Shown here: one piece after another, positions 1 to 64,000 of the stretch
Layout of the letters: the number at the start of each line of letters is the position of its first letter
Position numbering within the stretch: the stretch's first letter is position 1
From: Planctomycetota bacterium
GTDB taxonomy: Bacteria; Planctomycetota; Planctomycetia; Pirellulales; Pirellulaceae
Assembly: GCA_963204915.1 (NCBI GenBank)
Contig: CAUJHS010000109.1
Span: forward strand, 1 to 64,000
Reading direction: 5' to 3'
Length of the DNA: 64,000 nucleotides
Notes under the pieces: generated by a model
Seen by the model: the letters and a program-made list of their open reading frames with translations, nothing else
Databases searched by the model: none
Told to the model about the DNA's origin: nothing
Translations under genes and position numbers: made by a program

Positions 1-444
1 CGCGGGCGAACGACTCATTCCCGCGCCGCACGCTACCAGCGTCGGAATTCCTTCGGTCAAAAGCCGCCCTACCGAGGCGACTGACGTGCGTAACAGGGCA
101 GGCGAGTTTCCACCGCCATCGCGTAACGGATGCCGCAGGTATATAAGGTCTCGCGGCGGCGGTTCGGGGCGCTCTTCCAGGGCTAGGTCAACCACGGCTT
201 GGACGCCGGACTCATACAGTTGCGCAAAGTTTCGCGCGTCGCTTGCATTTCCTATCCATAAGCAACCTTCTTCGACTTTTCGCAGGGCAAGGTGGGCTCT
301 CTTGCAGGCGGACGGTAGAATACCTGCTCGCGGGTTGCAGCGCCTCTGCGGATACGCAACCAAGTTCGACGCTGGCGGTTTTCGCCTCCTCGCATGGAAA
401 TTCCCAGGCGTTTCTTTCGGGAACACGGTCAGGCAAGTCGCACC
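1..444. other. Left-edge stretch without a supportable gene
   Basis: I see no gene here that I would defend. The frame open from base 2 to the stop at 446-448 reads as an Arg/Ser/Pro-rich low-complexity peptide with no domain. The frame open from base 1 closes at 82-84 and could at most be the last 27 codons of a gene lying outside the window. The rest is probably the promoter and leader region of the MgtC-like gene that starts at 445. Confidence 0.5.
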
Positions 445-906
445 ATGAATCTCGATGTTGTTTTTTTGGTTCGTATTGTAATCGCCGCCGCGTGCGGGGC
501 CGCGGTCGGCTGGGAGCGCGAATGGCGCCATAAACCCGCGGGCTTGCGCACCTATATGCTGGTCGCCATGGGCTCGGCGGCGTTTACTGTTGCAGCGTTG
601 CGGTATGCGTTACACCCCGCCGCTGACGTGGGCGATGTGGCGTTGGACCCGACGCGCGTCATTCAAGGCATTGTGGGCGGCATTGGTTTCTTAGGCGCTG
701 GCGCGATTTTGCATTCGGGCGGGTCGGTCGAGGGCTTGACCACCGCCGCAGGCGTCTGGGTGATGGGCGCCATCGGCGTGGCGTGCGGCCTCGGTTATTA
801 CGACATCGCCATAACCACCACGCTCTTGTCCGTTTTTATTGTGGGCGTGATGGGCGCTATCTCCGATTGGATCTCGGGCGCATCTCGCCCGCCGAAGGAA
901 TGGTAG
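445..906 (+). CDS. MgtC/SapB family membrane protein
   Basis: 153-residue integral membrane protein. It has the family's hallmarks: an N-terminal membrane segment ending in GWERE, then KPAGLRTY (about residues 28-35), then a glycine-rich helix with GGIGFLGAGAI (about 77-87) and LTTAAGVWV (about 97-105). Members of the family form small multi-span inner-membrane proteins linked to Mg2+ limitation and, for MgtC itself, ATP synthase modulation; many short homologues like this one have no assigned role. The ATG at 445 is chosen because it starts directly at the first membrane helix; an in-frame start at 394 would add 17 polar residues with no family match. It is convergent with leuD, whose 3' end is 11 bases away. 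No Mg2+-responsive leader could be recognised. Confidence 0.85.
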   Translation: MNLDVVFLVRIVIAAACGAAVGWEREWRHKPAGLRTYMLVAMGSAAFTVAALRYALHPAADVGDVALDPTRVIQGIVGGIGFLGAGAILHSGGSVEGLTTAAGVWVMGAIGVACGLGYYDIAITTTLLSVFIVGVMGAISDWISGASRPPKEW

Positions 907-917
907 AGCGCCGGAGT

Positions 918-1508
918 CTACCTGTGATGCGCCGTTTCGTAGTCCGTAATTTTATCCTCGTGTTGAAGCGTCAACGCGATGTCGTCCAACCCGTGCAGCA
1001 GCGTGTGGCGGCGGAACTCGTCGATCTCGAACGACGCCGAGAAACCGTGAGCATCGGTCACGGTGCATTGTTCCAAGTCGACCGTCACGCGGTACGGTTG
1101 ATGGCTTGCCGCGCGTCGGAACAGTTCTTCAACTTCCTCTTCCTTGAGTTTCACCGGCAGGAAGCCGTTCTTGAACGAGTTGTTATAGAAAATGTCGGCA
1201 AAGGTAGGAGCAATCACGGCGCGAAAGCCGTAGTCGGCAAGCGCCCACACGGCGTGCTCGCGGCTGGAGCCGCTGCCAAAGTTGCGTCGCGCCAGCAACA
1301 CCGTGGCGCCGTGCGCTTCCGGCTGGTTTAGTTCAAACTCGGGGTTGTTCGCCCCGGTGGCGTCAAATCGCCAGTCGAAAAACAGGAATTGGCCGAATCC
1401 TGTTCGCTCGATCCGTTTGAGAAACTGCTTGGGAATGATTTGATCGGTGTCGACGTTGGCCCGATCCATCGCCGCGACAATGCCGGTATGTTTCGTAAAG
1501 GGTTGCAT
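918..1508 (-). CDS. leuD: 3-isopropylmalate dehydratase small subunit LeuD
   Basis: 196 residues, the usual length for LeuD. With LeuC it isomerises 2-isopropylmalate to 3-isopropylmalate, the second committed step of leucine biosynthesis, in the cytoplasm. Conserved small-subunit motifs are visible: [14 protein letters not shown] near the N-terminus, the [13 protein letters not shown] swivel-domain signature (about residues 77-89), and a KNGFLPVKL strand further on. It lies 3 bases downstream of leuC on the same strand, so the two subunits are cotranscribed and probably translationally coupled. Nothing is missing from the family core. Confidence 0.97.
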
Positions 1509-1511
1509 GAC

Positions 1512-2930
1512 CTACTTGTACTCCCATTCGCGGATGTCGGTGAAGTGACCGGCGACCGCCGCAGCGGCGGCCATGGCGGGTGAAACAAGATGCGTGCGGC
1601 CGCCCTTGCCTTGCCGACCTTCAAAGTTGCGGTTACTCGTCGATGCGCAGCGTTCGCCCGGCGTCAGTTGATCGGGGTTCATGCCCAGGCACATGCTGCA
1701 ACCGGCCTCGCGCCAATCGAAGCCCGCGGCTTTGAAGATGCGGTCGAGCCCTTCTTTCTCGGCTTGGACTTTCACCTGGCCGCTGCCGGGCACCACCATG
1801 GCGTTCACCCGACCGGCGACGCGATGCCCCTGCACCACGGCCGCCGCCGCCCGCAAGTCCTCAATCCGCGCGTTGGTGCAAGAACCGATGAACACGCGAT
1901 CAATGGGAATGTTGGTCAGCGGGGTGCCAGGTTCTAAGCCCATGTAGCGCAGGGCCGCTTCGGCCGCTTTGCGGTCGGTCTCGTCGGCGCATTGGCTCGG
2001 ATCGGGAATTTGCGCGTTGATCGACGTGACTTGCCCGGGGTTGGTTCCCCAGGTGACTTGCGGAGCAATATCGGCGGCCCGATAGACTTCGGTGCGGTCA
2101 TAGGTCGCGCCGGCGTCGCTGGGAAGTTTTTCCCAGCGGGCCACGGCGGCGTCAAACTCACGGCCTTTGGGCGCGAACTCGCGGCCTCTAACGTATTCGA
2201 AGGTTTTCCCATCGGGAGCAATCATGCCGGCGCGGGCTCCGGCTTCAATCGACATGTTGCACACCGTCATGCGCTCTTCCATGCTCAGGGCGCGAATGGC
2301 GTCGCCGGTGTACTCCAACACGTAGCCCGTGCCCCCATCGGTGCCAATCTGTCCGATCAGATACAAGATCAAGTCTTTCGCCGTGACGCCGCGCGGCAAC
2401 AGGCCGTCGACCCGCAATTCAAAAGTCTTCGGCGGATACTGCAACAGGGTCTGCGTGGCGAGCACATGCTCGACTTCACTCGTGCCAATACCAAACGCGA
2501 GTGCTCCAAAAGCTCCATGCGTGGCGGTGTGGCTATCGCCGCACACAATAGTCATGCCGGGTTGCGTTAGCCCCAATTCCGGCCCAATAACATGCACGAT
2601 GCCCTGTTGGTGATGATTCAGGTCGTACAGGCGAATGCCAAACTCATGGCAGTTACGGCGAAGCGTATCAACCTGCTGCCGCGAAATCGGATCGGCAATG
2701 GGCAACGCGCGGTTCGACGTGGGCACGTTGTGGTCGGGCGTGGCCACGGTACGTTCCGGACGACGGACCTTGCGACCGGCCAGGCGAAGCCCCTCGAACG
2801 CCTGAGCGCTCGTCACTTCGTGCACCAATTGCAGATCGATGTAAAGAATGGTTTGTTTGCCCGGTTCGGCAAGGACCACGTGCTCGTCCCATATCTTTTG
2901 GCACATGGTCCGCGGAGAAGCAGCAATCAT
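1512..2930 (-). CDS. leuC: 3-isopropylmalate dehydratase large subunit LeuC
   Basis: 472 residues, typical of the aconitase-like large subunit that carries the 4Fe-4S cluster. The three cluster cysteines are in place: one in GSCTN (about residue 351) and two in CSMCL (about 412 and 415). The substrate-site motif [19 protein letters not shown] is also intact. It partners LeuD encoded immediately downstream. The first eight residues before [11 protein letters not shown] are atypical; family members usually begin around RTxxxKIWDxHVV, so a start at the second Met (position 2906) is possible. No LeuR or T-box leader is recognisable in the 217 bases upstream. Confidence 0.97.
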
Positions 2931-3147
2931 CGCGTGATCGTGAAAAGCAAGGAGGGAGGGTAGACGGAGAGTCGGTCACAATCACGCAATTATACGTCGT
3001 GGCGCGAGGTCTGACGAGCGGCGGTCTCCCTCTTGCTCCTCCGTTTCCGGAATGGAAAGTTTGTGTTGCCCCCGTTTGCGACTCGCGGTCGCGGCCAGCG
3101 TGCTGCTTGCCCGACGGTGCGCGAGTCGTCCTTGCCGCGGTTTGGTT

Positions 3148-3465
3148 TCAGACTTGCGACAACACCAACTGCGACGCCTTACGACCTGCCCGGGAGAGCG
3201 GCGAACGATTCACCCTGGGCGAGATTTCCGACTCGCCGTTTTCCGGCTCAACGGCCGAGTCTTCGGCAGGGATGGTGGCTTCGATCACCACCGTCGTCGG
3301 GGCGTCGCTTTCGTCGAATGTGGGCAATTCGCCGCGAATTACCCGCACGTCGCGCGGGGCGTCGATGCCGATCCGGACCGAATTTCCTCTGACTTGCAAC
3401 ACCGTGATGGTGATATTGTCACCCACGCGAATTTGCTCTTGCACCTTGCGAGTTAGCACCAACAT
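3148..3465 (-). CDS. csrA: CsrA-type RNA-binding regulator with long C-terminal tail
   Basis: 105 residues. The first about 60 are a clear Csr[21 protein letters not shown], then [15 protein letters not shown], covering the five-stranded dimer core and the RNA-binding edge strands. CsrA dimers bind GGA motifs in mRNA leaders and change translation and stability. The start is fixed by an AAAGGAG ribosome site 7-13 bases upstream of the ATG at 3465; a longer in-frame reading to 3552 lacks support. After the core there is a roughly 45-residue acidic-then-basic tail rich in Glu, Asp, Ser and Arg, longer than the 61-75 residues usual for the family. In many bacteria csrA sits with flagellar genes; none is nearby here. 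Confidence 0.9.
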
Positions 3466-3825
3466 GACGCACTCCTTTGCCATTGGGAGAAGAGGTGTTT
3501 GTTGCTCGGTGCTTCCTATATGCAGCCCGCGCGCCAATTGTTCGCGCGGCAAGAATTAAATGCCACAAACCCTTTATTCAAAGCAACTTACGAATTTCAA
3601 TAGCAATTTTTTGCCGGCCCCGCCGACGTGAAAATCATGTACAAATTTCAATGGAGTTTGCGGGGCGGCTTGCTACACTTTACGCAGTCATCCTGGTCTT
3701 CCCGGGCGGCAGCCGAAATACGCCCGTTGCTGCCAAAAGTTGACTTGGCCGACGTTCCCGTGTCTACTCGGCACAACCGCTGGTGGTCCATCCTCGCGTT
3801 TCTTCCCTTAACCCTTGTTTCCGTG
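3466..3825. other. Divergent intergenic region between csrA and a secreted dehydrogenase-like gene
   Basis: About 360 bases, locally A/T-rich between about 3540 and 3660. It must hold the csrA promoter on the minus strand and the promoter of the gene at 3826 on the plus strand. An in-frame ATG at 3628 would extend the plus-strand gene by 66 residues, but that stretch does not resemble a signal peptide or any domain. I see no RNA gene or strong hairpin. Confidence 0.4.
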
Positions 3826-5682
3826 ATGGTGCGCTTCGACTTGCTTGTACGCTCAACTCTGATCATGTTCCTGTCGTTGGCTTTGCTGGATCCCGCCGCT
3901 GTCTGCGCTCAGGAAGAACCGCCAGCGCCGATTCCTGCGGCGGAAGCGCCGGGACGCATGACCTTACCCCCCGGGTTCAAAGCGACGTTGTTCGCGGGTG
4001 AGCCCGACGTGGTTCAACCGATCGCCATCGCCTTTGACGACCGAGGCCGCCTGTGGGTGGCCGAATGCCTTTCCTACCCCACCTGGAAAGAGAAAGGGAA
4101 CGATCGAATCGTCGTGTTTGAGGACAAAGACAACGACGGCCAGTTTGACTCGGGCCGCGTGTTCTGGGATCAGGGCAATTACTTAACCGGTTTGGCCGTT
4201 GGCTTTGGGGGCGTGTGGGCGTGCTGTGCTCCGCATCTGCTGTTTATTCCCGATCGCAATGGCGATGACGTTCCCGACGGCGCCCCGGAAGTCGTGCTCG
4301 ATGGCTGGTCGACCCAAGGCGTGCATAATGTGGTCAACGGCCTGATTTGGGGCCCCGACGGCTGGCTCTATGGTTGCAACGGCATCACGTCGCCGTCAAA
4401 AGTGGGAACTCCCAGCACTCCGCCGGAAAAGCGGCAAGATATTGCGTGTGGAATCTGGCGGTATCATCCGGTGCGAAAAATCTTTGAAGCCGCCGCACAC
4501 GGTACAACCAATCCCTGGGGACTCGATTTCGATCAGTATGGGCATGGGTTTTTCACGAACTGCGTGATCAGCCACATGTTTCATTACATGCCCGGCGCCC
4601 ATTACCAGCGCATGTTCGGGCAGGATTACGACCCCTACGTATATGAGTTGATGGAGTCTTGCAGCGATCACTTGCATTGGGGCGGGGGCAACTGGACCGA
4701 CGCCCACGCCGGGCGCGATGGTAACAGCGTTGAAGGCGGCGGGCACGCGCATGCCGGCGCCATGGTCTACCTGGGCGACAACTGGCCTGACAAGTACCGC
4801 AACAACATCTTCATGCACAACATTCACGGCCGTCGCCTCAACCAGGATCGCCTGGTGCGACACCAATCGGGATATACGGGCAAGCATGGCGAAGATTTCC
4901 TCTTTGCCAACGACCCGTGGTTCCGAGGCGTCGCCCTTACTTACGGGCCCGATGGCGGCGTATTTCTGACCGACTGGTGCGACATTGGCGAATGTCACGA
5001 CAACAAAGAAGACGCCATCGAACGGGCCAACGGACGAATTCATAAGATCGTGTACGGCGAGGCGCCCAAGCTCGAACCGTTTGATTTAGCAAAGTTGGAC
5101 GACGCCGCGCTGGTGGAATTGATCGCACATAAGAACGAATGGTATGTGCGGCGGGCTCGGCGATTGCTTCAAGAGCGTGCAGCTCGCGACGGCGGCGCCT
5201 CGGCCGAAGTCATCGCCCGCTTGCAGCAAATGTTTGAGCAAGCGCCGGAAACTCCTGGAAAATTGCGAGCCTTGTTTACGCTCCACGCCATCGACGCGCT
5301 GCCCGAGGAAAAACTCTTGCCCCTTTTGGTCCATCAAGATGAATACTTACGGGCTTGGGCCGTGCGCCTGCTGACCGACTACCGCGACGCTTCACCCGAA
5401 GCGTTGGCGTCGCTGGCCGACGCCGCCGCGCGAGACGAGTCGGGTCTGGTGCGGCTGGAGCTTGCCGCGGCTTTGCAGCGCGTGCCCGACGACGCCCTGC
5501 GCAGCATTGCCGCCGGTTTGGTTACGCACGCCGAAGACGCCGAAGACAGCAATTTACAACTGATGATTTGGTACGGCGTTGAACCGCTCGCCCAAAACAC
5601 GCTTCAGGCGACGCGGCTACTGGCGCAGTGCAAACTGCCCATCGTGCGCCGGCACCTCGCGCGCCGGATTGCGGCCCAGTAG
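3826..5682 (+). CDS. Secreted PVC-type dehydrogenase-like protein (beta-propeller plus HEAT), lacking a cytochrome c domain
   Basis: 618 residues from the ATG at 3826. That start gives a classical signal peptide with basic residues, the core MFLSLALLD and an AVCAQ cleavage site. Residues about 40-420 form a sorbosone/glucose-dehydrogenase-like propeller of the planctomycete membrane-bound dehydrogenase type, recognisable by LPPGFKATLFAGEPDVVQP, AFDDRGRLWVAEC, VNGLIWGPDGWLYG and YGPDGGVFLTDWCD. Residues about 440-600 are alpha-helical HEAT-like repeats. Proteins of this group usually continue into a C-terminal cytochrome c domain with CxxCH; here the frame stops at RRIAAQ just after the HEAT part and no CxxCH exists. 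Substrate and electron acceptor are unknown. It lies upstream of the secreted phosphodiesterase gene with a 46-base gap. Confidence 0.85.
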   Translation: MVRFDLLVRSTLIMFLSLALLDPAAVCAQEEPPAPIPAAEAPGRMTLPPGFKATLFAGEPDVVQPIAIAFDDRGRLWVAECLSYPTWKEKGNDRIVVFEDKDNDGQFDSGRVFWDQGNYLTGLAVGFGGVWACCAPHLLFIPDRNGDDVPDGAPEVVLDGWSTQGVHNVVNGLIWGPDGWLYGCNGITSPSKVGTPSTPPEKRQDIACGIWRYHPVRKIFEAAAHGTTNPWGLDFDQYGHGFFTNCVISHMFHYMPGAHYQRMFGQDYDPYVYELMESCSDHLHWGGGNWTDAHAGRDGNSVEGGGHAHAGAMVYLGDNWPDKYRNNIFMHNIHGRRLNQDRLVRHQSGYTGKHGEDFLFANDPWFRGVALTYGPDGGVFLTDWCDIGECHDNKEDAIERANGRIHKIVYGEAPKLEPFDLAKLDDAALVELIAHKNEWYVRRARRLLQERAARDGGASAEVIARLQQMFEQAPETPGKLRALFTLHAIDALPEEKLLPLLVHQDEYLRAWAVRLLTDYRDASPEALASLADAAARDESGLVRLELAAALQRVPDDALRSIAAGLVTHAEDAEDSNLQLMIWYGVEPLAQNTLQATRLLAQCKLPIVRRHLARRIAAQ

Positions 5683-5728
5683 CCATTCGGAGACTTGCGC
5701 CACCTTCGCGTGAAAGCCTTTGGATCCC

Positions 5729-6550
5729 ATGCACGCTGAATTCAAAAGCGATCGAATTTGCCTCATCATTTGCCAGGCGTTTGCGTTGCTGGCGATTTTC
5801 GCCGCTTCAACGAACGCCGCGAAGCCGCTGCGCGTGCGTGTGTTGAGCTACAACATCCATCATGCGGAAGGCGTCGATGGCAAGCTCGATTTGGAGCGTA
5901 TCGCTCAGACGATCCGCAAAGCGCAGCCCGATCTTGTCGCCCTGCAGGAAGTGGACGATAAGACCGAACGCGTGCATGGCATGGATCAGCCCAACGAACT
6001 GGCTCGGCTGACGGACATGCAGGTAGTGTTTGGTCGTAATCTTGAATTGCAGGGCGGCGGTTACGGCAATGCCGTGCTGTCGCGCTGGCCAATCCTGCGG
6101 CAGAACAACCACGCTTTGCCTTCGCTCGAGAACGGCGAACCGCGCGGCGTGCTGGTGGTCGAGGTGCAACCGCCGGAGCTTACCACACCGCTCGTACTGT
6201 TCGCTACGCATCTCGATCACCGCCCGCGTGACGAAGAACGGTTCGTCTCGATTCGCACCATTAACGACCTTGCTGGCAAACAGCCGTCGGCCTGGGCGAT
6301 CCTGGCGGGCGATTTGAACGCCACACCCGAGACGCGCGTGTTGCAAGCGGCGCGCGAGTTTTGGGCTATGCCGCAAGGGCAAGAATGGCCCACGATTCCT
6401 GTGGCGAAGCCCCAACGGCAGATTGATTACGTCTTGGCGCGTCCCGCCGAGCATTGGAAGTTCGTGGAAACGCGCGTGCTTGAGGAATCGATCGCTTCGG
6501 ATCATCGGCCGATACTGACGGTCCTGGAGTTGAACCGCCCGAGCAATTAG
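5729..6550 (+). CDS. Secreted endonuclease/exonuclease/phosphatase (EEP) family protein
   Basis: 273 residues beginning with a signal peptide (ICLIICQAFALLAIFAAS, cleavage after TNAA). The mature part carries the EEP fold motifs in order: VLSYNIHHAEG, the metal-binding QEVD (LVALQEVDDK), GNAVLSRWPI, LFATHLDHR, LAGDLNATPET and the terminal catalytic SDHRPI. These place it in the metal-dependent phosphodiesterase superfamily that includes nucleases, sphingomyelinases and inositol phosphatases. The substrate cannot be told from sequence; export argues for an extracellular or periplasmic phosphodiester. The ATG at 5729 is preferred over an in-frame TTG three codons earlier. No strong ribosome site is visible. 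Confidence 0.88.
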   Translation: MHAEFKSDRICLIICQAFALLAIFAASTNAAKPLRVRVLSYNIHHAEGVDGKLDLERIAQTIRKAQPDLVALQEVDDKTERVHGMDQPNELARLTDMQVVFGRNLELQGGGYGNAVLSRWPILRQNNHALPSLENGEPRGVLVVEVQPPELTTPLVLFATHLDHRPRDEERFVSIRTINDLAGKQPSAWAILAGDLNATPETRVLQAAREFWAMPQGQEWPTIPVAKPQRQIDYVLARPAEHWKFVETRVLEESIASDHRPILTVLELNRPSN

Positions 6551-6660
6551 CCTGGACGAGCCAACCCTTACGAACCTCGGTCGCCGCGGGACACTCGCCC
6601 GAAGTTCCGCGGCGAATTCGTCATACCGCTCCTCTCGGAAACAAAGCAGGCGAGAAGTCG

Positions 6661-8082
6661 ATGAAACGTTTCTCATGCGTCCATTTCGTCCGATCCATCG
6701 GTCTGGCCGTCCTGGCCGTTGTGACGGGTTGGGCAGAAATGGCGTCGGCGAACGAAAACACACGGCCCAACATCGTGCTGATCGTAGCCGACGATCTGGG
6801 ATACCGCGACTTGGGCTGCTATGGCTCGAAGGAAGCCAAAACGCCCCACTTGGACCGTCTGGCGCAACAGGGGGTGCGGCTGACCAACTTTTATGTCGCC
6901 TGGCCGGCGTGTACTCCGTCGCGCGCGAGTTTGCTCACCGGGAGGTATCCGCAGCGAAACGGCGTGTCGGACATGATTCGCAATGACATGGTCAATTACG
7001 GTCATCGCTACACCCCAGCCGAGTACGCCGTTTCGCCCGAAATGATTCTCGGGGCCGACTTGCGCGAAGTGTTTCTCTCAGAGGTGCTCCAACAAAGCGG
7101 TTATCGGTGCGGTTGTTTCGGCAAATGGGACTCAGGACAACTCCGCCGTTTTCTCCCTTTGCAGCAAGGTTTCGATGAATTCTACGGTTTCGCGAATACG
7201 GGAATCGATTACTTCACCCACGAGCGGTACGGCGTTCCCTCGATGCGGCGCGGCAACGAATTGACGACCGAAGACCAGGGAACGTACGCCACATACTTGT
7301 TTCAGCGCGAAGCCGAGCGATTCTTACGCAGGCGCGATGACCGCCCATTCTTTTTGTATTTGCCGTTTAACGCTCCGCACGGCTCCTCAAGCCTTGAGCC
7401 TGAGGTGAGCGGAACCGTGCAGGCGCCCGAAGAATATCTTGCGATGTTTCCTCCCGGAGAGACCAAGGCTGCTCGTCGGCGACAAGGCTACCTGGCCGCC
7501 ACGGCCTGCATGGACGACGCCATTGGCAAACTGATGCAACTGCTGCAAGAGCGAGAACTTGTGGAGAACACGCTCGTCATTTTCCTGTCGGACAATGGGG
7601 GCGGAGGCGGTTCCGATAATCGTCCGCTCCGCGGCGCCAAAGCGCAAGTGTTCGAGGGAGGCGTGCGCGTGCCCTGCCTGATGCGGTGGCCCGGTCGCAT
7701 TCCCGGCGACCAGGTGAGCGACGCATTTCTGACCGCACTCGAGGTTTTTCCCACCGTGTTGGCCGCAACGAGAATCGAACCACCTGCCGGAGTAACGCTC
7801 GACGGTTTCGACATGTTGCCGGTGTTGCAAGATGCCGAAAAGTCACCTCGCGAAGAAATGTTCTGGAAGCGCCGCGAGGATCGCGCCGCACGGATGGGCC
7901 AATGGAAATGGGTCGATAGCAGTCGCGGCAAGGGGCTGTTCGATCTCGCCGCCGATCCCGGCGAAAAACAGGACTTATCCAGTGCGCGGCCAGACGTACT
8001 GGAACAAGTCCAAGCACGTTACGCCGCCTGGGAAAAAGCGATGGAAGAGGCCGAGCCGCGCGGGCCGTTTCGGGATTTCTGA
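6661..8082 (+). CDS. Secreted sulfatase (formylglycine type, C-T-P-S-R)
   Basis: 473 residues. A signal peptide (about residues 1-31) precedes NIVLIVADDLGYRDLG, whose DD pair binds Ca2+. The formylglycine site is Cys84 in CTPSRASLLTGRYP, matching the C-x-P-S-R pattern converted by formylglycine-generating enzyme. Further sulfatase landmarks are GKWDSGQL, PFFLYLPFNAPHGS and the second metal motif FLSDNGGGGGS. Such enzymes hydrolyse sulfate esters, in Planctomycetes typically those of algal polysaccharides. The C-terminal subdomain ends in the usual GLFDLAADPGEKQDLS segment. It is convergent with the HtrA gene, with a strong hairpin between them. No polysaccharide lyase or glycoside hydrolase lies beside it, so the substrate is open. 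Confidence 0.95.
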   Translation: MKRFSCVHFVRSIGLAVLAVVTGWAEMASANENTRPNIVLIVADDLGYRDLGCYGSKEAKTPHLDRLAQQGVRLTNFYVAWPACTPSRASLLTGRYPQRNGVSDMIRNDMVNYGHRYTPAEYAVSPEMILGADLREVFLSEVLQQSGYRCGCFGKWDSGQLRRFLPLQQGFDEFYGFANTGIDYFTHERYGVPSMRRGNELTTEDQGTYATYLFQREAERFLRRRDDRPFFLYLPFNAPHGSSSLEPEVSGTVQAPEEYLAMFPPGETKAARRRQGYLAATACMDDAIGKLMQLLQERELVENTLVIFLSDNGGGGGSDNRPLRGAKAQVFEGGVRVPCLMRWPGRIPGDQVSDAFLTALEVFPTVLAATRIEPPAGVTLDGFDMLPVLQDAEKSPREEMFWKRREDRAARMGQWKWVDSSRGKGLFDLAADPGEKQDLSSARPDVLEQVQARYAAWEKAMEEAEPRGPFRDF

Positions 8083-8136
8083 ATGAGGCGATGCGCGGCA
8101 AGATCGTTCACGGCCAACCCGTTGCAAGCGTGTCGT

Positions 8137-8169
8137 GGCGCAACGTGATTTGGATTCACACGTTGCGCC
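8137..8169. terminator. Inverted repeat between convergent genes, probable bidirectional terminator
   Basis: Perfect 11-base stem (GGCGCAACGTG at 8137-8147 with CACGTTGCGCC at 8159-8169) around an 11-base loop, placed between the ends of the sulfatase (+) and HtrA (-) genes. There is no T-run on either side, so it is not a textbook intrinsic terminator; it may still stop or protect both transcripts. Confidence 0.5.
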
Positions 8170-8219
8170 CGAAACTTCACAAGCGCCGCTTGAGCCGCGA
8201 CCTTTGGCACCAATCGGAC

Positions 8220-9359
<1,140 letters not shown>

Positions 9360-9438
9360 GAAGTTGTCGCCTGAGGAAAGAACTGCGCAGGGCGCTACTC
9401 AACAAATAGAACGCACATTCCTCCAGAATACCCCATTT

Positions 9439-9891
9439 TTAGGATACGTCCATCTCGATGTCGCTAAACCGGGTTTTCGTATCACGGGACGAGGAATCCT
9501 CGACGCGTCGCCAGTCGGCATGACGATGCGGTAGGGCGCCGCCGTTTTGCTCCATCTCTTGTTGACAGTGAATGCACATCACCGCGTACGGTAGGGCTTG
9601 CAGCCGCGCGAGCGGAATCGAACCACCGCATCCCTCGCATTTTCCGTAAGTCCCCTGGCGCATGCGTTCTAACGCGTTTTCAATGTGCGCGAGTTCCCGG
9701 CTCTCGACTTCGGCCAGTTGCGAGGTGATTTCACCGTGTGCCGAGTCCAAAGCGGCGTCAACCACGTCACCGGCGCTTTGCTCGCGCAGGTTGTTTAAAC
9801 CGCTAAGATCCCCCGCCAAGGCTTTGCGCAGCGCGTCACGGCGTTTGATGAGAACTTCTCGCATTTTTGCAGCAGCATCTTTGCGCGCCAT
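9439..9891 (-). CDS. DksA/TraR-type zinc finger protein
   Basis: 150 residues. An N-terminal coiled-coil helix pair (about 5-78) is followed by the zinc finger C85-x2-C88 ... C106-x2-C109 in the context YGKCEGCGGSIPLARLQALP. This is the layout of DksA/TraR proteins, which enter the RNA polymerase secondary channel and, with or without ppGpp, alter promoter output. The tip motif DxxDxA of true DksA is not clear, although the helix-turn region contains DVVDAALDSA (about 42-51), which resembles it. A GAGGGG ribosome site lies 8-13 bases before the ATG. A 40-residue polar tail follows the finger. I call the family confidently, its effect on transcription less so. Confidence 0.88.
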   Translation of the reverse strand: MARKDAAAKMREVLIKRRDALRKALAGDLSGLNNLREQSAGDVVDAALDSAHGEITSQLAEVESRELAHIENALERMRQGTYGKCEGCGGSIPLARLQALPYAVMCIHCQQEMEQNGGALPHRHADWRRVEDSSSRDTKTRFSDIEMDVS

Positions 9892-10458
9892 GATATTTCC
9901 CCTCTCGGTGCGTATCGCGAGATCAACGCCGGTTCCATCTCGCGAGGAAGGGTTACCTCGTCTTCCAAGTTCCGTTTTGCCCTGTTCGTCGTCGGTCTGC
10001 GGCCATCACAGGGCGATTAAATACACAGGCTTGTTCGATTTCTGGCATCTCCAGATAGAACTATAGGGCGCTCAGAGATTTTTGTGCGATTCAGGCACAA
10101 AAATCGTTTTTGTCGTTCCGACTGCCAACCTAGGATCGTCCGAACTAAAGGATGCGACACCACTTACGACGGATGAACGCAAGAGGGGGAGCCACACCAC
10201 CCGCCGACAACACGGCTGCGCCGTACTAGGACACTTCGTCCCTCGTCGTCCGCGAACTCTGCTTTGAGCGCCTGAGGTCGCTAGATCGGTCATTCACTTT
10301 GTATTTGCCAGTCGTTTTTCCAAATTCGCTGTTCGGTCTCGGCCGCGGTAAGGCGGTAAAGATGCGGCCTGTGGTGAATTTTTGACCCATCGCATGCCGT
10401 GACGTAAATCTAAGCAGTAGTCGCGCACTCCCCGCCTATCCCCCGCCTTGGTGTATCG
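9892..10458. other. 567-base divergent intergenic region with a palindrome
   Basis: The region between the DksA/TraR gene (-) and the FHA/coiled-coil gene (+). The only structure I can point to is the perfect inverted repeat at 10077-10105, described separately. No open frame in it resembles a protein. It is long enough to hold promoters for both flanking genes and possibly a small RNA. Confidence 0.4.
10077..10105. repeat. Perfect 11-base inverted repeat
   Basis: GATTTTTGTGC (10077-10087), a 7-base loop GATTCAG, then GCACAAAAATC (10095-10105), followed by GTTTTTG. The A/T-rich flanks of the stem give a terminator-like outline on both strands, yet it lies between divergent genes where no terminator is needed. 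It could end an unrecognised small transcript or act as an operator. Confidence 0.6.
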
Positions 10459-13400
10459 ATGATGGAACTTGACCTGGAGCCCGCCTCCCTGCACCAGCAC
10501 TCTTTTAAGGGCCCCGCCAGCGGCGCGCTTGGCTTGCGAATTTGCGGCGGCGAGTACGATGGCCGCATCGTGCGACTCGTTTCGCGCAAATGCACAATCG
10601 GTTCTTCCCGACAATGCACCCTGCGACTCGTTGCCCGTGGCGTGGAGCCATTCCATTGCCTGATCGTGCGTGGAATGCACGGCATGGCGATACGTCGCTG
10701 GTCGCGCGAAACCCGCCTCAACGGAAGAATGTTTCTCGATTCTCCCCTCCACGTGGGAGATCGCGTCGGCATCGGCTCGCTGGAGCTCGAAGTCGTCGAA
10801 GGTTCGTACCCTCCAACTGAGCCTGCGGTCGACGCCCCACCGCTCGGGTCTACCGAGTTAGACGAATTACGCGTCCGGATCGCCGCGTTGCATGAACAAC
10901 TCGTCCAGCAAACGCAAACCCTGGCGGAAGAACGATCCCGGAACGAGGACCTTGCTTCGCAATCGTCGCGTCAGGCGCATCAACACGAGGAAGCACAACA
11001 AACGATTGAACAGCTCCGGCGATTGCATGACGAAGCGAATCAGCGTCTCGCGAACCTACAGAACGAGCAAACCGCATCGCTCCAGCAGTGGCAAATAGAG
11101 CGCGCCGAGCTGGAAACGCAACTTGACTTGCTCCGTAACCAAGCCGCAGAAGCGCTGTCCAAGCTGGCGGACCAAGTCGCTGGCGAGAAAGCCCAAGCCG
11201 AGGAAACAGCGAAACGGCGTGAAACGTGGGAAGCGACCCATGCCCAATTGAACTCCGAACTGGCCGAGGTTCGCCAAGCGTGGGACAACGAGCGCCTCGC
11301 TTTGCAGGAGCAGTTGCGCGCGCTTCGTGAAGAGCACGACGCACAAACATCGCTGCTGCACGCCCTTCAAACCCAAGTGTCCCCGGCAGCGCCGCCCGCC
11401 GAACCAACCGTTTCGGCCGAAGTGTGGGAGAACGAGCGCCGGACCTTCGAGGAACAGCTCAACACCGCACGCCAAGATGCGGAATGGGCGAATCAATGCG
11501 CCGCGCAGTGGGAACAAATCGCCGCCTCGCGAATTCCTCAAGAGGACCTTGCGCGGGAACGGCAGGTATGGGAAGAAAAGCTCGCGACGCTCGAACGCCA
11601 ATTAACGGAAACTCAGCACGAACGCGAAACCGAGCAAGCGGCATGGTCCGTCCAGTCGGAATCGTTGCAAGCCCAAGTGCACGCTTTGGAGTCACAAGCT
11701 GCCGACTTGAACCGGCAGATTTCCGAAGCGGTATCGCCTGCCGACGTGGCCGCCCAGCGCGAAGCATGGGAAGCGGAGCGACGCGCTTTGGAAGCTCAAG
11801 CGAGCCAGCGAGACGACCTCACTGCCGCCGGGCAACGCGGGGACGAGCAAACCGCGCTCTTGGAAAGCGAACTTCAACAAACGCGGCAATTGCTGGAAGA
11901 AACCCGTCGGCAACTCGACCACGAAAGGTTAGTGCTCCAACAACGGTCGGAGGAATGGGAGGCGGCATTGGCCGAGCAACACGCGCGTGCAAGCCAGCTT
12001 CTCACGGAGTTGGAGACGCTGCAAATGCAGCGCGCTGCAGAATCTTCGCAAGCCGTAGCCGAACTCCAGGAGCAAACCGCTCAAATCGAAACGCGGCAGC
12101 GCGAGTTAGAACAAGCCCAACAAGTGCTTGCCGAACGCCATACGCAACTCGACCGGCAAGCCGACGAAACGGCCCAGCGCGCGGCGGATTGCGACGCGCG
12201 AGACGCAGCGATTGCGCAACAAACGGCGGAGCTCGAACAGCGCGCCGCCGTAATTCAAACGCGTTGGGCGGAACTTAACCGAAAGCTTGAAGAACAGGCT
12301 GCCAATGAAGCCATCCCGCGGCAGGAAGAGGACGCCCTGCAGGCGTTACGGGAACAGCACGAACGTGAGATCGCCCAGGCCAAGATCGAAGCCTACCAGC
12401 AAGCCGCCGAGTTGGAGGCGCAGCGGCGCGAGTTAGAGCAATTGCGATTTGAACTGGACGAGCGGCGCGCGGATCTGGATCGGCAAGCCGAACAATTAGC
12501 GTACCGCGCCGCCGAACTGGAAGCCCAGATTGCGGAAATCAAACCTCCCAGCGCCGCGTTCGAATCGCGCGACGACCATAAGGCCGACTCGCTTGCTCCG
12601 TTGAATCTTGCCAGCGAACCAGAGTTCGAGTCTGGCGAAGCAGCGCCCGTGGGTTCATCCCAATCGAGCTTTCCTGCCGAGTGGTTTCGGGAAGCGGCGC
12701 CATTGTCCGATGAGCCAATCGTCGCAAGTGAGAGCGAATACACGCCAACGTTACGGTTACCGCGGCGGGACGAGGCGCCGCTGGAATCGCTCGCCTTGGA
12801 ATCGCCCAGCCTCGCCGTTTCCCAACCGTCGGCGCCGGTGGAAAACAGCGCGGCGGCCATTCTTTCTCGCATGGGGCTCACGCCGAACTGGGACGACGAA
12901 GTTGAAGCGCCCGCCGAAGAAGTGGAACGTACGTATGTGACACCCTCGGCCGCCGCGGGAGCGGCCATGGCGGCGGGCAACACGCCGAGCCCGCACGCAG
13001 CCGAGGATGAAGGAGAATCGATCGAAGACTACATGGCGAGGTTGCTGCAGCGCGTGCGCGGTGAAAACACAGGTTCGACTTCGCACACGGCGGTCTCGAT
13101 GACGGGCTCCAACTTGGGCGCGACACGTCCCGTGAATACTGTGGCGAGGACCACCACGACACAACGCGCGACCCCGCGCAACGAGGGCGCGCCGGATCTC
13201 CGGCCGGGCGGTTCGGAAAAGTCGCTCGCGGCGATCTTGGGCGGTCCGGGCTACATCACACCCGAGGAACCGGCTCCGATTCGACCTGAGGAGTTTGTGC
13301 CGCGTTCGCAAGCCCCGGAACGCACCGACCGTCTGGCGGCGATGCGCGACCTGGCGAACACGTCGGCTCGATCGGCCATCGACCGTTACACACAAACCCA

Positions 13401-13683
13401 ATGGTTCACGAAAGCGATCACTAAACTGGCGATGGCCATGGGCAGCGTCGTCGCGGCGACCCTCCTGGGGTGGATGGGTTCGGCGCGACCTTACCTGGCG
13501 TACTCCGTCGCTTTCCTGTTGGCGGCGGCGTCGATCTTCTGGTTCGTTCAAGCGGGCCGCTGTTTTCGTCAGTTCTCGCGATGCCGGCGAGATAAACGTC
13601 GCGAGAATGCCGGGCGAACGACGACTCCGACGACCACCGCGAAAGCCGTCGTGACGCCATCCCGAACGCCTGCGGAAAAGTAA
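10459..13683 (+). CDS. Giant FHA-like / coiled-coil / membrane-anchored protein
   Basis: 1074 residues in three parts. Residues about 18-115 match an FHA beta-sandwich (GGEYDGRIVRLVSRKCTIGS ... RETRLNGRMFLDSPLHVGDRVGIG). However, the phosphothreonine-binding Arg (normally GR) is replaced in TIGSS, and the S-x-x-H motif reads EPFH, so canonical phosphopeptide binding is doubtful. Residues about 130-700 are almost unbroken coiled coil, rich in Gln, Glu, Arg and Ala, with repeated W-E-x-x-L and A-x-R-E-A-W-E-A blocks. A Pro/Ala/Ser-rich linker leads to a short helix (SIEDYMARLLQRVRGE) and two membrane segments near 990-1035 (MAMGSVVAATLLGWMG and YLAYSVAFLLAAASIFWFV). The topology suggests a membrane-tethered cytoplasmic rod, possibly a scaffold. 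No close relative is known to me. It stands alone, convergent with the WYL regulator. Confidence 0.8.
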   Translation: MMELDLEPASLHQHSFKGPASGALGLRICGGEYDGRIVRLVSRKCTIGSSRQCTLRLVARGVEPFHCLIVRGMHGMAIRRWSRETRLNGRMFLDSPLHVGDRVGIGSLELEVVEGSYPPTEPAVDAPPLGSTELDELRVRIAALHEQLVQQTQTLAEERSRNEDLASQSSRQAHQHEEAQQTIEQLRRLHDEANQRLANLQNEQTASLQQWQIERAELETQLDLLRNQAAEALSKLADQVAGEKAQAEETAKRRETWEATHAQLNSELAEVRQAWDNERLALQEQLRALREEHDAQTSLLHALQTQVSPAAPPAEPTVSAEVWENERRTFEEQLNTARQDAEWANQCAAQWEQIAASRIPQEDLARERQVWEEKLATLERQLTETQHERETEQAAWSVQSESLQAQVHALESQAADLNRQISEAVSPADVAAQREAWEAERRALEAQASQRDDLTAAGQRGDEQTALLESELQQTRQLLEETRRQLDHERLVLQQRSEEWEAALAEQHARASQLLTELETLQMQRAAESSQAVAELQEQTAQIETRQRELEQAQQVLAERHTQLDRQADETAQRAADCDARDAAIAQQTAELEQRAAVIQTRWAELNRKLEEQAANEAIPRQEEDALQALREQHEREIAQAKIEAYQQAAELEAQRRELEQLRFELDERRADLDRQAEQLAYRAAELEAQIAEIKPPSAAFESRDDHKADSLAPLNLASEPEFESGEAAPVGSSQSSFPAEWFREAAPLSDEPIVASESEYTPTLRLPRRDEAPLESLALESPSLAVSQPSAPVENSAAAILSRMGLTPNWDDEVEAPAEEVERTYVTPSAAAGAAMAAGNTPSPHAAEDEGESIEDYMARLLQRVRGENTGSTSHTAVSMTGSNLGATRPVNTVARTTTTQRATPRNEGAPDLRPGGSEKSLAAILGGPGYITPEEPAPIRPEEFVPRSQAPERTDRLAAMRDLANTSARSAIDRYTQTQWFTKAITKLAMAMGSVVAATLLGWMGSARPYLAYSVAFLLAAASIFWFVQAGRCFRQFSRCRRDKRRENAGRTTTPTTTAKAVVTPSRTPAEK

Positions 13684-13723
13684 CGCTCGCCGCGAAACTT
13701 CCGATCCGTTTTACCCCCGGCGA

Positions 13724-14761
13724 TTACGAACCGACGTTTTGCCGGGCGGCGCCATAGAGCGACGCGAGTTTCTCGACGATCTCGGCGATAATCTGCCGGC
13801 ACGACTCAGGCTCTAGAATTTCGGCTTCTTCGCCCAGGGCCAGCACCCGCGGAATCACGTCCATATCATGGCCGGCGCGGACTTTCAGAATCACCGCACC
13901 GTCGGCCAAAGGTTCGACTTCCTGATCTTCTTGCCAAGGGTCTTCCATCACCCATCGAGCGGCGCGCGGACTGATGCGAATGCGGAACTCCTGCGTCGAC
14001 TCGCCCGTGAAAATTCCCAGGCCGCGCGACAAGTGTTGTTGCGCGTCAAAACCCTCGGGAGGTTTGAACCATTCGTCGAGCGCGGTGGCCTTGCTAAAGC
14101 GATCGAGTTTGAAGTGGCGAATGCGTCCTTCCCCTTCCGGCGCTTCGCAGGCGGCGGCGATGATGTACAAACTCGACTGGTAGAATACCACGGCGTACGG
14201 CTCGATCTTACGCTTTTGCGGCGTTTCGACCTCGGGCTTCTGGTAGTCGACCTCGACCACGCGATGTTCGAGAATGGCGCGATTAATGGTGCTCAAAATG
14301 CCATGATGGCTCTCATACGATTTGGCCGGCATGCCGCGCACGTACAACACCCGCCGGTACTTTTCGTAATGATTCCAGACCCCTTCAGGCAAGGCTTCTT
14401 TCACTTTGTTCCAGAACGATTCGATGCCTTGCCAGAACGGCGTTCCCGCCAAAGGGTAGAGCAGGTCGCGACTGAGCGAGAGCGCGATCAACTCGGTCGC
14501 TGAAGCGGTGATCGGCGTCGCCTCTTTCGCCTGCGGCCCGAACTTCCAAACTTTGCCCCGGGCCGAGTCATGGCTGGCCACGTCGATGCCGGCGGCCTGC
14601 AGCGCTTCCAGGTCGCGCCGCACGGTGCGAACGTGCAACGAACTGAGGCCGAGTTCGTCAATTAAGTCATCGCGAATTTCTTCCAGCGTTTTTCCGAATC
14701 GCGTACGTTCTAAGATCTGAAGAATCTTGTGCTGGCGAATGAGTTGCTCGTTGCGGGCCAT
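13724..14761 (-). CDS. WYL-domain transcriptional regulator
   Basis: 345 residues. The N-terminus is a DeoR-like winged helix (about 8-75: QHKILQILERTRFGKTLEEI, then VRTVRRDLEALQAAGIDV). The WYL domain covers about 145-250, with RKIEPYAVVFYQSSLYIIAA standing for the R-x-PY ... WYL core, followed by a WCX-like C-terminal extension to 340. WYL proteins sense ligands, often nucleic-acid-derived, and control DNA-repair, phage-defence or metabolic genes. No defence genes are adjacent. A GGAAGGA ribosome site precedes the ATG. It lies downstream of ispD on the same strand with a 117-base gap, so it may be cotranscribed or independent. Confidence 0.9.
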   Translation of the reverse strand: MARNEQLIRQHKILQILERTRFGKTLEEIRDDLIDELGLSSLHVRTVRRDLEALQAAGIDVASHDSARGKVWKFGPQAKEATPITASATELIALSLSRDLLYPLAGTPFWQGIESFWNKVKEALPEGVWNHYEKYRRVLYVRGMPAKSYESHHGILSTINRAILEHRVVEVDYQKPEVETPQKRKIEPYAVVFYQSSLYIIAAACEAPEGEGRIRHFKLDRFSKATALDEWFKPPEGFDAQQHLSRGLGIFTGESTQEFRIRISPRAARWVMEDPWQEDQEVEPLADGAVILKVRAGHDMDVIPRVLALGEEAEILEPESCRQIIAEIVEKLASLYGAARQNVGS

Positions 14762-14878
14762 CGAGGCGTCCTTCCAAGGCGAAATGTCCGCCTATCATCA
14801 TACGCCGCCAAAATTCTCGGACAACGGACCCCGCGGGAAGAAGCACGTGTCTCCGGCGCCGCGCCGCTTCGAAGAAGC

Positions 14879-15613
14879 TTACCGAAACCGCTCGTCGAAC
14901 GGATGCACTGGGCCGAGCGTCTTCGGCTTGGGCATGGCTTTCAGCAAGTACGCGGCAATCTGCAAATCTTCCTTGGTGGTGATTTTCAGATTAATGGGCG
15001 AGCCAGGCACGACCATCACCTTGTGTCCCAGGCGTTCGACCAGTTGGGCGTCGTCGGTCGAGGGCTCTTTGCCGCGCTGGGCATAGGCCTTGAGCAGTAG
15101 CTCGCGCCGGAAGACTTGCGGCGTTTGGGCCTCCCACAAACCCTCACGCGAAACCGTTTCGACGATCGTGTAGTCCGGTGCGACGCGTTTTAATGTTCCC
15201 GCCACAGGAATGGCGAGCATCGCCGCGCCGGTCTTTTCGGCGGCGGCGAACACGCGGTCGACCCATTCATCGGCCAGACACGGGCGCGCCGCATCATGCA
15301 CGGCGATCAGGTCGATGTCGTCGCGTACGCGTTCGAGGGCTTTTTGCACTGAGTCGGTACGCTCGGCCCCGCCTTCGACCACATCGATTCCTAAAATCGC
15401 CACATTGGCGCCGAATTTGGAGTAAAAGTGGTCTTTATCCTCGGGCGAAATGACGAGCACCACTTGCTTGACGTCGTCGCGGTTGACAAACCGTTCGGCC
15501 GAATGCAGCCACACGGCCCGATTGTCGAGCGGAGCGAACGGTTTTTTATAGTTCGCGTCACGAAAACGGCTGCTCTTGCCTGCGGCAGCCAGAATTACGG
15601 CATAACGAGGCAC
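14879..15613 (-). CDS. ispD: 2-C-methyl-D-erythritol 4-phosphate cytidylyltransferase IspD
   Basis: 244 residues, GTG start preceded by AGGGAAA. It transfers CMP from CTP to MEP in the non-mevalonate isoprenoid pathway. The nucleotide-binding loop reads AAAGKSSRF (about 9-17), the substrate segment VHDAARPCL (about 104-112), and the C-terminal part has TQTPQVF-like (EAQTPQVFRR), STDDAQLVERLG and GSPINLKITTKEDL. All are IspD signatures. IspD is often fused or adjacent to IspF; there is no IspF here. An 18-residue tail after the fold is not conserved. Confidence 0.95.
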   Translation of the reverse strand: MPRYAVILAAAGKSSRFRDANYKKPFAPLDNRAVWLHSAERFVNRDDVKQVVLVISPEDKDHFYSKFGANVAILGIDVVEGGAERTDSVQKALERVRDDIDLIAVHDAARPCLADEWVDRVFAAAEKTGAAMLAIPVAGTLKRVAPDYTIVETVSREGLWEAQTPQVFRRELLLKAYAQRGKEPSTDDAQLVERLGHKVMVVPGSPINLKITTKEDLQIAAYLLKAMPKPKTLGPVHPFDERFR

Positions 15614-15740
15614 GGATCCAACTTTCCCTGAAAATGGGTTGATGCGCCAACAACATGGGGCGGGTCGTCTCGCTTGCCTTCGTTATATACGATGAAAACA
15701 AGAACAAGCAAACCACTCCACTGACGCGAGAAAAAACCGT

Positions 15741-16136
15741 ATGACTTCCAAGAAACGCGTGCTGGACGTAGGAAACTGCGGCGTCGATCACGCGGCGATT
15801 CGCCGTTTGATTGAAGGCCGGTTTGAGGCCGAAGTGATTCAGCACCATAGCCAGGCCGAAGCCTTGCGCGCCTTGCAGCAAGAATCGTTCGACCTGGTGC
15901 TGGTGAACCGGAAACTTGACCGCGACTTTAGCGATGGAATCGAACTCATTCACGCGATGCAAGCCGACCCTCAGTTGGCCAAGATTCCCGTCATGTTGAT
16001 TACGAACTACCAAGACCACCAGCAGAAGGCGGTCCAGGCCGGCGCGACGCTAGGGTTTGGCAAAGCCGAACTCCATGATCCGGCAACCCTCGATCGGATT
16101 GCCCAAGTGCTGGAAACTAGCGCTCCTGCACGGTAA
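15741..16136 (+). CDS. Degenerate response-regulator receiver domain protein
   Basis: 131 residues forming a single receiver-like domain and nothing else. The hydrophobic strand pattern of a CheY fold is clear (FDLVLVN, IPVMLITNYQ, GATLGFGK). The phosphoacceptor Asp of DLVLLD is replaced by Asn56 (DLVLVNRKLD), and the N-terminal acidic pair that binds Mg2+ is replaced by GNCG. The switch Thr88 and Lys108 remain. It therefore should not be phosphorylated in the normal way and probably works as a constitutive protein-binding module. It is divergent from ispD. A 16-base sequence spanning the stop codon is duplicated just downstream. Confidence 0.75.
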   Translation: MTSKKRVLDVGNCGVDHAAIRRLIEGRFEAEVIQHHSQAEALRALQQESFDLVLVNRKLDRDFSDGIELIHAMQADPQLAKIPVMLITNYQDHQQKAVQAGATLGFGKAELHDPATLDRIAQVLETSAPAR

Positions 16137-16158
16137 GCGCTACTGCACGGTAAGCGCT
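16126..16158. repeat. 16-base tandem duplication overlapping a stop codon
   Basis: CTGCACGGTAAGCGCT occurs at 16126-16141 and again at 16143-16158, with a single base between. The first copy contains the stop codon (TAA, 16134-16136) of the receiver-like gene. It looks like a small slippage duplication rather than a functional site. Confidence 0.85.
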
Positions 16159-16220
16159 GGGCGAAGGTTGCGCCGCGGCGCCGGAAGCGAACGCCGCACG
16201 TGCGCGGCGTGGGGGCGCCA

Positions 16221-16850
16221 TTATTCTCCCAACAATTCTCGCAAACGGCGAATGGCGCGCAGGTAGCGCATACTGGCGGCAGGTTGCGTCAGGCCAAGGG
16301 CTTGCGCCACTTCTTGGTTGCTCAGTTGCTCGAAGTGCCGCATGATGACCACTTCCCGATCGTTATCTTCCAACTTCTCCAGAGCGTTATGAAAGCGGGC
16401 CGCCAGCTCGCGCATTGTCGCTTCGGCGGCAGGCGTTCGCTCCGGGTCGCAAATCTGAGCGGCCAACTCCATGGTGGAGCGGTCATTGGCCGCAGGCGCC
16501 GCTAATCGCTGTTCGCGATCGACGCTGCGTTTGGCCGACGCCCGATGGCGGCGATGCGAGTCGATAATCCGATCGCGCGCGATGTTGCGCAACCACAAAT
16601 GGAACGGCATCGCGGGGTTGGCCAGGTATTCCTCCAAGCGCCGATTGGCGTCGAGCAACGCGTCTTGCACCACATCGCTCACATCAATGCGCCGCTGGAT
16701 TTTCGGATCCAAACGCATTTGAACGAGTCGGCGCAGCGCGTTGCGGTGACGCTCCATCAGCCGGTTGATCGCCTCACGATCCCCCTGCCGCGCCGCGTTT
16801 AAGAGTTCTTGCGTCTGTTCCTCTTCGGGCCACATGGGCAATCGTGACAT
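16221..16850 (-). CDS. ECF-type sigma-70 family RNA polymerase sigma factor
   Basis: 209 residues. Region 2 runs from about 25 to 105 (LMERHRNALRRLVQMRLD, IDVSDVVQDALLDANRRL, PFHLWLRNIARDRIIDSHRR) and region 4 from about 150 to 206 (LEKLEDNDREVVIMRHFEQL, SNQEVAQALGLTQPAASMRY). No sigma 1, 3 or anti-sigma gene lies next to it. The MRLDPKIQRRIDVSDVVQ wording is typical of the planctomycete ECF groups with no linked anti-sigma. It would direct polymerase to an alternative promoter set; targets cannot be inferred. It is convergent with the pseudo-receiver gene. Confidence 0.93.
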   Translation of the reverse strand: MSRLPMWPEEEQTQELLNAARQGDREAINRLMERHRNALRRLVQMRLDPKIQRRIDVSDVVQDALLDANRRLEEYLANPAMPFHLWLRNIARDRIIDSHRRHRASAKRSVDREQRLAAPAANDRSTMELAAQICDPERTPAAEATMRELAARFHNALEKLEDNDREVVIMRHFEQLSNQEVAQALGLTQPAASMRYLRAIRRLRELLGE

Positions 16851-16955
16851 TCGTCGTTGCTGGTCAGCGCTGCGTTCGTCAAAACGCAGCGGACGATCGC
16901 GCCGCGCGGAAACGCGCCGTAGTTTTCCGCGGCGCGACGCCCCTCACGATTTCGC

Positions 16956-17765
16956 TTAGGCGTGCTTCGGTTGCAGTTCGTCTTTCTCTCTCAGTTTGCG
17001 CAAGCGGAGCCGCATGTTCAACATTTCGACAACCACGCTAAAGGTCATGGCGAAGTAAATGTAACCCTTGGGCACATGCACGCCGCCGCCTTCCGCGGTC
17101 AGCATCACGCCGATCAACACCAGGAAGCTCAACGCGAGCATTTTGATCGTGGGGTGTTTATGGACAAAATGACTAACGCTCTCGGCAAAGATGATCATCA
17201 CGACGATGGCGAGAATCACGGCCACAATCATTACGGGAATTTGGTCGGTCATGCCCACGGCGGTAATGACGGAATCGAGCGAGAAGATGACGTCCATCAA
17301 CGCAATTTGCACCAAGACTCCGGTGAAACTCACCACCTTGTCCGATTGGCCGTGGTTTTCTTCACCTTCCATTTCGCGGTGGATTTCGACCGTCGCTTTC
17401 CAGATCAGGAACAGACCGCCGCCGAGAAGGATTAAGTCGCGAATCGAGACATAATCGACCTCTTTATGTTCGAGCAACCACTCCTCGAACAAGCCAAGCC
17501 GATCGAGCGCGAAAATCGGATCTTGCAGCGATAGCACCCAACTAATCGAAAACAAAAGCGCAATGCGCATAATGAGCGCCAAGCCTAACCCTATCTTCCG
17601 CGCTTGCGGCTGCTGCTCCTTGGGCAGCGCTTGCGTCAGAATGGAAATGAACACAATGTTGTCAATTCCCAGCACAATCTCCATCACGCTGAGGAAGAAC
17701 AGCGCAACCAGGGCGTCGAGCGGATTGCTCAGAACGGCTTGAATCGATTCGGCGATAGCTCCCAT
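16956..17765 (-). CDS. TerC family integral membrane protein
   Basis: 269 residues with seven to nine predicted membrane segments. Diagnostic motifs are SVMEIVLGIDNIVFISIL (about 25-42) and the internally repeated QIALMDVIFSLDSVITAVGM (about 150-169), which supply the paired acidic residues of the TerC fold, and a closing IYFAMTFSVVVEMLNMR. TerC proteins are implicated in metal (manganese, calcium) export associated with protein secretion and in tellurite resistance. A cytoplasmic polar loop (EEWLLEHKEVDY) sits mid-protein. The ATG at 17765 begins directly at the first amphipathic segment; an upstream extension to 17894 would add 43 Pro/Arg-rich residues. It is divergent from cardiolipin synthase. 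Confidence 0.93.
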   Translation of the reverse strand: MGAIAESIQAVLSNPLDALVALFFLSVMEIVLGIDNIVFISILTQALPKEQQPQARKIGLGLALIMRIALLFSISWVLSLQDPIFALDRLGLFEEWLLEHKEVDYVSIRDLILLGGGLFLIWKATVEIHREMEGEENHGQSDKVVSFTGVLVQIALMDVIFSLDSVITAVGMTDQIPVMIVAVILAIVVMIIFAESVSHFVHKHPTIKMLALSFLVLIGVMLTAEGGGVHVPKGYIYFAMTFSVVVEMLNMRLRLRKLREKDELQPKHA

Positions 17766-17836
17766 CGTCGGCGGCTTTATTGGCGAGTAAGGTAAGGGGG
17801 TAAATCCACGAAACGTCTCATCATACTGATTTGCAC

Positions 17837-19291
17837 ATGTGGAGGGAACTCGTCGAACTTTGGCCAACGGTGCTGTTCGTATTGCAAACGGCAATCGCGA
17901 TCGTCGCCACCTGCCATGCCGCCACGCGCAAGCGCGAAGTGCGCGCGGCGATTGGTTGGATCGGCGTGATCTGGCTTTCGCCGTTTTTGGGCGTGGCGCT
18001 GTATTTGATGTTCGGCGTCAACCGGATTCAACGCCGCGCGCAATTGACGCGCGGGCGCACGCCGCGCGCCGCAACCCCCGACCATACAGCGGTTTGCACG
18101 CCAGAACGACTCGGTGACATTTTCGGCGAGGAAGGCCGGCGTCTGGCGCCGCTGGTGCGGTTTGTCGACCGCGTGACCGACGTGCGGCTGCTCGATGGCA
18201 ACCACCTGGAAATGTTGCGCGGCGGCGATGCAGCGTATCCGCGAATGATTGAAGCGATTGACCAGGCCGAACGGTCGGTCTCGCTTTGCACGTTTATCTT
18301 CGAGCGCGACCAAGGCGGCATCATGTTTCTCGAGGCCTTACGCCGGGCCGTCGAGCGAAAGGTCGAAGTGCGCGTGCTCGTCGACGCCGTCGGCTCGCGT
18401 TTCTTTTCGTGGCCTTCCATTTACGGAACCCTGAAGCGCAACGGCATTCGCAGCAAGCGATTTCTGCCCTCGCGACTGCCCTGGCGTTTACCGTATGCGA
18501 ACCTGCGCAATCATCGGAAGATTCTCGTGTGCGACGGACGAGTCGGCTTCACGGGTGGAATGAACATTCGCCGCGAGCACATGCTAAACTCCGGCACGAA
18601 GCACCCGATTGAAGATGTTCATTTTCGGATTTCCGGCCCGGTTGTGGCTCATTTACAAAAAGCGTTCGTGGAGGACTGGGAGTTTTCAACTCACGAACGA
18701 CTCACCGGCGAGGCCTGGTTTCCGAAACTGCAACCGGCAGGGCAGGCCCTGGCGCGGGGCATTGCCGACGGACCCGATGAAAACTTCGAGAAAACACGCA
18801 TGGCGTTCGAAGGCGGCTTGGCGTGCGCGCAAAAGTCGGTGTCCATTGTCACGCCGTACTTTTTGCCCGACCAGTCGCTCATTGCGTCACTCTCGGCCGC
18901 GGCGCTGCGGGGGGTGGATGTCAACATCGTGCTGTCGTTGGCGAACAATCATAAGTCGGTACATTGGGCGTCGATGGCCCAAATGTGGCAGGTGTTGCAA
19001 TGGGGGTGCAAAGTCTGGTTTACCCCGCCGCCGTTCGATCACAGTAAGCTCATCGTCGTCGATGGGATTTGGTGTGTGGTTGGTTCGACCAACTGGGATC
19101 CCCGCAGTTTGCGACTGAATTTTGAATTTAACGTCGAATGTTATGATCTGGACCTGGCCGCTCAGTTAAACCAGTTGGTATCACAAAAGATTCAAAACGC
19201 GAAACAACTCTCCCAGATCGACCTGGACGCCCGACGCTACTTGGCGCAACTGCGCGATGGAGTCGCCCGGCTCGCATCGCCTTACTTGTAG
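17837..19291 (+). CDS. Cardiolipin synthase (phospholipase D type)
   Basis: 484 residues. Two N-terminal membrane helices (about 10-28 and 36-58) anchor two PLD catalytic repeats: H-x-K-x4-D as [16 protein letters not shown] (about residue 226) and [18 protein letters not shown] (about 402). The length and TM-TM-PLD-PLD order match ClsA-type enzymes, which condense two phosphatidylglycerols into cardiolipin and glycerol at the inner membrane. The ATG at 17837 is preferred over a TTG two codons earlier. The neighbouring genes (TerC, rsgA) give no pathway context, so expression is probably independent. Confidence 0.94.
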
Positions 19292-19374
19292 CGCGGCCTC
19301 CGTCGAGTAGGCGCCTAGGCGCTGTCTGCGATCGTCGCAGCGCCCCAGGGAAGTTACACGGGATACAATGTTGC

Positions 19375-20520
19375 ATGGGAAACAAGGAACGACGGAAAAA
19401 CAAGATTCGCACCGACTTCCGCAAGAAGCACCAAACCCGGACAAGGCCGCGCGACCTGACGCGCGACTACACCGAAGGCGCCTCGACCAGCGACGCCGCG
19501 CCGCTATCCGAGCGGGTAAGCGGCAAGGGCGATCTAAGCCGCAAGCGGACGGTCATTGGCGCCGAAGTGGAAGGCGAACACGAGGCGGCGGTGAACGTCC
19601 AACTGGAAGTGGATGAGTCACAATGTTTATCAGGCCGCGTGATCACCGTACACGGTTTATCGAGTGTCGTGGCGACGGAGGACGGCGCCACGTATCGATG
19701 CGCCATCCGCAGGCTGTTGAAGTCGCTCGCCATCGACCAGCGCAACGTGCTCGTCACAGGTGACCAGGTGCGTTTTCGCCTGGCCAGCGGGAACGAGGGG
19801 ATCATTGAGCGCGTCGAACCGCGGCGCGGCATCATTAGCCGCACCAGCAAAGGCCGCCAGCATGTGATCGTGGCGAATGTCGATCAATTGCTGATTGTGG
19901 GGAGTGCGGCCCAGCCCGACCTGAAGCCGAATTTGATCGATCGCTTTGTGGTCACCGCGGAGAAATCACACCTCAGGCCAATTGTTTGCATCAATAAGAT
20001 TGACCTGGTCAATCCCGCCGATCTTCAACCCTTTATTGGCGTTTACGGGCAACTTGGCTACCAGGTGCTCCTGCTCTCCGCCGTCACGGGCGTCGGTATC
20101 GACCATTTGCGACACCTACTCCAAGGTCGGCAAACGGCCATTGCGGGGCAAAGCGGCGTGGGCAAGTCTTCGTTGTTGAACGCCGTCGAACCTTCGTTGG
20201 GACTGCGCGTGCGGGAAGTCAGTGAGGAAAACCAAAAAGGACGCCACACAACCACGACGGCGCAGCTCATTCCGCTGGACATGGGAGGATACGTAGTGGA
20301 TACGCCCGGCATTCGCCAGTTTCAACTGTGGGATGTCACGCCGGAAGAAGTGGCCGGGTACTTCCGTGACTTGCGGCCCTATGTGAGCCATTGCCGCTTT
20401 CCCGACTGCACCCACATTCACGAGGACCATTGTGCGGTGAAACACGCCGTGGCCGACGGCCGCGTCGATATGCGCCGCTATGAAAGCTACTGCGGCATCT
20501 TCGCCGGCGAAATGGAGTAG
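19375..20520 (+). CDS. rsgA: Ribosome small-subunit maturation GTPase RsgA
   Basis: 381 residues. It shows the circularly permuted GTPase order: G4 CINKIDLV (about 205) comes before the P-loop [12 protein letters not shown] (about 257), G2 GRHTTTTAQ and G3 [10 protein letters not shown]. The zinc finger follows as C-x4-C-x-H-x5-C (CRFPDCTH ... CAV). RsgA tests and completes 30S subunit maturation, releasing RbfA. An OB-fold occupies about 80-150. The first about 80 residues are an extra, strongly basic and then polar extension ([18 protein letters not shown]) ahead of the OB fold, which may contact rRNA; similar extensions occur in planctomycete homologues as far as I recall. It is convergent with the DUF1854 gene. 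Confidence 0.95.
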
Positions 20521-20583
20521 CGCGTTACGGCCGACCGCGTAAAGTTTGCCATACCTCAACGTTGGCGCCGCCTCGGCCGCGGC

Positions 20584-21111
20584 CTAGAGTTGGCGAAGCA
20601 GCCAACGGCGGCTAACCGGGTCGAGCGCGTCCATGTCGGGCACGAGGAACCGCGTGCCGTAAGCGTCCAGGATCAACACGGTGTTGGTTCCCACCAGGCG
20701 CAGGTCGTCGTCGCTGGCGACTGGAAACTGCGTGGGGCCGCGGTCAGTATCGACGAACCATTCCGCGGGAGACGCTCCCGCGGAAATCCGGTGAATCTTC
20801 GTAATCACGGGTAAGAAGTCGCGACTCGAAAGCTCTTCGAACAAGAGGGCGCGGGTTTCGGCGGGAATGTGTTGTGGGTCTTTCACCAACGTGAGTTCTT
20901 TCCCATCCGGCGCCACCAGGCTGATCCACTTTTGCGGCGCGGTGAGGGGAAACAACCGCACGGGCCGCACGCCGAAGACCCGTTCGCCATCGGCATGGGT
21001 AAAGATCAATTGACCCCAGGAGTCTCGCTCCAGAGCGAACTTGCCGTTGGACGTAGGACGGTGCGACGAAGGACGCCCCACCTCATGATGATTGCGTTTT
21101 TTGCGTTTCAT
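20584..21111 (-). CDS. DUF1854 family protein, cyanophycin-associated
   Basis: 175 residues. After a basic N-terminus (KRKKRNHH) comes the DUF1854 body with VRPVRLFPLTAPQKWISLV, DGKELTLVKD, FLPVITKIHRI and the terminal LVGTNTVLILDAYGTRFLVP. No enzymatic motif is known for the family. It starts one base after the stop of the ABC transporter upstream, so the two are translationally coupled, and both are divergent from cphA. DUF1854 proteins recur beside cyanophycin synthetase together with this ABC transporter type, which supports a shared role in cyanophycin handling; the molecular function is unknown. The ATG at 21111 is chosen because the longer frame only re-reads the transporter's end. Confidence 0.85.
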   Translation of the reverse strand: MKRKKRNHHEVGRPSSHRPTSNGKFALERDSWGQLIFTHADGERVFGVRPVRLFPLTAPQKWISLVAPDGKELTLVKDPQHIPAETRALLFEELSSRDFLPVITKIHRISAGASPAEWFVDTDRGPTQFPVASDDDLRLVGTNTVLILDAYGTRFLVPDMDALDPVSRRWLLRQL

Positions 21112-21112
21112 G

Positions 21113-23365
21113 TTATACCGCCTGCGTTTGCGCCATGTCCTGCTGCGCCTGATGCAACCGCAGGTAGAGCTTCGAACTGGCCAAGAGTTCGTCGTGCGAG
21201 CCAATCTCGGCGATCTTTCCATTCTCCAAGACGACCAAGCGATCAGCCCGACGCAGCGTGCTCAGGCGATGCGCGATCGCAATCGTTGTCCGGCCGCGCG
21301 TAAGATTTTCTAGGGCGAGTTGAATTTCACGCTCGGTCTCGGTATCGACCGATGAGGTCGCTTCATCGAGAATCAAAATCTTGGGATCAATCAATAAGGC
21401 GCGGGCAATGCTGATGCGTTGGCGTTCGCCTCCTGAGAGCAATTGACCGCGTTCGCCCACGAGCGAGTCATATCCTTCGGGAAGTCGAAGGATGAATTCA
21501 TGAGCCCGCGCGGCGCGGGCGGCGGCGATGACCTCTTCCCGCGTGGCATGCGGGCGGCCATAGGCGATGTTTTCGGCCACGGTGCCGTAAAACAGAAACG
21601 GCTCTTGAAGGACGAGCCCGATATGGCGACGGTAATCGGCCACCGCGAGCCGGCGAATGTCGATGCCGTCGACGAGGACGACGCCTTCGTCGACGTCGTA
21701 AAAGCGGCACACCAAATTCACAAGCGTTGATTTTCCACCACCGCTTTGCCCCACCAGTCCAATCATTTCGCCGGGTTCGATGGCAAGGTTAACATCGTTG
21801 ATGACCAAACGATGGCCATAACGGAACTTCACGCCGCGCAACTCGATACGGCCTGTGACTTTTTCCAAAGGAACCGGATTTACCGGATCGGCGGCCTTGG
21901 GCTTCTCATCCAACACTTCAAACAATCGATGCGCACTGGCGGCGGCGCGCTGTACGGCGGCCATCATTCGGCTCATCGAGTCGAGCCGGCCGTAAAACCG
22001 AGTGATATATGCGACAAAAGCGGTCAACACGCCTACGGTTAAGCGTTCCGAGAAAATGCCCCAAACGCCAAACGCCCAAACGATTAACAAACCGAAGTCG
22101 GTCAGCAGAGTGACCATGGGCCCAAAGAACGACCAGGTGCGGTTCACGCGATCGTTGGCCGTGAGAATATGTTCATTCGCCACGCGAAATCGCTCGACTT
22201 CCCGATGTTCTTGGGCAAAGGCTTTGACCACGCGAATGCCGGGAATCGTGTCGGCCAACACGCTGGTCATCGCGCCCCAGGCCCGGCTACTGCCGGCAAA
22301 CGCGCCCCGCAGGTTTTGTCGAACCTGATGCACCAGCCAGGCAATCAGGGGCAACGGCCCCAACGTGACCAGCGCTAACCACGGATCAATGCTGATTAAA
22401 ATGATCGACGTCATTACGATCATCAGCAGGTCGCTGGCAAAGTCGATCAAATGGACGGAGAGAAAATAGCATATGCGGTCGGTATCGGTGCCCACCCGGG
22501 AGATTAAATCACCGGTCCGCTTTCTGCCGAAGAACTCCAGAGATAATCGGTGGAGATGAACGTACGTCTGATTGCGTAAGTCAGCACTGATGCGTTCACT
22601 GGCCCACGCCAACACCCACGTGCGCGCCCACCCAAGTAGCCAAGCCAACACCGCGGCGCCCGCGAGACCGCCAAGATACCAGAAGGCCAAGGACATGTGG
22701 ACCGATTCGCCGTTCTGGTAGGGAATCAGCACCTTATCCAAAAGAGGCATGGTCAGGTACGGCGGCACCAAGCCCGCCGCAGTACTGGCCATGGCCAAGA
22801 ATAAGCCTGCCAGGATCACTTTGTACCGGGGACTCGCAAAACGAATCAGTCGGTAAAGCGACTTTCGATCCCCTGGCGTCGTGTCTTCGCCTGAGACAGG
22901 TTCTTCCAGTGCATCGTCATCGTCAAACTGCTCCCCTTGGGGCGCCGGTTTGAATTCGCTTTGGTCTACCGTTTGCAACTGCTGATGCTGCTCAAGGAAA
23001 CGGTGCGCATCCTCCTTTTGAGCACTGGTAAAGCGCCACCGGTAGAGCCAGCCTGACGGACCTTCGAGTTGAAGCGTTCCTGTACCAATGCCTTCAAGGA
23101 TTGACAAACTGAGCGATGGATCGAGCTGCCAGGAACGGCGCGTCACGCCGGCGTTCTGTGCGGCGCCCCCATCGACGTTTTGGCCGGGTTCGATTCCAAT
23201 AATGCGTTGTGTGGTCAAAGCCGCCACACGAATCGAATACCGCATTTCGGCGGTTAAGTCGGCCGTAAACCATGCGCAAACGGTTTCACCGGGCGCAAGC
23301 ATGGTTTCCACCTCATGCCGCATCTGGGCGAGATCAGGGCCGAGTCCTTCGGTCGATGGTCGCAA
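21113..23365 (-). CDS. ABC transporter permease-ATPase, cyanophycin-associated
   Basis: 750 residues, half-transporter of the exporter (type IV) fold. Residues about 15-130 form a soluble domain resembling a bacterial PH-like fold (MRYSIRVAALTTQRIIGIEP). Six membrane helices span about 183-465 and the nucleotide-binding domain about 505-740, fully canonical: Walker A GQSGGGKST (539-547), Q-loop VLQEPFLF, signature LLSGGERQR (642-650), Walker B ILILDEATSSVD (663-674) and H-loop IAIAHRL. The start is TTG at 23365 with GAGGG just upstream; an ATG at 23323 is the alternative. Divergence from cphA by about 200 bases and coupling to DUF1854 suggest it moves a cyanophycin precursor, product or an associated compound. 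The substrate is not known. Confidence 0.9.
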   Translation of the reverse strand: MRPSTEGLGPDLAQMRHEVETMLAPGETVCAWFTADLTAEMRYSIRVAALTTQRIIGIEPGQNVDGGAAQNAGVTRRSWQLDPSLSLSILEGIGTGTLQLEGPSGWLYRWRFTSAQKEDAHRFLEQHQQLQTVDQSEFKPAPQGEQFDDDDALEEPVSGEDTTPGDRKSLYRLIRFASPRYKVILAGLFLAMASTAAGLVPPYLTMPLLDKVLIPYQNGESVHMSLAFWYLGGLAGAAVLAWLLGWARTWVLAWASERISADLRNQTYVHLHRLSLEFFGRKRTGDLISRVGTDTDRICYFLSVHLIDFASDLLMIVMTSIILISIDPWLALVTLGPLPLIAWLVHQVRQNLRGAFAGSSRAWGAMTSVLADTIPGIRVVKAFAQEHREVERFRVANEHILTANDRVNRTWSFFGPMVTLLTDFGLLIVWAFGVWGIFSERLTVGVLTAFVAYITRFYGRLDSMSRMMAAVQRAAASAHRLFEVLDEKPKAADPVNPVPLEKVTGRIELRGVKFRYGHRLVINDVNLAIEPGEMIGLVGQSGGGKSTLVNLVCRFYDVDEGVVLVDGIDIRRLAVADYRRHIGLVLQEPFLFYGTVAENIAYGRPHATREEVIAAARAARAHEFILRLPEGYDSLVGERGQLLSGGERQRISIARALLIDPKILILDEATSSVDTETEREIQLALENLTRGRTTIAIAHRLSTLRRADRLVVLENGKIAEIGSHDELLASSKLYLRLHQAQQDMAQTQAV

Positions 23366-23573
23366 CGCAAAGCTCCCTCTTCAAGAACCTATGGAGAGGA
23401 ACATTATACCTGAACCGGCGTTTCCGGCACGATCGAATTTGCAAAGCGAGCGCCAATGAACTTTTAACCCACCTGAAACGTAACGTTAGCCGGTCTCTTA
23501 ACCACTCCAGGTTAGAGTCCGTGCGGTTAGCCGCTACCCCACATCAGAACAGAGAAACTTGAGTCGAGGCAAT
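23366..23573. promoter_or_regulatory. Divergent control region between the ABC/DUF1854 pair and cphA
   Basis: 208 bases that must drive both sides of the cyanophycin module. The octamer GTTAGCCG occurs twice on the plus strand (23485-23492 and 23526-23533), with a further GTTAG at 23511-23515. They could be operator half-sites; no confident -35/-10 pair was found. Confidence 0.35.
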
Positions 23574-26201
23574 ATGGAATTCCGCACTGTTTTAGCGCTG
23601 CGTGGTCCGAATCTTTGGGCGAATTTCCCCGTGCTGGAAGCCTGGGTCGATTTGGGCGATCTGAAGGATACTTCCTCGGAAATGGTCCCAGGCTTCACCG
23701 ATCAGTTAATGGCCTGGCTACCAGGATTGATTGAGCATCGGTGCAGCGTTGGCCGGCGGGGCGGCTTTCTCGAACGATTGCACCGCGGCACGTATCCCGC
23801 GCATATCTTGGAGCATGTGACGCTCGAACTGCAAACCCTGGCTGGGTCGAACGTTGGATACGGCCGCGCCCGGGAAACCTCGGAAGAAGGGGTCTACAAA
23901 GTGGTCGTGCGTTACGAGGAGGAATCGCTGGCGCGCGAATGTTTGCGCGTGGGGCGCGACCTTGTCCTGGCCGCCTTTCATCAACAACCGTTTGATGCCG
24001 CGGCTGAGATCGAGCGCTTACGCGATTTGGGCGAGCGAGTTCTACTGGGCCCGAGCACGCGTTCCATTGTGGAAGCGGCCGCGCAGCGCGGCATTCCGAC
24101 GCGCCGCTTAAATACGGCCAGTCTGGTTCAATTGGGGTATGGCAAGCAGATTCGACGTATTCGCGCCGCCGAAACGGACGCCACCGGCTCCATCGCCGAG
24201 TCGATCGCGCAGGATAAAGATCTCACTCGGCAACTTCTTCAGGAAGCGGGAATTCCCGTTCCTCAGGGACGTCCCGTCGAGTCGGCCGACGAAGCCTGGG
24301 AAGTCGCACAATCGCTCGGACTACCCGTGGTGGTCAAACCGCAAGACGGTAACCAAGGGCGGGGCGTGGCCACCGGCCTGACCACCGAAGCCCAAGTGCG
24401 AAGTGCGTTTCAAGCGGCGCGCGAGGAAAGTTCCGACATTGTCGTCGAGCGCCATATTCACGGATGCGACCACCGCTTGCTAGTGGTGGGCAATCGAGTT
24501 GTGGCGGCGGCTCGACGTGAGCCCCCCCAAGTGATTGGCGACGGCGTGCATACCATTGCCGAACTAGTCGAGCAGGTGAACGCCGATCCTCGTCGTGGCG
24601 AACACCATGGGACCGTGCTAAGTCGAATTCGTTTGGATCAAATCGCTTGCGATACCTTGGCCGAATATGGGTTCACCCCCGCGAGTGTACCCAACGCGGG
24701 AGTCAAAGTACTGATTCGCCGCAACGGCAACCTTAGCACGGGCGGAACTGCTGTGGATGTAACCGACAAAGTACATCCTGAGGTAGCCCGCCGAGTGGTG
24801 GAGGCAGTGCGTGTCGTAGGTCTGGACATTTCCGGCGTCGATGTCGTGGCTACTGACATCGGCCTTCCGCTCGAAGCGCAAGGCGGCGCCATTATCGAGG
24901 TCAACGCTGCGCCGGGTTTACGAATGCACTTGGCTCCTTCGGAAGGAGAACCGCGCCCTGTGGGACAAGCGATTGTCGATCTGCTGTATCCGGCGGGGCA
25001 AGCCGGTCGCATTCCCATCATCGCCGTAACAGGCGTAAACGGAAAAACCACAACGACGCGCATGATCGCTCACATCATGCGTGGAACGGGGCGCACCGTC
25101 GGAATGACGTGCAGTGATGGAATTTTCCTCGGGCAGCGACGTATCGACGACGGCGATTGCAGCGGACCCAAGAGCGCCCGCGCTGTGCTTTCCAACCCGA
25201 TCATCGAAGCGGCCGTGCTGGAAACGGCCCGCGGCGGAATTCTGCGCGAGGGGCTTGGGTTTGACCGTTGCGATGTAGGCGTCGTCACCAACATCGGCGA
25301 AGGCGATCACCTGGGTCTGTGCGACATTCACACCTTGGAAGACCTCGCTCGGGTGAAGCGCGTGGTGGTGGAAGCCGTTGCGCCTACGGGAGTTGCGGTG
25401 CTGAATGCCGAAGACCCCCTCGTGGCGGCCATGGCTGAGAAGTGCCCCGGCTCGGTGATCTACTTCGCGCTGGACTCGGAAAACGCCGTGCTGAAAGAAC
25501 ATCGGCAAAAGGGGGGCCGGGCGGTGTTCGTACGCGGCAATGTGGTATTGGCCAGCGGTACGCAAGATATTCCCATCATCTCGGTCGAGCAAATCCCGCT
25601 CACCCAAGGCGGCCGTATTCGCTTTCAGGTCGAAAACACCTTGGCTGCGGTCGCTGCGGCTTGGGGAGCGGGCGTGCCCGTGGAAACGATCATCCACCGG
25701 CTCCAGCAGTTCGATTCAAGCCTGGACTTGGCGCCGGGACGCTTCAACCTGCTCGAATGGAACGGCGCGACCGTGATTCTGGATTATGGCCATAACGCCT
25801 CCGCCTTGGCCGCGCTGATCGAAGCGTTAGACGAGTTTCCCCAATCGACTCGTAGCATTGTATATTCAACCGCGGGAGATCGTCGCGATGAAGACATGGT
25901 CCGGCAGGGTCAACTCTTAGGCGCCGGGTTTGATCGGGTCGTGTTGTATGAAGATCACTACCGTCGCGGCCGGCAGGAGGGGGAGATCATTGGCTTGCTC
26001 CGCCGAGGCATGTCCGCCGGTTCTCGCGTGCGAGAAATCTTCGAAGTGCATGGCGCTTTGAAAGCCGTGGATCAAGGCCTCGCGCTAGTGCGTCCTGGAG
26101 AGCTGTTGGTTGTGCAGGCCGACGAAGTTCACGAAAGCGTCGAATACATGCGTCGGCGCCTGACGGAGCAACGGGAAGCGGCGCCGGCGGGAACGCGCTA
26201 A
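23574..26201 (+). CDS. cphA: Cyanophycin synthetase CphA
   Basis: 875 residues, matching the usual 870-900. The N-terminal domain (about 1-160, including HILEHVTLELQTLAG) is followed by an ATP-grasp module (VVVKPQDGNQGRGVATG about 249-265; VVERHIHGCDHRLLVVG; IIEVNAAPGLRMH). A Mur-ligase-like module then follows with P-loop VTGVNGKTTTT (about 485-495), ETARGGILREGLGF, VVTNIGEGDHLG and a closing VILDYGHNASAL. CphA builds the storage polymer multi-L-arginyl-poly-L-aspartate by adding Asp then Arg with ATP, and its two ATPase modules are both intact. A GAGG ribosome site sits just before the ATG at 23574; an upstream in-frame TTG is less likely. No cyanophycinase is in the window. Confidence 0.96.
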   Translation: MEFRTVLALRGPNLWANFPVLEAWVDLGDLKDTSSEMVPGFTDQLMAWLPGLIEHRCSVGRRGGFLERLHRGTYPAHILEHVTLELQTLAGSNVGYGRARETSEEGVYKVVVRYEEESLARECLRVGRDLVLAAFHQQPFDAAAEIERLRDLGERVLLGPSTRSIVEAAAQRGIPTRRLNTASLVQLGYGKQIRRIRAAETDATGSIAESIAQDKDLTRQLLQEAGIPVPQGRPVESADEAWEVAQSLGLPVVVKPQDGNQGRGVATGLTTEAQVRSAFQAAREESSDIVVERHIHGCDHRLLVVGNRVVAAARREPPQVIGDGVHTIAELVEQVNADPRRGEHHGTVLSRIRLDQIACDTLAEYGFTPASVPNAGVKVLIRRNGNLSTGGTAVDVTDKVHPEVARRVVEAVRVVGLDISGVDVVATDIGLPLEAQGGAIIEVNAAPGLRMHLAPSEGEPRPVGQAIVDLLYPAGQAGRIPIIAVTGVNGKTTTTRMIAHIMRGTGRTVGMTCSDGIFLGQRRIDDGDCSGPKSARAVLSNPIIEAAVLETARGGILREGLGFDRCDVGVVTNIGEGDHLGLCDIHTLEDLARVKRVVVEAVAPTGVAVLNAEDPLVAAMAEKCPGSVIYFALDSENAVLKEHRQKGGRAVFVRGNVVLASGTQDIPIISVEQIPLTQGGRIRFQVENTLAAVAAAWGAGVPVETIIHRLQQFDSSLDLAPGRFNLLEWNGATVILDYGHNASALAALIEALDEFPQSTRSIVYSTAGDRRDEDMVRQGQLLGAGFDRVVLYEDHYRRGRQEGEIIGLLRRGMSAGSRVREIFEVHGALKAVDQGLALVRPGELLVVQADEVHESVEYMRRRLTEQREAAPAGTR

Positions 26202-26581
26202 TGCGACGCTCCTGACCAAACATCAATGTCGAAGGGGTTACTCGCCAGCGGGTAACCCCTTCGCTTTGCGCAGGCGGACATTTTTGGCGGCGCCCAAGCC
26301 GGCCGGCCTTGCGCTGCAAATTTCTTACTTTCAAGCGACGCGTCGTAAGATTTGCGACATTCGCCGGTCCCAACGGTGCGTTGCGCGTCGTTTATCGATA
26401 ACGCCGCGAATTCCTATAGGCCCTCTGTCGCAAAAATTCCGATATTTCGGTGTGAACCAGGAGACGGTTGCGTCGTCTAATTGATTGAAGGGCGTAACTT
26501 CCCGTTCTTCAACCCGCCTCGCGAGCTTGACCCCCTCGCACATTCGCCGTTGCCTTGCCGCGGCGCACCTGGAGCATAACC
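26202..26581. other. Intergenic region between cphA and the hisE-hisG group
   Basis: 380 bases. It begins with the cphA terminator hairpin (annotated separately). The remainder is less GC-rich around 26320-26470 and probably carries the promoter for the small ORF, hisE and hisG downstream. No other structure was recognised. Confidence 0.45.
26230..26263 (+). terminator. Terminator hairpin of cphA
   Basis: Perfect 12-base stem, CGAAGGGGTTAC (26230-26241) with GTAACCCCTTCG (26252-26263), around a 10-base loop and followed by CTTT. It lies 29 bases after the cphA stop. The T-run is short, but the stem is very stable. Confidence 0.7.
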
Positions 26582-26788
26582 ATGAACGAACCGGGCCCCG
26601 TTGCCTTAGAAGTCTCCTTGGGAGAAGGCGAAATCTTCGGCCGCATCCATGTCGATCTGGTGGCGTATTGCGAAATGGATGCCTGGATGGACGCGCAAGT
26701 CGAGCAATTGATCGCTCGCTGGCTTCATTTGGCGGCGCCCGGCGCGGCGCGCTCGCGGCGCTCCTCTGCCCTCGGTCAGGGGTCTTGA
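26582..26788 (+). CDS. Small acidic hypothetical protein upstream of hisE
   Basis: 68 residues, function unrecognised. It has a TGGAGC ribosome-site-like sequence 7-12 bases before the ATG and a compact, coding-like composition: GPVALEVSLGEGEIFGRIHV, then DLVAYCEMDAWMDAQVEQLI and an amphipathic helix ending in WLHLAAP, with a basic Arg/Ser tail. It precedes hisE by 85 bases on the same strand and so may share its transcript. The regular hydrophobic pattern argues for a real folded peptide rather than chance; no family is known to me. Confidence 0.5.
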   Translation: MNEPGPVALEVSLGEGEIFGRIHVDLVAYCEMDAWMDAQVEQLIARWLHLAAPGAARSRRSSALGQGS

Positions 26789-26873
26789 TATACTAAAACG
26801 TGTCGCGGCAGGCGGCTGGCTTGCCAAAAACACACCGCAAGCGGAACGCTTGCCCAACGGGGAAGGCGCTCCC

Positions 26874-27221
26874 ATGCCTCACGAATCGTCGGTCCTCGCC
26901 CAGTTAATGGCGGTCATCGAAGACCGCAAGCAAAATCCCCCGCCGCGGTCGTACACCACTTCGCTTTTCGCGGCAGGAACAGAGAAAATCGGCAAAAAGA
27001 TTCGTGAAGAAGCAAACGAAGTCGTCGAAGCCGCGGGGGAAACCGGTGAAGCGGGTCGGCAGCATCTCATTTATGAAGCCGGTGATTTGCTTTACCATTT
27101 GTGTGTGATGCTCGCACACCGCGATGTGCGCTTGGAAGAAGTGGAGCGCGAACTTGCCCGGCGGTTTGGCGTCTCGGGCCTGGACGAGAAGGAATCGCGG
27201 GGACAAAATGCAACCTCGTAG
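26874..27221 (+). CDS. hisE: Phosphoribosyl-ATP pyrophosphohydrolase HisE
   Basis: 115 residues, standing alone rather than fused to HisI. It hydrolyses phosphoribosyl-ATP to phosphoribosyl-AMP, the second step of histidine synthesis. Its MazG-like helical core is evident: SYTTSLFAAGTEKIGKKIREE, where the EExxEV motif continues as EEANEVVEAA, then LIYEAGDLLYHLCVML, supplying the metal-binding acidic residues. The ATG at 26874 follows GGAAGG; an upstream TTG at 26850 is possible. hisG follows 81 bases downstream. The order hisE-hisG places steps 2 and 1 together while the rest of the pathway is elsewhere. Confidence 0.94.
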   Translation: MPHESSVLAQLMAVIEDRKQNPPPRSYTTSLFAAGTEKIGKKIREEANEVVEAAGETGEAGRQHLIYEAGDLLYHLCVMLAHRDVRLEEVERELARRFGVSGLDEKESRGQNATS

Positions 27222-27302
27222 GACGGATAGCCCATTCGTCCCCCTTCTGACTGGAAGCAAACACCTCCCGCCCCGAACGATACGGCGACCCACCTTCGTT
27301 GC

Positions 27303-28154
27303 ATGAACAATCTTCGCATTGGCGTTCCCAGCAAGGGCCGGCTGGCCGAATTGGCCGAAGAACTGCTGAACCAAGCCGGACTGAACTTCCGCAGGCAAGA
27401 CCGCTCGCTGTTTGCTCGCGTGCGGGACATGCCCATTGATGTGACCTTTCTACGTCCTGACGACATGCCGCTCCTTTGCGCCGAGGGCGCGATTGATCTG
27501 GGCGTCACGGGCAGCGATCTCGTGGGCGAAAGCGGCGTCGAGCTGGTCGAACGGCTTCGGCTAGGTGTGGGCAAATGCCGCCTGGCAATTTGCGTGCCCG
27601 AAGAAAGCGACTTTCATCAGCCGTCGGAGTTGGGGGGGTGTCGAATCGCCACGAGTTTCCCCCGCATCACGGAACAATACCTTCGCTCGCACGGCGTCGA
27701 TGTCCATTTGGTGCCCATCACCGGTTCGGTCGAAGTGATGATCGCGCTGGGTGTGGCTGAGGCGATTGTCGACCTAGTGGAAACCGGCAGCACGTTGGCG
27801 GCGAATCGGTTACGCATTCTCGACGAGATCGGCCGGTACGAGACGGTGCTAGTTCAAAACCCAGACCGCCGACATCCGGAGCTTGCCGACCGAGTTGTGC
27901 GACGTCTCGAAGGCGTGGTGATCGCCCGCAGTTATTCGCTGCTGGAATACAACATTCCTCGCTCAAAATTGGCCGAGGCGGAAATCATCACGCCTGGTTT
28001 CAATTCGCCGACCGTGAATCCTTTGGAAGACCCTGCCTGGTGCGCCATTCGCGTGATGGTTCGCCGGGGCGACGTAATTTCGGTCATGGAGCGTTTGGAA
28101 GTGCTCGGCGCCTCGGCCATTCTGGAAACGCAAATCACGAACTGCCGGCTGTAG
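27303..28154 (+). CDS. hisG: ATP phosphoribosyltransferase HisG, long form
   Basis: 283 residues, the hexameric long form with a C-terminal regulatory domain, so no HisZ partner is needed. It joins ATP and PRPP in the first, feedback-inhibited step of histidine synthesis. Catalytic-domain landmarks: LRIGVPSKGRLAELAEELL at the start, LGVTGSDLVGE (about 62-72), RIATSFPRIT and the PRPP loop region AEAIVDLVETGSTLAANRL (about 152-170). The ACT-like regulatory domain covers about 215-280 (NSPTVNPLEDPAWCAIRVMV), where histidine would bind. It follows hisE on the same strand. Confidence 0.95.
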   Translation: MNNLRIGVPSKGRLAELAEELLNQAGLNFRRQDRSLFARVRDMPIDVTFLRPDDMPLLCAEGAIDLGVTGSDLVGESGVELVERLRLGVGKCRLAICVPEESDFHQPSELGGCRIATSFPRITEQYLRSHGVDVHLVPITGSVEVMIALGVAEAIVDLVETGSTLAANRLRILDEIGRYETVLVQNPDRRHPELADRVVRRLEGVVIARSYSLLEYNIPRSKLAEAEIITPGFNSPTVNPLEDPAWCAIRVMVRRGDVISVMERLEVLGASAILETQITNCRL

Positions 28155-28215
28155 CGTGGTCCCGTCGGCGCGCCGCTCCACGCGAGATTCGGCGCTGCGA
28201 GCGATGACCGTGTGA

Positions 28216-28232
28216 CGCCCGCAATGCGGGCG
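28216..28232. terminator. Hairpin between convergent hisG and TIM-barrel isomerase genes
   Basis: CGCCCGC (28216-28222), loop AAT, GCGGGCG (28226-28232), followed on the plus strand by ACGTTTCATTT. A 7-base all-GC stem in a convergent gap, plausibly a bidirectional terminator with a weak T-rich tail on the plus side only. Confidence 0.5.
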
Positions 28233-28255
28233 ACGTTTCATTTAGCTTCGCCGAA

Positions 28256-29251
28256 CTATTCTTCAAACGCAGCGTCGAAAGCGCGTCCGCTGGGCGTGAA
28301 ATCCAACCGCTTGGTGAACTCGCACGCCTCGCGAGCGCCGAACTCACGATCCATGCCCGAGTCTTCCCATTCAATGGACAGCGGCCCTTGGTAGCCTACG
28401 TCGTTCAGGGCGCGAATGATGCTTTGGAAGTCAACGTGGCCGCGCCCCGGACTGCGGAAGTCCCAACCGCGGCGGTGATCGCCAAAGTTCAAGTGACTGG
28501 CCAAGATGCCCGATCGGCCGTTGAGCGTCGTCGCGGCGTCCTTGATATGAACGTGATAAATCCGATCCGGGAAGGCGCGAATGAACTCGACGGGGTTCAC
28601 CCCCTGCCAATGCAAGTGGCTCGGATCAAAGTTGAAACCGAATTCTTCCCGGTGGTCCAGCGCTTCCAAGGCGCGTTGCGCGGTGTAAATGTCAAACGCA
28701 ATTTCCGTCGGGTGAACTTCCAGGGCAAACTTCACGCCGCATTCGCCGAACACGTCCAAAATCGGGTTCCAACGATCCGCAAGCAACTGGAAGCCGGCGT
28801 CAATCATTGCCGCCGACACCGGCGGAAACGAGTAATTCAAGTGCCAGATACTTGATCCCGTAAATCCATTCACCACGGACACGCCGAACCGCTGCGCCGC
28901 GCGGGCCGTATTCTTCATTTCTTCGGCCGCGCGCTCATTGACGCCAGCCGGATCACCGTCGCCCCACACATAAGGCGGCAGAATAATCTTGTGGCGTTCG
29001 TCAATCAGGTCGAGCACGCCCTGGCCCACGAGGTGATTGCTGATTGCTTGACATTGCAAATCGTACCGCTCCAACAATTCGCGTTTGCGCTTGCAGTAAC
29101 TGTCATCCGACAGAGCTTTATCGACCTCGAAGTGATCGCCCCAGCACGCCAACTCAATGCCGTCGTAACCGAACTCTTTGGTCAGCCGGGCCATGTCTTC
29201 CAGCTTCAAGTCGGCCCATTGACCGGTGAATAGCGTAACGGGTCTTGCCAT
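28256..29251 (-). CDS. Sugar phosphate isomerase/epimerase (xylose isomerase-like TIM barrel)
   Basis: 331 residues of the AP-endonuclease-2/xylose-isomerase TIM-barrel superfamily. Visible features are the opening [26 protein letters not shown] on an early strand, [13 protein letters not shown] with a metal-ligand Glu, [15 protein letters not shown] with Asp and His ligands, and HVHIKDAA, then [13 protein letters not shown] with a terminal Glu. Planctomycete genomes carry many such enzymes, usually annotated only to this level; the sugar is unknown. A GGGGAG ribosome site lies about 10 bases before the ATG. It is divergent from the STN-like protein gene and convergent with hisG. Confidence 0.9.
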
Positions 29252-29475
29252 GATTTGCTCCCCTGGAGTGCGAACGCGTAACTAAATAATTGTCGATGCT
29301 TCGTGCAACGGTTTCCTTGCGTAAAACACGCGGTATTTTGGCCCTTGCAACGAAACCTTGCAACCCGCCATTCCTGACATTCATGGAGCACGCGGTATAC
29401 TTCACTATTCGCCGCGCTCCGCCGGTTTCTCCTCGTTCTACGCCGGGGCGCCTTCCGCGAAAGGAGTTCCGCCAC

Positions 29476-30513
29476 GTGCCTAAGGCGACGATTGTACCGA
29501 TCTTGACGTTGGCCCTCGCCAGCACGGCGTTCTGGGAATCCGCACATGCGGAACCCCGTGTCGAACTGGAGCTTGTCACCGCGCCGGGCTTCCCCGTCAC
29601 GGGCGCCCATCAGTGGATGGCGGTTCTACAAGACCTGGGTGTGGGAAACCTGCGCATTCGCCAAGGCAAATCGGGCGACCGAGCCGAAATCAAAACCACC
29701 GGCGCAGGCGACTCGGCAGTTCACCGCGTCACCGGCATTCTCACCAATCGAAATCAAGTCGTGCTTCCCGCCGGAAGTTTCTCGCTGCATGAAAAGGCGC
29801 GCATCGCAGAGTGGATCGCAAAGGTGAAAGCTGGCGGCCAGGAAGAATTAACCGTTCCGCGCATCGCGTTTGGTTTAACGCAGCCGGAGTTCGTGCAGCT
29901 GCACGACCGACTGGCGGTCCCGCTGACGATTTCGACCAAAGATCAACGTGCGGCCGATAGCGTCAAGGCCATTGTCCGCGGCTTAGGGCTTCCCGCCACC
30001 GTCGATGACAGCGCCCGGCCGGCGCTGGACGGCGACTGGGTCATGCCCGATGAATACCAGGGAATGAGCCAAGGTACAAGCTTGGCCGCGTTGTTGCGTC
30101 CGCTCGGCCTGGCGTTCGCGCCTCAACGGGAGCCTGGCGGCCGTGTGAGTCTCCGCATTGCGCCGCAAGACGCCCTGCGCGAGTTCTGGCCCGCCGGCTG
30201 GCCGTCAGAGAAGAACCCTCGCGAAACCGTGCCCGACCTATTCAAGTTTCTTAACGTTGAAATTGCCGACACGCCGCTGCCGGACGCGCTTGGCGCCATT
30301 CAAGGCCGACTGAATGTCCCCTTTCTGTACGACCAGAACGCCCTGGCGCGCGAGCAAATCGACGTGGCAACCGTGCGCGTCTCCGTTCCCGCAGGCCGTA
30401 CGTATTACAAACGCATCCTTGACCGGATGCTGTTTCAGGCGAAACTAAAGTCGGACGTGCGTGTGGACGAAAGCGGCAAACCGTTCTTATGGATCACGTC
30501 GGTCAAATCGTAA
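29476..30513 (+). CDS. Exported protein with STN-like domains
   Basis: 345 residues. A GTG start at 29476 sits 9 bases after a perfect AAGGAG; earlier ATGs would add up to 62 residues of no recognisable character. A signal peptide (IVPILTLALASTAF, cleavage near AHAEP) precedes an N-terminal domain (VELELVTAPGFPVTGAHQW). Two segments resemble the small secretin/TonB N-terminal (STN) fold: about 180-235 (SLAALLRPLGLAFAPQREPG) and about 265-345 (TPLPDALGAIQGRLNVPFLY). No secretin pore or TonB barrel follows. It is likely periplasmic; its function is unknown. Divergent from the isomerase; a TPR gene follows 59 bases downstream. Confidence 0.75.
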   Translation: MPKATIVPILTLALASTAFWESAHAEPRVELELVTAPGFPVTGAHQWMAVLQDLGVGNLRIRQGKSGDRAEIKTTGAGDSAVHRVTGILTNRNQVVLPAGSFSLHEKARIAEWIAKVKAGGQEELTVPRIAFGLTQPEFVQLHDRLAVPLTISTKDQRAADSVKAIVRGLGLPATVDDSARPALDGDWVMPDEYQGMSQGTSLAALLRPLGLAFAPQREPGGRVSLRIAPQDALREFWPAGWPSEKNPRETVPDLFKFLNVEIADTPLPDALGAIQGRLNVPFLYDQNALAREQIDVATVRVSVPAGRTYYKRILDRMLFQAKLKSDVRVDESGKPFLWITSVKS

Positions 30514-30572
30514 CAACACCTCGCGAGGCGCGTTACGCTCGACCCACCGTGGAGTATTTCTTACGGAAAACC

Positions 30573-30962
30573 ATGAACTTCTTCCAAAATTTGTTCGGCG
30601 CCAAACCAGGCAGCGCCGCGGCGAAAAAGCTCGCCTTGGAGCACCACGCCAAAGGCCGAGCCTTTTGCGACACCGGCGACTTCGATAAAGCTATCCCCTG
30701 CTTTGACGAAGCGCTTCGCCTGCATGGCGAAATGGCCAAAGCGTACCGTGACCGCGGCATCGCGTATCTCTCGTTGGGAGAAGACAATAAGGCTCTGGCC
30801 GACTTTTCCGTCGCCTTGCGCTTTGACCCCAAAGACGCCCGGGCCTATTGGAACCGCGGGATCGTGTACCGTAAAAAGCATCTGGACCGCGAGGCCGAGG
30901 CCGACTTTCGCAAAGCGAGGCAGTTGGATCCCTCGCTCAAACGCGATGAGGACGAAGAGTAG
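30573..30962 (+). CDS. Small TPR-repeat protein
   Basis: 129 residues. After an N-terminal FFQNLFGAKPGS come three tandem TPR units (about 25-58 ALEHHAKGRAFCDTGDFDKA, 59-92 MAKAYRDRGIAYLSLGEDNK, 93-125 ARAYWNRGIVYRKKHLDREA) with the W/L-G-Y-A-F-A-P consensus positions, and an acidic C-terminus. No signal peptide, so probably a cytoplasmic or membrane-peripheral adaptor. It follows the STN-like gene on the same strand and is convergent with the ComEA-like gene, whose end is 5 bases away. The start is placed at the ATG directly before the folded part. Confidence 0.85.
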   Translation: MNFFQNLFGAKPGSAAAKKLALEHHAKGRAFCDTGDFDKAIPCFDEALRLHGEMAKAYRDRGIAYLSLGEDNKALADFSVALRFDPKDARAYWNRGIVYRKKHLDREAEADFRKARQLDPSLKRDEDEE

Positions 30963-30967
30963 TCCGC

Positions 30968-31342
30968 TTACTGCTCCGGTCCTACGACCGACTCAATCTC
31001 GGGAATCGGCAAAAGGTAAGGACGAATTCGTTCCAGCGTACGCGGGCCAATGCCGCGCACCCGGCGCAAGTCGTCATGATCGCGAAACGGTCCCTCGCTT
31101 TCGCGCGAGGCGACAATCCGTTTGGCAAGGGTCTCTCCGAGGCCGGGCAACACGGCGAACTCTGACCAACTTGCCGCGTTGACGTCCAATTGGAACTCCA
31201 CCACGGGGACCACGGCTGGTTGTACGTCGATCAGGTCGTCTTGCCGCCGGAACTCCTTAAGCCAATACCCGGCGATCAATGTCAGCGAAACCGCCACGAT
31301 CACCGCCGCGCATGCTTGTTCGCTCCGGTGAAGTATCGTCAT
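30968..31342 (-). CDS. Membrane-anchored helix-hairpin-helix protein, ComEA-like
   Basis: 124 residues. One N-terminal membrane segment (about 13-30, AVIVAVSLTLIAGYWL) is followed by a linker and a C-terminal helix-hairpin-helix pair: LDVNAASWSEFAVLPGLGET (about 57-76) and LRRVRGIGPRTLERIRPYL (about 94-112). This is the layout of ComEA, the DNA receptor of natural transformation, though in Planctomycetes many ComEA-like proteins have no proven role. The ATG at 31342 is chosen over a TTG at 31393. It lies 121 bases downstream of the M24 peptidase gene on the same strand; ComM is just beyond that, divergent. Confidence 0.82.
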   Translation of the reverse strand: MTILHRSEQACAAVIVAVSLTLIAGYWLKEFRRQDDLIDVQPAVVPVVEFQLDVNAASWSEFAVLPGLGETLAKRIVASRESEGPFRDHDDLRRVRGIGPRTLERIRPYLLPIPEIESVVGPEQ

Positions 31343-31463
31343 CCGGCGAGGCGGTTCGACGGGAGCAGGCGATGAAGTCACGCACCAGCACAAAAATGGC
31401 GGAACGGTATCGAATCCAGTTCAGATCAGTACGAAACAACTTCTGGCGGAACGCACGATTCGC

Positions 31464-32660
31464 TTAATAGACGGCAAGAATCGGAAGCACCGACTGCTGC
31501 GGATCACCCGTGACATGAACCCGATAATCCGCGCCGAGATACACATTCACTTCGCTACGCACGCCAAACTCCGGAAGGTAGATTCCCGGCTCAATGGAAA
31601 AACACGTACGCGGCAGCACACGGCGCACTTCGCGCGTTTCCAGGTTGTCCATATTGGCGCCGTTACCGTGCGTTTCTTGGCCGATGCTGTGTCCCGTGCG
31701 ATGCACGAATTGATCGCCGTAGCCGGCGCGCTCGATCACGCCGCGCGCGGCGTCGTCCACCTGCCAGCCCTGCACCGGCTCCTTTCTGATCACTGCGTCC
31801 TTGAGAAACGCAATTGCAGCATCACGGGCGGAAGCGACGATCTGAAAGATGCGCTCGAACTTCTCGGGGACGGTCTCTCCGATAAATCCGACGCGCGTCA
31901 AGTCGCTGTACACGGCGTGGGGTTGATCGAACTTCGCCCATAGGTCGATTAGCACAAAATCGCCGGGCCGGAGCCGTGTGTCGTTCGGGCCTTTCTCCGG
32001 CGCAAAGTGGGGGTTCCCGCTATGCGGCCCCACGCCAACAATCGGCGGGTGATCGGTCACGAGCCGATGTTCGGCAAAGTGATCGAGAATCACTTGTTGC
32101 ACCGTCGTCTCACGGATCTCTTTTCCCGCACGCACGTTTTCGGCGATGAATTTCCAAGCGCGCTCAAACGCGGCTAACGTTAATTTGGTAGCGTCTTGGT
32201 GCATGCGCCATTGTTCGTCGGTCCAGGCCGCCTCGAACAATTGAATCAAATCGCCCGACGACACAACTTCAACGCCCAAGCTGCGAATCAACTCGACCGT
32301 CCCGGCATCGACGCGGCTCACATACGGTATGGCGTTGCGCGGCGAATACTCCATGGCCACCGAGCGACAATGGTGCACGAGCGAAGCCAACCCCTGCTCC
32401 AACTCGAGCCAGCGCAGGTACACGCGCTTCTCACCGGGCAAATGGTCGAGTACGCCGGACTCGATGCGGTGCACCAGCTTGATCGGTTCGCCTGAGCTGG
32501 GCACAAAGTAATAAAACCGTCGCGTGGCGTGTGCATTCGCATCGATGTTGAGAATCCGTCGCGCCAACGGGTTCGAGCCGCGAAAATCGCACAGTAACCA
32601 GCCATCCACGCCGAATTCGCGCAGCGCCTGTTGGACTGCAGCAATCTCGAAGTCCGCCAT
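31464..32660 (-). CDS. M24 family metallopeptidase (Xaa-Pro aminopeptidase-like)
   Basis: 398 residues. The N-terminal creatinase-like domain (about 1-170) precedes a pita-bread catalytic domain with all five metal ligands in order: Asp in FVLIDLWAKF, Asp in YSDLTRVGF, His in RTGHSIGQETHG, Glu in SIEPGIYLPEFG and Glu in RSEVNVYLG. Such enzymes cleave the bond before proline or remove N-terminal residues from peptides; substrate range cannot be assigned. The start at 32660 matches the family's N-terminus (DFEIAAVQQALREFGVDGWL), and longer readings add sequence antisense to comM. Cytoplasmic, no signal peptide. Confidence 0.92.
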   Translation of the reverse strand: MADFEIAAVQQALREFGVDGWLLCDFRGSNPLARRILNIDANAHATRRFYYFVPSSGEPIKLVHRIESGVLDHLPGEKRVYLRWLELEQGLASLVHHCRSVAMEYSPRNAIPYVSRVDAGTVELIRSLGVEVVSSGDLIQLFEAAWTDEQWRMHQDATKLTLAAFERAWKFIAENVRAGKEIRETTVQQVILDHFAEHRLVTDHPPIVGVGPHSGNPHFAPEKGPNDTRLRPGDFVLIDLWAKFDQPHAVYSDLTRVGFIGETVPEKFERIFQIVASARDAAIAFLKDAVIRKEPVQGWQVDDAARGVIERAGYGDQFVHRTGHSIGQETHGNGANMDNLETREVRRVLPRTCFSIEPGIYLPEFGVRSEVNVYLGADYRVHVTGDPQQSVLPILAVY

Positions 32661-32798
32661 AAATCGATGTCTACCTTTCGTTCGAAGCGGCGCGCGGGAA
32701 GGGATACGCCCCGCGTTTCCGCATTCTGAGTCTTGCAACACCTTCATGAGCGTATGACAATTAACGCCGATTCGCCATCCGGGACAGGGACCACGTGC

Positions 32799-34337
32799 AT
32801 GCTTGCCAAACTTCAAACTTTCGCACTGGTAGGGATTGACGCCGTGCCAGTCGAGGTGGAAGTCGATGTGTCGCCCGGCGCCTTGCCCAAGACCGTGCTG
32901 GTCGGCCTCCCCGAAGCCGCCGTGCGCGAAAGCACGCATCGCGTAGAACGGGCGATCGTCAACTCTGGGTTCCTCCGGCCGCAAGACCGCGTGGTCATCA
33001 ACCTCGCTCCGGCGGAACTCCCCAAACAAGCGGCTTCGTTTGATTTGCCCATCACCTTGGGACTTCTAGCCGCCAGCGGGCAATTGTTCTCTGATCGTCT
33101 GGCGGAATATGCGGTCGTTGGTGAGTTATCGCTGGAAGGCGCTACACGACCCGTGCGCGGCGCACTTTCCATGGCAATGGCCGCCGTACGGCAAAAAGGA
33201 CTCCGCGGCGTGATTGTGCCTGCCGATAGCGCCAATGAAGCCGCCGTGGTGGAAGACCTGGAAGTCATTCCCATTTCCACCTTGGCGGAAGCCGTAGGGT
33301 TTTTGACAGGCGAACTGGAGATCGAACCGGCGCCGTCGCGTTTGGAACAATTGTTCGATGAACTCGCGCGTTACGACGACGACTTTGCCGACGTGCGTGG
33401 CCAGGAAATGGCCAAACGCGCCATCACCATCGCTGCGGCAGGTTCGCATAACATTCTCATGCTCGGACCGCCTGGCTCGGGAAAGACCATGCTGGCCAAG
33501 CGCATGCCGACGATTTTGCCGAAGTTGACTCCTGCGGAATCAATCGAAACGACGCGCATTTACAGTGCGCTTGGTCGTCTCGCGCCAGGGCAACCCTTGT
33601 TGGCGAGACGGCCCTTTCGGTCACCGCACCATACCATTAGCGAGGCCGGTCTGGTGGGCGGCGGCAGCACCCCGAGTCCCGGCGAAATCAGCCTGTCCCA
33701 CAACGGCGTGTTATTTCTCGATGAGTTGCCGGAATTCAATCGACGCACTTTGGAAGTGCTGCGGCAACCTCTGGAGGACCGGGTTGTCACCATTTCGCGT
33801 GCCTTGAACAGCACAACCTTTCCGGCCGATTTCATGCTGGTGGCGGCGCTCAACCCTTGCCCGTGCGGTTACCGAACCGATCCTCGCCGGCAATGTCAAT
33901 GCACGCCGCCGCAGATCGAGAAATATCTCAACAAGATCAGCGGCCCGCTGCTGGATCGGATTGATATTCACATCGAAGTGCCGGCGGTTCCCTTCCAGGA
34001 ACTGTCGTCCGCGGCGGCCGGCACCAGCAGCCAAGAAATGCGCGAGCAAGTGCAAGCAGCAAGGCGAATTCAAGCCGAACGTTTTCGGTCAATTGGCGCT
34101 CGCTACAATGCACAAATGACGACACGACAAATCCGACAATTCTGTCCGCTCGACAAGACGTGTATGCAGCTGCTTAAAGATAGCGTCAATGAACTCGGAC
34201 TCTCAGCCCGGGCCCATGACAAGGTCATGCGAGTCGCCCGCACCATTGCCGATCTCGCCGGGGCCGAACAAATTGCTCCGGAACACATTCACGAAGCGGT
34301 CAACTATCGCATGCTCGACCGCCAATTGTGGACCTGA
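32799..34337 (+). CDS. comM: YifB/ComM family Mg-chelatase-like AAA+ ATPase
   Basis: 512 residues. A Lon-protease-like N-terminal domain (about 1-165, KLQTFALVGIDAVPVEVEVD) precedes the AAA+ core with Walker A GPPGSGKTM (about 221-229), SPHHTISEAGLVGGGSTPSP, Walker B FLDELPEF and ALNPCPCGY, then a C-terminal Mg-chelatase domain (GLSARAHDKVMRVARTIADL). In transformable bacteria ComM is a hexameric helicase that extends recombination of incoming single-stranded DNA by branch migration. The start at 32799 fits the family's usual N-terminus; an earlier ATG-like start would add 22 residues. Convergent with the LysM protein, 12 bases apart. Confidence 0.92.
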   Translation: MLAKLQTFALVGIDAVPVEVEVDVSPGALPKTVLVGLPEAAVRESTHRVERAIVNSGFLRPQDRVVINLAPAELPKQAASFDLPITLGLLAASGQLFSDRLAEYAVVGELSLEGATRPVRGALSMAMAAVRQKGLRGVIVPADSANEAAVVEDLEVIPISTLAEAVGFLTGELEIEPAPSRLEQLFDELARYDDDFADVRGQEMAKRAITIAAAGSHNILMLGPPGSGKTMLAKRMPTILPKLTPAESIETTRIYSALGRLAPGQPLLARRPFRSPHHTISEAGLVGGGSTPSPGEISLSHNGVLFLDELPEFNRRTLEVLRQPLEDRVVTISRALNSTTFPADFMLVAALNPCPCGYRTDPRRQCQCTPPQIEKYLNKISGPLLDRIDIHIEVPAVPFQELSSAAAGTSSQEMREQVQAARRIQAERFRSIGARYNAQMTTRQIRQFCPLDKTCMQLLKDSVNELGLSARAHDKVMRVARTIADLAGAEQIAPEHIHEAVNYRMLDRQLWT

Positions 34338-34349
34338 GCGCCGCCGGAT

Positions 34350-35003
34350 TTAACGGAACAAGTCGGCGTACATGCGCTCCAGTTCCGACCGATCAGGCGT
34401 TTCGATCATGACGCCAACGGGCAACCGGTCGGGTTGCGGACAATATCGGCGGTTATGCTCAAACAAGGCCTGGAAATAACGACCGGTTCCATACACGCGC
34501 TGCGAGATCGTCCAATAACTGTCGCCCGGCTGCACCACATACCTGCCCGTTCCGGCGGCGTTCATCGGCTGGGGTGATGTCGGCGGAATATTCTGGGGAT
34601 GGACTGCCGCAACGTCGGCAAGATTGGGGCTCTCGGGCTGAAACGCCTCCCGCGGTATGATTGGCGCGGGCGCCGCGGGCTGCGGATTAGGCAAAAACGT
34701 GGCGTTTATGACATCGCCGTGCGAAGGCGGAGCGCCCGCATATGGCTCGGCGCCCTCGGCAAAATGCGCTGCCGCCGGAGAGACAACGTCGCCCTCACGC
34801 GCGTCCCACAGCGCGGCTCGCCCGACCTGTGGTTCGGAGATGTCGTCCCGCGCAGGTTCGGCGGGCGTTCCGGCAGAGGGGGAAAAGTCTCGCCACAAGG
34901 CGGCGAGCGGCGAGTCGGGATCTTTCATCGACCGGCGCACGCCTCCCGCCACGAGCATCGCCAGCGCGAGGGCGGCCATGATCAACTTGACGCGTCGTTC
35001 CAT
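34350..35003 (-). CDS. Membrane-anchored LysM protein in the mraZ-rsmH cluster
   Basis: 217 residues. An N-terminal membrane anchor (about 6-22, LIMAALALAMLVAGGVRR) is followed by a Pro/Ala-rich linker of about 130 residues and a C-terminal LysM domain (about 155-215: YVVQPGDSYWTISQRVYGTG, then NRRYCPQPDRLPVGVMIETP). LysM modules bind N-acetylglucosamine polymers such as peptidoglycan. The ribosome site AAGGAGGAG is very strong. It follows rsmH by 35 bases, the position that ftsL occupies in standard cell-wall clusters; single-pass topology matches FtsL but the LysM domain does not. A wall-associated role is inferred from domain and position. Confidence 0.85.
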   Translation of the reverse strand: MERRVKLIMAALALAMLVAGGVRRSMKDPDSPLAALWRDFSPSAGTPAEPARDDISEPQVGRAALWDAREGDVVSPAAAHFAEGAEPYAGAPPSHGDVINATFLPNPQPAAPAPIIPREAFQPESPNLADVAAVHPQNIPPTSPQPMNAAGTGRYVVQPGDSYWTISQRVYGTGRYFQALFEHNRRYCPQPDRLPVGVMIETPDRSELERMYADLFR

Positions 35004-35038
35004 CGTGCATCTCCTCCTTGAGACATGCTGCCAATGAT

Positions 35039-35920
35039 CTAAATCCTTGCGGCCACACGCATTTTGGCGCTGCGGCTGCGAGGATTGCGTTGAACTTCGT
35101 CGTTCGTCGGGCGAATGGGTTTCTTCGTCAGAACTTCGAATCGTTCATCTTCTCGGAAGGCGTTCTTTACCATCCGGTCTTCTAGCGAATGAAAACTGAT
35201 GATTGCCGCGCGCCCGCCGGTAGCCAGACAATCGGGAAGTTCCCGTAATACGGTTTCCAGCGATTCCAGTTCGCGGTTTACGGCAATGCGCAGCGCTTGA
35301 AAGGTGCGCGTCGCGGGATCAATCGAATGGCCCCTCCCTCGCGGTACGCATTGCCGCACGAGATTGGCCAAGTCGGCGGACGTGCGCACGGGGGAAATCC
35401 GGCGCCGCTCGACAATTTTCCGAGCGATCCTTCGGCTGAACCGCTCCTCACCGTAACGGTAGATCAAATCGGCGATTTCGTCTGCCTCGAGGCGCTGGAG
35501 CAACTGCCACGCGGGCTCGCCTTCTTCGGGATTAAACCGCAGGTCCAAATCGCCCGAAGCGAGAAAACTGAAACCGCGGTCGGCGTCGGCGAGTTGGTCG
35601 CTCGACAAACCCAGATCAAGGACGACCCCTTGAACGGGCGCGGCGCCAAGCTCCTGCAAAACGGCCGCCATTTCCGCAAAGTTCGCCTGGACGAGTTTGA
35701 CAGGCAACCCCTCGAGATTCTTCTCGGCGGCCGACAGCGCTTTCGGGTCGCGGTCGAAGGAGATCACGAGTCCGGAATCTCCCACCGCGGCCGCCAAGAA
35801 CCGCGTATGCCCACCAGCGCCCAAAGTGCCATCGATGATGACATCGCCAGGCCGTGGCGCCAGCCACTGCACGACCTCGGCGGCAAGGACCGGCACGTGG
35901 ATCGGCAGCGATGATTCCAT
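35039..35920 (-). CDS. rsmH: 16S rRNA (cytosine-1402-N4)-methyltransferase RsmH
   Basis: 293 residues from the ATG at 35920. The family N-terminus is recognisable in IHVPVLAAEVVQWL, the SAM-binding loop as IIDGTLGAGGHTRFL, then VVLDLGLSSDQLADADRGFS, LDLRFNPEEG, and FQALRIAVNRELESL with IISFHSLEDRMVKNAFRE near the C-terminus. RsmH methylates N4 of C1402 in the ribosomal P site, after RsmI adds the 2'-O-methyl group. No ribosome site precedes the ATG: the bases directly before it are the T-run of a terminator-like hairpin. An upstream in-frame TTG at 36055 would add 45 residues with no family match. Second gene of the mraZ-rsmH-LysM group. Confidence 0.94.
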   Translation of the reverse strand: MESSLPIHVPVLAAEVVQWLAPRPGDVIIDGTLGAGGHTRFLAAAVGDSGLVISFDRDPKALSAAEKNLEGLPVKLVQANFAEMAAVLQELGAAPVQGVVLDLGLSSDQLADADRGFSFLASGDLDLRFNPEEGEPAWQLLQRLEADEIADLIYRYGEERFSRRIARKIVERRRISPVRTSADLANLVRQCVPRGRGHSIDPATRTFQALRIAVNRELESLETVLRELPDCLATGGRAAIISFHSLEDRMVKNAFREDERFEVLTKKPIRPTNDEVQRNPRSRSAKMRVAARI

Positions 35921-36241
35921 AGGTATAAAAAAACCCGCCCGGGAACTTCCGTGATCCGCACGAGGGGCGGGTGTTGCGGGTATCGCCAAGGCGGTCCGGC
36001 GAATTCCCGCGGTTCGCAACTTTGCCCAGTCCCTGAACAAAGTTCGTAGAAACAACCACGTGCATGAAGAAGCATGCGGCGGGCGTCACTTGGTCAGGTG
36101 GCCGTTGACCGAGAGACGGTTTCTACGCCAGGCGAACGGACGGACGTACTTTCTCTTGATTTAAGGATGAGTTGAGTAACTTCTACTGTTAAGAACAATT
36201 CCGAATAGTTGACCGGTTGGGTCCTCGTCTTATCGCTCGAC
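35921..36241. other. 321-base gap between mraZ and rsmH
   Basis: Unusually long for a pair that normally overlaps or nearly touches. It ends, on the coding strand, in the terminator-like hairpin described separately. A local A/T-rich part lies at about 36160-36210. A reading frame from 36055 into rsmH is open but has no family match. No promoter of good quality was found for rsmH. Confidence 0.45.
35927..35972 (-). terminator. Intrinsic-terminator-like hairpin abutting rsmH
   Basis: On the minus strand, ACCCGCCC (35972-35965) pairs perfectly with GGGCGGGT (35940-35933); a minor CGTG/CACG stem lies inside the loop. The stem runs straight into seven T residues (35933-35927), and the rsmH ATG follows after six more bases. 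This is the textbook shape of a Rho-independent terminator or attenuator, in a place where it would cut off rsmH. Confidence 0.75.
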
Positions 36242-36751
36242 CTAACGCGGCTGCATGGGGCGCGCCGTCGGCACGTCTGAGGGCGGTGCGTTAAGGTTTG
36301 CTTTGGGTGGCGATCCGCCCAGAGCTTTTTCTGCAATTTCGTCGTAGTGAGCTTGTTTGTCTTGTAAATAGCTTTGCCAGGCTGCGGCGCTCCACAGTTC
36401 AAGGTGATCGCGCACACCCAGCAGAACCACATCTTTGTCGATTCCCGCCCACTGAGCTAATTCGGGAGGAATTCGCAAGCGACCTTGGCGATCGATTTCC
36501 GCAGGTTGAGCCTGAGCGTAAAACAACCGACTAAAGGCGCGCACATCCTCTCCAGTGGGGGGCGCCAGCGCAAGGTGATCCGCCAACTTTGAGAAAACGT
36601 CTTCCGTGTACAAAGCGAGCGAACCATCCGTGCCGGGCGCAATATAGATCACCGAATTTTGTGGATGACCAATCGCATCGCGCAGGAGCTTGGGAATGGC
36701 CAAGCGCAGCTTGTCATCGAGCGCTCTTGCGAACGTGCCCGTAAGCAACAT
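36242..36751 (-). CDS. mraZ: Transcriptional regulator MraZ
   Basis: 169 residues. Two AbrB-like swapped-hairpin repeats: the first opens LLTGTFARALDDKLRLAIPK (about 2-21), the second has QAQPAEIDRQGRLRIPPELA (about 79-98) with the DxxGR motif. MraZ forms a ring that binds TGGGN repeats in its own promoter and represses the division/cell-wall cluster in several bacteria. Four such repeats lie directly upstream of this gene. The C-terminal about 25 residues are Pro/Ser-rich and variable. The ATG at 36751 aligns with the family start. First gene of the group mraZ-rsmH-LysM protein; no ftsI, murE or ftsZ follows. Confidence 0.95.
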   Translation of the reverse strand: MLLTGTFARALDDKLRLAIPKLLRDAIGHPQNSVIYIAPGTDGSLALYTEDVFSKLADHLALAPPTGEDVRAFSRLFYAQAQPAEIDRQGRLRIPPELAQWAGIDKDVVLLGVRDHLELWSAAAWQSYLQDKQAHYDEIAEKALGGSPPKANLNAPPSDVPTARPMQPR

Positions 36752-36760
36752 GGCTTGCCA

Positions 36761-36800
36761 TTGGCTCCCACTGCGTCCCACACTTCCCCAAAGATACCCA
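36761..36800 (-). promoter_or_regulatory. MraZ operator: four TGGGN repeats with 10-base period
   Basis: On the minus strand four direct repeats start exactly every 10 bases: TGGGT (36800), TGGGG (36790), TGGGA (36780) and TGGGA (36770), with five-base spacers. This is the arrangement described for MraZ boxes, spaced one per helical turn so that one face of the MraZ ring meets each box. They lie 10-49 bases before the mraZ start, overlapping the likely -10 element. Confidence 0.85.
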
Positions 36801-36818
36801 CTGGCGCTTTTACGTCAA
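36791..36818 (-). promoter_or_regulatory. mraZ: Probable mraZ promoter
   Basis: On the minus strand TTGACG (36818-36813), a 16-base spacer and TATCTT (36796-36791). The first TGGGN box overlaps the -10 element and the other three fall in the region polymerase must occupy, which is consistent with autorepression by MraZ. Confidence 0.6.
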
Positions 36819-36916
36819 CACGTTGATTGAGGGGGGGCGACCTCGTCCGGCGACCAGCAAAATGCTCTAGGTCTATGGCGGACTAACACTTCCAATCGGC
36901 GACGCCACAAATCGTG

Positions 36917-36934
36917 AAAAAAAATATTTTTTTT
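36917..36934. terminator. A8-TA-T8 palindrome at the end of the glycosyltransferase gene
   Basis: Eight A, TA, eight T: a perfect 18-base A/T palindrome one base beyond the stop codon of the glycosyltransferase (minus strand). It could act as a weak U-rich terminator for that gene or as a bent A-tract upstream of the mraZ promoter. Confidence 0.5.
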
Positions 36935-36935
36935 C

Positions 36936-38081
36936 TTATCTCAGTTCCTTCACCAGCGCCAGAAAATTCCTCTCGTACTCCTCAATCATCGCAGATTGAC
37001 TAAACTGCGATCTCAAACGATTCGCGTTCTCACCCCCTAATGACTTCGCCAACGTGCGATCCGTCGCAATCCGAATTGCTTTAGTCACAAAAACTTCGGA
37101 TTCGCCGAAAAAAGCGGTTTGGAGCTCGGCGGCAGGTCCAAGCAGTTCTTCTACCCCCTCGCTTCGGGTAGCCACGACAGGTAGACTGCTTGCCATCGCC
37201 TCAAGCACGACATTGGGCATTCCTTCCCATCGGGAGGGTAGGAGAAGCGCCTCCGAGGCCGCCAGGATCGACGGGATATCGGCCCGCCAACCACAGAAAT
37301 GAACCCGGCCAACAAGGTGCAATTTTTGGGCGAGTTGCTCTAAGGAAGTCCGCTCTGGGCCATCCCCAACCAGCACCAAGTCATGCTCCGGCAACCTTTC
37401 CAAGAGCATCGGCGCCATCGTAAGAAGCCAATCGAGACCCTTCTGCCGATCGAGGCGGCCTATGGCGGACAGTATCCTTCGCCCGGGAGCAACGCCTAGT
37501 TCCGATAGGGGCGTGGGGGGTGTGTTCTCGTAAATCGATGGGTCCAGTCCATTGGGAATCACCACCACCTTCTCGGCGGGAAACCTGCCGCGTTTAATGA
37601 CGAAGTCAGCAACGGCGCGACTCACGCAAACAATCCGGTCCGCCCGTCGCGCGGCCAATCGTTCCAACCACAAGCGCGAACGCCGCGGGTCGGCGACACG
37701 AATCCCCATGGCGACCGCCGGAATCCTGGCCCGACGTGCAGCCCAGACGCCCATAACATTCGCGTGAAACAGAAAGGTCTGAACCACATCTGGGGCTTGT
37801 GCGACAAAGAGTTCTTTGAGTTGCCGAAGTCCAGCGGGAAACTGTCGCGGCGCCGAGAGATTCAAAAAATGAATGGGAATGCCTGCCTGTTCGAGTCGCA
37901 CGACGAGCGCCGCTTTCGCCCCGACGGGCCGAGGCCCCAGTGAATAAACCTGCGGTTCAAAGCGTTCGGCGTCCAAACCCAGCGCCAAACTGGTCAAGCA
38001 GCGTTCGGCCCCCCCGACGTTAAGTTCGGTTATGGTTAACGCCACGCGCACTCGCGTTGAAAGACCGGCCTTTTCTTTCAC
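36936..38081 (-). CDS. Glycosyltransferase, GT4 type (GT-B fold)
   Basis: 381 residues, GTG start. The N-terminal Rossmann domain begins VALTITELNVGGAERCLTSL with the GGAE loop, and the C-terminal domain carries VVVIPNGLDPSIYE, ILSAIGRLDRQKGLDWLL, LVLVGDGPERTSLEQLAQKL and the nucleotide-sugar E-x7-E motif in RWEGMPNVVLEAMASSLPVV. These are GT4 (retaining) features, usual in assembly of capsule, lipopolysaccharide or glycolipids. Neither donor nor acceptor can be predicted, and no other glycan genes are beside it. It is divergent from queA with 72 bases between. Confidence 0.93.
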   Translation of the reverse strand: MKEKAGLSTRVRVALTITELNVGGAERCLTSLALGLDAERFEPQVYSLGPRPVGAKAALVVRLEQAGIPIHFLNLSAPRQFPAGLRQLKELFVAQAPDVVQTFLFHANVMGVWAARRARIPAVAMGIRVADPRRSRLWLERLAARRADRIVCVSRAVADFVIKRGRFPAEKVVVIPNGLDPSIYENTPPTPLSELGVAPGRRILSAIGRLDRQKGLDWLLTMAPMLLERLPEHDLVLVGDGPERTSLEQLAQKLHLVGRVHFCGWRADIPSILAASEALLLPSRWEGMPNVVLEAMASSLPVVATRSEGVEELLGPAAELQTAFFGESEVFVTKAIRIATDRTLAKSLGGENANRLRSQFSQSAMIEEYERNFLALVKELR

Positions 38082-38153
38082 AGGACCTCGGCAAGAATAG
38101 GAGAATTACTCAATCACGGTTTCGCCTGCGATCAAGCGACAGAAGCGCATTTT

Positions 38154-39200
38154 ATGTCCGAGTTGGATCAATACGACTATGATCTTCCACCGGAACTCAT
38201 TGCGCAATATCCCTTGCGAAACCGAACCGACGCCCGACTTTTGGTGGTCGACCGTACCCAGGGCGACATTAACCATGCCCGCGTGCGCGACTTACCCGAG
38301 TTCCTGCGGCCTGGCGATTGCCTCGTACTGAACGACACGCGCGTAATTCCCGCGCGCCTCGTAGGACGCCGCACGACGACCGGAGGCCGCTGGACCGGAC
38401 TATTCCTTTCTGCCGACGCCCGGGGCGATTGGCTGGTGCTGGGTAAAACGCGGGGAAAGTTGCAACCTGGCGACCGCGTAGTTCTGGAAGACCGCAACGC
38501 CCTGCCGCAATTCCACTTGACGTTACTGGCCAAACTCGACGGCGGCGCCTGGGCGGTTCGGCCTTCCGAGCCGGGCAACGCCTTTGAACTCCTCGAACGC
38601 GTAGGCCGTACCCCGTTGCCCCACTATATTCGCGGCGGCGAAATGAGCGAAGGCGATTCAGAAACGTATCAGACCGTCTTCGCCGAACATCCTGGCTCGG
38701 TTGCGGCGCCGACCGCGGGGCTGCATTGGACTGCAGAGCTTCTCTCCCAGGTCGAGCGCCGCGGCGTCGCCCTTGCGCGAGTCACTTTGCATGTGGGCAT
38801 GGGAACGTTTCGCCCCATTACGGCGGAGCGCTTGGATGAACACCGCATGCACTCCGAGCTGGCATCGCTCTCAAGCGAAACGGCGGACTTGCTGCAAACG
38901 CGACGACGGCAGGGAGGTCGCATTGTGGCGGTGGGGACAACGACCGTGCGCGTGTTGGAATCCGCCTCGCGCGACGGCGACTTGCGGCCATTTCAGGGAG
39001 AAACCGACCTGTTCATCCGGCCGCCCTACCAATTTCGCGCGGTCGACGCGTTAATGACCAATTTCCATTTGCCGCGTAGTACCCTTTTGGTGCTCGTACG
39101 CACCTTTGGGGGCGACGCGCTTCTTCGTCGGGCCTATGACGAAGCAATTCGTGAAGGCTATCGATTTTATAGCTATGGCGACGCCATGCTCATTCTCTAG
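38154..39200 (+). CDS. queA: S-adenosylmethionine:tRNA ribosyltransferase-isomerase QueA
   Basis: 348 residues, standard length. QueA transfers the ribosyl part of SAM to preQ1 at tRNA position 34, giving epoxyqueuosine. Family signatures run through the protein: YDYDLPPELIAQYPLRNRTD (about 6-25), LVLNDTRVIPARL, HPGSVAAPTAGLHWT, VTLHVGMGTFRPI, EHRMHSELAS, IVAVGTTTVRVLES and the closing TNFHLPRSTLLVLVRTFGG. Nothing is missing. No tgt or queG lies beside it, so the modification genes are dispersed. Own promoter likely, in the short divergent gap with the glycosyltransferase. Confidence 0.97.
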   Translation: MSELDQYDYDLPPELIAQYPLRNRTDARLLVVDRTQGDINHARVRDLPEFLRPGDCLVLNDTRVIPARLVGRRTTTGGRWTGLFLSADARGDWLVLGKTRGKLQPGDRVVLEDRNALPQFHLTLLAKLDGGAWAVRPSEPGNAFELLERVGRTPLPHYIRGGEMSEGDSETYQTVFAEHPGSVAAPTAGLHWTAELLSQVERRGVALARVTLHVGMGTFRPITAERLDEHRMHSELASLSSETADLLQTRRRQGGRIVAVGTTTVRVLESASRDGDLRPFQGETDLFIRPPYQFRAVDALMTNFHLPRSTLLVLVRTFGGDALLRRAYDEAIREGYRFYSYGDAMLIL

Positions 39201-39291
39201 CGGTTATATTGGCCGGTAGCTGAGCAGCCCGCGTTGTGCGGCATGAACATCGTCGCTTTCGAGCCCCTGTGGGTAAGTCGCAAGATCGCTT

Positions 39292-39915
39292 ATGTCATCT
39301 GTCGATCATGAACTGGTGCTGGTGGTGCCCACCGAGGTGTTTCATCGTTTAGGTCACTTCCAGGGTTTCAGCCTCGATATCGCGCGATATCGCGATGAGT
39401 TGCTCGACCCGCGAAACGCCAGCTATCGGCCGCGAGCCGAAATGGAGCACGATCCAAGTTTCAAGCAGTTGATCCCCTATGTCTTGTTTCTCCATCGGGG
39501 GGCCGATGGACAGCGATGGCTGTTTCACTACACCCGGGGCGGAGGCCAGGGCGAGCGGCGTTTGCACCACAAGCGCAGCGTTGGTGTGGGGGGGCACATC
39601 TGCATCGACGACTCCCAGCGCAATTCGCCCGCATATGACGAGGGCATGCGCCGCGAGTTGGCCGAAGAGGTCAATATCGTCTCGCCGTATCGTCAAAAGT
39701 GCATAGGTTTGATTAACGATGACGAAACCGATGTAGGCCGCGTCCACTTGGGTGTGGTGCATCTGTTTGAATTGGAACGGCCCGAGGTCTTATCGCGGGA
39801 AGATGGCATCGCGCAAACGGGCTTCGCCACGGTGGAAACCCTTTTGGCCGATGTGGACGCCTTCGAAAGCTGGTCGCAAATTTGCCTCCGCGCGGTTGTT
39901 GAACACGGGATGTGA
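39292..39915 (+). CDS. Nudix-like protein
   Basis: 207 residues. A central Nudix-type fold is indicated by GVGGHICIDDS (about 97-107) followed by EGMRRELAEEVNI (about 117-129), which matches the R-E-U-x-E-E part of the Nudix box with the following Gly replaced by Asn and a longer spacing before it. Nudix enzymes hydrolyse nucleoside diphosphates linked to another moiety. The N-terminal 90 residues (LVLVVPTEVFHRLGHFQGF) are a family-specific extension. Its ATG-terminated end overlaps the cysteine desulfurase reading start region (2-base gap), so the two are translationally coupled. The substrate is unknown; it may be a house-cleaning or regulatory member. Confidence 0.75.
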   Translation: MSSVDHELVLVVPTEVFHRLGHFQGFSLDIARYRDELLDPRNASYRPRAEMEHDPSFKQLIPYVLFLHRGADGQRWLFHYTRGGGQGERRLHHKRSVGVGGHICIDDSQRNSPAYDEGMRRELAEEVNIVSPYRQKCIGLINDDETDVGRVHLGVVHLFELERPEVLSREDGIAQTGFATVETLLADVDAFESWSQICLRAVVEHGM

Positions 39916-39917
39916 AC

Positions 39918-41126
39918 ATGATCCAAACTCCCGTCTACATGGACAACCACGCCACGACCCGTGTTGATCCGCGTGTCGTGGAAGCAATGCTTCCGTTTTT
40001 TAGCCAGCATTACGGCAATCCCGGCAGCACAAGCCATTCTTTTGGGTGGGACGCAGCGCAAGCAGTGGATGCCGCGCGCGAGTCCATCGCCTCGGCCCTC
40101 GGTGCCGACCCGAAAGAGATAATCTTCACCAGCGGCGCTACCGAAAGTAACAATCTTGCCCTGCGCGGCTTGGCGGATCGGCCGCGGCGGCGCGGCAATC
40201 ACATCATCAGCGTCAAGACCGAACATAAAGCCGTACTTGACCCGCTGATGAAACTCGGCCGTCGCGGCCTTGATGTCACGCTGCTTGAGGTGCAGCCAGC
40301 CAGCGGATCAACCGCGGGCTTGATTGATCCGCAACAGGTGGCCGACGCCATTCGCGATGACACGCTGCTGGTCTCGGTCATGCTGGCGAACAATGAGATT
40401 GGCGTCATTCAACCGCTTGCCGAAATATCGGCCATCTGCCGCGCGCGTGGCGTACCCTTGCACACCGATGCGACGCAAGCGGTGGGTCGCATTCCCGTCA
40501 ATGTGGACGAGTTGGGGCTCGACATGCTGAGTTGCTCGGCTCATAAGTTGTATGGCCCCAAGGGTATTGGCGTGCTTTTTGTACGCCGTCGTCAGGCGCA
40601 GGTACGGCTTGAACCGCTAATCGAGGGGGGTGGGCAAGAACGAGGGCTGCGCAGCGGCACTCTAAATCCCCCGGGCATTGTCGGTTTTTCCAGTGCACTG
40701 GTGCTATGCGAAAGCGAGATGGCCACGGAAGGTCCGCGGCTATTCGATTTGCGGAACCGCCTGTTCGAGGGCTTGAGCGCGGCAATCTCGGATGTGGGGC
40801 TAAATGGCCCCCCATTAAACGACGCAACCCTGCGGTTACCAGGCAACCTGAATTGCAGTTTTGCCTACGTTGACGGCGAGGCTTTAATGATGAGTATGCG
40901 CGATCTGGCCGTATCCAGCGGCAGCGCTTGTACGTCAACGAATCCTGAACCGAGCCACGTGTTAAGGGCGTTGGGAATCAGCGATGATCTGACCCGTGCG
41001 AGTCTGCGGTTTGGGCTGGGTCGTTTTAATACGGCGGAAGAAGTAGATTTCGCTATCGAATTGCTGGCCGACACCGTACAGCGACTTCGAAAGCTCAGCA
41101 GTATGGCAGGGCGCCGGACCTGTTGA
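39918..41126 (+). CDS. iscS: Cysteine desulfurase (IscS/NifS class)
   Basis: 402 residues. PLP enzyme that removes sulfur from cysteine for Fe-S clusters, thiolated tRNA and cofactors. The opening YMDNHATTRVDPRV is classical; His104 (TEHKAV) stacks on PLP, Lys210 (SCSAHKLYGPKG) forms the Schiff base, and Cys338 in SSGSACTSTNPEPSHVLRAL carries the persulfide on the long flexible loop that defines group I enzymes. No iscU, iscR or sufE follows, so the acceptor is encoded elsewhere. Translation starts 2 bases after the Nudix-like gene's stop, and the membrane-anchored Rossmann gene follows 29 bases later. Confidence 0.94.
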   Translation: MIQTPVYMDNHATTRVDPRVVEAMLPFFSQHYGNPGSTSHSFGWDAAQAVDAARESIASALGADPKEIIFTSGATESNNLALRGLADRPRRRGNHIISVKTEHKAVLDPLMKLGRRGLDVTLLEVQPASGSTAGLIDPQQVADAIRDDTLLVSVMLANNEIGVIQPLAEISAICRARGVPLHTDATQAVGRIPVNVDELGLDMLSCSAHKLYGPKGIGVLFVRRRQAQVRLEPLIEGGGQERGLRSGTLNPPGIVGFSSALVLCESEMATEGPRLFDLRNRLFEGLSAAISDVGLNGPPLNDATLRLPGNLNCSFAYVDGEALMMSMRDLAVSSGSACTSTNPEPSHVLRALGISDDLTRASLRFGLGRFNTAEEVDFAIELLADTVQRLRKLSSMAGRRTC

Positions 41127-41155
41127 GGCGACGGTAAATCGAGTAATGTTCGGAG

Positions 41156-42358
41156 ATGAAGTTCGCACTCCTGGGCGTCGACGACGCCACCGCGGCATTA
41201 GCGCGTTTTCTTGCCACGCAGCCCGCTCACGCGATCACTGCGGTGTACGGCGTTGAAGCCAACGACCCCCGACTTGGCTCCCTGGCCCACGCCAGTCAAT
41301 CGGCCAAATCCTGGGAGGCTTTGCTCCATGATCCGCTTGCCGATGCGGTGATTGTCGCTTCCGGCCCGGCCGCGGAAAGGGCGGAACCGTTGGGCAAATT
41401 AGTTCGTGCTTCGGTTCCGCTGCTGGTTTGTTCACCCACGTGCGATGTAGTCACCGCGTACGAACTGGAGATGATCCGCCGCGATACCCGAGCACCGCTT
41501 GTACCCCTCATACCGGGACGGCTCCATCCGGCCATACTCCGCTTGGTGGAGTTGGTGAACCAGGGCGAACAGGGGCCGCTCGGGCAGATCGAACAAGCGG
41601 TTGTCGAACGGTCCCTCGCGCAGCGCGGTCGCGAACCAGTCTTGCGGCAGTTCACGCGCGATGTGTCGCTCTTGCGGGCCCTTGCCGGCGAGGTCCACCG
41701 GGTCAGCGCCATGGGACCACAATCGCCGTCTACCTCGTGGAACAACCTAAACGTGCAAATGATCACCGGGAATGGCGCAATTCTCCGGTGGACGGCCCAA
41801 CCGGCTGACTCGGACGACTCGGGCAAGTTAATCTTGGTCGGCAGCCGAGGCAAAGCCGTGCTAGACATGCTCGCCCGTGATATATGGACGCTAGCCGTTC
41901 GCGGCTCCGAGATACTTTTGGAAACCTTCGAATCGGCCGATGAACCCGCGCGAGTTGTCGCGGCTTTTCAATTCGCTCTCCAGGGGGATCCGTCCTTTCC
42001 GCTTTGGCAAGATGCGTGCCGTGATATTGAAATTGCCGCGACCGCTGAAAGAAGCCTGGCCCGCGGCCGCACCGTGGAGTTGTACGAAGAAGAAATCTCG
42101 GAAGAAGCCACGTTCAAAGGAATCATGGCGGTCGGCGGCTGCGCGATGCTGTTGTTGGGGCTTACGGCCTTCCTCATCGCGGCGGTCGTTGAGGGGTTAC
42201 AACTTCCCTTTCGCAATCACGTGCTTTGGCAACTCTGGCCCGTGTATCTCTTGGTACCCATTGTGTTTTTCTTGCTGTTACAGTTCCTGCAACTGTTATT
42301 TCGCGACCGGCCGAAGCCGTCTGCCCCTGAGAGCAAAACGCCTTCTTCCACAGCCTAA
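41156..42358 (+). CDS. Gfo/Idh-like Rossmann protein with C-terminal membrane hairpin
   Basis: 400 residues. The N-terminal about 120 residues look like a divergent Rossmann domain of the Gfo/Idh type (FALLGVDDATAALARFLATQ, DAVIVASGPAAERAEPLGKL), but the G-x-G-x-x-G loop is absent. A middle alpha/beta part (about 120-310) resembles the oxidoreductase C-terminal sheet domain, including VLRQFTRDVSLLRALAGEV. Unusually, two membrane helices close the protein (about 321-343 GIMAVGGCAMLLLGLTAFLI and 357-380 LLVPIVFFLLLQFLQLLF), with a Pro/Ser tail. So it appears to be a non-catalytic or altered oxidoreductase tethered to the inner membrane. Same strand and close spacing suggest an operon with the Nudix-like and cysteine desulfurase genes. 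Confidence 0.65.
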   Translation: MKFALLGVDDATAALARFLATQPAHAITAVYGVEANDPRLGSLAHASQSAKSWEALLHDPLADAVIVASGPAAERAEPLGKLVRASVPLLVCSPTCDVVTAYELEMIRRDTRAPLVPLIPGRLHPAILRLVELVNQGEQGPLGQIEQAVVERSLAQRGREPVLRQFTRDVSLLRALAGEVHRVSAMGPQSPSTSWNNLNVQMITGNGAILRWTAQPADSDDSGKLILVGSRGKAVLDMLARDIWTLAVRGSEILLETFESADEPARVVAAFQFALQGDPSFPLWQDACRDIEIAATAERSLARGRTVELYEEEISEEATFKGIMAVGGCAMLLLGLTAFLIAAVVEGLQLPFRNHVLWQLWPVYLLVPIVFFLLLQFLQLLFRDRPKPSAPESKTPSSTA

Positions 42359-42405
42359 ACAACTTTTTCTTCGAATGCCGCTCAAGATGGGAAGGATCAC
42401 GGCCG

Positions 42406-42813
42406 ATGACGGATCGAGCGGGGGGCGTCCGCGGGCCTTCGTGTGTAACCATGGGCAAACTTCTCTGGACAACCCTTTCGGGGTTGGCGATTACCCTGAT
42501 TCTTACGGGGTGCTTCGCACCCCCTTCCTGTGGACCTATCACTGGCGCACCGCCCCATTCGCGGTATCATCCGGTTCCCACGCGACCCGTATTTGGCCCG
42601 CGAGTTCCGCAGGACGACCTCGGAGCGATGCCTGCGCCTTGGTTAACCCCCTCGCTTGACGCCAGTATCGGCGGTGACCGACTCTTGCTCCCTTTACCGC
42701 TGCCCGACGTCGATAAAGAAAGCAGCCGCCGAAGTCCTTCCAATGGGGGCATGCACCCAGCGGAGCCACCGTTGCTGCCGCGGGCTTCGGCGCAGCCGCT
42801 GAGAAAGGACTAA
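42406..42813 (+). CDS. Small predicted lipoprotein
   Basis: 135 residues from the ATG at 42406, which has AAGGA about 9 bases upstream; an internal ATG at 42451 would give a more typical signal peptide but lacks a ribosome site. The hydrophobic segment LAITLILTG runs into a lipobox LTGC (Cys36 of the longer form), so the mature protein should be lipid-modified and membrane-bound. The rest is Pro-rich without a domain (PPHSRYHPVPTRPVFGPRVP). No function can be assigned. It ends the plus-strand group that begins with the Nudix-like gene. Confidence 0.6.
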   Translation: MTDRAGGVRGPSCVTMGKLLWTTLSGLAITLILTGCFAPPSCGPITGAPPHSRYHPVPTRPVFGPRVPQDDLGAMPAPWLTPSLDASIGGDRLLLPLPLPDVDKESSRRSPSNGGMHPAEPPLLPRASAQPLRKD

Positions 42814-42826
42814 CGTTCCCACGCTG

Positions 42827-42856
42827 AAAATCTTGCGAACCTCGCATCAAGATTTT
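42827..42856. terminator. Bidirectional terminator between lipoprotein and HEAT-like genes
   Basis: AAAATCTTG (42827-42835) pairs perfectly with CAAGATTTT (42848-42856); an inner GCGA/TCGC pairing adds stability. A-run on the left and T-run on the right serve both directions. It overlaps the last codons of the minus-strand gene. Confidence 0.6.
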
Positions 42857-44049
42857 GCGGGTTTTCCGGCGTTTTTCTCTTGATGCAAGCGGAACGTACG
42901 CCACTTCTCGATAGCCGCCTGACGCGCTGCAGGGTTTTCAAAGCCACACGACGATGGCACAAAACCGATGCTTTCGTGCGTGGTGACATGCTCCATGCCA
43001 TATTCCGCGAAGTTCTGCCGCGACAACACGATCAAGGCGGCCAGGGCGACGTCGCGCATTTCGGTTTGCACCGACATTTGATTCGGCAATTGCCGGGCGC
43101 CGCTTTGCGTTTCGTCGGTCAAGTAGCGTTCTAACAACGGCGCGTGCGACATATCGCCGAATTTCGCCACGGCAATCATCGCTTGCTGCCGCAAGGGAGG
43201 CGCATGCCCTGGCTGTTCAAGAAGTTGCACCGCCGGAGCCAAACCCGCACGCAAGTCGAATTGCAGCGCCAACATCAGACGTTGATAGTCGGTCGTCACT
43301 CCGCCGTCGCGGGTGATCCACAACGAAAGCATTTCTCGCAAGGCGGGCTCATAGGCGCTGCCGGCCATGGCTTGATGAATCGCCGGCGCAATACAAATCC
43401 GATACACGTTATGCGCGGTGATATCAGCATGATTCCCTTCGCTCCGGCACGACACGAACAGCACCGCCGCGGCGCTTCCCAACGAAATCGGAGTCGCCTC
43501 GCCCAGCCCCAAGGGCTGAATCAGTTGCAAGCAGCGCAAGCCGAGAACTTCCTCAAGAATTCGTGGACCATCTTCAAACGCCTGCATCAAGCGCGGCTCG
43601 TCGGTTTGCATCTTGGTAAACAAATCGCGGGAGTCGCGCGAATCGCCAACTAAGTCGCGAAACGCCTTCCATCCGGGAAGGTCGTACTCTTCATCGCTCT
43701 CTTGGTTCGACGCAAAAGCTTGCAAACGTCGATGAAAGTCGCGTTGGCGGACTTCAGCCAGGATTTTGCGAGCGCGAAAGCGAATTTCAAACTCGGGGTG
43801 ATTCTGCGCTTGCTTCAGCGGACCAATCGTAGGGAGCCCCAGGGCAATGAGGGCTCGCGCCGCCGCTTCACGCTCGGCAAAACGACGGTGGGCCAGTTGT
43901 TCGATCAACTGCGCGACACGGTCCGCCTGAGGCGAAGAGAGGTTCGTATCCGTGGCAGGAGCGTTGTCGGCGCCAAAAGCCAAGGAACAGGTTGTGGCGA
44001 TGACGCACAATCCCGCGACGAAGAAAGCACCAATAAGCGTAAACTTCAT
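42847..44049 (-). CDS. Exported HEAT-like repeat protein
   Basis: 400 residues. A signal peptide (about 1-27, FTLIGAFFVAGLCVIATTCS) precedes an alpha-helical protein. The first mature helices, AQLIEQLAHRRFAEREAAAR ALIALG ... RFRARKILAEV (split here for length), follow the HEAT-like pattern common in secreted planctomycete proteins, often read as N-terminal repeats tolerant of sequence drift. A second repeat-like zone lies at about 270-350 (PPLRQQAMIAVAKFGDMSHA, MRDVALAALIVLSRQ). No catalytic motif. A function in the periplasm or paryphoplasm as a protein-binding scaffold is possible but not shown. It is divergent from the large BNR fusion gene. Confidence 0.75.
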   Translation of the reverse strand: MKFTLIGAFFVAGLCVIATTCSLAFGADNAPATDTNLSSPQADRVAQLIEQLAHRRFAEREAAARALIALGLPTIGPLKQAQNHPEFEIRFRARKILAEVRQRDFHRRLQAFASNQESDEEYDLPGWKAFRDLVGDSRDSRDLFTKMQTDEPRLMQAFEDGPRILEEVLGLRCLQLIQPLGLGEATPISLGSAAAVLFVSCRSEGNHADITAHNVYRICIAPAIHQAMAGSAYEPALREMLSLWITRDGGVTTDYQRLMLALQFDLRAGLAPAVQLLEQPGHAPPLRQQAMIAVAKFGDMSHAPLLERYLTDETQSGARQLPNQMSVQTEMRDVALAALIVLSRQNFAEYGMEHVTTHESIGFVPSSCGFENPAARQAAIEKWRTFRLHQEKNAGKPAKS

Positions 44050-44267
44050 GGCGACAAGCGACGAGAGGAGGCCGGTTGGAATACGTCCATTTTAGGGACG
44101 CGCAAGACCGTGGTCTATGGTTAACTGCCCATGCGTTGCGGCAAACCGGGTAAATCGCACTTCATCACTGAGGGCGAAATGGCTAGAATCCGCCCCCCGA
44201 GTACGCGTTGGTACTGCGGAAAACCGAACGCGGATCTCCCGAAATTCGAACTTGTCAAAGACGCATC

Positions 44268-47200
44268 ATGTCGGCCTGTCGCTTGCTTATCGCGTCGCTT
44301 GCAGCCGCTTGCCTTGGACTTGCCGTGCAGGGGGCCATCGCGTCGCCGCTGCCCGAGATGGCCGCCGACGCCCCGCTCAACGACGTGTTCTTTCTCGATC
44401 CAGATCGAGGCTGGGCCGTTGGCGATTGCGGCGTGATTTTGCAAACCGAGGACGGCGGACGAAGTTGGCGACAACAAGACGCCCCCGTACACTGCCGGCT
44501 TCACGCCGTCTGGTTTCTGGACGGCGACAACGGCTGGGTGGTTGGAGGCTGGTCCCACCCTTACACGCACAAATCAACGGGCCTCGTGTTGCGTACCTCG
44601 GACGGCGGAGCGACTTGGCGTCAACTCTCGTCGTCAGCCGTTCCCCTGCTTCGACGCATCAAAATGTTCGACGGAAAACGCGGTTGGGCCGTTGGCGCCG
44701 CCTCGCCGTTGTACCCAGCGGGCGTTTACCGCACCGAGGACGGTGGTCGGGGTTGGGCGTCGGTCGCGGGCGATCGGCCGCTTGGCTGGGAAACGGGCGA
44801 CTTTCGCGACGCGGTGAGCGGCGTGCTGGCCGGGCAGGGCGGCGTGGCGCTGGTGGGCATGAACCGATTTCAAAACTCTCCCGCGCCCATCGCACCACGT
44901 CACATCGCACGGCAGCTCCGCCTGACGGAATCGAATCATGTGTGGCTGGTTGGCGACACGGGCCTGCTGCTTCACTCGCGCAATGGCGGCGCCGTTTGGG
45001 AGCCCCCGCCGGCGACGCCTCCGCTGGCGTCTTACGACTTACAAGCTCTCGCGGTTTGCGGCGACCATGTTTGGACGGCCGGGGCGCCCGGAACGCATGT
45101 CTTTCACTCAACCGACGGGGGAACAACGTGGGACAAATTCTCGACCGACCAATCGCTCCCTTTACGCGCGATGTTTTTTCTCGACCCCTACCATGGTTGG
45201 GCCGTTGGCGAGCTGGGCGCGATTCTCGCCACGCGTGACGGCGGTCGCTCGTGGATGCGGCAACGCGGCGCTGATCGGCGCGTCGCCCTACTCGGAATTT
45301 TTGCCGAATCAAAGAACACGCCTTGGGAACTTTTTGTCCGCTATTGCGGCAGTGAAGGCTATCGCGGAGCGGTTGAGTATGTCTTTCGTCGCGACCCCGG
45401 CGACGCGACACCCGGTGAAACCTCGCTGGAACACCGCGCCCAGGAAGCAGTGCTTGCCGCCGGAGGGCGCCACGCTGGCTCAACGACCGCCTTTCTCGCG
45501 CCTCCCGAGGGACAAGTCGTATCGCTCCAGACGATTATCGGCCTTAACTCCGGTATTGGCCTCAACTCCGGACTCGGCGGAAACTTGGGCGTCGAACGCC
45601 ATCCGGATCCAAGGGAACCTTCGCCGCCCGATTTATCGTCGGAAGTCGATGTTTCGCGGAATCTCTCGCTCAGTCTGGAAGAACACGTCGCCCGAAAAAT
45701 TCGCCAATGGCGACCGGAAGTCATCGTGACAGAAGCGGCGTCGTCAAGAAACGGCGCGCTTGCTTACGCCGTGAACCAGGCGGTTCTCAATGCCGCCGCC
45801 AAAACCAACGATCCGGCCTACTTTTCTGAACATGCCTCGCAACACGGTTTGTCGCCTTGGCTGGTTAAAAAGGTTTACAGCGTGCAACCTCCCGGGGCCA
45901 CGGGAAACGCCTCGCTGATCACCGCGAGTCTCGCGCCTCGCTTGGGCGGTTCACTCGCCGATCGAGCCGCAAAGTCTCAGGCGTTGCTGGAGCGCGAGTT
46001 TCGAGCATCTCCTTCTACGATTGAATTTCAAATCCTGGCCAATCATGCGATGGGCGGATCAAGCCGCGGAGGCGATCTCATGGCCGGCCTGACGCTGCCG
46101 GTGGACAGTGAAGCCCGCCGCCGACTGACCGACCTTTCGCCAGGTCGCCTCGATTTAGTGGCCAAAACGGCGCAGCACCAGCGCAACATCCAGCATATTT
46201 TGTCGCAAAGCGTGGCGCAGTCGAGCGATTCCGTCCTCAGCCAGGTTGCGGAGTTAATCCGCGGAGTGCCCGAGGAAACGGCTGGCGACATCCTCTTTCA
46301 GTTGGCGGAACGATTGCGGCAGCATGGGCGGTTAGAGCAAGCCGCCGAGGTCTATCGGCGACTAGCGCAGCACCATTCAAAGCATCCGGCGAGCGAAGCG
46401 GCGTCACTTTGGTTGATGCAGTATCTGGCAAGTAGTGAAACCGCGTACCAGCAAGGAAGCCGCGCGGAAATCCGACGCGGCGTCGGAGGCGGCGTGCAAA
46501 CCGCCTTGCTTCTCCAACCCGACGAGCAAGACGGTAACGACCCCGTCCAGCCTGCGGCCTTTCACGCGCCGATCGCCATTCGAGAGGGAGCCACGGCTTC
46601 GGTCAGCGCCGACCAGCGCGATCGCGATGCGCAAGTGCTCGAACTAGGCCAAGCAACGGCACGAAATCATTTCGCGCTTTATGCCGAACCGTCGCTACGG
46701 TTTTCCCTTGCCGCAGCAGCGCGGCGCCAGGGTGATGCGCGCGAAGCGGAGCGGTTTTTCCACCAACTCGCAACGCGCGAGCGGGCCAACGCTTGGAGTC
46801 AATGCGCCGCGGGCGAACTGTGGTTTATGAAGCCCGTCGGCGAACCACCAAAGAAGATGCTGCGTTGTGCGGCAGCCAAAGAACGCCCTTTCCTGGATGG
46901 TCGCTTGGATGACGCGCTTTGGCAAAACGCGCCAACGCTGGAGTTGACCTCGTCACCCCCCTTCAGCGCCGGGGTCAGCAAGCTCCTCCTCACTCGCGAC
47001 GCCGAGTATTTGTACTTTGCCGCACAATGCACGAAGGCCACGGGAATCGAGTACGCGGCGAGCGATGCGCCTCGTTCGTACGACGCGCCGTTATCGGAGC
47101 ACGATCGCGTGGAGTTACTCCTTGATGTGGATCGCGACTACGCCAGCTACTATCGCTTGACGATCGACCATCGGGGATGGACCGCCGACGCTTGCTTTGG

Positions 47201-47432
47201 CGACTCGGCTTGGAACCCGCAATGGTATGTGGCCGCCGAGTCCGACGCGGAGACCTGGACGATTGAAGGCGCCATACCCTTTCACGCGTTGACCGCGAAT
47301 CCGCCGCAACGGCGCGACGTGTGGGCCCTCGGCGTACAGCGCGTGGCGCCTAATGCGGGTTTTCAGTCCTGGACACGCCCCGCCACGCCGAGCGGAACCC
47401 CGGAGGGTTTCGGGTATCTTGTATTTGAGTAA
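44268..47432 (+). CDS. Secreted three-part protein: Ycf48/BNR propeller, PIG-L-like and CBM9-like domains
   Basis: 1054 residues with signal peptide (about 1-25). Part 1 (about 30-330) is a propeller with repeated DGG-x-S/T-W boxes (TEDGGRSWRQQ, TSDGGATWRQL, STDGGTTWDKF, TRDGGRSWMRQ), the Ycf48/BNR type that assists photosystem assembly in cyanobacteria. Part 2 (about 340-600) resembles a PIG-L/LmbE deacetylase: WRPEVIVTEAAS, AVNQAVLNAAAKTNDPAYFS and HGLSPWLVKKVYSVQPPG are its family pattern, but the zinc motif AHPDD reads AESKN, so activity is unlikely. Part 3 is helical and then CBM9-like (about 860-1050: FLDGRLDDALWQNAPTLELT, VELLLDVDRDYASYYRLTID). Probably a surface glycan- or protein-binding scaffold. 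A HisA-like gene follows 56 bases later. Confidence 0.75.
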   Translation: MSACRLLIASLAAACLGLAVQGAIASPLPEMAADAPLNDVFFLDPDRGWAVGDCGVILQTEDGGRSWRQQDAPVHCRLHAVWFLDGDNGWVVGGWSHPYTHKSTGLVLRTSDGGATWRQLSSSAVPLLRRIKMFDGKRGWAVGAASPLYPAGVYRTEDGGRGWASVAGDRPLGWETGDFRDAVSGVLAGQGGVALVGMNRFQNSPAPIAPRHIARQLRLTESNHVWLVGDTGLLLHSRNGGAVWEPPPATPPLASYDLQALAVCGDHVWTAGAPGTHVFHSTDGGTTWDKFSTDQSLPLRAMFFLDPYHGWAVGELGAILATRDGGRSWMRQRGADRRVALLGIFAESKNTPWELFVRYCGSEGYRGAVEYVFRRDPGDATPGETSLEHRAQEAVLAAGGRHAGSTTAFLAPPEGQVVSLQTIIGLNSGIGLNSGLGGNLGVERHPDPREPSPPDLSSEVDVSRNLSLSLEEHVARKIRQWRPEVIVTEAASSRNGALAYAVNQAVLNAAAKTNDPAYFSEHASQHGLSPWLVKKVYSVQPPGATGNASLITASLAPRLGGSLADRAAKSQALLEREFRASPSTIEFQILANHAMGGSSRGGDLMAGLTLPVDSEARRRLTDLSPGRLDLVAKTAQHQRNIQHILSQSVAQSSDSVLSQVAELIRGVPEETAGDILFQLAERLRQHGRLEQAAEVYRRLAQHHSKHPASEAASLWLMQYLASSETAYQQGSRAEIRRGVGGGVQTALLLQPDEQDGNDPVQPAAFHAPIAIREGATASVSADQRDRDAQVLELGQATARNHFALYAEPSLRFSLAAAARRQGDAREAERFFHQLATRERANAWSQCAAGELWFMKPVGEPPKKMLRCAAAKERPFLDGRLDDALWQNAPTLELTSSPPFSAGVSKLLLTRDAEYLYFAAQCTKATGIEYAASDAPRSYDAPLSEHDRVELLLDVDRDYASYYRLTIDHRGWTADACFGDSAWNPQWYVAAESDAETWTIEGAIPFHALTANPPQRRDVWALGVQRVAPNAGFQSWTRPATPSGTPEGFGYLVFE

Positions 47433-47488
47433 ACTTGCCATGCGTCGGCCATCGGCGCGTCGGCCAACACGGAGCAGCAAACTCCATC

Positions 47489-48250
47489 GTGCGTGTCATT
47501 CCCGTGATCGATCTCCAGGGCGGAGAAGTGGTGCGCGGCGTGGGGGGTCGCCGGCACGAATACCGTCGTCTGGAAACGGTGCTCACGCGAGACGTAACGC
47601 CTCGCGGCGTCGCTCTTGCCCTGGCGGAAAACTTTCCTGTCGCCGAAGTGTACGTGGCCGACCTCGACGCCATTGCTGGCCGCGAACCCAACTGGAAAGC
47701 CTACCAAGACATTGGACGTAGCGGCTTGCAGCTTTGGATTGACGCGGGAGCGGCGGACGAAACCCGCGCTACGGACATCGCCACGTTCGATGGCGCCCCG
47801 GTTGGGGCGATCCTGGTCGGATTGGAGTCGCTCGAATCGCCCGATGCCTTGACCCGCATTGTCAAAGCGCCTGTCTTTCAAACGGCGAAATGTGGCCGCG
47901 TTGCGTTCAGCCTCGATTTACACGAGGGAAAGCCCCTGACTCGGATCGGCGCGTGGCAGGATTGGTCTCCGTTGCAGGTGGCGGAGTTTGCCGTCACGTC
48001 GGGCGTGACGCAAATGATGGTTCTGGACCTCACGCACGTGGGCGAATCGCACGGCGTGGGCGGCCTTGAGGCTTGTCGGCGTATCCACGAACGGTTTCCT
48101 GACGTTGAACTGATTGGCGGCGGCGGCGTACGCACCCGTGACGACGCCGAACAACTGGCAGGGGCTGGCTGCCAGGCAATATTACTTGCCTCGGCGCTTC
48201 ATGCCGGACTGTTCACCGCCGACGACGTAGCGCGGCTTTCTGCTCGGTAG
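47489..48250 (+). CDS. HisA-like TIM-barrel protein
   Basis: 253 residues from a GTG at 47489 (GGAG lies 14 bases before it, rather far). A (beta/alpha)8 phosphoribosyl-binding barrel of the HisA/HisF type: the N-terminal Asp is in RVIPVIDLQGGEVVRG, a second Asp in FSLDLHEGKPLTRIG, and the phosphate-binding glycines in LIGGGGVRTRDDAEQLAGAG near the end. It is not in a his gene group and differs from true HisA by its short loops, resembling the COG1411 proFAR-isomerase-related proteins. Some of these occur with tetrahydromethanopterin-pathway genes, which many Planctomycetes have; that link is from memory and uncertain. Confidence 0.75.
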   Translation: MRVIPVIDLQGGEVVRGVGGRRHEYRRLETVLTRDVTPRGVALALAENFPVAEVYVADLDAIAGREPNWKAYQDIGRSGLQLWIDAGAADETRATDIATFDGAPVGAILVGLESLESPDALTRIVKAPVFQTAKCGRVAFSLDLHEGKPLTRIGAWQDWSPLQVAEFAVTSGVTQMMVLDLTHVGESHGVGGLEACRRIHERFPDVELIGGGGVRTRDDAEQLAGAGCQAILLASALHAGLFTADDVARLSAR

Positions 48251-48370
48251 CTTCGACTTGATTCAACCGTTTCACCGGTGTGGTTGCTGGCGTTCTGGAG
48301 CGTGAGAAAATAGACTCGGTCCAAGCAGCGTCGAGTCGAATCCACTACGGTTCAGGCGGAGTACGTCATC

Positions 48371-49789
48371 ATGCGAAGCGAAAGAGCCTTGCTCGGTATC
48401 GCGTCCTTGTTGTTCTTGGCGGGGTTTCAAAGTTCCTCGGCCGCCGCCGATGCAGCCCCGAATGTGATCTTCATTCTTGCCGATGATCTGGGCTACGGCG
48501 ATCTTGGCTGCTACGGACAAAAACTCATTCGCACGCCGCACTTGGACCGCATGGCGCAAGAGGGAATGCGGTTCACCGACTTCTACGCCGGTTCGACGGT
48601 TTGTGCGCCATCGCGATGCGGGTTGATGACGGGTTATCACATGGGGCGCGCTTTGATTCGCGGGAATGGGAAAGATAACCTGCGGCCCGAAGATATGACC
48701 GTGGCCGAGGCGCTGAAGCGCGCGAACTACACCACGGGACTGATTGGCAAATGGGGGCTGGGGCATGAAGGTTCAAGCGGCGTGCCGACGCGTCAAGGCT
48801 TTGATTATTTCTTCGGATATCTCGATCAACATCATGCGCACAATTATTATCCCTCTTTCCTGATGCGCAACGAGCAACGTGTGCCGCTGAAGAACGTCGT
48901 TCCAGGACAAGGGCCCTGGGGAGAAGGCGTAGCCAGCGAAAAGATTGAATACAGTCATGACCTGATGGCGGAAGAGGCGATGTCGTTTCTGGATCGTCAC
49001 CGCGATCAACGGTTCTTCTTGTATCTGGCCTTCACAACGCCCCACGCTAATAACGAAGCCGGAAAACAGGGGATGGAGGTTCCCGACTACGGCGAATACG
49101 CCGACCGTGACTGGCCGGCGCCGCAGAAAGGGCACGCCGCCATGATCTCACGCATGGATCGCGACATCGGCCGGATCTTTGAGCGACTCAAACACCATGG
49201 CCTCGATGAGCAAACCCTGGTCTTATTTTCTTCCGACAACGGGCCCCATGCAGAAGGCGGCAACAACCCCGACTTTGCCGACTCCAACGGTCCCCTGCGC
49301 GGGATCAAGCGATCGATGCATGAAGGTGGCATTCGCGTACCGCTGTTGGCTCGCTGGCCAGGCAAGATCGCACCAGGCCGGGTCTCAAATTTTGTAGGCG
49401 CCTTCTGGGATATTCTACCAACTCTGGCCGACCTGGCGAATGTCGAACAGGAATTGCCTCACGATCTGGACGGGGTGTCGTTCTTGCCCACGCTCTTGGG
49501 CGAGGGCGAACAATCGCAGCACGAGTACTTGTATTGGGCGTTTTACGAAGCGGGCGGGGGGCAAGCCGTTCGCCAAGGCCCCTGGAAAGCCATACAACAA
49601 CCGATCGACACCCCCGTTCGACTTTATTACCTCGATAACGATCTGGGCGAAGAACAGGACGTTGCCGCCGCCCACCCGGAGCGCGTCTTGGAGTTACAGA
49701 AACGCATGAACGCCGCCTACCAGCCTTCCGAGCGCTGGAAGTTTCCTCAACGCTCGGCGGAAAAGAAAAAGCAACGAGCGAAGAATTGA
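48371..49789 (+). CDS. Secreted sulfatase (formylglycine type, C-A-P-S-R)
   Basis: 472 residues. Signal peptide about 1-27, then NVIFILADDLGYGDLGCYG with the metal-binding DD pair. The formylglycine Cys78 lies in VCAPSRCGLMTGYH, with a metal/sulfate-site KWGLGHEGSSG and the second metal motif FSSDNGPHAEGGNNPDF. The C-terminal part ends DLGEEQDVAAAHPE. Compared with the sulfatase at 6661 it has Ala rather than Thr in the modification motif and a different substrate-loop region (FGYLDQHHAHNYYPSFL), resembling the arylsulfatase A-like subfamily. No polysaccharide-degradation neighbours. It follows the HisA-like gene on the same strand at 120 bases and is probably separately expressed. Confidence 0.95.
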   Translation: MRSERALLGIASLLFLAGFQSSSAAADAAPNVIFILADDLGYGDLGCYGQKLIRTPHLDRMAQEGMRFTDFYAGSTVCAPSRCGLMTGYHMGRALIRGNGKDNLRPEDMTVAEALKRANYTTGLIGKWGLGHEGSSGVPTRQGFDYFFGYLDQHHAHNYYPSFLMRNEQRVPLKNVVPGQGPWGEGVASEKIEYSHDLMAEEAMSFLDRHRDQRFFLYLAFTTPHANNEAGKQGMEVPDYGEYADRDWPAPQKGHAAMISRMDRDIGRIFERLKHHGLDEQTLVLFSSDNGPHAEGGNNPDFADSNGPLRGIKRSMHEGGIRVPLLARWPGKIAPGRVSNFVGAFWDILPTLADLANVEQELPHDLDGVSFLPTLLGEGEQSQHEYLYWAFYEAGGGQAVRQGPWKAIQQPIDTPVRLYYLDNDLGEEQDVAAAHPERVLELQKRMNAAYQPSERWKFPQRSAEKKKQRAKN

Positions 49790-50183
49790 CGCCGGGCTCG
49801 CCGTCGGCGCGCGGCGGTCCGTGCGAAAAAGGGGCAACGTGCTATTTACACACAAAAATATATCTCAAGCGCGACGTTGAGCGCGCATGCGTCCCAGTTT
49901 GTCACATATTCAGTCAGGCTTGTGCGTACGGCGCGCGACAATCCTTAACGCCCTCGCGCAAATCGGGTATTGGCACGATAATCGCCATAATCCGACTGGG
50001 CGTACGTCAGATCCAACGGTGTTTTGCTGAAAGGTCCTTCGATAAGTCGACAACCCCCACTATAATTCGGGGCGATTGAATGCCCGTTACCGGCTGACTT
50101 TGCAGACCTGCAAATGTGTCCGAGGGTAGGACGGCTTGCCGTCGGACGTGCCGATCCTCCACCACGACCCACAAGGATTTGCT
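49790..50183. other. 394-base intergenic region upstream of glgC
   Basis: Contains a perfect TATAAT at 50061-50066 that may be the glgC -10 element; no good -35 accompanies it at the usual spacing. A leader structure follows: GTCCG (50118-50122) can pair with CGGAC (50143-50147) around an inner GACGG/CCGTC hairpin, 25 bases before the glgC ribosome site (AAGGA). Nothing else resembling a gene. Confidence 0.45.
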
Positions 50184-51476
50184 ATGTACAAGACCATTTG
50201 CATGGTGTTAGGCGGCGGCCGAGGTACGCGGCTTTACCCGCTCACGAAATTCCGCTCCAAGCCGGCGGTGCCCTTGGCGGGCAAGTATCGTTTGATTGAT
50301 ATCCCGATTTCGAACTGCATCAACAGCGGGATGAAACAAATTTATGTTTTGACGCAGTTCATGTCGGTCAGTTTGCACCGCCATATCCGCCGCAGCTACG
50401 TGTTTGATCGCTTTGGTGACGGATTCGTGGAAATCCTGGCCGCACAAGAAACCATGGAGCAAGAGACCGATTGGTACCAAGGCACGGCCGACGCGGTACG
50501 CAAGAACTTGCGGTACATCCAAGACTCGGACGCCGACTACGTGCTGATCCTGTCGGGCGACCAACTGTACGAAATGGACTACCGCGACATGGTTCGCACG
50601 CACCGAGAAACCGGGGCGCACGTGACGATCGCCGCGATTCCGGTCGGGCGCGATCAAGTCTCCGCGTTGGGAGTCATGCGCGTCGAAAAGAAGGGGCGCG
50701 TCGTAGGCTTCCTGGAAAAGCCGCAGACCCAGCGCGAAGTGGACACCGTGGCGATGGATCCCGCTTGGATCGACGCGCACGGCATCGAAAGCCGCGGCCG
50801 CGAGTGCCTGGCCAATATGGGCATCTATTTGTTCGACCGGAAAACGCTCATCGACTTGTTAAGCCACACGGAGCACTACAAAGACTTTGGCAAGGAAGTG
50901 TTCCCCGCAGCGATTCGCAGCAAAACAGTGCAAGTTCATTTGTTCGATGGTTACTGGGAGGACATCGGCACAATTCGCGCTTTTTACGACGCCAATTTGA
51001 GCCTGGCCAGTCCCAATCCACCGTTCCAATTTTCGACGCCCGACCGGCCCGTGTATACGCGCGCACGGATGTTGCAGCCCACTTTGATGGAAGACGCTCA
51101 AATACGCGGCAGCTTAATTGCCGACGGTTGCCGAATTGGCAAAGGCGCCGTGATTGAGAACAGCATGATCGGCATCCGCTGCATCATTGGCGAAGGCGTC
51201 ACGTTGCGCAACACGGTCGTGTTTGGCGCCGACTACTATGAAAACGACCGGCAGCAAGCCCAGGATCGCGACACGGGCGTACCGCCGGTGGGAATTGGCA
51301 GCGGCAGCATCATCGAGGGCGCCATCATCGACAAAAATTGCCACATTGGGCGCAATGTGCGGCTGGTCAACAAGCTCGACCGGGAAGACACAGATCAATA
51401 CGATCCATGCCTGATTCGAGACGGGGTCGCCGTCGTCGTCAAAGACAGTGTTTTGCCCGACGGTTGGAAGTTGTAG
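50184..51476 (+). CDS. glgC: Glucose-1-phosphate adenylyltransferase GlgC
   Basis: 430 residues. It makes ADP-glucose from ATP and glucose-1-phosphate, the committed and allosterically controlled step of glycogen synthesis. The ATP/Mg loop is MVLGGGRGTRLYPLTKFRSK (about 8-27), with KPAVPLAGKYRLIDIPISNC, YQGTADAVRKNL, LILSGDQLYEMDY, FLEKP and YWEDIGTIRAFYDANLSL following in order, then a C-terminal left-handed beta-helix (VIENSMIGIRCIIGEGVTLR). The arginine/lysine pattern near the N-terminus (KFRSKPAVPLAGKYRLID) fits enzymes regulated by sugar phosphates or 3-phosphoglycerate. Start fixed by AAGGA seven bases upstream. No other glycogen gene is adjacent. Confidence 0.96.
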   Translation: MYKTICMVLGGGRGTRLYPLTKFRSKPAVPLAGKYRLIDIPISNCINSGMKQIYVLTQFMSVSLHRHIRRSYVFDRFGDGFVEILAAQETMEQETDWYQGTADAVRKNLRYIQDSDADYVLILSGDQLYEMDYRDMVRTHRETGAHVTIAAIPVGRDQVSALGVMRVEKKGRVVGFLEKPQTQREVDTVAMDPAWIDAHGIESRGRECLANMGIYLFDRKTLIDLLSHTEHYKDFGKEVFPAAIRSKTVQVHLFDGYWEDIGTIRAFYDANLSLASPNPPFQFSTPDRPVYTRARMLQPTLMEDAQIRGSLIADGCRIGKGAVIENSMIGIRCIIGEGVTLRNTVVFGADYYENDRQQAQDRDTGVPPVGIGSGSIIEGAIIDKNCHIGRNVRLVNKLDREDTDQYDPCLIRDGVAVVVKDSVLPDGWKL

Positions 51477-51496
51477 ATCGTTCGTCGAAGGAAACA

Positions 51497-51518
51497 CTGC
51501 CGTCCATTATGACGGCAG
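51497..51518. terminator. Hairpin between convergent glgC and oxidoreductase genes
   Basis: CTGCCGTC (51497-51504), loop CATTAT, GACGGCAG (51511-51518): a perfect 8-base stem 21 bases after the glgC stop that spans the stop codon of the convergent gene. No T-run follows, so termination is plausible but unproven. Confidence 0.55.
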
Positions 51519-52790
51519 CTTCCACGGGGCGCGGTACGGTCGTTCGATCATCGCAGCCAATTCGGCGTCGCCGACGATTTTTTCTGCCGCAGCGTCCCAC
51601 ACAATCTTTTGGCTTGTGCGCGCGGCGATATTGCCCAAGTGGCACGCCACGGCCGAACGATGCCCGATCTCGACGTCGCAAATCGGGCGTTTGCGGCTCG
51701 CAACACATTCCAAAAAGTTGCGATGATGATCGCGACTGTTCTCAAGCTGCGTATCACCGGCTTTGAGTTCCGTGTCAAGAATCTCGCCGGGGTTGGCCGT
51801 CAGCTTGCCGCGGTTCACGAAGACCTGCCCCTTGGAGCCGATGAACGTAGTACCTTGCGGAACGTCCTTCTGTTGTTGGCCCAAGATCAACGTGACATCG
51901 TCCGGGTACTGGTAGATCAAGCGGCAGCTTTCCGGGACTTCGTGATAACCGTCGGGGTTGAACTTCACCTCCTCGGCCGTGACTTCCAAGGGCCCCGACT
52001 CGTCCACGCCCATGCCCCAATGAGCGATGTCGAGGTGATGGGCGCCCCAGTTCGTCATTTGTCCGCCGGAGTAGTCCCAGAAGAAGCGGAAGTTGTAATG
52101 CACCCGCTTCTCGTTATAGGGCCGGTGCGGCGCCGGACCGAGCCAGAACTCATAGTTCAACTCCGCGGGCGGTTCGCTATCGGGCCCCGGTTTGCCAGGG
52201 TGGTTCGCCGTGGGAATGCCCACCAGCACTTTTTCTAGTTTGCCGATGTAGCCGTTGCGCACGAGCTCGCACGCGCGTCGGAAGTTCTCGGCGCTGCGCT
52301 GCTGCGAACCGGTTTGCACCACGCGATTATTCTCGCGCGCGGCCTTCACCATCATCCGGCCCTCGCTAATGAAAAGCGATAGCGGCTTTTCGCAATACAC
52401 GTCTTTGCCAGCCTGGCACGCGTGAATGGTCGGCAGCGCATGCCAATGATCGGGGGTCGAAACGACGACCACGTCGATATCGCGACGTTCGAGCATCTTG
52501 CGATAATCGTCAAAACCTTCCGGCTTGTGATTCTTGCCCTCCGCCAACTTCATCGCTTGCGCCAGATGTTTCGAATCGACGTCCGCGAGTCCCGCCACAT
52601 CGACGCCTTTACCCATGAACGCGTTCAAATTGCCGCGGCCTTGCCCACCCACGCCAACAAAACCCGCCACTATTCGTTCATTGGCTCCAAACGCTCGCTG
52701 CAGAATGAACTGCGGAACGGCGAACGCGCCCGTGACGGCGGCCGACGTTTGCAGAAACCGACGCCGGTTCAGATGGCGCGAGTACGACAT
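51507..52790 (-). CDS. Tat-exported Gfo/Idh/MocA-type oxidoreductase
   Basis: 427 residues. A twin-arginine signal RRRFLQTSAAVTGAFAVPQ (about 9-27) marks export of a folded, cofactor-loaded protein. The NAD(P)-binding domain opens VAGFVGVGGQGRGNLNAF (G-x-G-x-x-G as GVGGQG), followed by DIDVVVVSTPDHWH and the catalytic-site segment VYCEKPLSLF with EKP. The C-terminal domain contains FWDYSGGQMTNWGAHHLDIA, a planctomycete/Bacteroidetes group signature. Members act on sugars and cyclitols, and some Tat-exported forms hydrolyse glycosidic bonds through transient oxidation. The start at 52790 follows AGGAG. It is downstream of the DUF11 lipoprotein on the same strand. Confidence 0.92.
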   Translation of the reverse strand: MSYSRHLNRRRFLQTSAAVTGAFAVPQFILQRAFGANERIVAGFVGVGGQGRGNLNAFMGKGVDVAGLADVDSKHLAQAMKLAEGKNHKPEGFDDYRKMLERRDIDVVVVSTPDHWHALPTIHACQAGKDVYCEKPLSLFISEGRMMVKAARENNRVVQTGSQQRSAENFRRACELVRNGYIGKLEKVLVGIPTANHPGKPGPDSEPPAELNYEFWLGPAPHRPYNEKRVHYNFRFFWDYSGGQMTNWGAHHLDIAHWGMGVDESGPLEVTAEEVKFNPDGYHEVPESCRLIYQYPDDVTLILGQQQKDVPQGTTFIGSKGQVFVNRGKLTANPGEILDTELKAGDTQLENSRDHHRNFLECVASRKRPICDVEIGHRSAVACHLGNIAARTSQKIVWDAAAEKIVGDAELAAMIERPYRAPWKLPS

Positions 52791-52933
52791 GGTGCATCTC
52801 CTGCAATGAGAAGGATGGGCGGGGCCGACATCGCGGCGCAAACCGGTCGCGACGCGTGCTATTGTACCGTGACGCCATACCGCGGGGCAGAGGCGCAACC
52901 CACGCGGTGCGCGCCCCGTTGGCGGTCCAATAA

Positions 52934-55711
52934 TTACGGCGCCAGAACCGTGGTGTCTTCCTCGACCACCACAGGTTGCGATTGGTTCTCGCTCGTCGCT
53001 TCAACGCGAACCACGGCGCGACCGGCTTGTTGCAGCGCCACTTCGATGCGATACGGCGGCAACGTTTCGCCGGCGCGAATCTCTAGCACGGGCGCCAGAT
53101 TAAGCGTGCGACCATCGGGCGAGACGCGCCGAATGCCCGTGGGCCCCGTCAACCGGACCATGCGCGAGTTTTCGGGCAAGGTAACCACCAGGGTAACATT
53201 GCGATCGGACGTCGTTCGTGCGTTCTGCACAACGATGACATACGTGGTGGTTTGATCCGCCCTTACCGAGTCGGTCAAATCGTCAATGGTCACCTGCAAT
53301 TGACCCGCCGACTCGGAGGGAGTGGCCGCCGCGCCCGGGGTCGGCGGTTGGGGTTGAGGTTGGGGCTTCTGCGCGGGGGCGGGTTGTGCTTGTGGCGCCG
53401 GCGCGGGAGCAACCAGGCGAGTCGTCGCTTCCGCGGCGTGTTGCACCTGCTCGCGCGCCGTGGCTTCCGCACGAAGTAGGGCCTGCGGATCCGCTTGAAC
53501 CGCCTGACAATTGATCTGGAAGCGCCGCGCGGCGCCGGCTTCAATCCGTGCGATCGTCCATACGATTTGTCCGCCGACCTGCTGACGGTTATCCGACTCG
53601 GTAGCCTGCAACGGACGCAAACTGGCGCTCGTGGCAACGGCCAACCGAATCGCGGTGAGCGGCGTCTGGCCCGAGTTAAGCACCTCGACAAAGTAGGCTT
53701 CTGTCTGGCCGACTTGAAGATCGCGCGGTCCCCAGGCCCGCACCGTGACTCCCGGAACGACCTGTGGGGCCGGAGGCTCCGTCGCGATCACGCATCCTTG
53801 GGCCGAGGCCGTTTGCCCGGTCGAGGGGGTCGCCGTCATGGTGTGGCACCAACGCCCTGGTTTGCTAACTCGGAACGTAACGGCGAATTGTTTTTCCTCG
53901 CCCGGCGCGAGATTGCCTAGCGGACGTTCAATGGGACTGGCCGACTGGGCGTGCTCAAAGCCTTCATCAAATTGGTCGCGCACTAGAACGTCCGTCAAGG
54001 GCGTGCTGCCGCTATTCCGAACCGTCACACGATACTGGACCTGTTCGCCAACCTGCGCTTGCTCCGGACCGGTCATCGACAACGCGATGGTTTGCTGCGC
54101 AACGCGCGTTAACACGCAGTGTTCGGCCGAAAGATTGTCCGCCGTCGACTGCACCGTGGCGCAGTGATTGAAGTCTCCAGGGCCGTCGGCTTGGCCAGTC
54201 ACCACGTAGGACTGTGTCGCGCCGGGCGGCAAGGCGCCCAGTCGCCATTCCAGCCTTTGTCCAAATACCGAACCCGACGGATTGCTGCTCAAAATCGAGA
54301 TTCCTGGCGGAGCGTTGTACGTCAACAACACGTCCGACGCAGGCATATCGCCGGAATTGGTTATATCGATCCGATAAGCCAGCGGTGCTCCTACGCCCGC
54401 CACCGAGGGTCCGTTCATCACGATGGATAATCCAGGCGCGCTCCACGTTACGGTGGTAACGCCTTCGCCTACCACCAGGCGGCTCGGTTCGTGCGTCGCC
54501 ATTCCCGGCCGAATGATCTGAACGCGCACTTGCGTGGCGCCGGCGCTATTGGCTTGAGGAAAGATTTGCGCCGTGGCCGCGCCCGTGGCGTCGGTCATCA
54601 CGTCAATACCTTGATCGCCTTGTTGCGTAAAGGCGGCGGGAGCGCCTCCCATAATGTCGTACCGGGCAATCCAACCTTGGGCCGGCTCCGATGCTCCCGT
54701 GCGTGTGATTAACGTCGTCAGCGCATGGGGCTGACCTGCGCGTACGTGCGCGGGCGCCGGCAGCGACCATTGCGCGTTGACCCAGTAAATTTCGGCCGTT
54801 TGCTGGCGTCGGTCCCAACCTTCGGCCTCCGGAGCGACGGCCGTCACGAGGCTCACGCCCTCGGTTGGAGAACTTACGCTCAGCCAAGACTGACCCCGCA
54901 TGAGCCAAACATCATCCGTCGGATCAGCGTTGCCGCGCGTAATCACCTGATCGGCTCGCGCCGTGCGACCAATGGCGTAGTTGTTACTCAGTTTGCGAGA
55001 TGCATCTCGCTTCCAGTGGCATAACAAATAGTCGCCGTCGTTACCGACTTCGACAAAATGCCCGACGCTTTCATTCGAGAGAATCCACTCGACCGGCTGA
55101 CCCGGCGTGAATTGACCGGTGGGGTTTCTCAATCCCGCAAGCAGCACCACATGTCCGCCCACCGGGGCAATGATTCGCGAGGGGGTTAACACTAAAGAAT
55201 CTTGACCAACCAGCGCCACGGGCGCCACCGGAACCGCGGGCGCGGCGGGAACTGCCACTTGCGGCAACACGGCAACCGGCGGGCAAACCAGCGCTGGCGG
55301 GCAGACCCCCACGGGGAGCGCGCCCGCGGGAACGCCAATGACCGGCGCCGCGGGAGCCGCCGCCACGGCATCACACGGTGGAAGCGGAGCCGGCGTCGTC
55401 CATGCAGGCTGAGGAAAGAAACCCGACCCCGGTGTAACCGTGGGGGCAGCCACGACGGGTGCTGTGACCACAGGAGGCGCCGCTACGACTGGCGCGGTGA
55501 CCACCGGCGGAGCCGTTACGATCGGCGGAGCCGTCGTCACGGGCGCCGTTCCGGCGAAAGGCGATACGATGGTGGTGCTTTGTCCCGGAACAAAAATCGC
55601 TTGTCCCGTTGGGTCGATTTTAGGCACCCGGAACTGCGCGCAGCCGCTCAGCAGGTTCGCCATCATGGCGATTCCTGTTAACCAGAGCGCGGGCTTGCGC
55701 GATCGCTCCAT
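52934..55711 (-). CDS. Large DUF11-repeat lipoprotein
   Basis: 925 residues. The signal ends in a lipobox (LLSGC, Cys24), so it is lipid-anchored. Residues about 56-93 are a low-complexity Ala/Pro/Val/Thr repeat (TAPPVVTAPVVAAP units). After a broad beta-rich region follow four immunoglobulin-like DUF11 units (about 450-540, 560-650, 690-780 and 840-925), each with the pattern VG-x-x-x-x-Y-R-I-x-x-x-NSG, e.g. VGAPLAYRIDITNSGDMPAS and VGEQVQYRVTVRNSGSTPLT. A Pro/Gln/Ala linker separates the third and fourth. DUF11 proteins are surface or cell-envelope adhesion and architecture components. A GGAG ribosome site lies 7-10 bases before the ATG. No enzyme domain was found. Confidence 0.85.
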   Translation of the reverse strand: MERSRKPALWLTGIAMMANLLSGCAQFRVPKIDPTGQAIFVPGQSTTIVSPFAGTAPVTTAPPIVTAPPVVTAPVVAAPPVVTAPVVAAPTVTPGSGFFPQPAWTTPAPLPPCDAVAAAPAAPVIGVPAGALPVGVCPPALVCPPVAVLPQVAVPAAPAVPVAPVALVGQDSLVLTPSRIIAPVGGHVVLLAGLRNPTGQFTPGQPVEWILSNESVGHFVEVGNDGDYLLCHWKRDASRKLSNNYAIGRTARADQVITRGNADPTDDVWLMRGQSWLSVSSPTEGVSLVTAVAPEAEGWDRRQQTAEIYWVNAQWSLPAPAHVRAGQPHALTTLITRTGASEPAQGWIARYDIMGGAPAAFTQQGDQGIDVMTDATGAATAQIFPQANSAGATQVRVQIIRPGMATHEPSRLVVGEGVTTVTWSAPGLSIVMNGPSVAGVGAPLAYRIDITNSGDMPASDVLLTYNAPPGISILSSNPSGSVFGQRLEWRLGALPPGATQSYVVTGQADGPGDFNHCATVQSTADNLSAEHCVLTRVAQQTIALSMTGPEQAQVGEQVQYRVTVRNSGSTPLTDVLVRDQFDEGFEHAQSASPIERPLGNLAPGEEKQFAVTFRVSKPGRWCHTMTATPSTGQTASAQGCVIATEPPAPQVVPGVTVRAWGPRDLQVGQTEAYFVEVLNSGQTPLTAIRLAVATSASLRPLQATESDNRQQVGGQIVWTIARIEAGAARRFQINCQAVQADPQALLRAEATAREQVQHAAEATTRLVAPAPAPQAQPAPAQKPQPQPQPPTPGAAATPSESAGQLQVTIDDLTDSVRADQTTTYVIVVQNARTTSDRNVTLVVTLPENSRMVRLTGPTGIRRVSPDGRTLNLAPVLEIRAGETLPPYRIEVALQQAGRAVVRVEATSENQSQPVVVEEDTTVLAP
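55433..55546 (-). repeat. Coding tandem repeat, Ala/Pro/Val/Thr
   Basis: The segment encodes TAPPVVTAPVVAAP-like units in the DUF11 lipoprotein. The DNA is a run of related 15-30 base units, which can expand or contract by slippage. Probably a flexible stalk between the lipid anchor and the folded domains. Confidence 0.75.
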
Positions 55712-56051
55712 CGCAACTCCATCTCGCCAAAACGTACCCAACAAGGGATACCAACGCATGTTGGTTTTTAGTCCACGCCAAACGTAGCATGCGATTTGGC
55801 GACATGCGGCAATTTTTCAACGTACGGTGTTGAGAAAAAACAACGAACCCTTGCCGCGTAAACCGCCTGCGCCAATTATGCCGGCCGCGCCGAAGCAAAG
55901 GCCGTCCGGTAAACCTTCGCAAGAAAACAGTCGCACGCAAGGCGGAATAAGCACCGCGCACGCCTCTTCGGCAAACGCTTGCACCTTCCCAAACAGGACC
56001 TTGCTTGTTACATTAAAACGCTCGAAGAACAACATTTTGCCCACCCGCGAT
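55712..56051. other. Intergenic region upstream of the DUF11 lipoprotein and the tRNA
   Basis: 340 bases between the minus-strand lipoprotein and tRNA-Arg. It should hold promoters for both. The plus-strand open frames crossing it run through the tRNA and are not genes. No other structured element was recognised. Confidence 0.4.
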
Positions 56052-56125
<74 letters not shown>

Positions 56126-56217
56126 CTCAAAACTGGAGCGTGTTGGCACGGCGGCAGTTAGCAGCGATTTGACCATTGGCCTGATCAGCCAAAGGTCACG
56201 CTTAACTAGGTGGGGCA

Positions 56218-57003
56218 ATGCGGCGAACCAAGCGGGAATCGCAACTTGTTTTCGCCTCGATAGCTGGAGCAGGCGTTCTGTTGTTACTGGTTGTGGGGAC
56301 TCTGTTACGTTTCAACTCTGGCTCGGGGATGCAAAGTTCCGAACGCGCCAGTCATCCCACGGACGAGTTGGCGTTGAATGGACTGGGAATGTTGGAGATC
56401 GGCGATTCGTTCACCGATCCCCACGAAAAGCAAATCTGGTACATCGCGGCCAACATGGCCAATCGAGGATACCGATTCAACGATGATAGCGCGTTGGAAA
56501 TGACGGCGGCTGACCTCAATGGTGCGACGTTCGGCTATAGCACCGTCCATCCACCAACTTCAAACCCGTTAAACATCGAGTGGAAGTTACGCCGTTTTTC
56601 AGGTGGTCCGAGTCTACTGACCGCGGTTAAGCGAGGCGGGAACTTCGATCGCAAGATGGTCACGGAGTTTCAGCAGGAATGGAAGCTAGCCGCGATCAAA
56701 CCTGTTTCATTAACGCGAGACGAACACGCCGCCGCGAACCAACTGATTGAAACGGCCTGGAAGGTTTACGTCGAAGATTCAAAACCAGGTACGTCCCCAT
56801 CCACTTTGAACGAAGCAATCACGGTTAAGCAGCGAAATTGGGTCGACGAAGAGGGAGCGCGTTGGTACGACCTACGGCTGGCCCAACGTTCTGGCAGCTA
56901 CGACTTCGAAGTTTGGGTGAGCGACAACCATATTGGGCTTGATGACGGACCATCATGCGTGTTCGGACTTTCGTTCAGTTATCTGGGCGTTGACGCCGAA
57001 TGA
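56218..57003 (+). CDS. Hypothetical membrane-anchored protein
   Basis: 261 residues, family not recognised. An N-terminal anchor (RRTKRESQ followed by LVFASIAGAGVLLLLVVGTLL, about 10-30) indicates a single-pass protein with the bulk outside the cytoplasm. The exported part has a mixed alpha/beta look (ELALNGLGMLEIGDSFTDPH, NMANRGYRFNDDSALEMTAA, WYDLRLAQRSGSYDFEVWVS) without repeated or catalytic motifs. Only about 90 bases separate it from the tRNA-Arg gene. No ribosome site is obvious at the chosen ATG. Its composition is slightly less GC-rich than its neighbours. Confidence 0.6.
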   Translation: MRRTKRESQLVFASIAGAGVLLLLVVGTLLRFNSGSGMQSSERASHPTDELALNGLGMLEIGDSFTDPHEKQIWYIAANMANRGYRFNDDSALEMTAADLNGATFGYSTVHPPTSNPLNIEWKLRRFSGGPSLLTAVKRGGNFDRKMVTEFQQEWKLAAIKPVSLTRDEHAAANQLIETAWKVYVEDSKPGTSPSTLNEAITVKQRNWVDEEGARWYDLRLAQRSGSYDFEVWVSDNHIGLDDGPSCVFGLSFSYLGVDAE

Positions 57004-57113
57004 TAGGAACCCGCACCGGGACCGACGGAATGAGCAGACGGGGAGGCCGCGCAAAAGCGCCGTCGCAAAGCGAGCATCCGAGATGAATTCGATGCCCAGA
57101 ACGGCAGGTTTGC

Positions 57114-58013
57114 GTGCAGTGGCTTAACTATCATCATCTGCTTTACTTTTGGGTTGTCGCGCGTGAGGGCAGCATCGCACGCGCCTGTGAAAAGCTGCAT
57201 CTCGCGCAACCGACCATCAGTGCGCAACTTTCACGACTGGAACGGTCGCTCGGAGAAAAGCTGTTCCGCCGCGAGGGGCGTAATTTGGTTCTGACCGACG
57301 CAGGACAACTGGTTTATTCCTACGCAGAGGAAATCTTTGCGCTGGGGCAGGAACTGACCGGGTCTCTCAAAGGCATGGCGCGGAATCGTCCGTTGCCGTT
57401 TCATGTGGGGGTTGCGGAAGTCCTACCCAAGTTGATTGCGTACCGGCTTTTGCAGGCCGCACTCCGCATACCCCAGCGAGTTCACATGGTGTGCCGTGAA
57501 GAACGCCCGGAGCAGCTTCTGGGTGATTTGGCGGTCCACCGGCTCGATGTGGTGTTAAGCGACGCGCCGGCGAACCCTTCGTCGCACGTGCGGGTGTTCA
57601 ATCATCTCTTGGGCCAATGCGGCGTTACCTTTTTCGCCGCTCCTGCATTGGCGCGGGAACGAAAGAAGGGATTTCCCAACTCGCTCGATGGAGCGCCATT
57701 TCTCATGCCCACGGCGCACGCCGCGTTGCGTCGTAATTTGGAACTATGGTTTGAGTCAAAAGAGATTCAGCCGGTCATTTGCGCCGAGTTCGAAGATAGC
57801 GCTCTTCTGAAGATTTTTGGCAAAGCAGGAGAGGGTATCTTCGCAGCTCCTTCGGTTGTTGCAGCCGAAATTGAGCAACAATACGGAGTCGAGGCGCTGG
57901 GTAGCTCTGAGGAGTTAATCGAACGGTTTTACGCCATTTCTGTGGATCGCAAGTTGCGGCATCCGGCCGTTATTGCGATTTCCGAAGCAGCGCGCCATTC
58001 GATTTTCGCCTGA
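57114..58013 (+). CDS. LysR family transcriptional regulator, NhaR-like
   Basis: 299 residues, GTG start. The winged helix-turn-helix covers about 3-62 (LNYHHLLYFWVVAREGSIAR, LHLAQPTISAQLSRLERSLG); the YHHLLYFW wording and the following RARNRPLPFHVGV-like segment (ARNRPLPFHVGVAEVLPKL) match the NhaR branch of LysR regulators. The ligand-binding domain occupies about 90-295. NhaR controls sodium/proton antiporter and related genes in enterobacteria; no antiporter is adjacent here. It is convergent with the TolC-like gene, with only 8 bases between. Confidence 0.93.
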   Translation: MQWLNYHHLLYFWVVAREGSIARACEKLHLAQPTISAQLSRLERSLGEKLFRREGRNLVLTDAGQLVYSYAEEIFALGQELTGSLKGMARNRPLPFHVGVAEVLPKLIAYRLLQAALRIPQRVHMVCREERPEQLLGDLAVHRLDVVLSDAPANPSSHVRVFNHLLGQCGVTFFAAPALARERKKGFPNSLDGAPFLMPTAHAALRRNLELWFESKEIQPVICAEFEDSALLKIFGKAGEGIFAAPSVVAAEIEQQYGVEALGSSEELIERFYAISVDRKLRHPAVIAISEAARHSIFA

Positions 58014-58021
58014 CGGAAGCG

Positions 58022-59704
58022 CTACCGTTGCGTTTGCGGAGGTAGCGCCAAAGCAGCGCGATAGTCGGCCAAAGCGTAAAAGAAGTCGGCCTGCGCGGCG
58101 ATGAGCGTTAACTGGGCGTCCGCAACCGCTTGTTCGTAAAGGTTCAACATCATCACGTCGATGTCGCCCGCGTCAAACGCCGCCATACCCAGGGTTCGCG
58201 ATTGTTGGGCAAGTTCGAGAAACGTTCGGGCTCGTTCGGCCCGCTGTGACGCCGTGACTAAGGCTGAGTACGCATCCTGCACTTCGCTCACGATTTTGTT
58301 TTCGTAGTAAACGCGTTTCGCAGCGATTTGTGCGATCTTCGCCTCGGCGGCTCGAATCTTCCCTTGGGCCTCACGGCGCTGAAGCGGCACTTCGCCGTAC
58401 AACCCCGCTTCAAGCTCAAGCGGCGTTTTGTCCCCCTTCGAACTCGTTTTTCCGCCAACGTCTTTGGAGCTTTCGAGTCGGGCTTCGACCTTCGGCAAGA
58501 GTAGGTTGCGCGATTGCGCCAGCTCGACCGCCGTTTGTTCTCGGAGAAAGTCCAATTCACGCAATTCAGGCCGCGAGGCTAACGCCGCCATGATATCACG
58601 ATCAACAAATTGTTGATCTGGCGCAAACTCGGTGGGAAACTCACGAGGTAAGCGTGACGACGGCGGGATAATTGGTTCGCCGGTTGGCGTCCGCAAAAAC
58701 AACGAGAGTTTGATTGCCGCAGCTTGTAACTTGCGTTCGGCTTCGATTAACTTCGTTTCGCGCGTGGCGATGAGTTGCTGATTGGTGATGCTGGCGATTT
58801 GCTCTAAGTCGCCCGCTTGAATACGAGTTGCGATTTGCTCGACGCGGTCTTCGCCTAAGCGTAGTAAATCACGCTGCAGTTCGACAACTTGCCCTGAGGC
58901 GACCCAGGTCCAATAAGTTTGCGAGGCGATTCGAACGAAATCCAGATTCTGCGTTTGCACGCGTGGCGCAACTCCATCGCGCGCCAGAGCGCTTTGTTGT
59001 ACCGCCGCCCGACGTTTATCAATCACACGATCCTGCAAAAGCGGCGCGGCCAACCCCACCTTGAATTCGCCGCCTTCGTCGGTTTCTCGTTCTCCGTACC
59101 AGACGGGAAAGTCGCCATCGCCAATGCGATAACCACCGTAGGCGTACCCGCCGCGCCATAAGGGTTGTGACAGCGACAAACCATTTCGGTAGTTCTCGTA
59201 GAAGCCGAGCGGCTGTGCGATGCCATACGCTTGCACGGTAAGATCAAAATCGCCCCAAGCTGCAAGGTTTTTTCCGGCCGCGATGTCATAGTCTCGCCAG
59301 GCAGCGGCCAGCAGCGGGTAGCTTTGTTGCACCGACTGCAACACTTCCGATAGTGTCAGCGGCGGCGGGAGAGGTTGCGCAGGTGGGGTCGGAAGCTCCT
59401 CCGCTTCCGCTGCAGGAGGCGTCAATTCGGGCAAATCCTCGGAGAACCCAACTAGCCGCACATCCGGACGAGCACTCGTTACCAATGGCAGTGCTACAGC
59501 TCGAACGTCGGGCAAGCGTTGCATTGCGGCTAACGACAACGGCGATGCCACCGCGAAGTCAGAAGGCGACATCGGCGCCTTCGCGACCACCGGCGTCGGC
59601 GTCGGCGTCCGATCGATTAAAGGTATTGGTTTTCGCGCCGAGCAACCCACGATGACGTGGAATGCGCCGGCGACGCAAACAATACCTAGGACTGTGCGAT
59701 TCAT
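58022..59704 (-). CDS. TolC-family outer-membrane efflux lipoprotein
   Basis: 560 residues. A lipobox VIVGC (Cys21) precedes a Pro/Thr-rich linker (about 25-120). The outer-membrane factor fold then shows its internal duplication: SLSQPLWRGGYAYGG in the first half and a long helical second half (YYENKIVSEVQDAYSALVTA, RARTFLELAQQSRTLGMAAF). Such trimers form the outer channel of tripartite exporters. Its start overlaps the end of the membrane fusion protein gene by 4 bases (ATGA), so the pair is translationally coupled. It is the last gene of the operon ABC - fusion protein - outer-membrane factor, read on the minus strand. Confidence 0.88.
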   Translation of the reverse strand: MNRTVLGIVCVAGAFHVIVGCSARKPIPLIDRTPTPTPVVAKAPMSPSDFAVASPLSLAAMQRLPDVRAVALPLVTSARPDVRLVGFSEDLPELTPPAAEAEELPTPPAQPLPPPLTLSEVLQSVQQSYPLLAAAWRDYDIAAGKNLAAWGDFDLTVQAYGIAQPLGFYENYRNGLSLSQPLWRGGYAYGGYRIGDGDFPVWYGERETDEGGEFKVGLAAPLLQDRVIDKRRAAVQQSALARDGVAPRVQTQNLDFVRIASQTYWTWVASGQVVELQRDLLRLGEDRVEQIATRIQAGDLEQIASITNQQLIATRETKLIEAERKLQAAAIKLSLFLRTPTGEPIIPPSSRLPREFPTEFAPDQQFVDRDIMAALASRPELRELDFLREQTAVELAQSRNLLLPKVEARLESSKDVGGKTSSKGDKTPLELEAGLYGEVPLQRREAQGKIRAAEAKIAQIAAKRVYYENKIVSEVQDAYSALVTASQRAERARTFLELAQQSRTLGMAAFDAGDIDVMMLNLYEQAVADAQLTLIAAQADFFYALADYRAALALPPQTQR

Positions 59705-61077
59705 TTCGGAAGCTTTACCTTCGACTTGTCATCCTTGCCGCCGGACGATTTGTCCGTCGAGTCTGGCTCATCTTCCGCCACCACGGGTGGGAAACCATTG
59801 ATCTGCCGCCAAATTTCGTATCCCAAGGTGACCTGTTGCAGCATGACCCAACCATTCGCGCGCACGCCCTGGCGCAAAAACCGCTCCGCGGGCCATGCAT
59901 CTCTCGAGGCCGGCTTGATCAGGATGCGAAATTTCCCTTGTCCATTATCGGAAGCGTCTATTGACGTAACTTCTCCTCCGAAGGTTCCTACCGCGACAGA
60001 CGGCCAACCCGCGAACTGAATCGCGGGCCATCCCTCAAATTGTAAGCGGACATGATCGCCTGGCCGCACGAGCGGTGCATCGTTGCCTGACAGCCAAAGT
60101 TCGACCGCAGGTTCGCCGGCATCGGGCACCAACGTAAACAGGGGATCGCCTTCTTTCACCGCTTGTCCTCGTTCGTAAACGGGCATGCGAAAGATCGTGC
60201 CGTCCCGCGGCGCTTGAATAACCAAACGAGCAAGCTCGGAAAGTTTGATCTCGACGTCGCGCATTTCTTTTTGGTTGGTCGCTTGTTGGCCCAGTGCATC
60301 TTGCTCCATCGCACGGGCATAGTCGACTTTGGTCTGCGCTTCGCGACGTTTTTGTTCGAGTTCCTGTTCCTTTGCCTTAACCTCCTTTTCGGCGGCCACC
60401 ACTTCACGTCGGGCTGACTCGAGTTCCGCCTTGGCGACATCCCAGTCTTTTTTATTTTTTTCGACCTCGAGTTCCGACTTAATGCCTTTCTCCGACAACC
60501 CGCGCTGACGTTCATAATTCAAGCGTGCTTGCCATTCTTTAGCCTCATAGCCGGGAACCGCCTCTTGCTTTGCCAGGCGTTTCGCTTCGGCGGCGTCAAG
60601 TAACTCTTGCGCGGCTTGAACGGCGAAATCGCGCGCCGCGGCAAAGTCCACAACGTTTTGTGCGTAAACCTCGGCTTTTATCCGGGCGGTTTCCTGTTTG
60701 ATCTTGACATCATTCAGTTGCGCTCGCAGCTGTTCGGCCAGGTCCGCGGCCTGAGGTCGAATTTCAAGGATGACCTGGCCCTGTTCGACGCGCGAACCTT
60801 CTACCACGCCTTCGGCGACTTCCGCCACCACTCCTTTAACAGGAGATGTAATCGTTTGTTGCCGCTCCTGCGGCACGTACGCCACCACTCGGCCGGTTCC
60901 CCGCGCCGACTGCTGCCAAGGAGCAAACGTCATCGCGACAATGGCTAACAACAAGAGCCCAAGGAGGATCTTGGCCACAAGTTGCGCACGATAGGACGAC
61001 TGCACTAACTTGAGCGCAGGTAGCTGCGAACGCCGCATTGACCAATGCGATGGCAGCCCAACTTGGTGGGTCGTCAT
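59701..61077 (-). CDS. Membrane fusion protein, HlyD type
   Basis: 458 residues. One membrane segment (about 38-55, ILLGLLLLAIVAMTFAPW) is followed by the split lipoyl domain (TGRVVAYVPQERQQTITSPV, PVKGVVAEVAEGVVEGSRVE), then a long coiled coil (about 110-260, with EKNKKDWDVAKAELESARRE and a Lys/Glu heptad run) and a beta-barrel part (RDGTIFRMPVYERGQAVKEG). HlyD-type proteins bridge the inner-membrane transporter and the TolC channel. AAGGA lies 9 bases before the ATG at 61077; a TTG ten codons upstream is less likely. It lies 20 bases after the ABC gene and overlaps the TolC-like gene. Confidence 0.92.
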   Translation of the reverse strand: MTTHQVGLPSHWSMRRSQLPALKLVQSSYRAQLVAKILLGLLLLAIVAMTFAPWQQSARGTGRVVAYVPQERQQTITSPVKGVVAEVAEGVVEGSRVEQGQVILEIRPQAADLAEQLRAQLNDVKIKQETARIKAEVYAQNVVDFAAARDFAVQAAQELLDAAEAKRLAKQEAVPGYEAKEWQARLNYERQRGLSEKGIKSELEVEKNKKDWDVAKAELESARREVVAAEKEVKAKEQELEQKRREAQTKVDYARAMEQDALGQQATNQKEMRDVEIKLSELARLVIQAPRDGTIFRMPVYERGQAVKEGDPLFTLVPDAGEPAVELWLSGNDAPLVRPGDHVRLQFEGWPAIQFAGWPSVAVGTFGGEVTSIDASDNGQGKFRILIKPASRDAWPAERFLRQGVRANGWVMLQQVTLGYEIWRQINGFPPVVAEDEPDSTDKSSGGKDDKSKVKLPK

Positions 61078-61097
61078 ACAACAACGTTCCTTGTGAA

Positions 61098-63371
61098 TTA
61101 TCGGCAATCGGAAACGGCAATTTCGTTAAAATCGTCAGAATCGAACCCTTCGGACGACACCGACGCCTTGGCGCCGTGGGCTGCAGCAGGTTTTAGCCGG
61201 ATCACGCGTCGGCACCGATTGCTCAATCGTTGCCGTCCGGTCACGAGTACTAACGTCCAAGGGGCGCTTGTTTCCGCGATCCGTTCGAGCACGCGATCCT
61301 GAAGTTCATCGGACAGGCAGTCGAGAAGCCCGTCGATCAGCAACAACCGCGGTCGAGCGACGATCGCTCGCGCCAGCATTAATCGCGCCGCCTGACTCGA
61401 CGAAAGCGGCGCGCCTCCATGGGCCAACTCGGTATTCAGGCCACCCGGAAAACGTAGGACTTCATCGAGCAAGTCGACCATCTCCAACGCGTCGCGCACG
61501 TCGCGGGAATTGACCTGGGAACGATGCAAATGCACGTTTTCACCAATCGTTCCGGGAAAAATCTCGATGGCCCGCGCCACGCCTAAGTGTTCGCGCAGGG
61601 AATCGGGACGGATTTCACGCAGGTCGATCCCGTCAAGTTCGATGTGGCCATGAGACGGCGCTCGCACACCGCAAATCAGATCGATCATCGTGCTCTTCCC
61701 GGCGCCCGCGGGACCTGTGACCGCGACGCGGTCGCCCGAGGGAACCGCAAGATCCAGTCCCTCGAACCCGATGTTTCCGCAGGGATAGTGATACGAAACG
61801 CCGCGTAGCACGAGCGATGCGGCGCCAACGTCGCGCAGGTGGAACAATTTGTCCTGCGGTTCGGGCGTCAGGTCGAACAAATGCCCTAGTTTGTCCATTG
61901 CGGCCGCGAGGTCGTAGTACGACTCCAGATGCTTTCCCATCTTGGCGAACGAACCCACGATGACCATGACGATCAACTCGGACGCCACGAGTTGCCCCAG
62001 AGTCAACTGGCCTTGAATGACCAACCACCCCCCCAGGCCCAGTAGCGCGGTCGATGCGATGGCTTGCAGGCTCAAGGCGTAAATCAACTGCCGAAGAAGA
62101 ATTCGAAAGTGCAGCCGCCGAGCTTCCAAATAGTCCATCGTCAGTCGATCGGCTCGATCCAGGGCGAACCCTAGTCCCCCGTTGAGCTTAAATGCGGAAA
62201 CGTGCTGCGAAACCTCTTGGAGCCACGAAGCGACAGCATACTTGGAACGCGATTCCTGAATCGACGTACGCACGGCGCCCCGGCCCAAAACGAAAACCAC
62301 AAAACCCACGAAGCAAAGCAAAAACAGATCGAATCCCAGCAGGAAGGGGTGATAAAACGCAAGCACGATCATGCCAATGGCGGTTTGCAACACAAGATTG
62401 ACGCCATCAAGCAGAAGCGTGGAGGTCGCCTTCTGCACCGTCACGATGTCGAAAAAACGATTGACGAGTTCAGGACCGTGCCGGTTGTCAAGTTGCTCTC
62501 TTTGCATCCGCGGAAGTCGATACGCTAGATCTTCAACCGTGCGAACAAAGAGGCGGCGCTGGAGTATTTCTACAACGTAGGTGGCTAATACGCGAATTGC
62601 CGCCGAGAACGCTAGAAAGGTAAACAGCAAGATCGCCAGCACCACCACCGGCTGAACGTATCTTCCGAAAGCCACAGTGTTTACTAATGCTTCGACCGCA
62701 ATCGGCGTGGCGAGCGCCAGGGTGCCAACGACGATCGAAAACACAAGGACTGCCGTCAAATCCCGGCGTTCAATCAGGATTTGCTTCCATAGCCGTGATA
62801 CTGGCGAAATGTCGTGATGATGGTGAGATGAGTGACCATGAGGCGCCGAGACGTTCTGGTCGTGTTCAAGCGGTTCCGTTTGCGATTGCGGCAAAGCCGC
62901 CTGAGCAAAAATCCATGGCGCCGTCGACTTATTGGTTGCCAATCCGAGTAAATGGCGAACCTGGCGAAATGTTCGGCGTTGCTGGACGCCGGACTTCGTG
63001 TCGTGCACCTCGATTTTTCGCCCCTTCGCGCGCGTGAACACCCACCACCGCCAACCGGTTTCCGGGTCGTTCCCCCAGGCAGCGACGGGAAGACCTTGCC
63101 TAAGAACCGTCAAAACTTCGTCAAACCGGCACTCAATCCTCCGCACGCGCAGCCCTACGCTGTCTCCCACTTCGACCAGTCGTCGGGCCCAACCTTCCGC
63201 GTCGTCACCACCGGTCGCGTCCAGCGATTCGTTAAGGACCTGGCGCGCCGTCATCCGTTCAAACCGTACTACTGATGCGTTGGCAAGTACTTCCAACACC
63301 TGAACGGCTTCGGTCAACCGATCCACGCTCATCGGATCAGGCGTAGCAGGGATTAGCGGATTCGATTCCAT
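61098..63371 (-). CDS. ABC transporter with degenerate nucleotide-binding domain and C39-like N-terminus
   Basis: 757 residues. Residues about 20-160 resemble a peptidase-C39-like domain without the catalytic Cys and His (WGNDPETGWRWWVFTRAKGRK), then a His-rich linker (178-186). Membrane helices span about 208-475 and the nucleotide-binding domain about 515-730. Walker A is intact (GPAGAGKST, 553-561). The Q-loop Gln is Arg600, the signature reads LSSSQ (656-660), Walker B ends LLLID then Gly681 instead of Glu, and the H-switch is Gly712 (VTGRQ). So ATP may bind but hydrolysis in this half is unlikely. First gene of the operon with fusion protein and TolC-like protein. ATG at 63371 preferred over TTG at 63419. 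Confidence 0.88.
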   Translation of the reverse strand: MESNPLIPATPDPMSVDRLTEAVQVLEVLANASVVRFERMTARQVLNESLDATGGDDAEGWARRLVEVGDSVGLRVRRIECRFDEVLTVLRQGLPVAAWGNDPETGWRWWVFTRAKGRKIEVHDTKSGVQQRRTFRQVRHLLGLATNKSTAPWIFAQAALPQSQTEPLEHDQNVSAPHGHSSHHHHDISPVSRLWKQILIERRDLTAVLVFSIVVGTLALATPIAVEALVNTVAFGRYVQPVVVLAILLFTFLAFSAAIRVLATYVVEILQRRLFVRTVEDLAYRLPRMQREQLDNRHGPELVNRFFDIVTVQKATSTLLLDGVNLVLQTAIGMIVLAFYHPFLLGFDLFLLCFVGFVVFVLGRGAVRTSIQESRSKYAVASWLQEVSQHVSAFKLNGGLGFALDRADRLTMDYLEARRLHFRILLRQLIYALSLQAIASTALLGLGGWLVIQGQLTLGQLVASELIVMVIVGSFAKMGKHLESYYDLAAAMDKLGHLFDLTPEPQDKLFHLRDVGAASLVLRGVSYHYPCGNIGFEGLDLAVPSGDRVAVTGPAGAGKSTMIDLICGVRAPSHGHIELDGIDLREIRPDSLREHLGVARAIEIFPGTIGENVHLHRSQVNSRDVRDALEMVDLLDEVLRFPGGLNTELAHGGAPLSSSQAARLMLARAIVARPRLLLIDGLLDCLSDELQDRVLERIAETSAPWTLVLVTGRQRLSNRCRRVIRLKPAAAHGAKASVSSEGFDSDDFNEIAVSDCR

Positions 63372-64000
63372 ACGCGTTATTTCCGCCTTGCTGGAAGGTA
63401 GTTCCGGGCGCAAAAGCAAAACCGGTCACGAAATGGCGCTGGCGGTGGAAGCACAGAACTATAGAGATGATACGGCCAATAACCACCACCTAACGCCGAG
63501 AATTCTTCAATTGTAACCATAGAAAAATCGAATGAATCAAGGCCTTTGTCGCCATAAAATCACTTTAATATCGTCATGATCGAGTCAGAAGGATGGTTGT
63601 TTTAGCAAGCTCGACCTCTCAAAACGTCGGCCATTTAGCATTCTAAGCTACGACAATGGCCAATCATTCGTTCAAAGACTGCCGCCAAAATCAAATACAT
63701 TTTCCAGCATTGATAAGGCACTTAAAGCATACGCAGCCCCCTATTGGCAGCATGCCCCGCAAGCCGTCTTCGCATCCTCTGCCTCAGGAGTTCAATTCGC
63801 ATATAATGCGGGTCATCCGCACCGAAGTTAAAGTCGCCTCGTTAATCGACGTACCAAGCGTAGGTTTGCGCCCGGGAATTAGCACGAAGTCCATGGGATT
63901 TGCGTGGCTATAACTTAAAACTGAGGAATCCTTCTCGCGACCCTACATTCGCATCGTACAGGTTAGGGCCGGTGTTTCGGTAGGTTTGACCGAGTTGGGG
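63372..64000. other. Right-edge stretch without a supportable gene
   Basis: 629 bases, clearly less GC-rich than the rest, especially 63440-63720. It should include the promoter of the export operon (minus strand). A plus-strand TATAAT at 63802-63807 sits inside the small palindrome CGCATATAATGCG; it may belong to a gene beyond the window. The open frame at 63656-63913 has no protein-like character. Confidence 0.4.

Follow-up and report, generated by a model that had tools for sequence, protein, structure and literature searches.

A near class-wide, single-copy planctomycete protein with a Ycf48-type propeller, a PIG-L-fold domain lacking the zinc motif and a CBM9-like end: a possible envelope scaffold

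What could be the task of a protein in which a propeller of the Ycf48 type is followed by a PIG-L-like domain without its zinc motif and, at the other end, by a CBM9-like module? The question is raised by a gene (Table 1) in the window, the 64,000-nt stretch of DNA from a Planctomycetota bacterium that was analysed (GenBank assembly GCA_963204915.1, contig CAUJHS010000109.1). The first-pass annotation, made from the letters alone, proposed a secreted protein with propeller, PIG-L-like and CBM9-like parts in that order, which would recognise rather than cleave acetylated or amino sugars. The domains and their order are borne out by Pfam, profile, model and Foldseek results, and the PIG-L fold, the loss of its motif and the signal-like start also hold; sugar recognition is the part that fares badly. 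A helical TPR-like region, absent from that annotation, is a fourth part, and the four-part anatomy of the 1054-aa protein is well supported. That no described protein has this order agrees with the open-licence PMC literature, in which no description of it was found and searches by family and by PIG-L pseudoenzymes brought up nothing on the family; the accessible portion of a paper on essential genes of Planctopirus limnophila (PMC10632474) does not mention the family's terms.

Table 1. Parts of the four-domain gene, in coordinates of the window
Feature	Position	Strand	Basis or remark
Whole gene	44268..47432	+	ATG at 44268, stop TAA 47430-47432 included, 1054 aa
Signal-peptide-like N-terminus, about residues 1-26	44268..44345	+	hydrophobic 14-mer
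Ycf48-type beta-propeller, about residues 31-335	44358..45272	+	PSII_BNR, phmmer, Foldseek
PIG-L/LmbE-fold domain without zinc motif, about residues 336-600	45273..46067	+	hhalign, model, Foldseek
AESKN, residues 346-350	45303..45317	+	hhalign alignment with AHPDD; column counts
Insertion of window protein, about residues 444-467	45597..45668	+	low model confidence, rare in relatives
Helical TPR-like region, about residues 601-857	46068..46838	+	subthreshold TPR matches; helices in model
CBM9-like beta-sandwich, about residues 864-1054	46857..47429	+	CBM9_1, 1i82 matches

The hydrophobic 14-mer at the start has a mean Kyte-Doolittle value of 2.44, and a hydrophobic segment of at least 1.8 on the same scale lies ahead of the propeller in 112 of the 125 longer family members, a signal-like start that points to secretion. 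A full-length model (residues 24-1054, with 61 of 68 relatives as input) reached pLDDT 89.3 and pTM 0.90, values that suggest domains held in fixed positions to one another. A second structure comparison with this model gave little information on the other domains, the matches being filled by propellers, and sequence search of the PDB returned Ycf48 chains, together with Utp24 rows at chance level (E about 0.8-0.9). The TPR-like region is helical in the full-length model, with a low-confidence stretch near 741-772 (pLDDT is below 50 at model positions 718-749); its Pfam matches to TPR_2 (E 3.2e-4, 21 bits vs 27) and TPR_14 (E 3.3e-4, 21.5 bits vs 23.5) are below cut-off.

The identity of the second domain had to be settled by profile and structure. 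Pfam gives no PIG-L (PF02585) match for the window protein, and only 5 of 24 members scanned match at E ≤ 1, the best at 0.025. Set against six PIG-L proteins encoded by the same genome, a weaker test, the PIG-L part has an hhalign probability of 84 (E 7.6e-6). The probability rises to 99.5 (E 1.2e-22) with five large secreted PIG-L proteins of 840-1030 aa from the phylum scan (L079-L083), which have an AADP...PEQ...GL.PW stretch in common with the window protein. For residues 333-600, an AlphaFold model that drew on 62 of the 68 non-redundant named relatives reached pLDDT 88.5 and pTM 0.85, and each of its 35 Foldseek matches at E ≤ 0.001 has the PIG-L/LmbE fold. With VIA the same model scores Z 20.4 against 5bmo (rmsd 2.2, 188 aligned), and past the last PIG-L row Z falls from 16.2 to 7.8; the PIG-L/LmbE proteins MshB, BshB and LnmX have the fold in common with residues 336-600 at Z of about 16-20. 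Residues 333-600 thus have a Rossmann-like PIG-L fold by model, Foldseek, VIA and profile match, and the structure prediction of residues 340-600 on which the first-pass annotation had staked its claim found what it foresaw. Six columns of 336-600 are at least 90% conserved (364 Gly, 399 Gly, 479 Arg, 483 Pro, 513 Ala and 528 Leu), though at 513 the window protein itself has Thr; the conserved columns 364, 399, 479, 481, 483, 509, 528 and 531 look structural.

What this fold has lost is its metal site. HXD1D2 with a further His is, according to the accessible portion of a review of the superfamily (PMC4101496), a feature of every LmbE-like enzyme identified by 2014. The AESKN of the window protein aligns by hhalign with the AHPDD of the secreted PIG-L proteins, in keeping with the motif loss read from the sequence at the outset. 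The family alignment holds 128 members, of which 46, among them the window protein, come from the first scan for relatives and 82 from loci found later. Rows that repeated another one identically over a long stretch had been taken out, and five loci, L042, L152, L164, L168 and L177, dropped as split or partial. The first His of the motif is present at column 347 in 3 members, its two Asp at columns 349 and 350 in 17 and 34 members, respectively, and the third-ligand His at column 499 in 1; these counts are not independent, since close strains remain in the set. The complete HXDD plus His motif is found in 0 of the 128, so the loss is old. The member L048, with the variant HAAD (His at 347, Asp at 350, no first Asp), may be less damaged at the site than the others.

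Candidates for a displaced site were considered and rejected. His at column 500 (25 of 128) is not the third ligand, which a gapless profile alignment places at 499. The only HxD of the window protein, HPDP at 445, lies within the low-confidence insertion and lacks the second Asp. A loose pattern run over the full-length sequences picked up strings of the HTDD or HTTD type in 13 members, most of them by position outside the PIG-L-like part; when the search is confined to 336-600, HxDD turns up in a single one of the 128 members (L071), close to the third-ligand region and away from the motif column. The intact zinc site elsewhere in the PIG-L part that would have told against the first-pass annotation was thus looked for in the window protein, and none was found. 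The domain is probably catalytically dead, judging from its sequence, and because the zinc site is lost the protein more likely binds or holds together than cuts sugars.

Two further observations belong here. The insertion has pLDDT 45-53 in the model blocks covering residues 434-463, and its sampled columns, 445-466, are occupied in 1-3 of the 128 rows; the surrounding region (window 45534-45668, + strand) has a GLNSGIGLNSGLGG repeat and low model confidence, and is partly rare in relatives. In another large PIG-L-like protein, L078 (G109:C144), AHPDDED reads RPGDEDA, possibly an independent loss of the motif.

The distribution of the architecture, a check that the first-pass annotation had called for, is near class-wide. 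The genome itself has one copy of the gene, and 54 of 60 relatives have a match, some covering part of the protein only. The full-length model matches 318 of 397 class genomes at E ≤ 1e-20, mostly once each and in some cases in pieces or weakly (282 of the 339 better genomes of the class), so the architecture is not a one-off; the middle-domain model by itself matches 294 of the 397 at E ≤ 1e-5. From the names of the listed loci the class is taken to be Planctomycetia. The C-terminal model (residues 470-1054) has a match at E ≤ 1e-10 in 123 of the 392 of a phylum sample, and the matches listed outside the class are all partial, covering either its CBM9-like end or its PIG-L-like start. A single scan extended to bacteria beyond the phylum; by their titles the 80 listed of its 123 confirmed loci are planctomycete, save L132, labelled only 'bacterium', and their genera include Gimesia, Schlesneria, Bythopirellula, Aeoliella, Zavarzinella, Limnoglobus and a Singulisphaera MAG. 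The 79 of 397 class genomes that have no match imply that some lineages can do without the family or have a copy too diverged to be recognised. Among the rows listed, at least 12 genomes of one family, f8, all of the same order, have no match (G043, G587, G593, G598, G609, G637, G651, G664, G667, G689, G728 and G745), possibly a lineage-wide loss. At L042 (G006:C279) an in-frame TAA splits the family copy into two open frames.

Conservation is uneven along the chain. Mean pairwise identity is 0.41 for both the propeller and the CBM9-like part, 0.28 for the PIG-L-like part and 0.26 for the helical part, and columns of at least 90% identity number 45 of 305, 29 of 191, 6 of 265 and 6 of 257, respectively. 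The outer domains are conserved and the middle is divergent, which together with the signal-like start and the precedent of Ycf48 (PMC9145668, in its accessible portion) suggests a scaffold role. The reading preferred here, with a probability of about 0.45, is an extracytoplasmic, single-copy, four-domain protein with a catalytically dead PIG-L domain, which would work in the cell envelope as a scaffold for binding or assembly. The zinc site of a secreted PIG-L-type deacetylase domain would have been lost before the class radiated; the dead domain, between the propeller and the TPR-like/CBM9-like tail, would now serve for structure or docking. Client proteins or components of the surface would be bound by the two conserved parts, the propeller and the CBM9-like domain, whose spacing would be set by the PIG-L-like and helical parts. 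The fuller version is put forward more tentatively: a near class-wide single-copy protein of Planctomycetia, with a pseudo-deacetylase at its core, would be an undescribed factor in the assembly or scaffolding of their unusual envelope, and a conserved Arg/Asp cluster of its CBM9-like domain would be a functional site.

A narrower alternative takes the likeness to Ycf48 at face value: the protein would be dedicated to the assembly of one membrane complex, much as Ycf48 is to that of photosystem II, and its other domains would be anchors. PSII_BNR matches the window protein at E 1e-29 (104.2 bits vs a cut-off of 27). Ycf48 chains are the closest solved propellers by sequence (phmmer E 6.1e-19) and come first by Foldseek too (E 5.8e-14 against 5ojr, TM by target length 0.71-0.74), so that the propeller is of the same family as Ycf48/HCF136 by sequence and by fold, and it is among the two best-conserved parts. 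Ycf48 is an assembly factor in which, as the accessible text of a study has it (PMC9145668), an arginine patch binds membrane proteins. The window protein differs from Ycf48/HCF136 in having three further domains and is not an equivalog, scoring 111.6 bits against the NCBIfam NF010237 cut-off of 326. To our knowledge no photosystem is to be expected in planctomycetes.

Nor does the neighbourhood link a client gene, which together with the failure of equivalence makes the dedicated assembly factor an unlikely reading. No conserved operon was found around the family gene at 134 loci (some the same genome seen twice; 120 of them hold at least 1.2 kb downstream). Partners suggested by the window copy did not stand, as the best candidate, a class-V aminotransferase, has a similar gene at only 13 of the 134. 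A gene like that for cysteine desulfurase, recognised by eye, is downstream at 13 of 134. The commonest neighbour, RNase HII-like by Pfam, lies downstream on the same strand within 180 bp at 27 of 134, and in the window's own genome its counterpart is on another contig. It was rejected as a functional link because it is present in all 40 genomes tested, 20 with the family and 20 without a match, and the adjacency looks like old synteny. With no functional link from the neighbourhood, Fe-S or photosystem roles are not claimed. Beside the window copy, a His_biosynth (HisA-like) frame starts a few bases past its stop codon (47435-48250, + strand), and no similar gene is found near the family's relatives; the frame at 41156-42358 (+ strand) has an N-terminus that is Gfo/Idh Rossmann-like by eye and a C-terminus with a weak Phage_holin_3_6 match (25 bits vs 28.4).

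Doubtful to the same degree is a lectin-like protein, which at the cell surface would use its dead PIG-L pocket and its CBM9-like domain to recognise acetylated glycans or amino sugars. Relatives of both the PIG-L and the CBM9 domain deal with sugars, and the C-terminal domain is CBM9-like in sequence and fold: CBM9_1 matches at E 6.8e-7 (29.8 bits vs a cut-off of 23.4), and 1i82, the CBM9-2 of Thermotoga Xyn10A, at E 4.6e-6 by hmmsearch and 1.2e-8 by Foldseek (TM by target length 0.76). It differs from that module in having no glycoside hydrolase attached and in lacking the sugar clamp, which in the accessible part of the description of TmCBM9-2 (PMC8280721) is formed by Trp71 and Trp175. The two residues were placed in the chain by a count of alignment positions, offset by one. 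Trp71 aligns by HMMER to the Ser943 column, aromatic in 0 of the 128 members, and Trp175 falls in an insert whose adjoining columns are aromatic in 1-3 of 128; the clamp is thus absent among the members aligned. What does mark the domain is a conserved Arg/Asp cluster (R936, D939, D946, R947, D953, D955, R956, D957 and D967), a point for the lectin-like reading, and W982, P984 and W986 are conserved as well.

The former PIG-L active site tells against that reading too. Its columns (347, 349, 350, 498 and 499) have a mean entropy of 3.02 vs a domain average of 2.33, which is unlike the expectation for a conserved sugar pocket, though only suggestive because 5.5% of random sets of five columns reach the same value. 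In its favour, 99 of 128 members keep Arg390, possibly the substrate-contact Arg of BshB and MshB (PMC4101496, in its accessible portion), although this part of the alignment is ambiguous and has a 3-residue gap. The recognition of acetylated or amino sugars first proposed for the protein thus finds both of its expected sites wanting, and an envelope scaffold or assembly role is preferred; glycans may be bound through another surface of the protein.

A diverged enzyme with another mechanism is improbable: GalB hydratase, which has the same fold (5cgz) and is among the fold matches, implies that the fold can serve another reaction, but across 336-600 in the 128 aligned members no new conserved polar set stands in place of the lost ligands. 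That gene or fold is an artefact (wrong frame, frameshift or chance likeness) has next to no probability, since, for all that the window protein by itself lacks a Pfam PIG-L match, full-length frames of about 1000-1200 aa occur in well over a hundred listed genomes and the PIG-L part has a confident model and a strong profile match.

The family is a large, old branch that kept the LmbE fold and dropped the metal motif, beside enzymes which, as identified up to 2014 and as far as the accessible review goes (PMC4101496), all carry it. Planctomycetes have a class-specific envelope biology in which many conserved genes are without known function. As a single-copy gene that is widely kept in the class and tied to no known pathway, this one is a clear candidate for a part in it.

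Follow-up and report, generated by a model that had tools for sequence, protein, structure and literature searches.

The window, a stretch of 64,000 nucleotides from a planctomycete of the family Pirellulaceae (contig CAUJHS010000109.1, positions 1 to 64,000), carries three genes in a row on the minus strand, which encode an ABC protein, then a HlyD-type adaptor, then a TolC-type channel. The first (61098-63371), assigned from its ORF and from Pfam, NCBIfam, AlphaFold2 and Foldseek, encodes a pseudo-ATPase ABC exporter half-transporter of 757 aa with the domain order CLD, transmembrane domain (TMD) and nucleotide-binding domain (NBD). The coordinates fit the ORF exactly when it is read from its ATG; with a TTG start it would reach 63419. 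The gene of the HlyD-type periplasmic adaptor (59701-61107) has a TTG start that overlaps the ABC stop and an alternative ATG at 61077, and it shares a 4-base overlap with the gene of the TolC-family outer-membrane channel (58022-59704). Both were recognized by ORF, Pfam and NCBIfam, and the initial annotation of the ABC gene was right in placing it in an operon with a fusion protein and a TolC-like channel. Upstream of the ABC gene there is a divergent polA-like gene and no exporter. On the other side, a NhaR-type LysR regulator gene on the plus strand (57114-58013) adjoins the operon.

Pfam matched the ABC protein with PF00664 in the TMD (residues ~190-500; 61872-62804), which is its most conserved part, and with PF00005 in the degenerate NBD (residues ~515-730; 61182-61829). 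The N-terminal domain (62898-63314), placed by alignment, AlphaFold2 and Foldseek, is the least conserved part, with 20% mean pairwise identity. A C39 peptidase gave no Pfam match at E 0.001, and the active C39 domain typical of PCAT peptidase exporters was not found. An AlphaFold2 model made from six sequences had a mean pLDDT of 66 and a pTM of 0.40, with most of the NBD and CLD at 75-89 and the TMD at ~60. The top Foldseek matches to this model were HlyB (8dck/7sgr) and PCAT1, over more than 700 columns that include the N-terminal domain/CLD; the overall TM-score was low because of poor domain packing. The order CLD (or peptidase), TMD and NBD of the HlyB/LssB type is thus predicted by Pfam and Foldseek, with a low-confidence TMD model and a modelled domain packing that is unusable. 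The best NCBIfam match was TIGR03375 (LssB) at 190.3 bits, compared with a cut-off of 693.1, and no curated T1SS subfamily cut-off was reached among the matches listed.

The Walker A motif of the window protein, GPAGAGKST (residues 553-561; 61689-61715), is intact. The other motifs of the NBD are changed. Arg600 (61572-61574) stands where the Q-loop has its Gln, and this loop has one residue fewer than in intact exporters. The signature LSGGQ is replaced by LSSSQ (residues 656-660; 61392-61406), and the Walker B region D680-G681-L-L-D684 (61320-61334) keeps Asp680 with Gly681 in place of the catalytic Glu. The D-loop Asp position is Ser687, and at the H-switch position the His is gone and Gly712 (61236-61238) is found. 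Motif alignment therefore bore out all the losses that the initial annotation had listed (Arg600, LSSSQ, Gly681 and Gly712), along with the retained Walker A. The cyanophycin-associated ABC exporter of the same window (21113-23365), which had been used as an internal control, is a sound one, its own motifs and those of 13 orthologues in relatives all being intact. Eight other exporters from the same and related genomes also have all motifs, except one with Asp for the catalytic Glu.

This protein belongs to a family, for which 166 members were collected from Pirellulales, other Planctomycetia and further Planctomycetota. Orthologues are found in 28 of 60 genomes (that of the window included), in 158 of 397 sampled Pirellulales genomes (131 of 254 among those of good quality), and in 43 of 392 genomes from a phylum-wide sample that takes in other classes as well as further Planctomycetia. 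The listed members score at least 600 bits against the family profile, and the best other exporters in the scanned genomes reach at most 174 bits and align to it at TM5-TM6 and the NBD only. In a TMD tree the family forms a single, fully supported clade distant from intact exporters, its rooting being unsure on account of long branches.

Motif loss is common to the whole family. Among the 165 members that could be scored, none has all five motifs (Walker A, signature, Walker B Asp, Glu and His); the majority show one or two of them, and two members have four. The Walker B Asp is kept in 152/165, the switch His in 13/165, the catalytic Glu in 6/165 and an LSGG[QE]-type signature in 3/165. Close homologues with intact motifs, which the initial annotation had named as the finding that would speak against its reading, did not appear in this alignment. 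Its implied retention of Walker A holds for the window protein and for 90/165 members, but is not the rule, as the motif is lost in 75/165. The Walker A Lys has changed ~18 times along the tree, which argues that ATP binding is dispensable and was given up independently in many lineages. The six members with a catalytic Glu (L048, L056, L185, L194, L218 and L262) are nested within the dead family where they could be placed and are possible partial reversions. One of them (L048) has Walker A and the switch His as well, and another (L218) has LSGGQ. In some lineages, Glu- or His-bearing members might hydrolyse ATP.

Asp684 is another conserved feature of this region, present in 162/166 members and replaced by Ser in all intact exporters compared. 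Together with the Walker B Asp680 kept in 152/165 members, it could be taken as a sign of residual or altered ATP chemistry, with a residue such as Asp684 replacing the catalytic Glu in a slow hydrolysis. However, Asp684 persists in members that have no Walker A at all, and the signature has been lost along with the Q-loop and the switch His, so that we consider such chemistry very improbable. Unusual chemistry was one of three options offered by the initial annotation, and the repeated loss of Walker A itself makes it unlikely. Pairing with an active half, the second option, is weakened by the genomic evidence given below, and a conduit that is gated or driven in some other way fits best.

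The genes show the marks of selection. For close pairs of members, dN/dS (NG86, with some synonymous distances saturated) ranges from 0.03 to 0.19 for the NBD and is mostly under 0.07 for the TMD; a close pair lacking a recognisable Walker A still has an NBD value of 0.08 (NG86). Mean identity in the family is 53% for the TMD and 37% for the NBD, the opposite order to that of the intact cyanophycin-associated exporter (58% and 75%). Such a pattern is expected when the transport path is retained and the NBD, no longer catalytic, is under relaxed constraint. A decaying gene or a sequencing artefact would explain the lost motifs, and nothing else was found in its favour. It is refuted by the open frames, the conserved operon, the low dN/dS and the carriage of the gene by ~40% of Pirellulales genomes (158/397), which leave it a negligible probability.

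The operon is conserved with the gene. At 40 of 45 loci the ABC, HlyD and TolC genes share a strand, as expected for the HlyB/LssB type, and at 43 the ABC and HlyD genes do so; three of the five loci without the complete set finish near a contig edge. No second half-transporter occurs in the operon at any of the 45 loci. Three of them have an additional NBD gene, in each case several kilobases off and outside the operon. A paralogous half that would complete one consensus site, as in heterodimeric exporters, was found neither in the operon at these loci nor, as a close paralogue, in the scanned genomes. At the loci compared, no conserved candidate substrate gene adjoins the operon.

These data bear on the idea of a heteromer in trans, where the pseudo half would pair with an active exporter encoded elsewhere, or join a mixed assembly beside it. 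The active unit would then supply ATP hydrolysis and the pseudo unit the HlyD/TolC dock, for example in a HlyB-like complex of three dimers and six HlyD. An active partner is the norm for degenerate halves (PMC7756269), the HlyB-HlyD assembly with its three HlyB dimers and six HlyD has room for structural dimers (PMC11026475), and several intact exporter genes are present in the genome of the window. Against this, the operon has no partner half at the 45 loci, the three other NBD genes being kilobases away, and the scanned genomes have no close paralogue, the next best match scoring at most 174 bits. Two intact exporters compared by co-occurrence do not track the pseudo-ABC gene. Close orthologues of the PCAT exporter of the same genome (C113), which comes with a HlyD of its own, are present in only 2 others of the 60 genomes, both without pseudo-ABC, and the cyanophycin-associated ABC is found in 14/60 genomes with partial overlap and does not track it. 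A direct heterodimer would also spoil both sites, with a degenerate signature in one and a degenerate Walker B and His in the other, which sets it apart from the known pairs in which one site is degenerate (PMC7756269). A distant, universal exporter, such as a relative of MsbA, could still act as the partner in trans. Altogether we regard a heteromer in trans as unlikely.

Alternatively, the dead NBDs might act as the gate of a passive HlyD/TolC conduit, or as ligand sensors, within a regulated pore, sensor or signalling complex that carries out no active transport. Walker A in 90/165 members could permit binding of ATP or another ligand without hydrolysis, much as in CFTR-like gating, and the NhaR-type regulator is a recurrent neighbour. 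The 75/165 members without Walker A argue against nucleotide gating as the shared function, and the complete tripartite set speaks for transport. A purely passive or signalling role is thus rather improbable, though not to the degree of residual ATP chemistry.

The NhaR-type LysR gene was identified by a profile match and by its recurrence beside the operon. It adjoins the operon in the window and at L075, L080, L083, L087, L091 and L164, loci from distant families, with two copies at L087. The copies in the window and at L080 pass the NhaR cut-off, and those at L164 and L087 are slightly under it. It is a possible regulator of the operon, and from its inferred function perhaps an ion-responsive one. 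A small S30AE/hibernation-factor-like gene also recurs near the operon (L072, L075, L080, L087, L091 and L033), often adjoining the NhaR gene; the assignment comes from a weak Pfam match, slightly under the cut-off for the L080 copy. A MarR/ArsR-like winged-helix gene is repeatedly found beside the operon as well (L080, L081, L085 and L091).

Two carboxylates in the membrane domain distinguish the family from other exporters. Glu268, at the cytoplasmic end of TM2 (codon 62568-62570), is Glu in 166/166 members, and the position is Thr or Ala in intact exporters. Glu465 in TM6 (LTLGQLVASELIV; codon 61977-61979) is Glu in 149/166 members, and intact exporters have Leu, Val or Tyr. Members without Glu465 more often have hydrolysis residues. 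In raw counts that represent few lineages, the catalytic Glu is present in 4/16 members without Glu465 and in 2/149 with it (Fisher p 0.0008), and the switch His in 11/16 and 2/148, respectively (Fisher p 8e-12). Three of the five origins of the catalytic Glu fall within the 10% of members that lack Glu465 (~0.008 by a simple binomial, post hoc). A tree-aware independent-pairs test of Glu465 against the catalytic Glu has two supported pairs only and cannot reach significance. A trade-off between Glu465 and the catalytic Glu and His is therefore a suggestive, post hoc hint.

Energy sources other than ATP have been reported for related proteins. LmrA without its NBD has been described as a proton-coupled transporter that needs a TM6 Glu for the step driven by the pH gradient (PMC2704374), and the proton motive force has been reported to act at an early stage of HlyA secretion (PMC5018854). 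HlyB altered at the switch His alone (H662A) does not secrete (PMC5018854), so that in the pseudo-ABC family active export would either have been lost or be powered in another way. The second possibility is the more likely one, given that all three components are conserved together. By analogy with LmrA, the power may come from an ion gradient that acts on the TMD, with Glu465 as a candidate coupling residue; we place this combination somewhat below an even chance. What weighs against it is that LmrA pumps small molecules, and that the export of proteins by an ion-coupled ABC TMD is unproven.

We suggest that the pseudo-ABC protein would be the inner-membrane component of a three-part exporter, ABC-HlyD-TolC, with the layout of a type I secretion system. 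Its ABC subunit, most likely homodimeric, would have turned into a true pseudo-ATPase, and we infer both the lack of ATPase activity and the direction of export. The TMDs and CLD would gate the substrate and keep HlyD in place; the NBD would be a structural module for dimerisation and docking on the coupling helices that hydrolyses no ATP. The drive would be an ion gradient on the TMD, coupled through Glu465, as reported for LmrA without its NBD. A conserved exporter or conduit that is independent of ATP, taken as a whole, is probable. The more specific form, a homodimeric type-I-like exporter with scaffold NBDs and with ion coupling as the favoured drive, is marginally probable. That a natural ABC exporter family has switched to export driven by an ion gradient, with NBDs as scaffolds and the TM6 Glu as coupling site, is a tentative proposal that we judge on balance unlikely to hold in full.

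ABC exporters are defined by ATP-driven transport. The family resembles type I secretion proteins (HlyB, LssB and PCAT1) in the order CLD-TMD-NBD and in an operon with a HlyD adaptor and a TolC channel. In contrast to the HlyB-HlyD-TolC type, its hydrolysis motifs are degenerate except for Walker A and the Walker B Asp, its TMD is more conserved than its NBD, and it falls far under the TIGR03375 cut-off. An ATP-hydrolysing NBD is a defining feature of ATP-driven type I exporters, and as judged from its sequences (0/165 full motif sets) the family is not one of them. It forms a conserved branch of the type-I-like exporters, made up of pseudo-ATPases, whose mode of working resembles that of a gate in a tripartite export pore; we found no established name for it. 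A type I exporter that works without hydrolysing ATP has no direct precedent known to us. A missing catalytic Glu and an altered signature are also hallmarks of the degenerate sites of TM287/288, TmrAB, TAP and BmrCD. In these exporters one consensus site remains and the partner half is a paralogue, and to our knowledge all known degenerate ABC exporters retain one working site; the search for a partner of the pseudo-ABC protein found none, and a homodimer would have two dead sites. The open-access literature yielded no description of this family, or of any homodimeric ABC exporter with two dead sites, which is weak evidence.

A TM6 glutamate matters for coupling in LmrA-MD (PMC2704374), a TMD dimer of an ABC exporter able to run ion-coupled without ATP. 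LmrA-MD was made by truncating a multidrug pump driven by ATP, whereas the pseudo-ABC proteins occur naturally as a conserved family and have HlyD and TolC as partners. The likeness, seen in residues alone (E465 and E268), would be one of working and not of membership. If the sole ABC subunit is unable to hydrolyse ATP, the capabilities of the TMD/HlyD/TolC path become separable from the contribution of ATP hydrolysis, and the family offers a natural system for testing a long-standing question, namely whether ion gradients can power ABC TMDs. Annotations as 'ABC transporter ATP-binding protein' in planctomycetes can also conceal non-ATPases.

The SecA-HlyD-M50 loci of planctomycetes (Kamneva 2015, PMC4452313) are comparable in that they have HlyD, are secretion-like and lack a working ABC ATPase, in the same phylum. 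They contain SecA and no ABC protein, whereas the pseudo-ABC operon has the ABC protein, and no SecA_DEAD protein is encoded in the operon of the window. A secondary SecA was considered as a motor; SecA2 is present in 58/60 relatives, which provides no contrast and is uninformative. This second, shorter SecA_DEAD protein, in 58/60 genomes of the order, is far more general than that study had suggested (PMC4452313).

Giant proteins were considered as substrates. LEPR-XLL giant proteins were rejected, as their presence does not track pseudo-ABC, and the RTX-repeat giants of the genome are present but unlinked to the operon. The latter are giant ORFs of 8447, 5909, 3681 and 3978 aa (C31, C85, C61 and C35, respectively; genome G000) and are candidate type I substrates. 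At L070, an intact PCAT-type exporter with its own HlyD (3682-7387) lies near an ORF (9290-10000) whose N-terminus has a LEALESRQLLAG motif similar to the LEPR-XLL signal of planctomycete giant proteins. In some genomes the pseudo-ABC gene is present as two divergent copies, as in G050 (L044/L067), G049 (L054/L068) and the isolate HKST-UBA69 (L032/L033).
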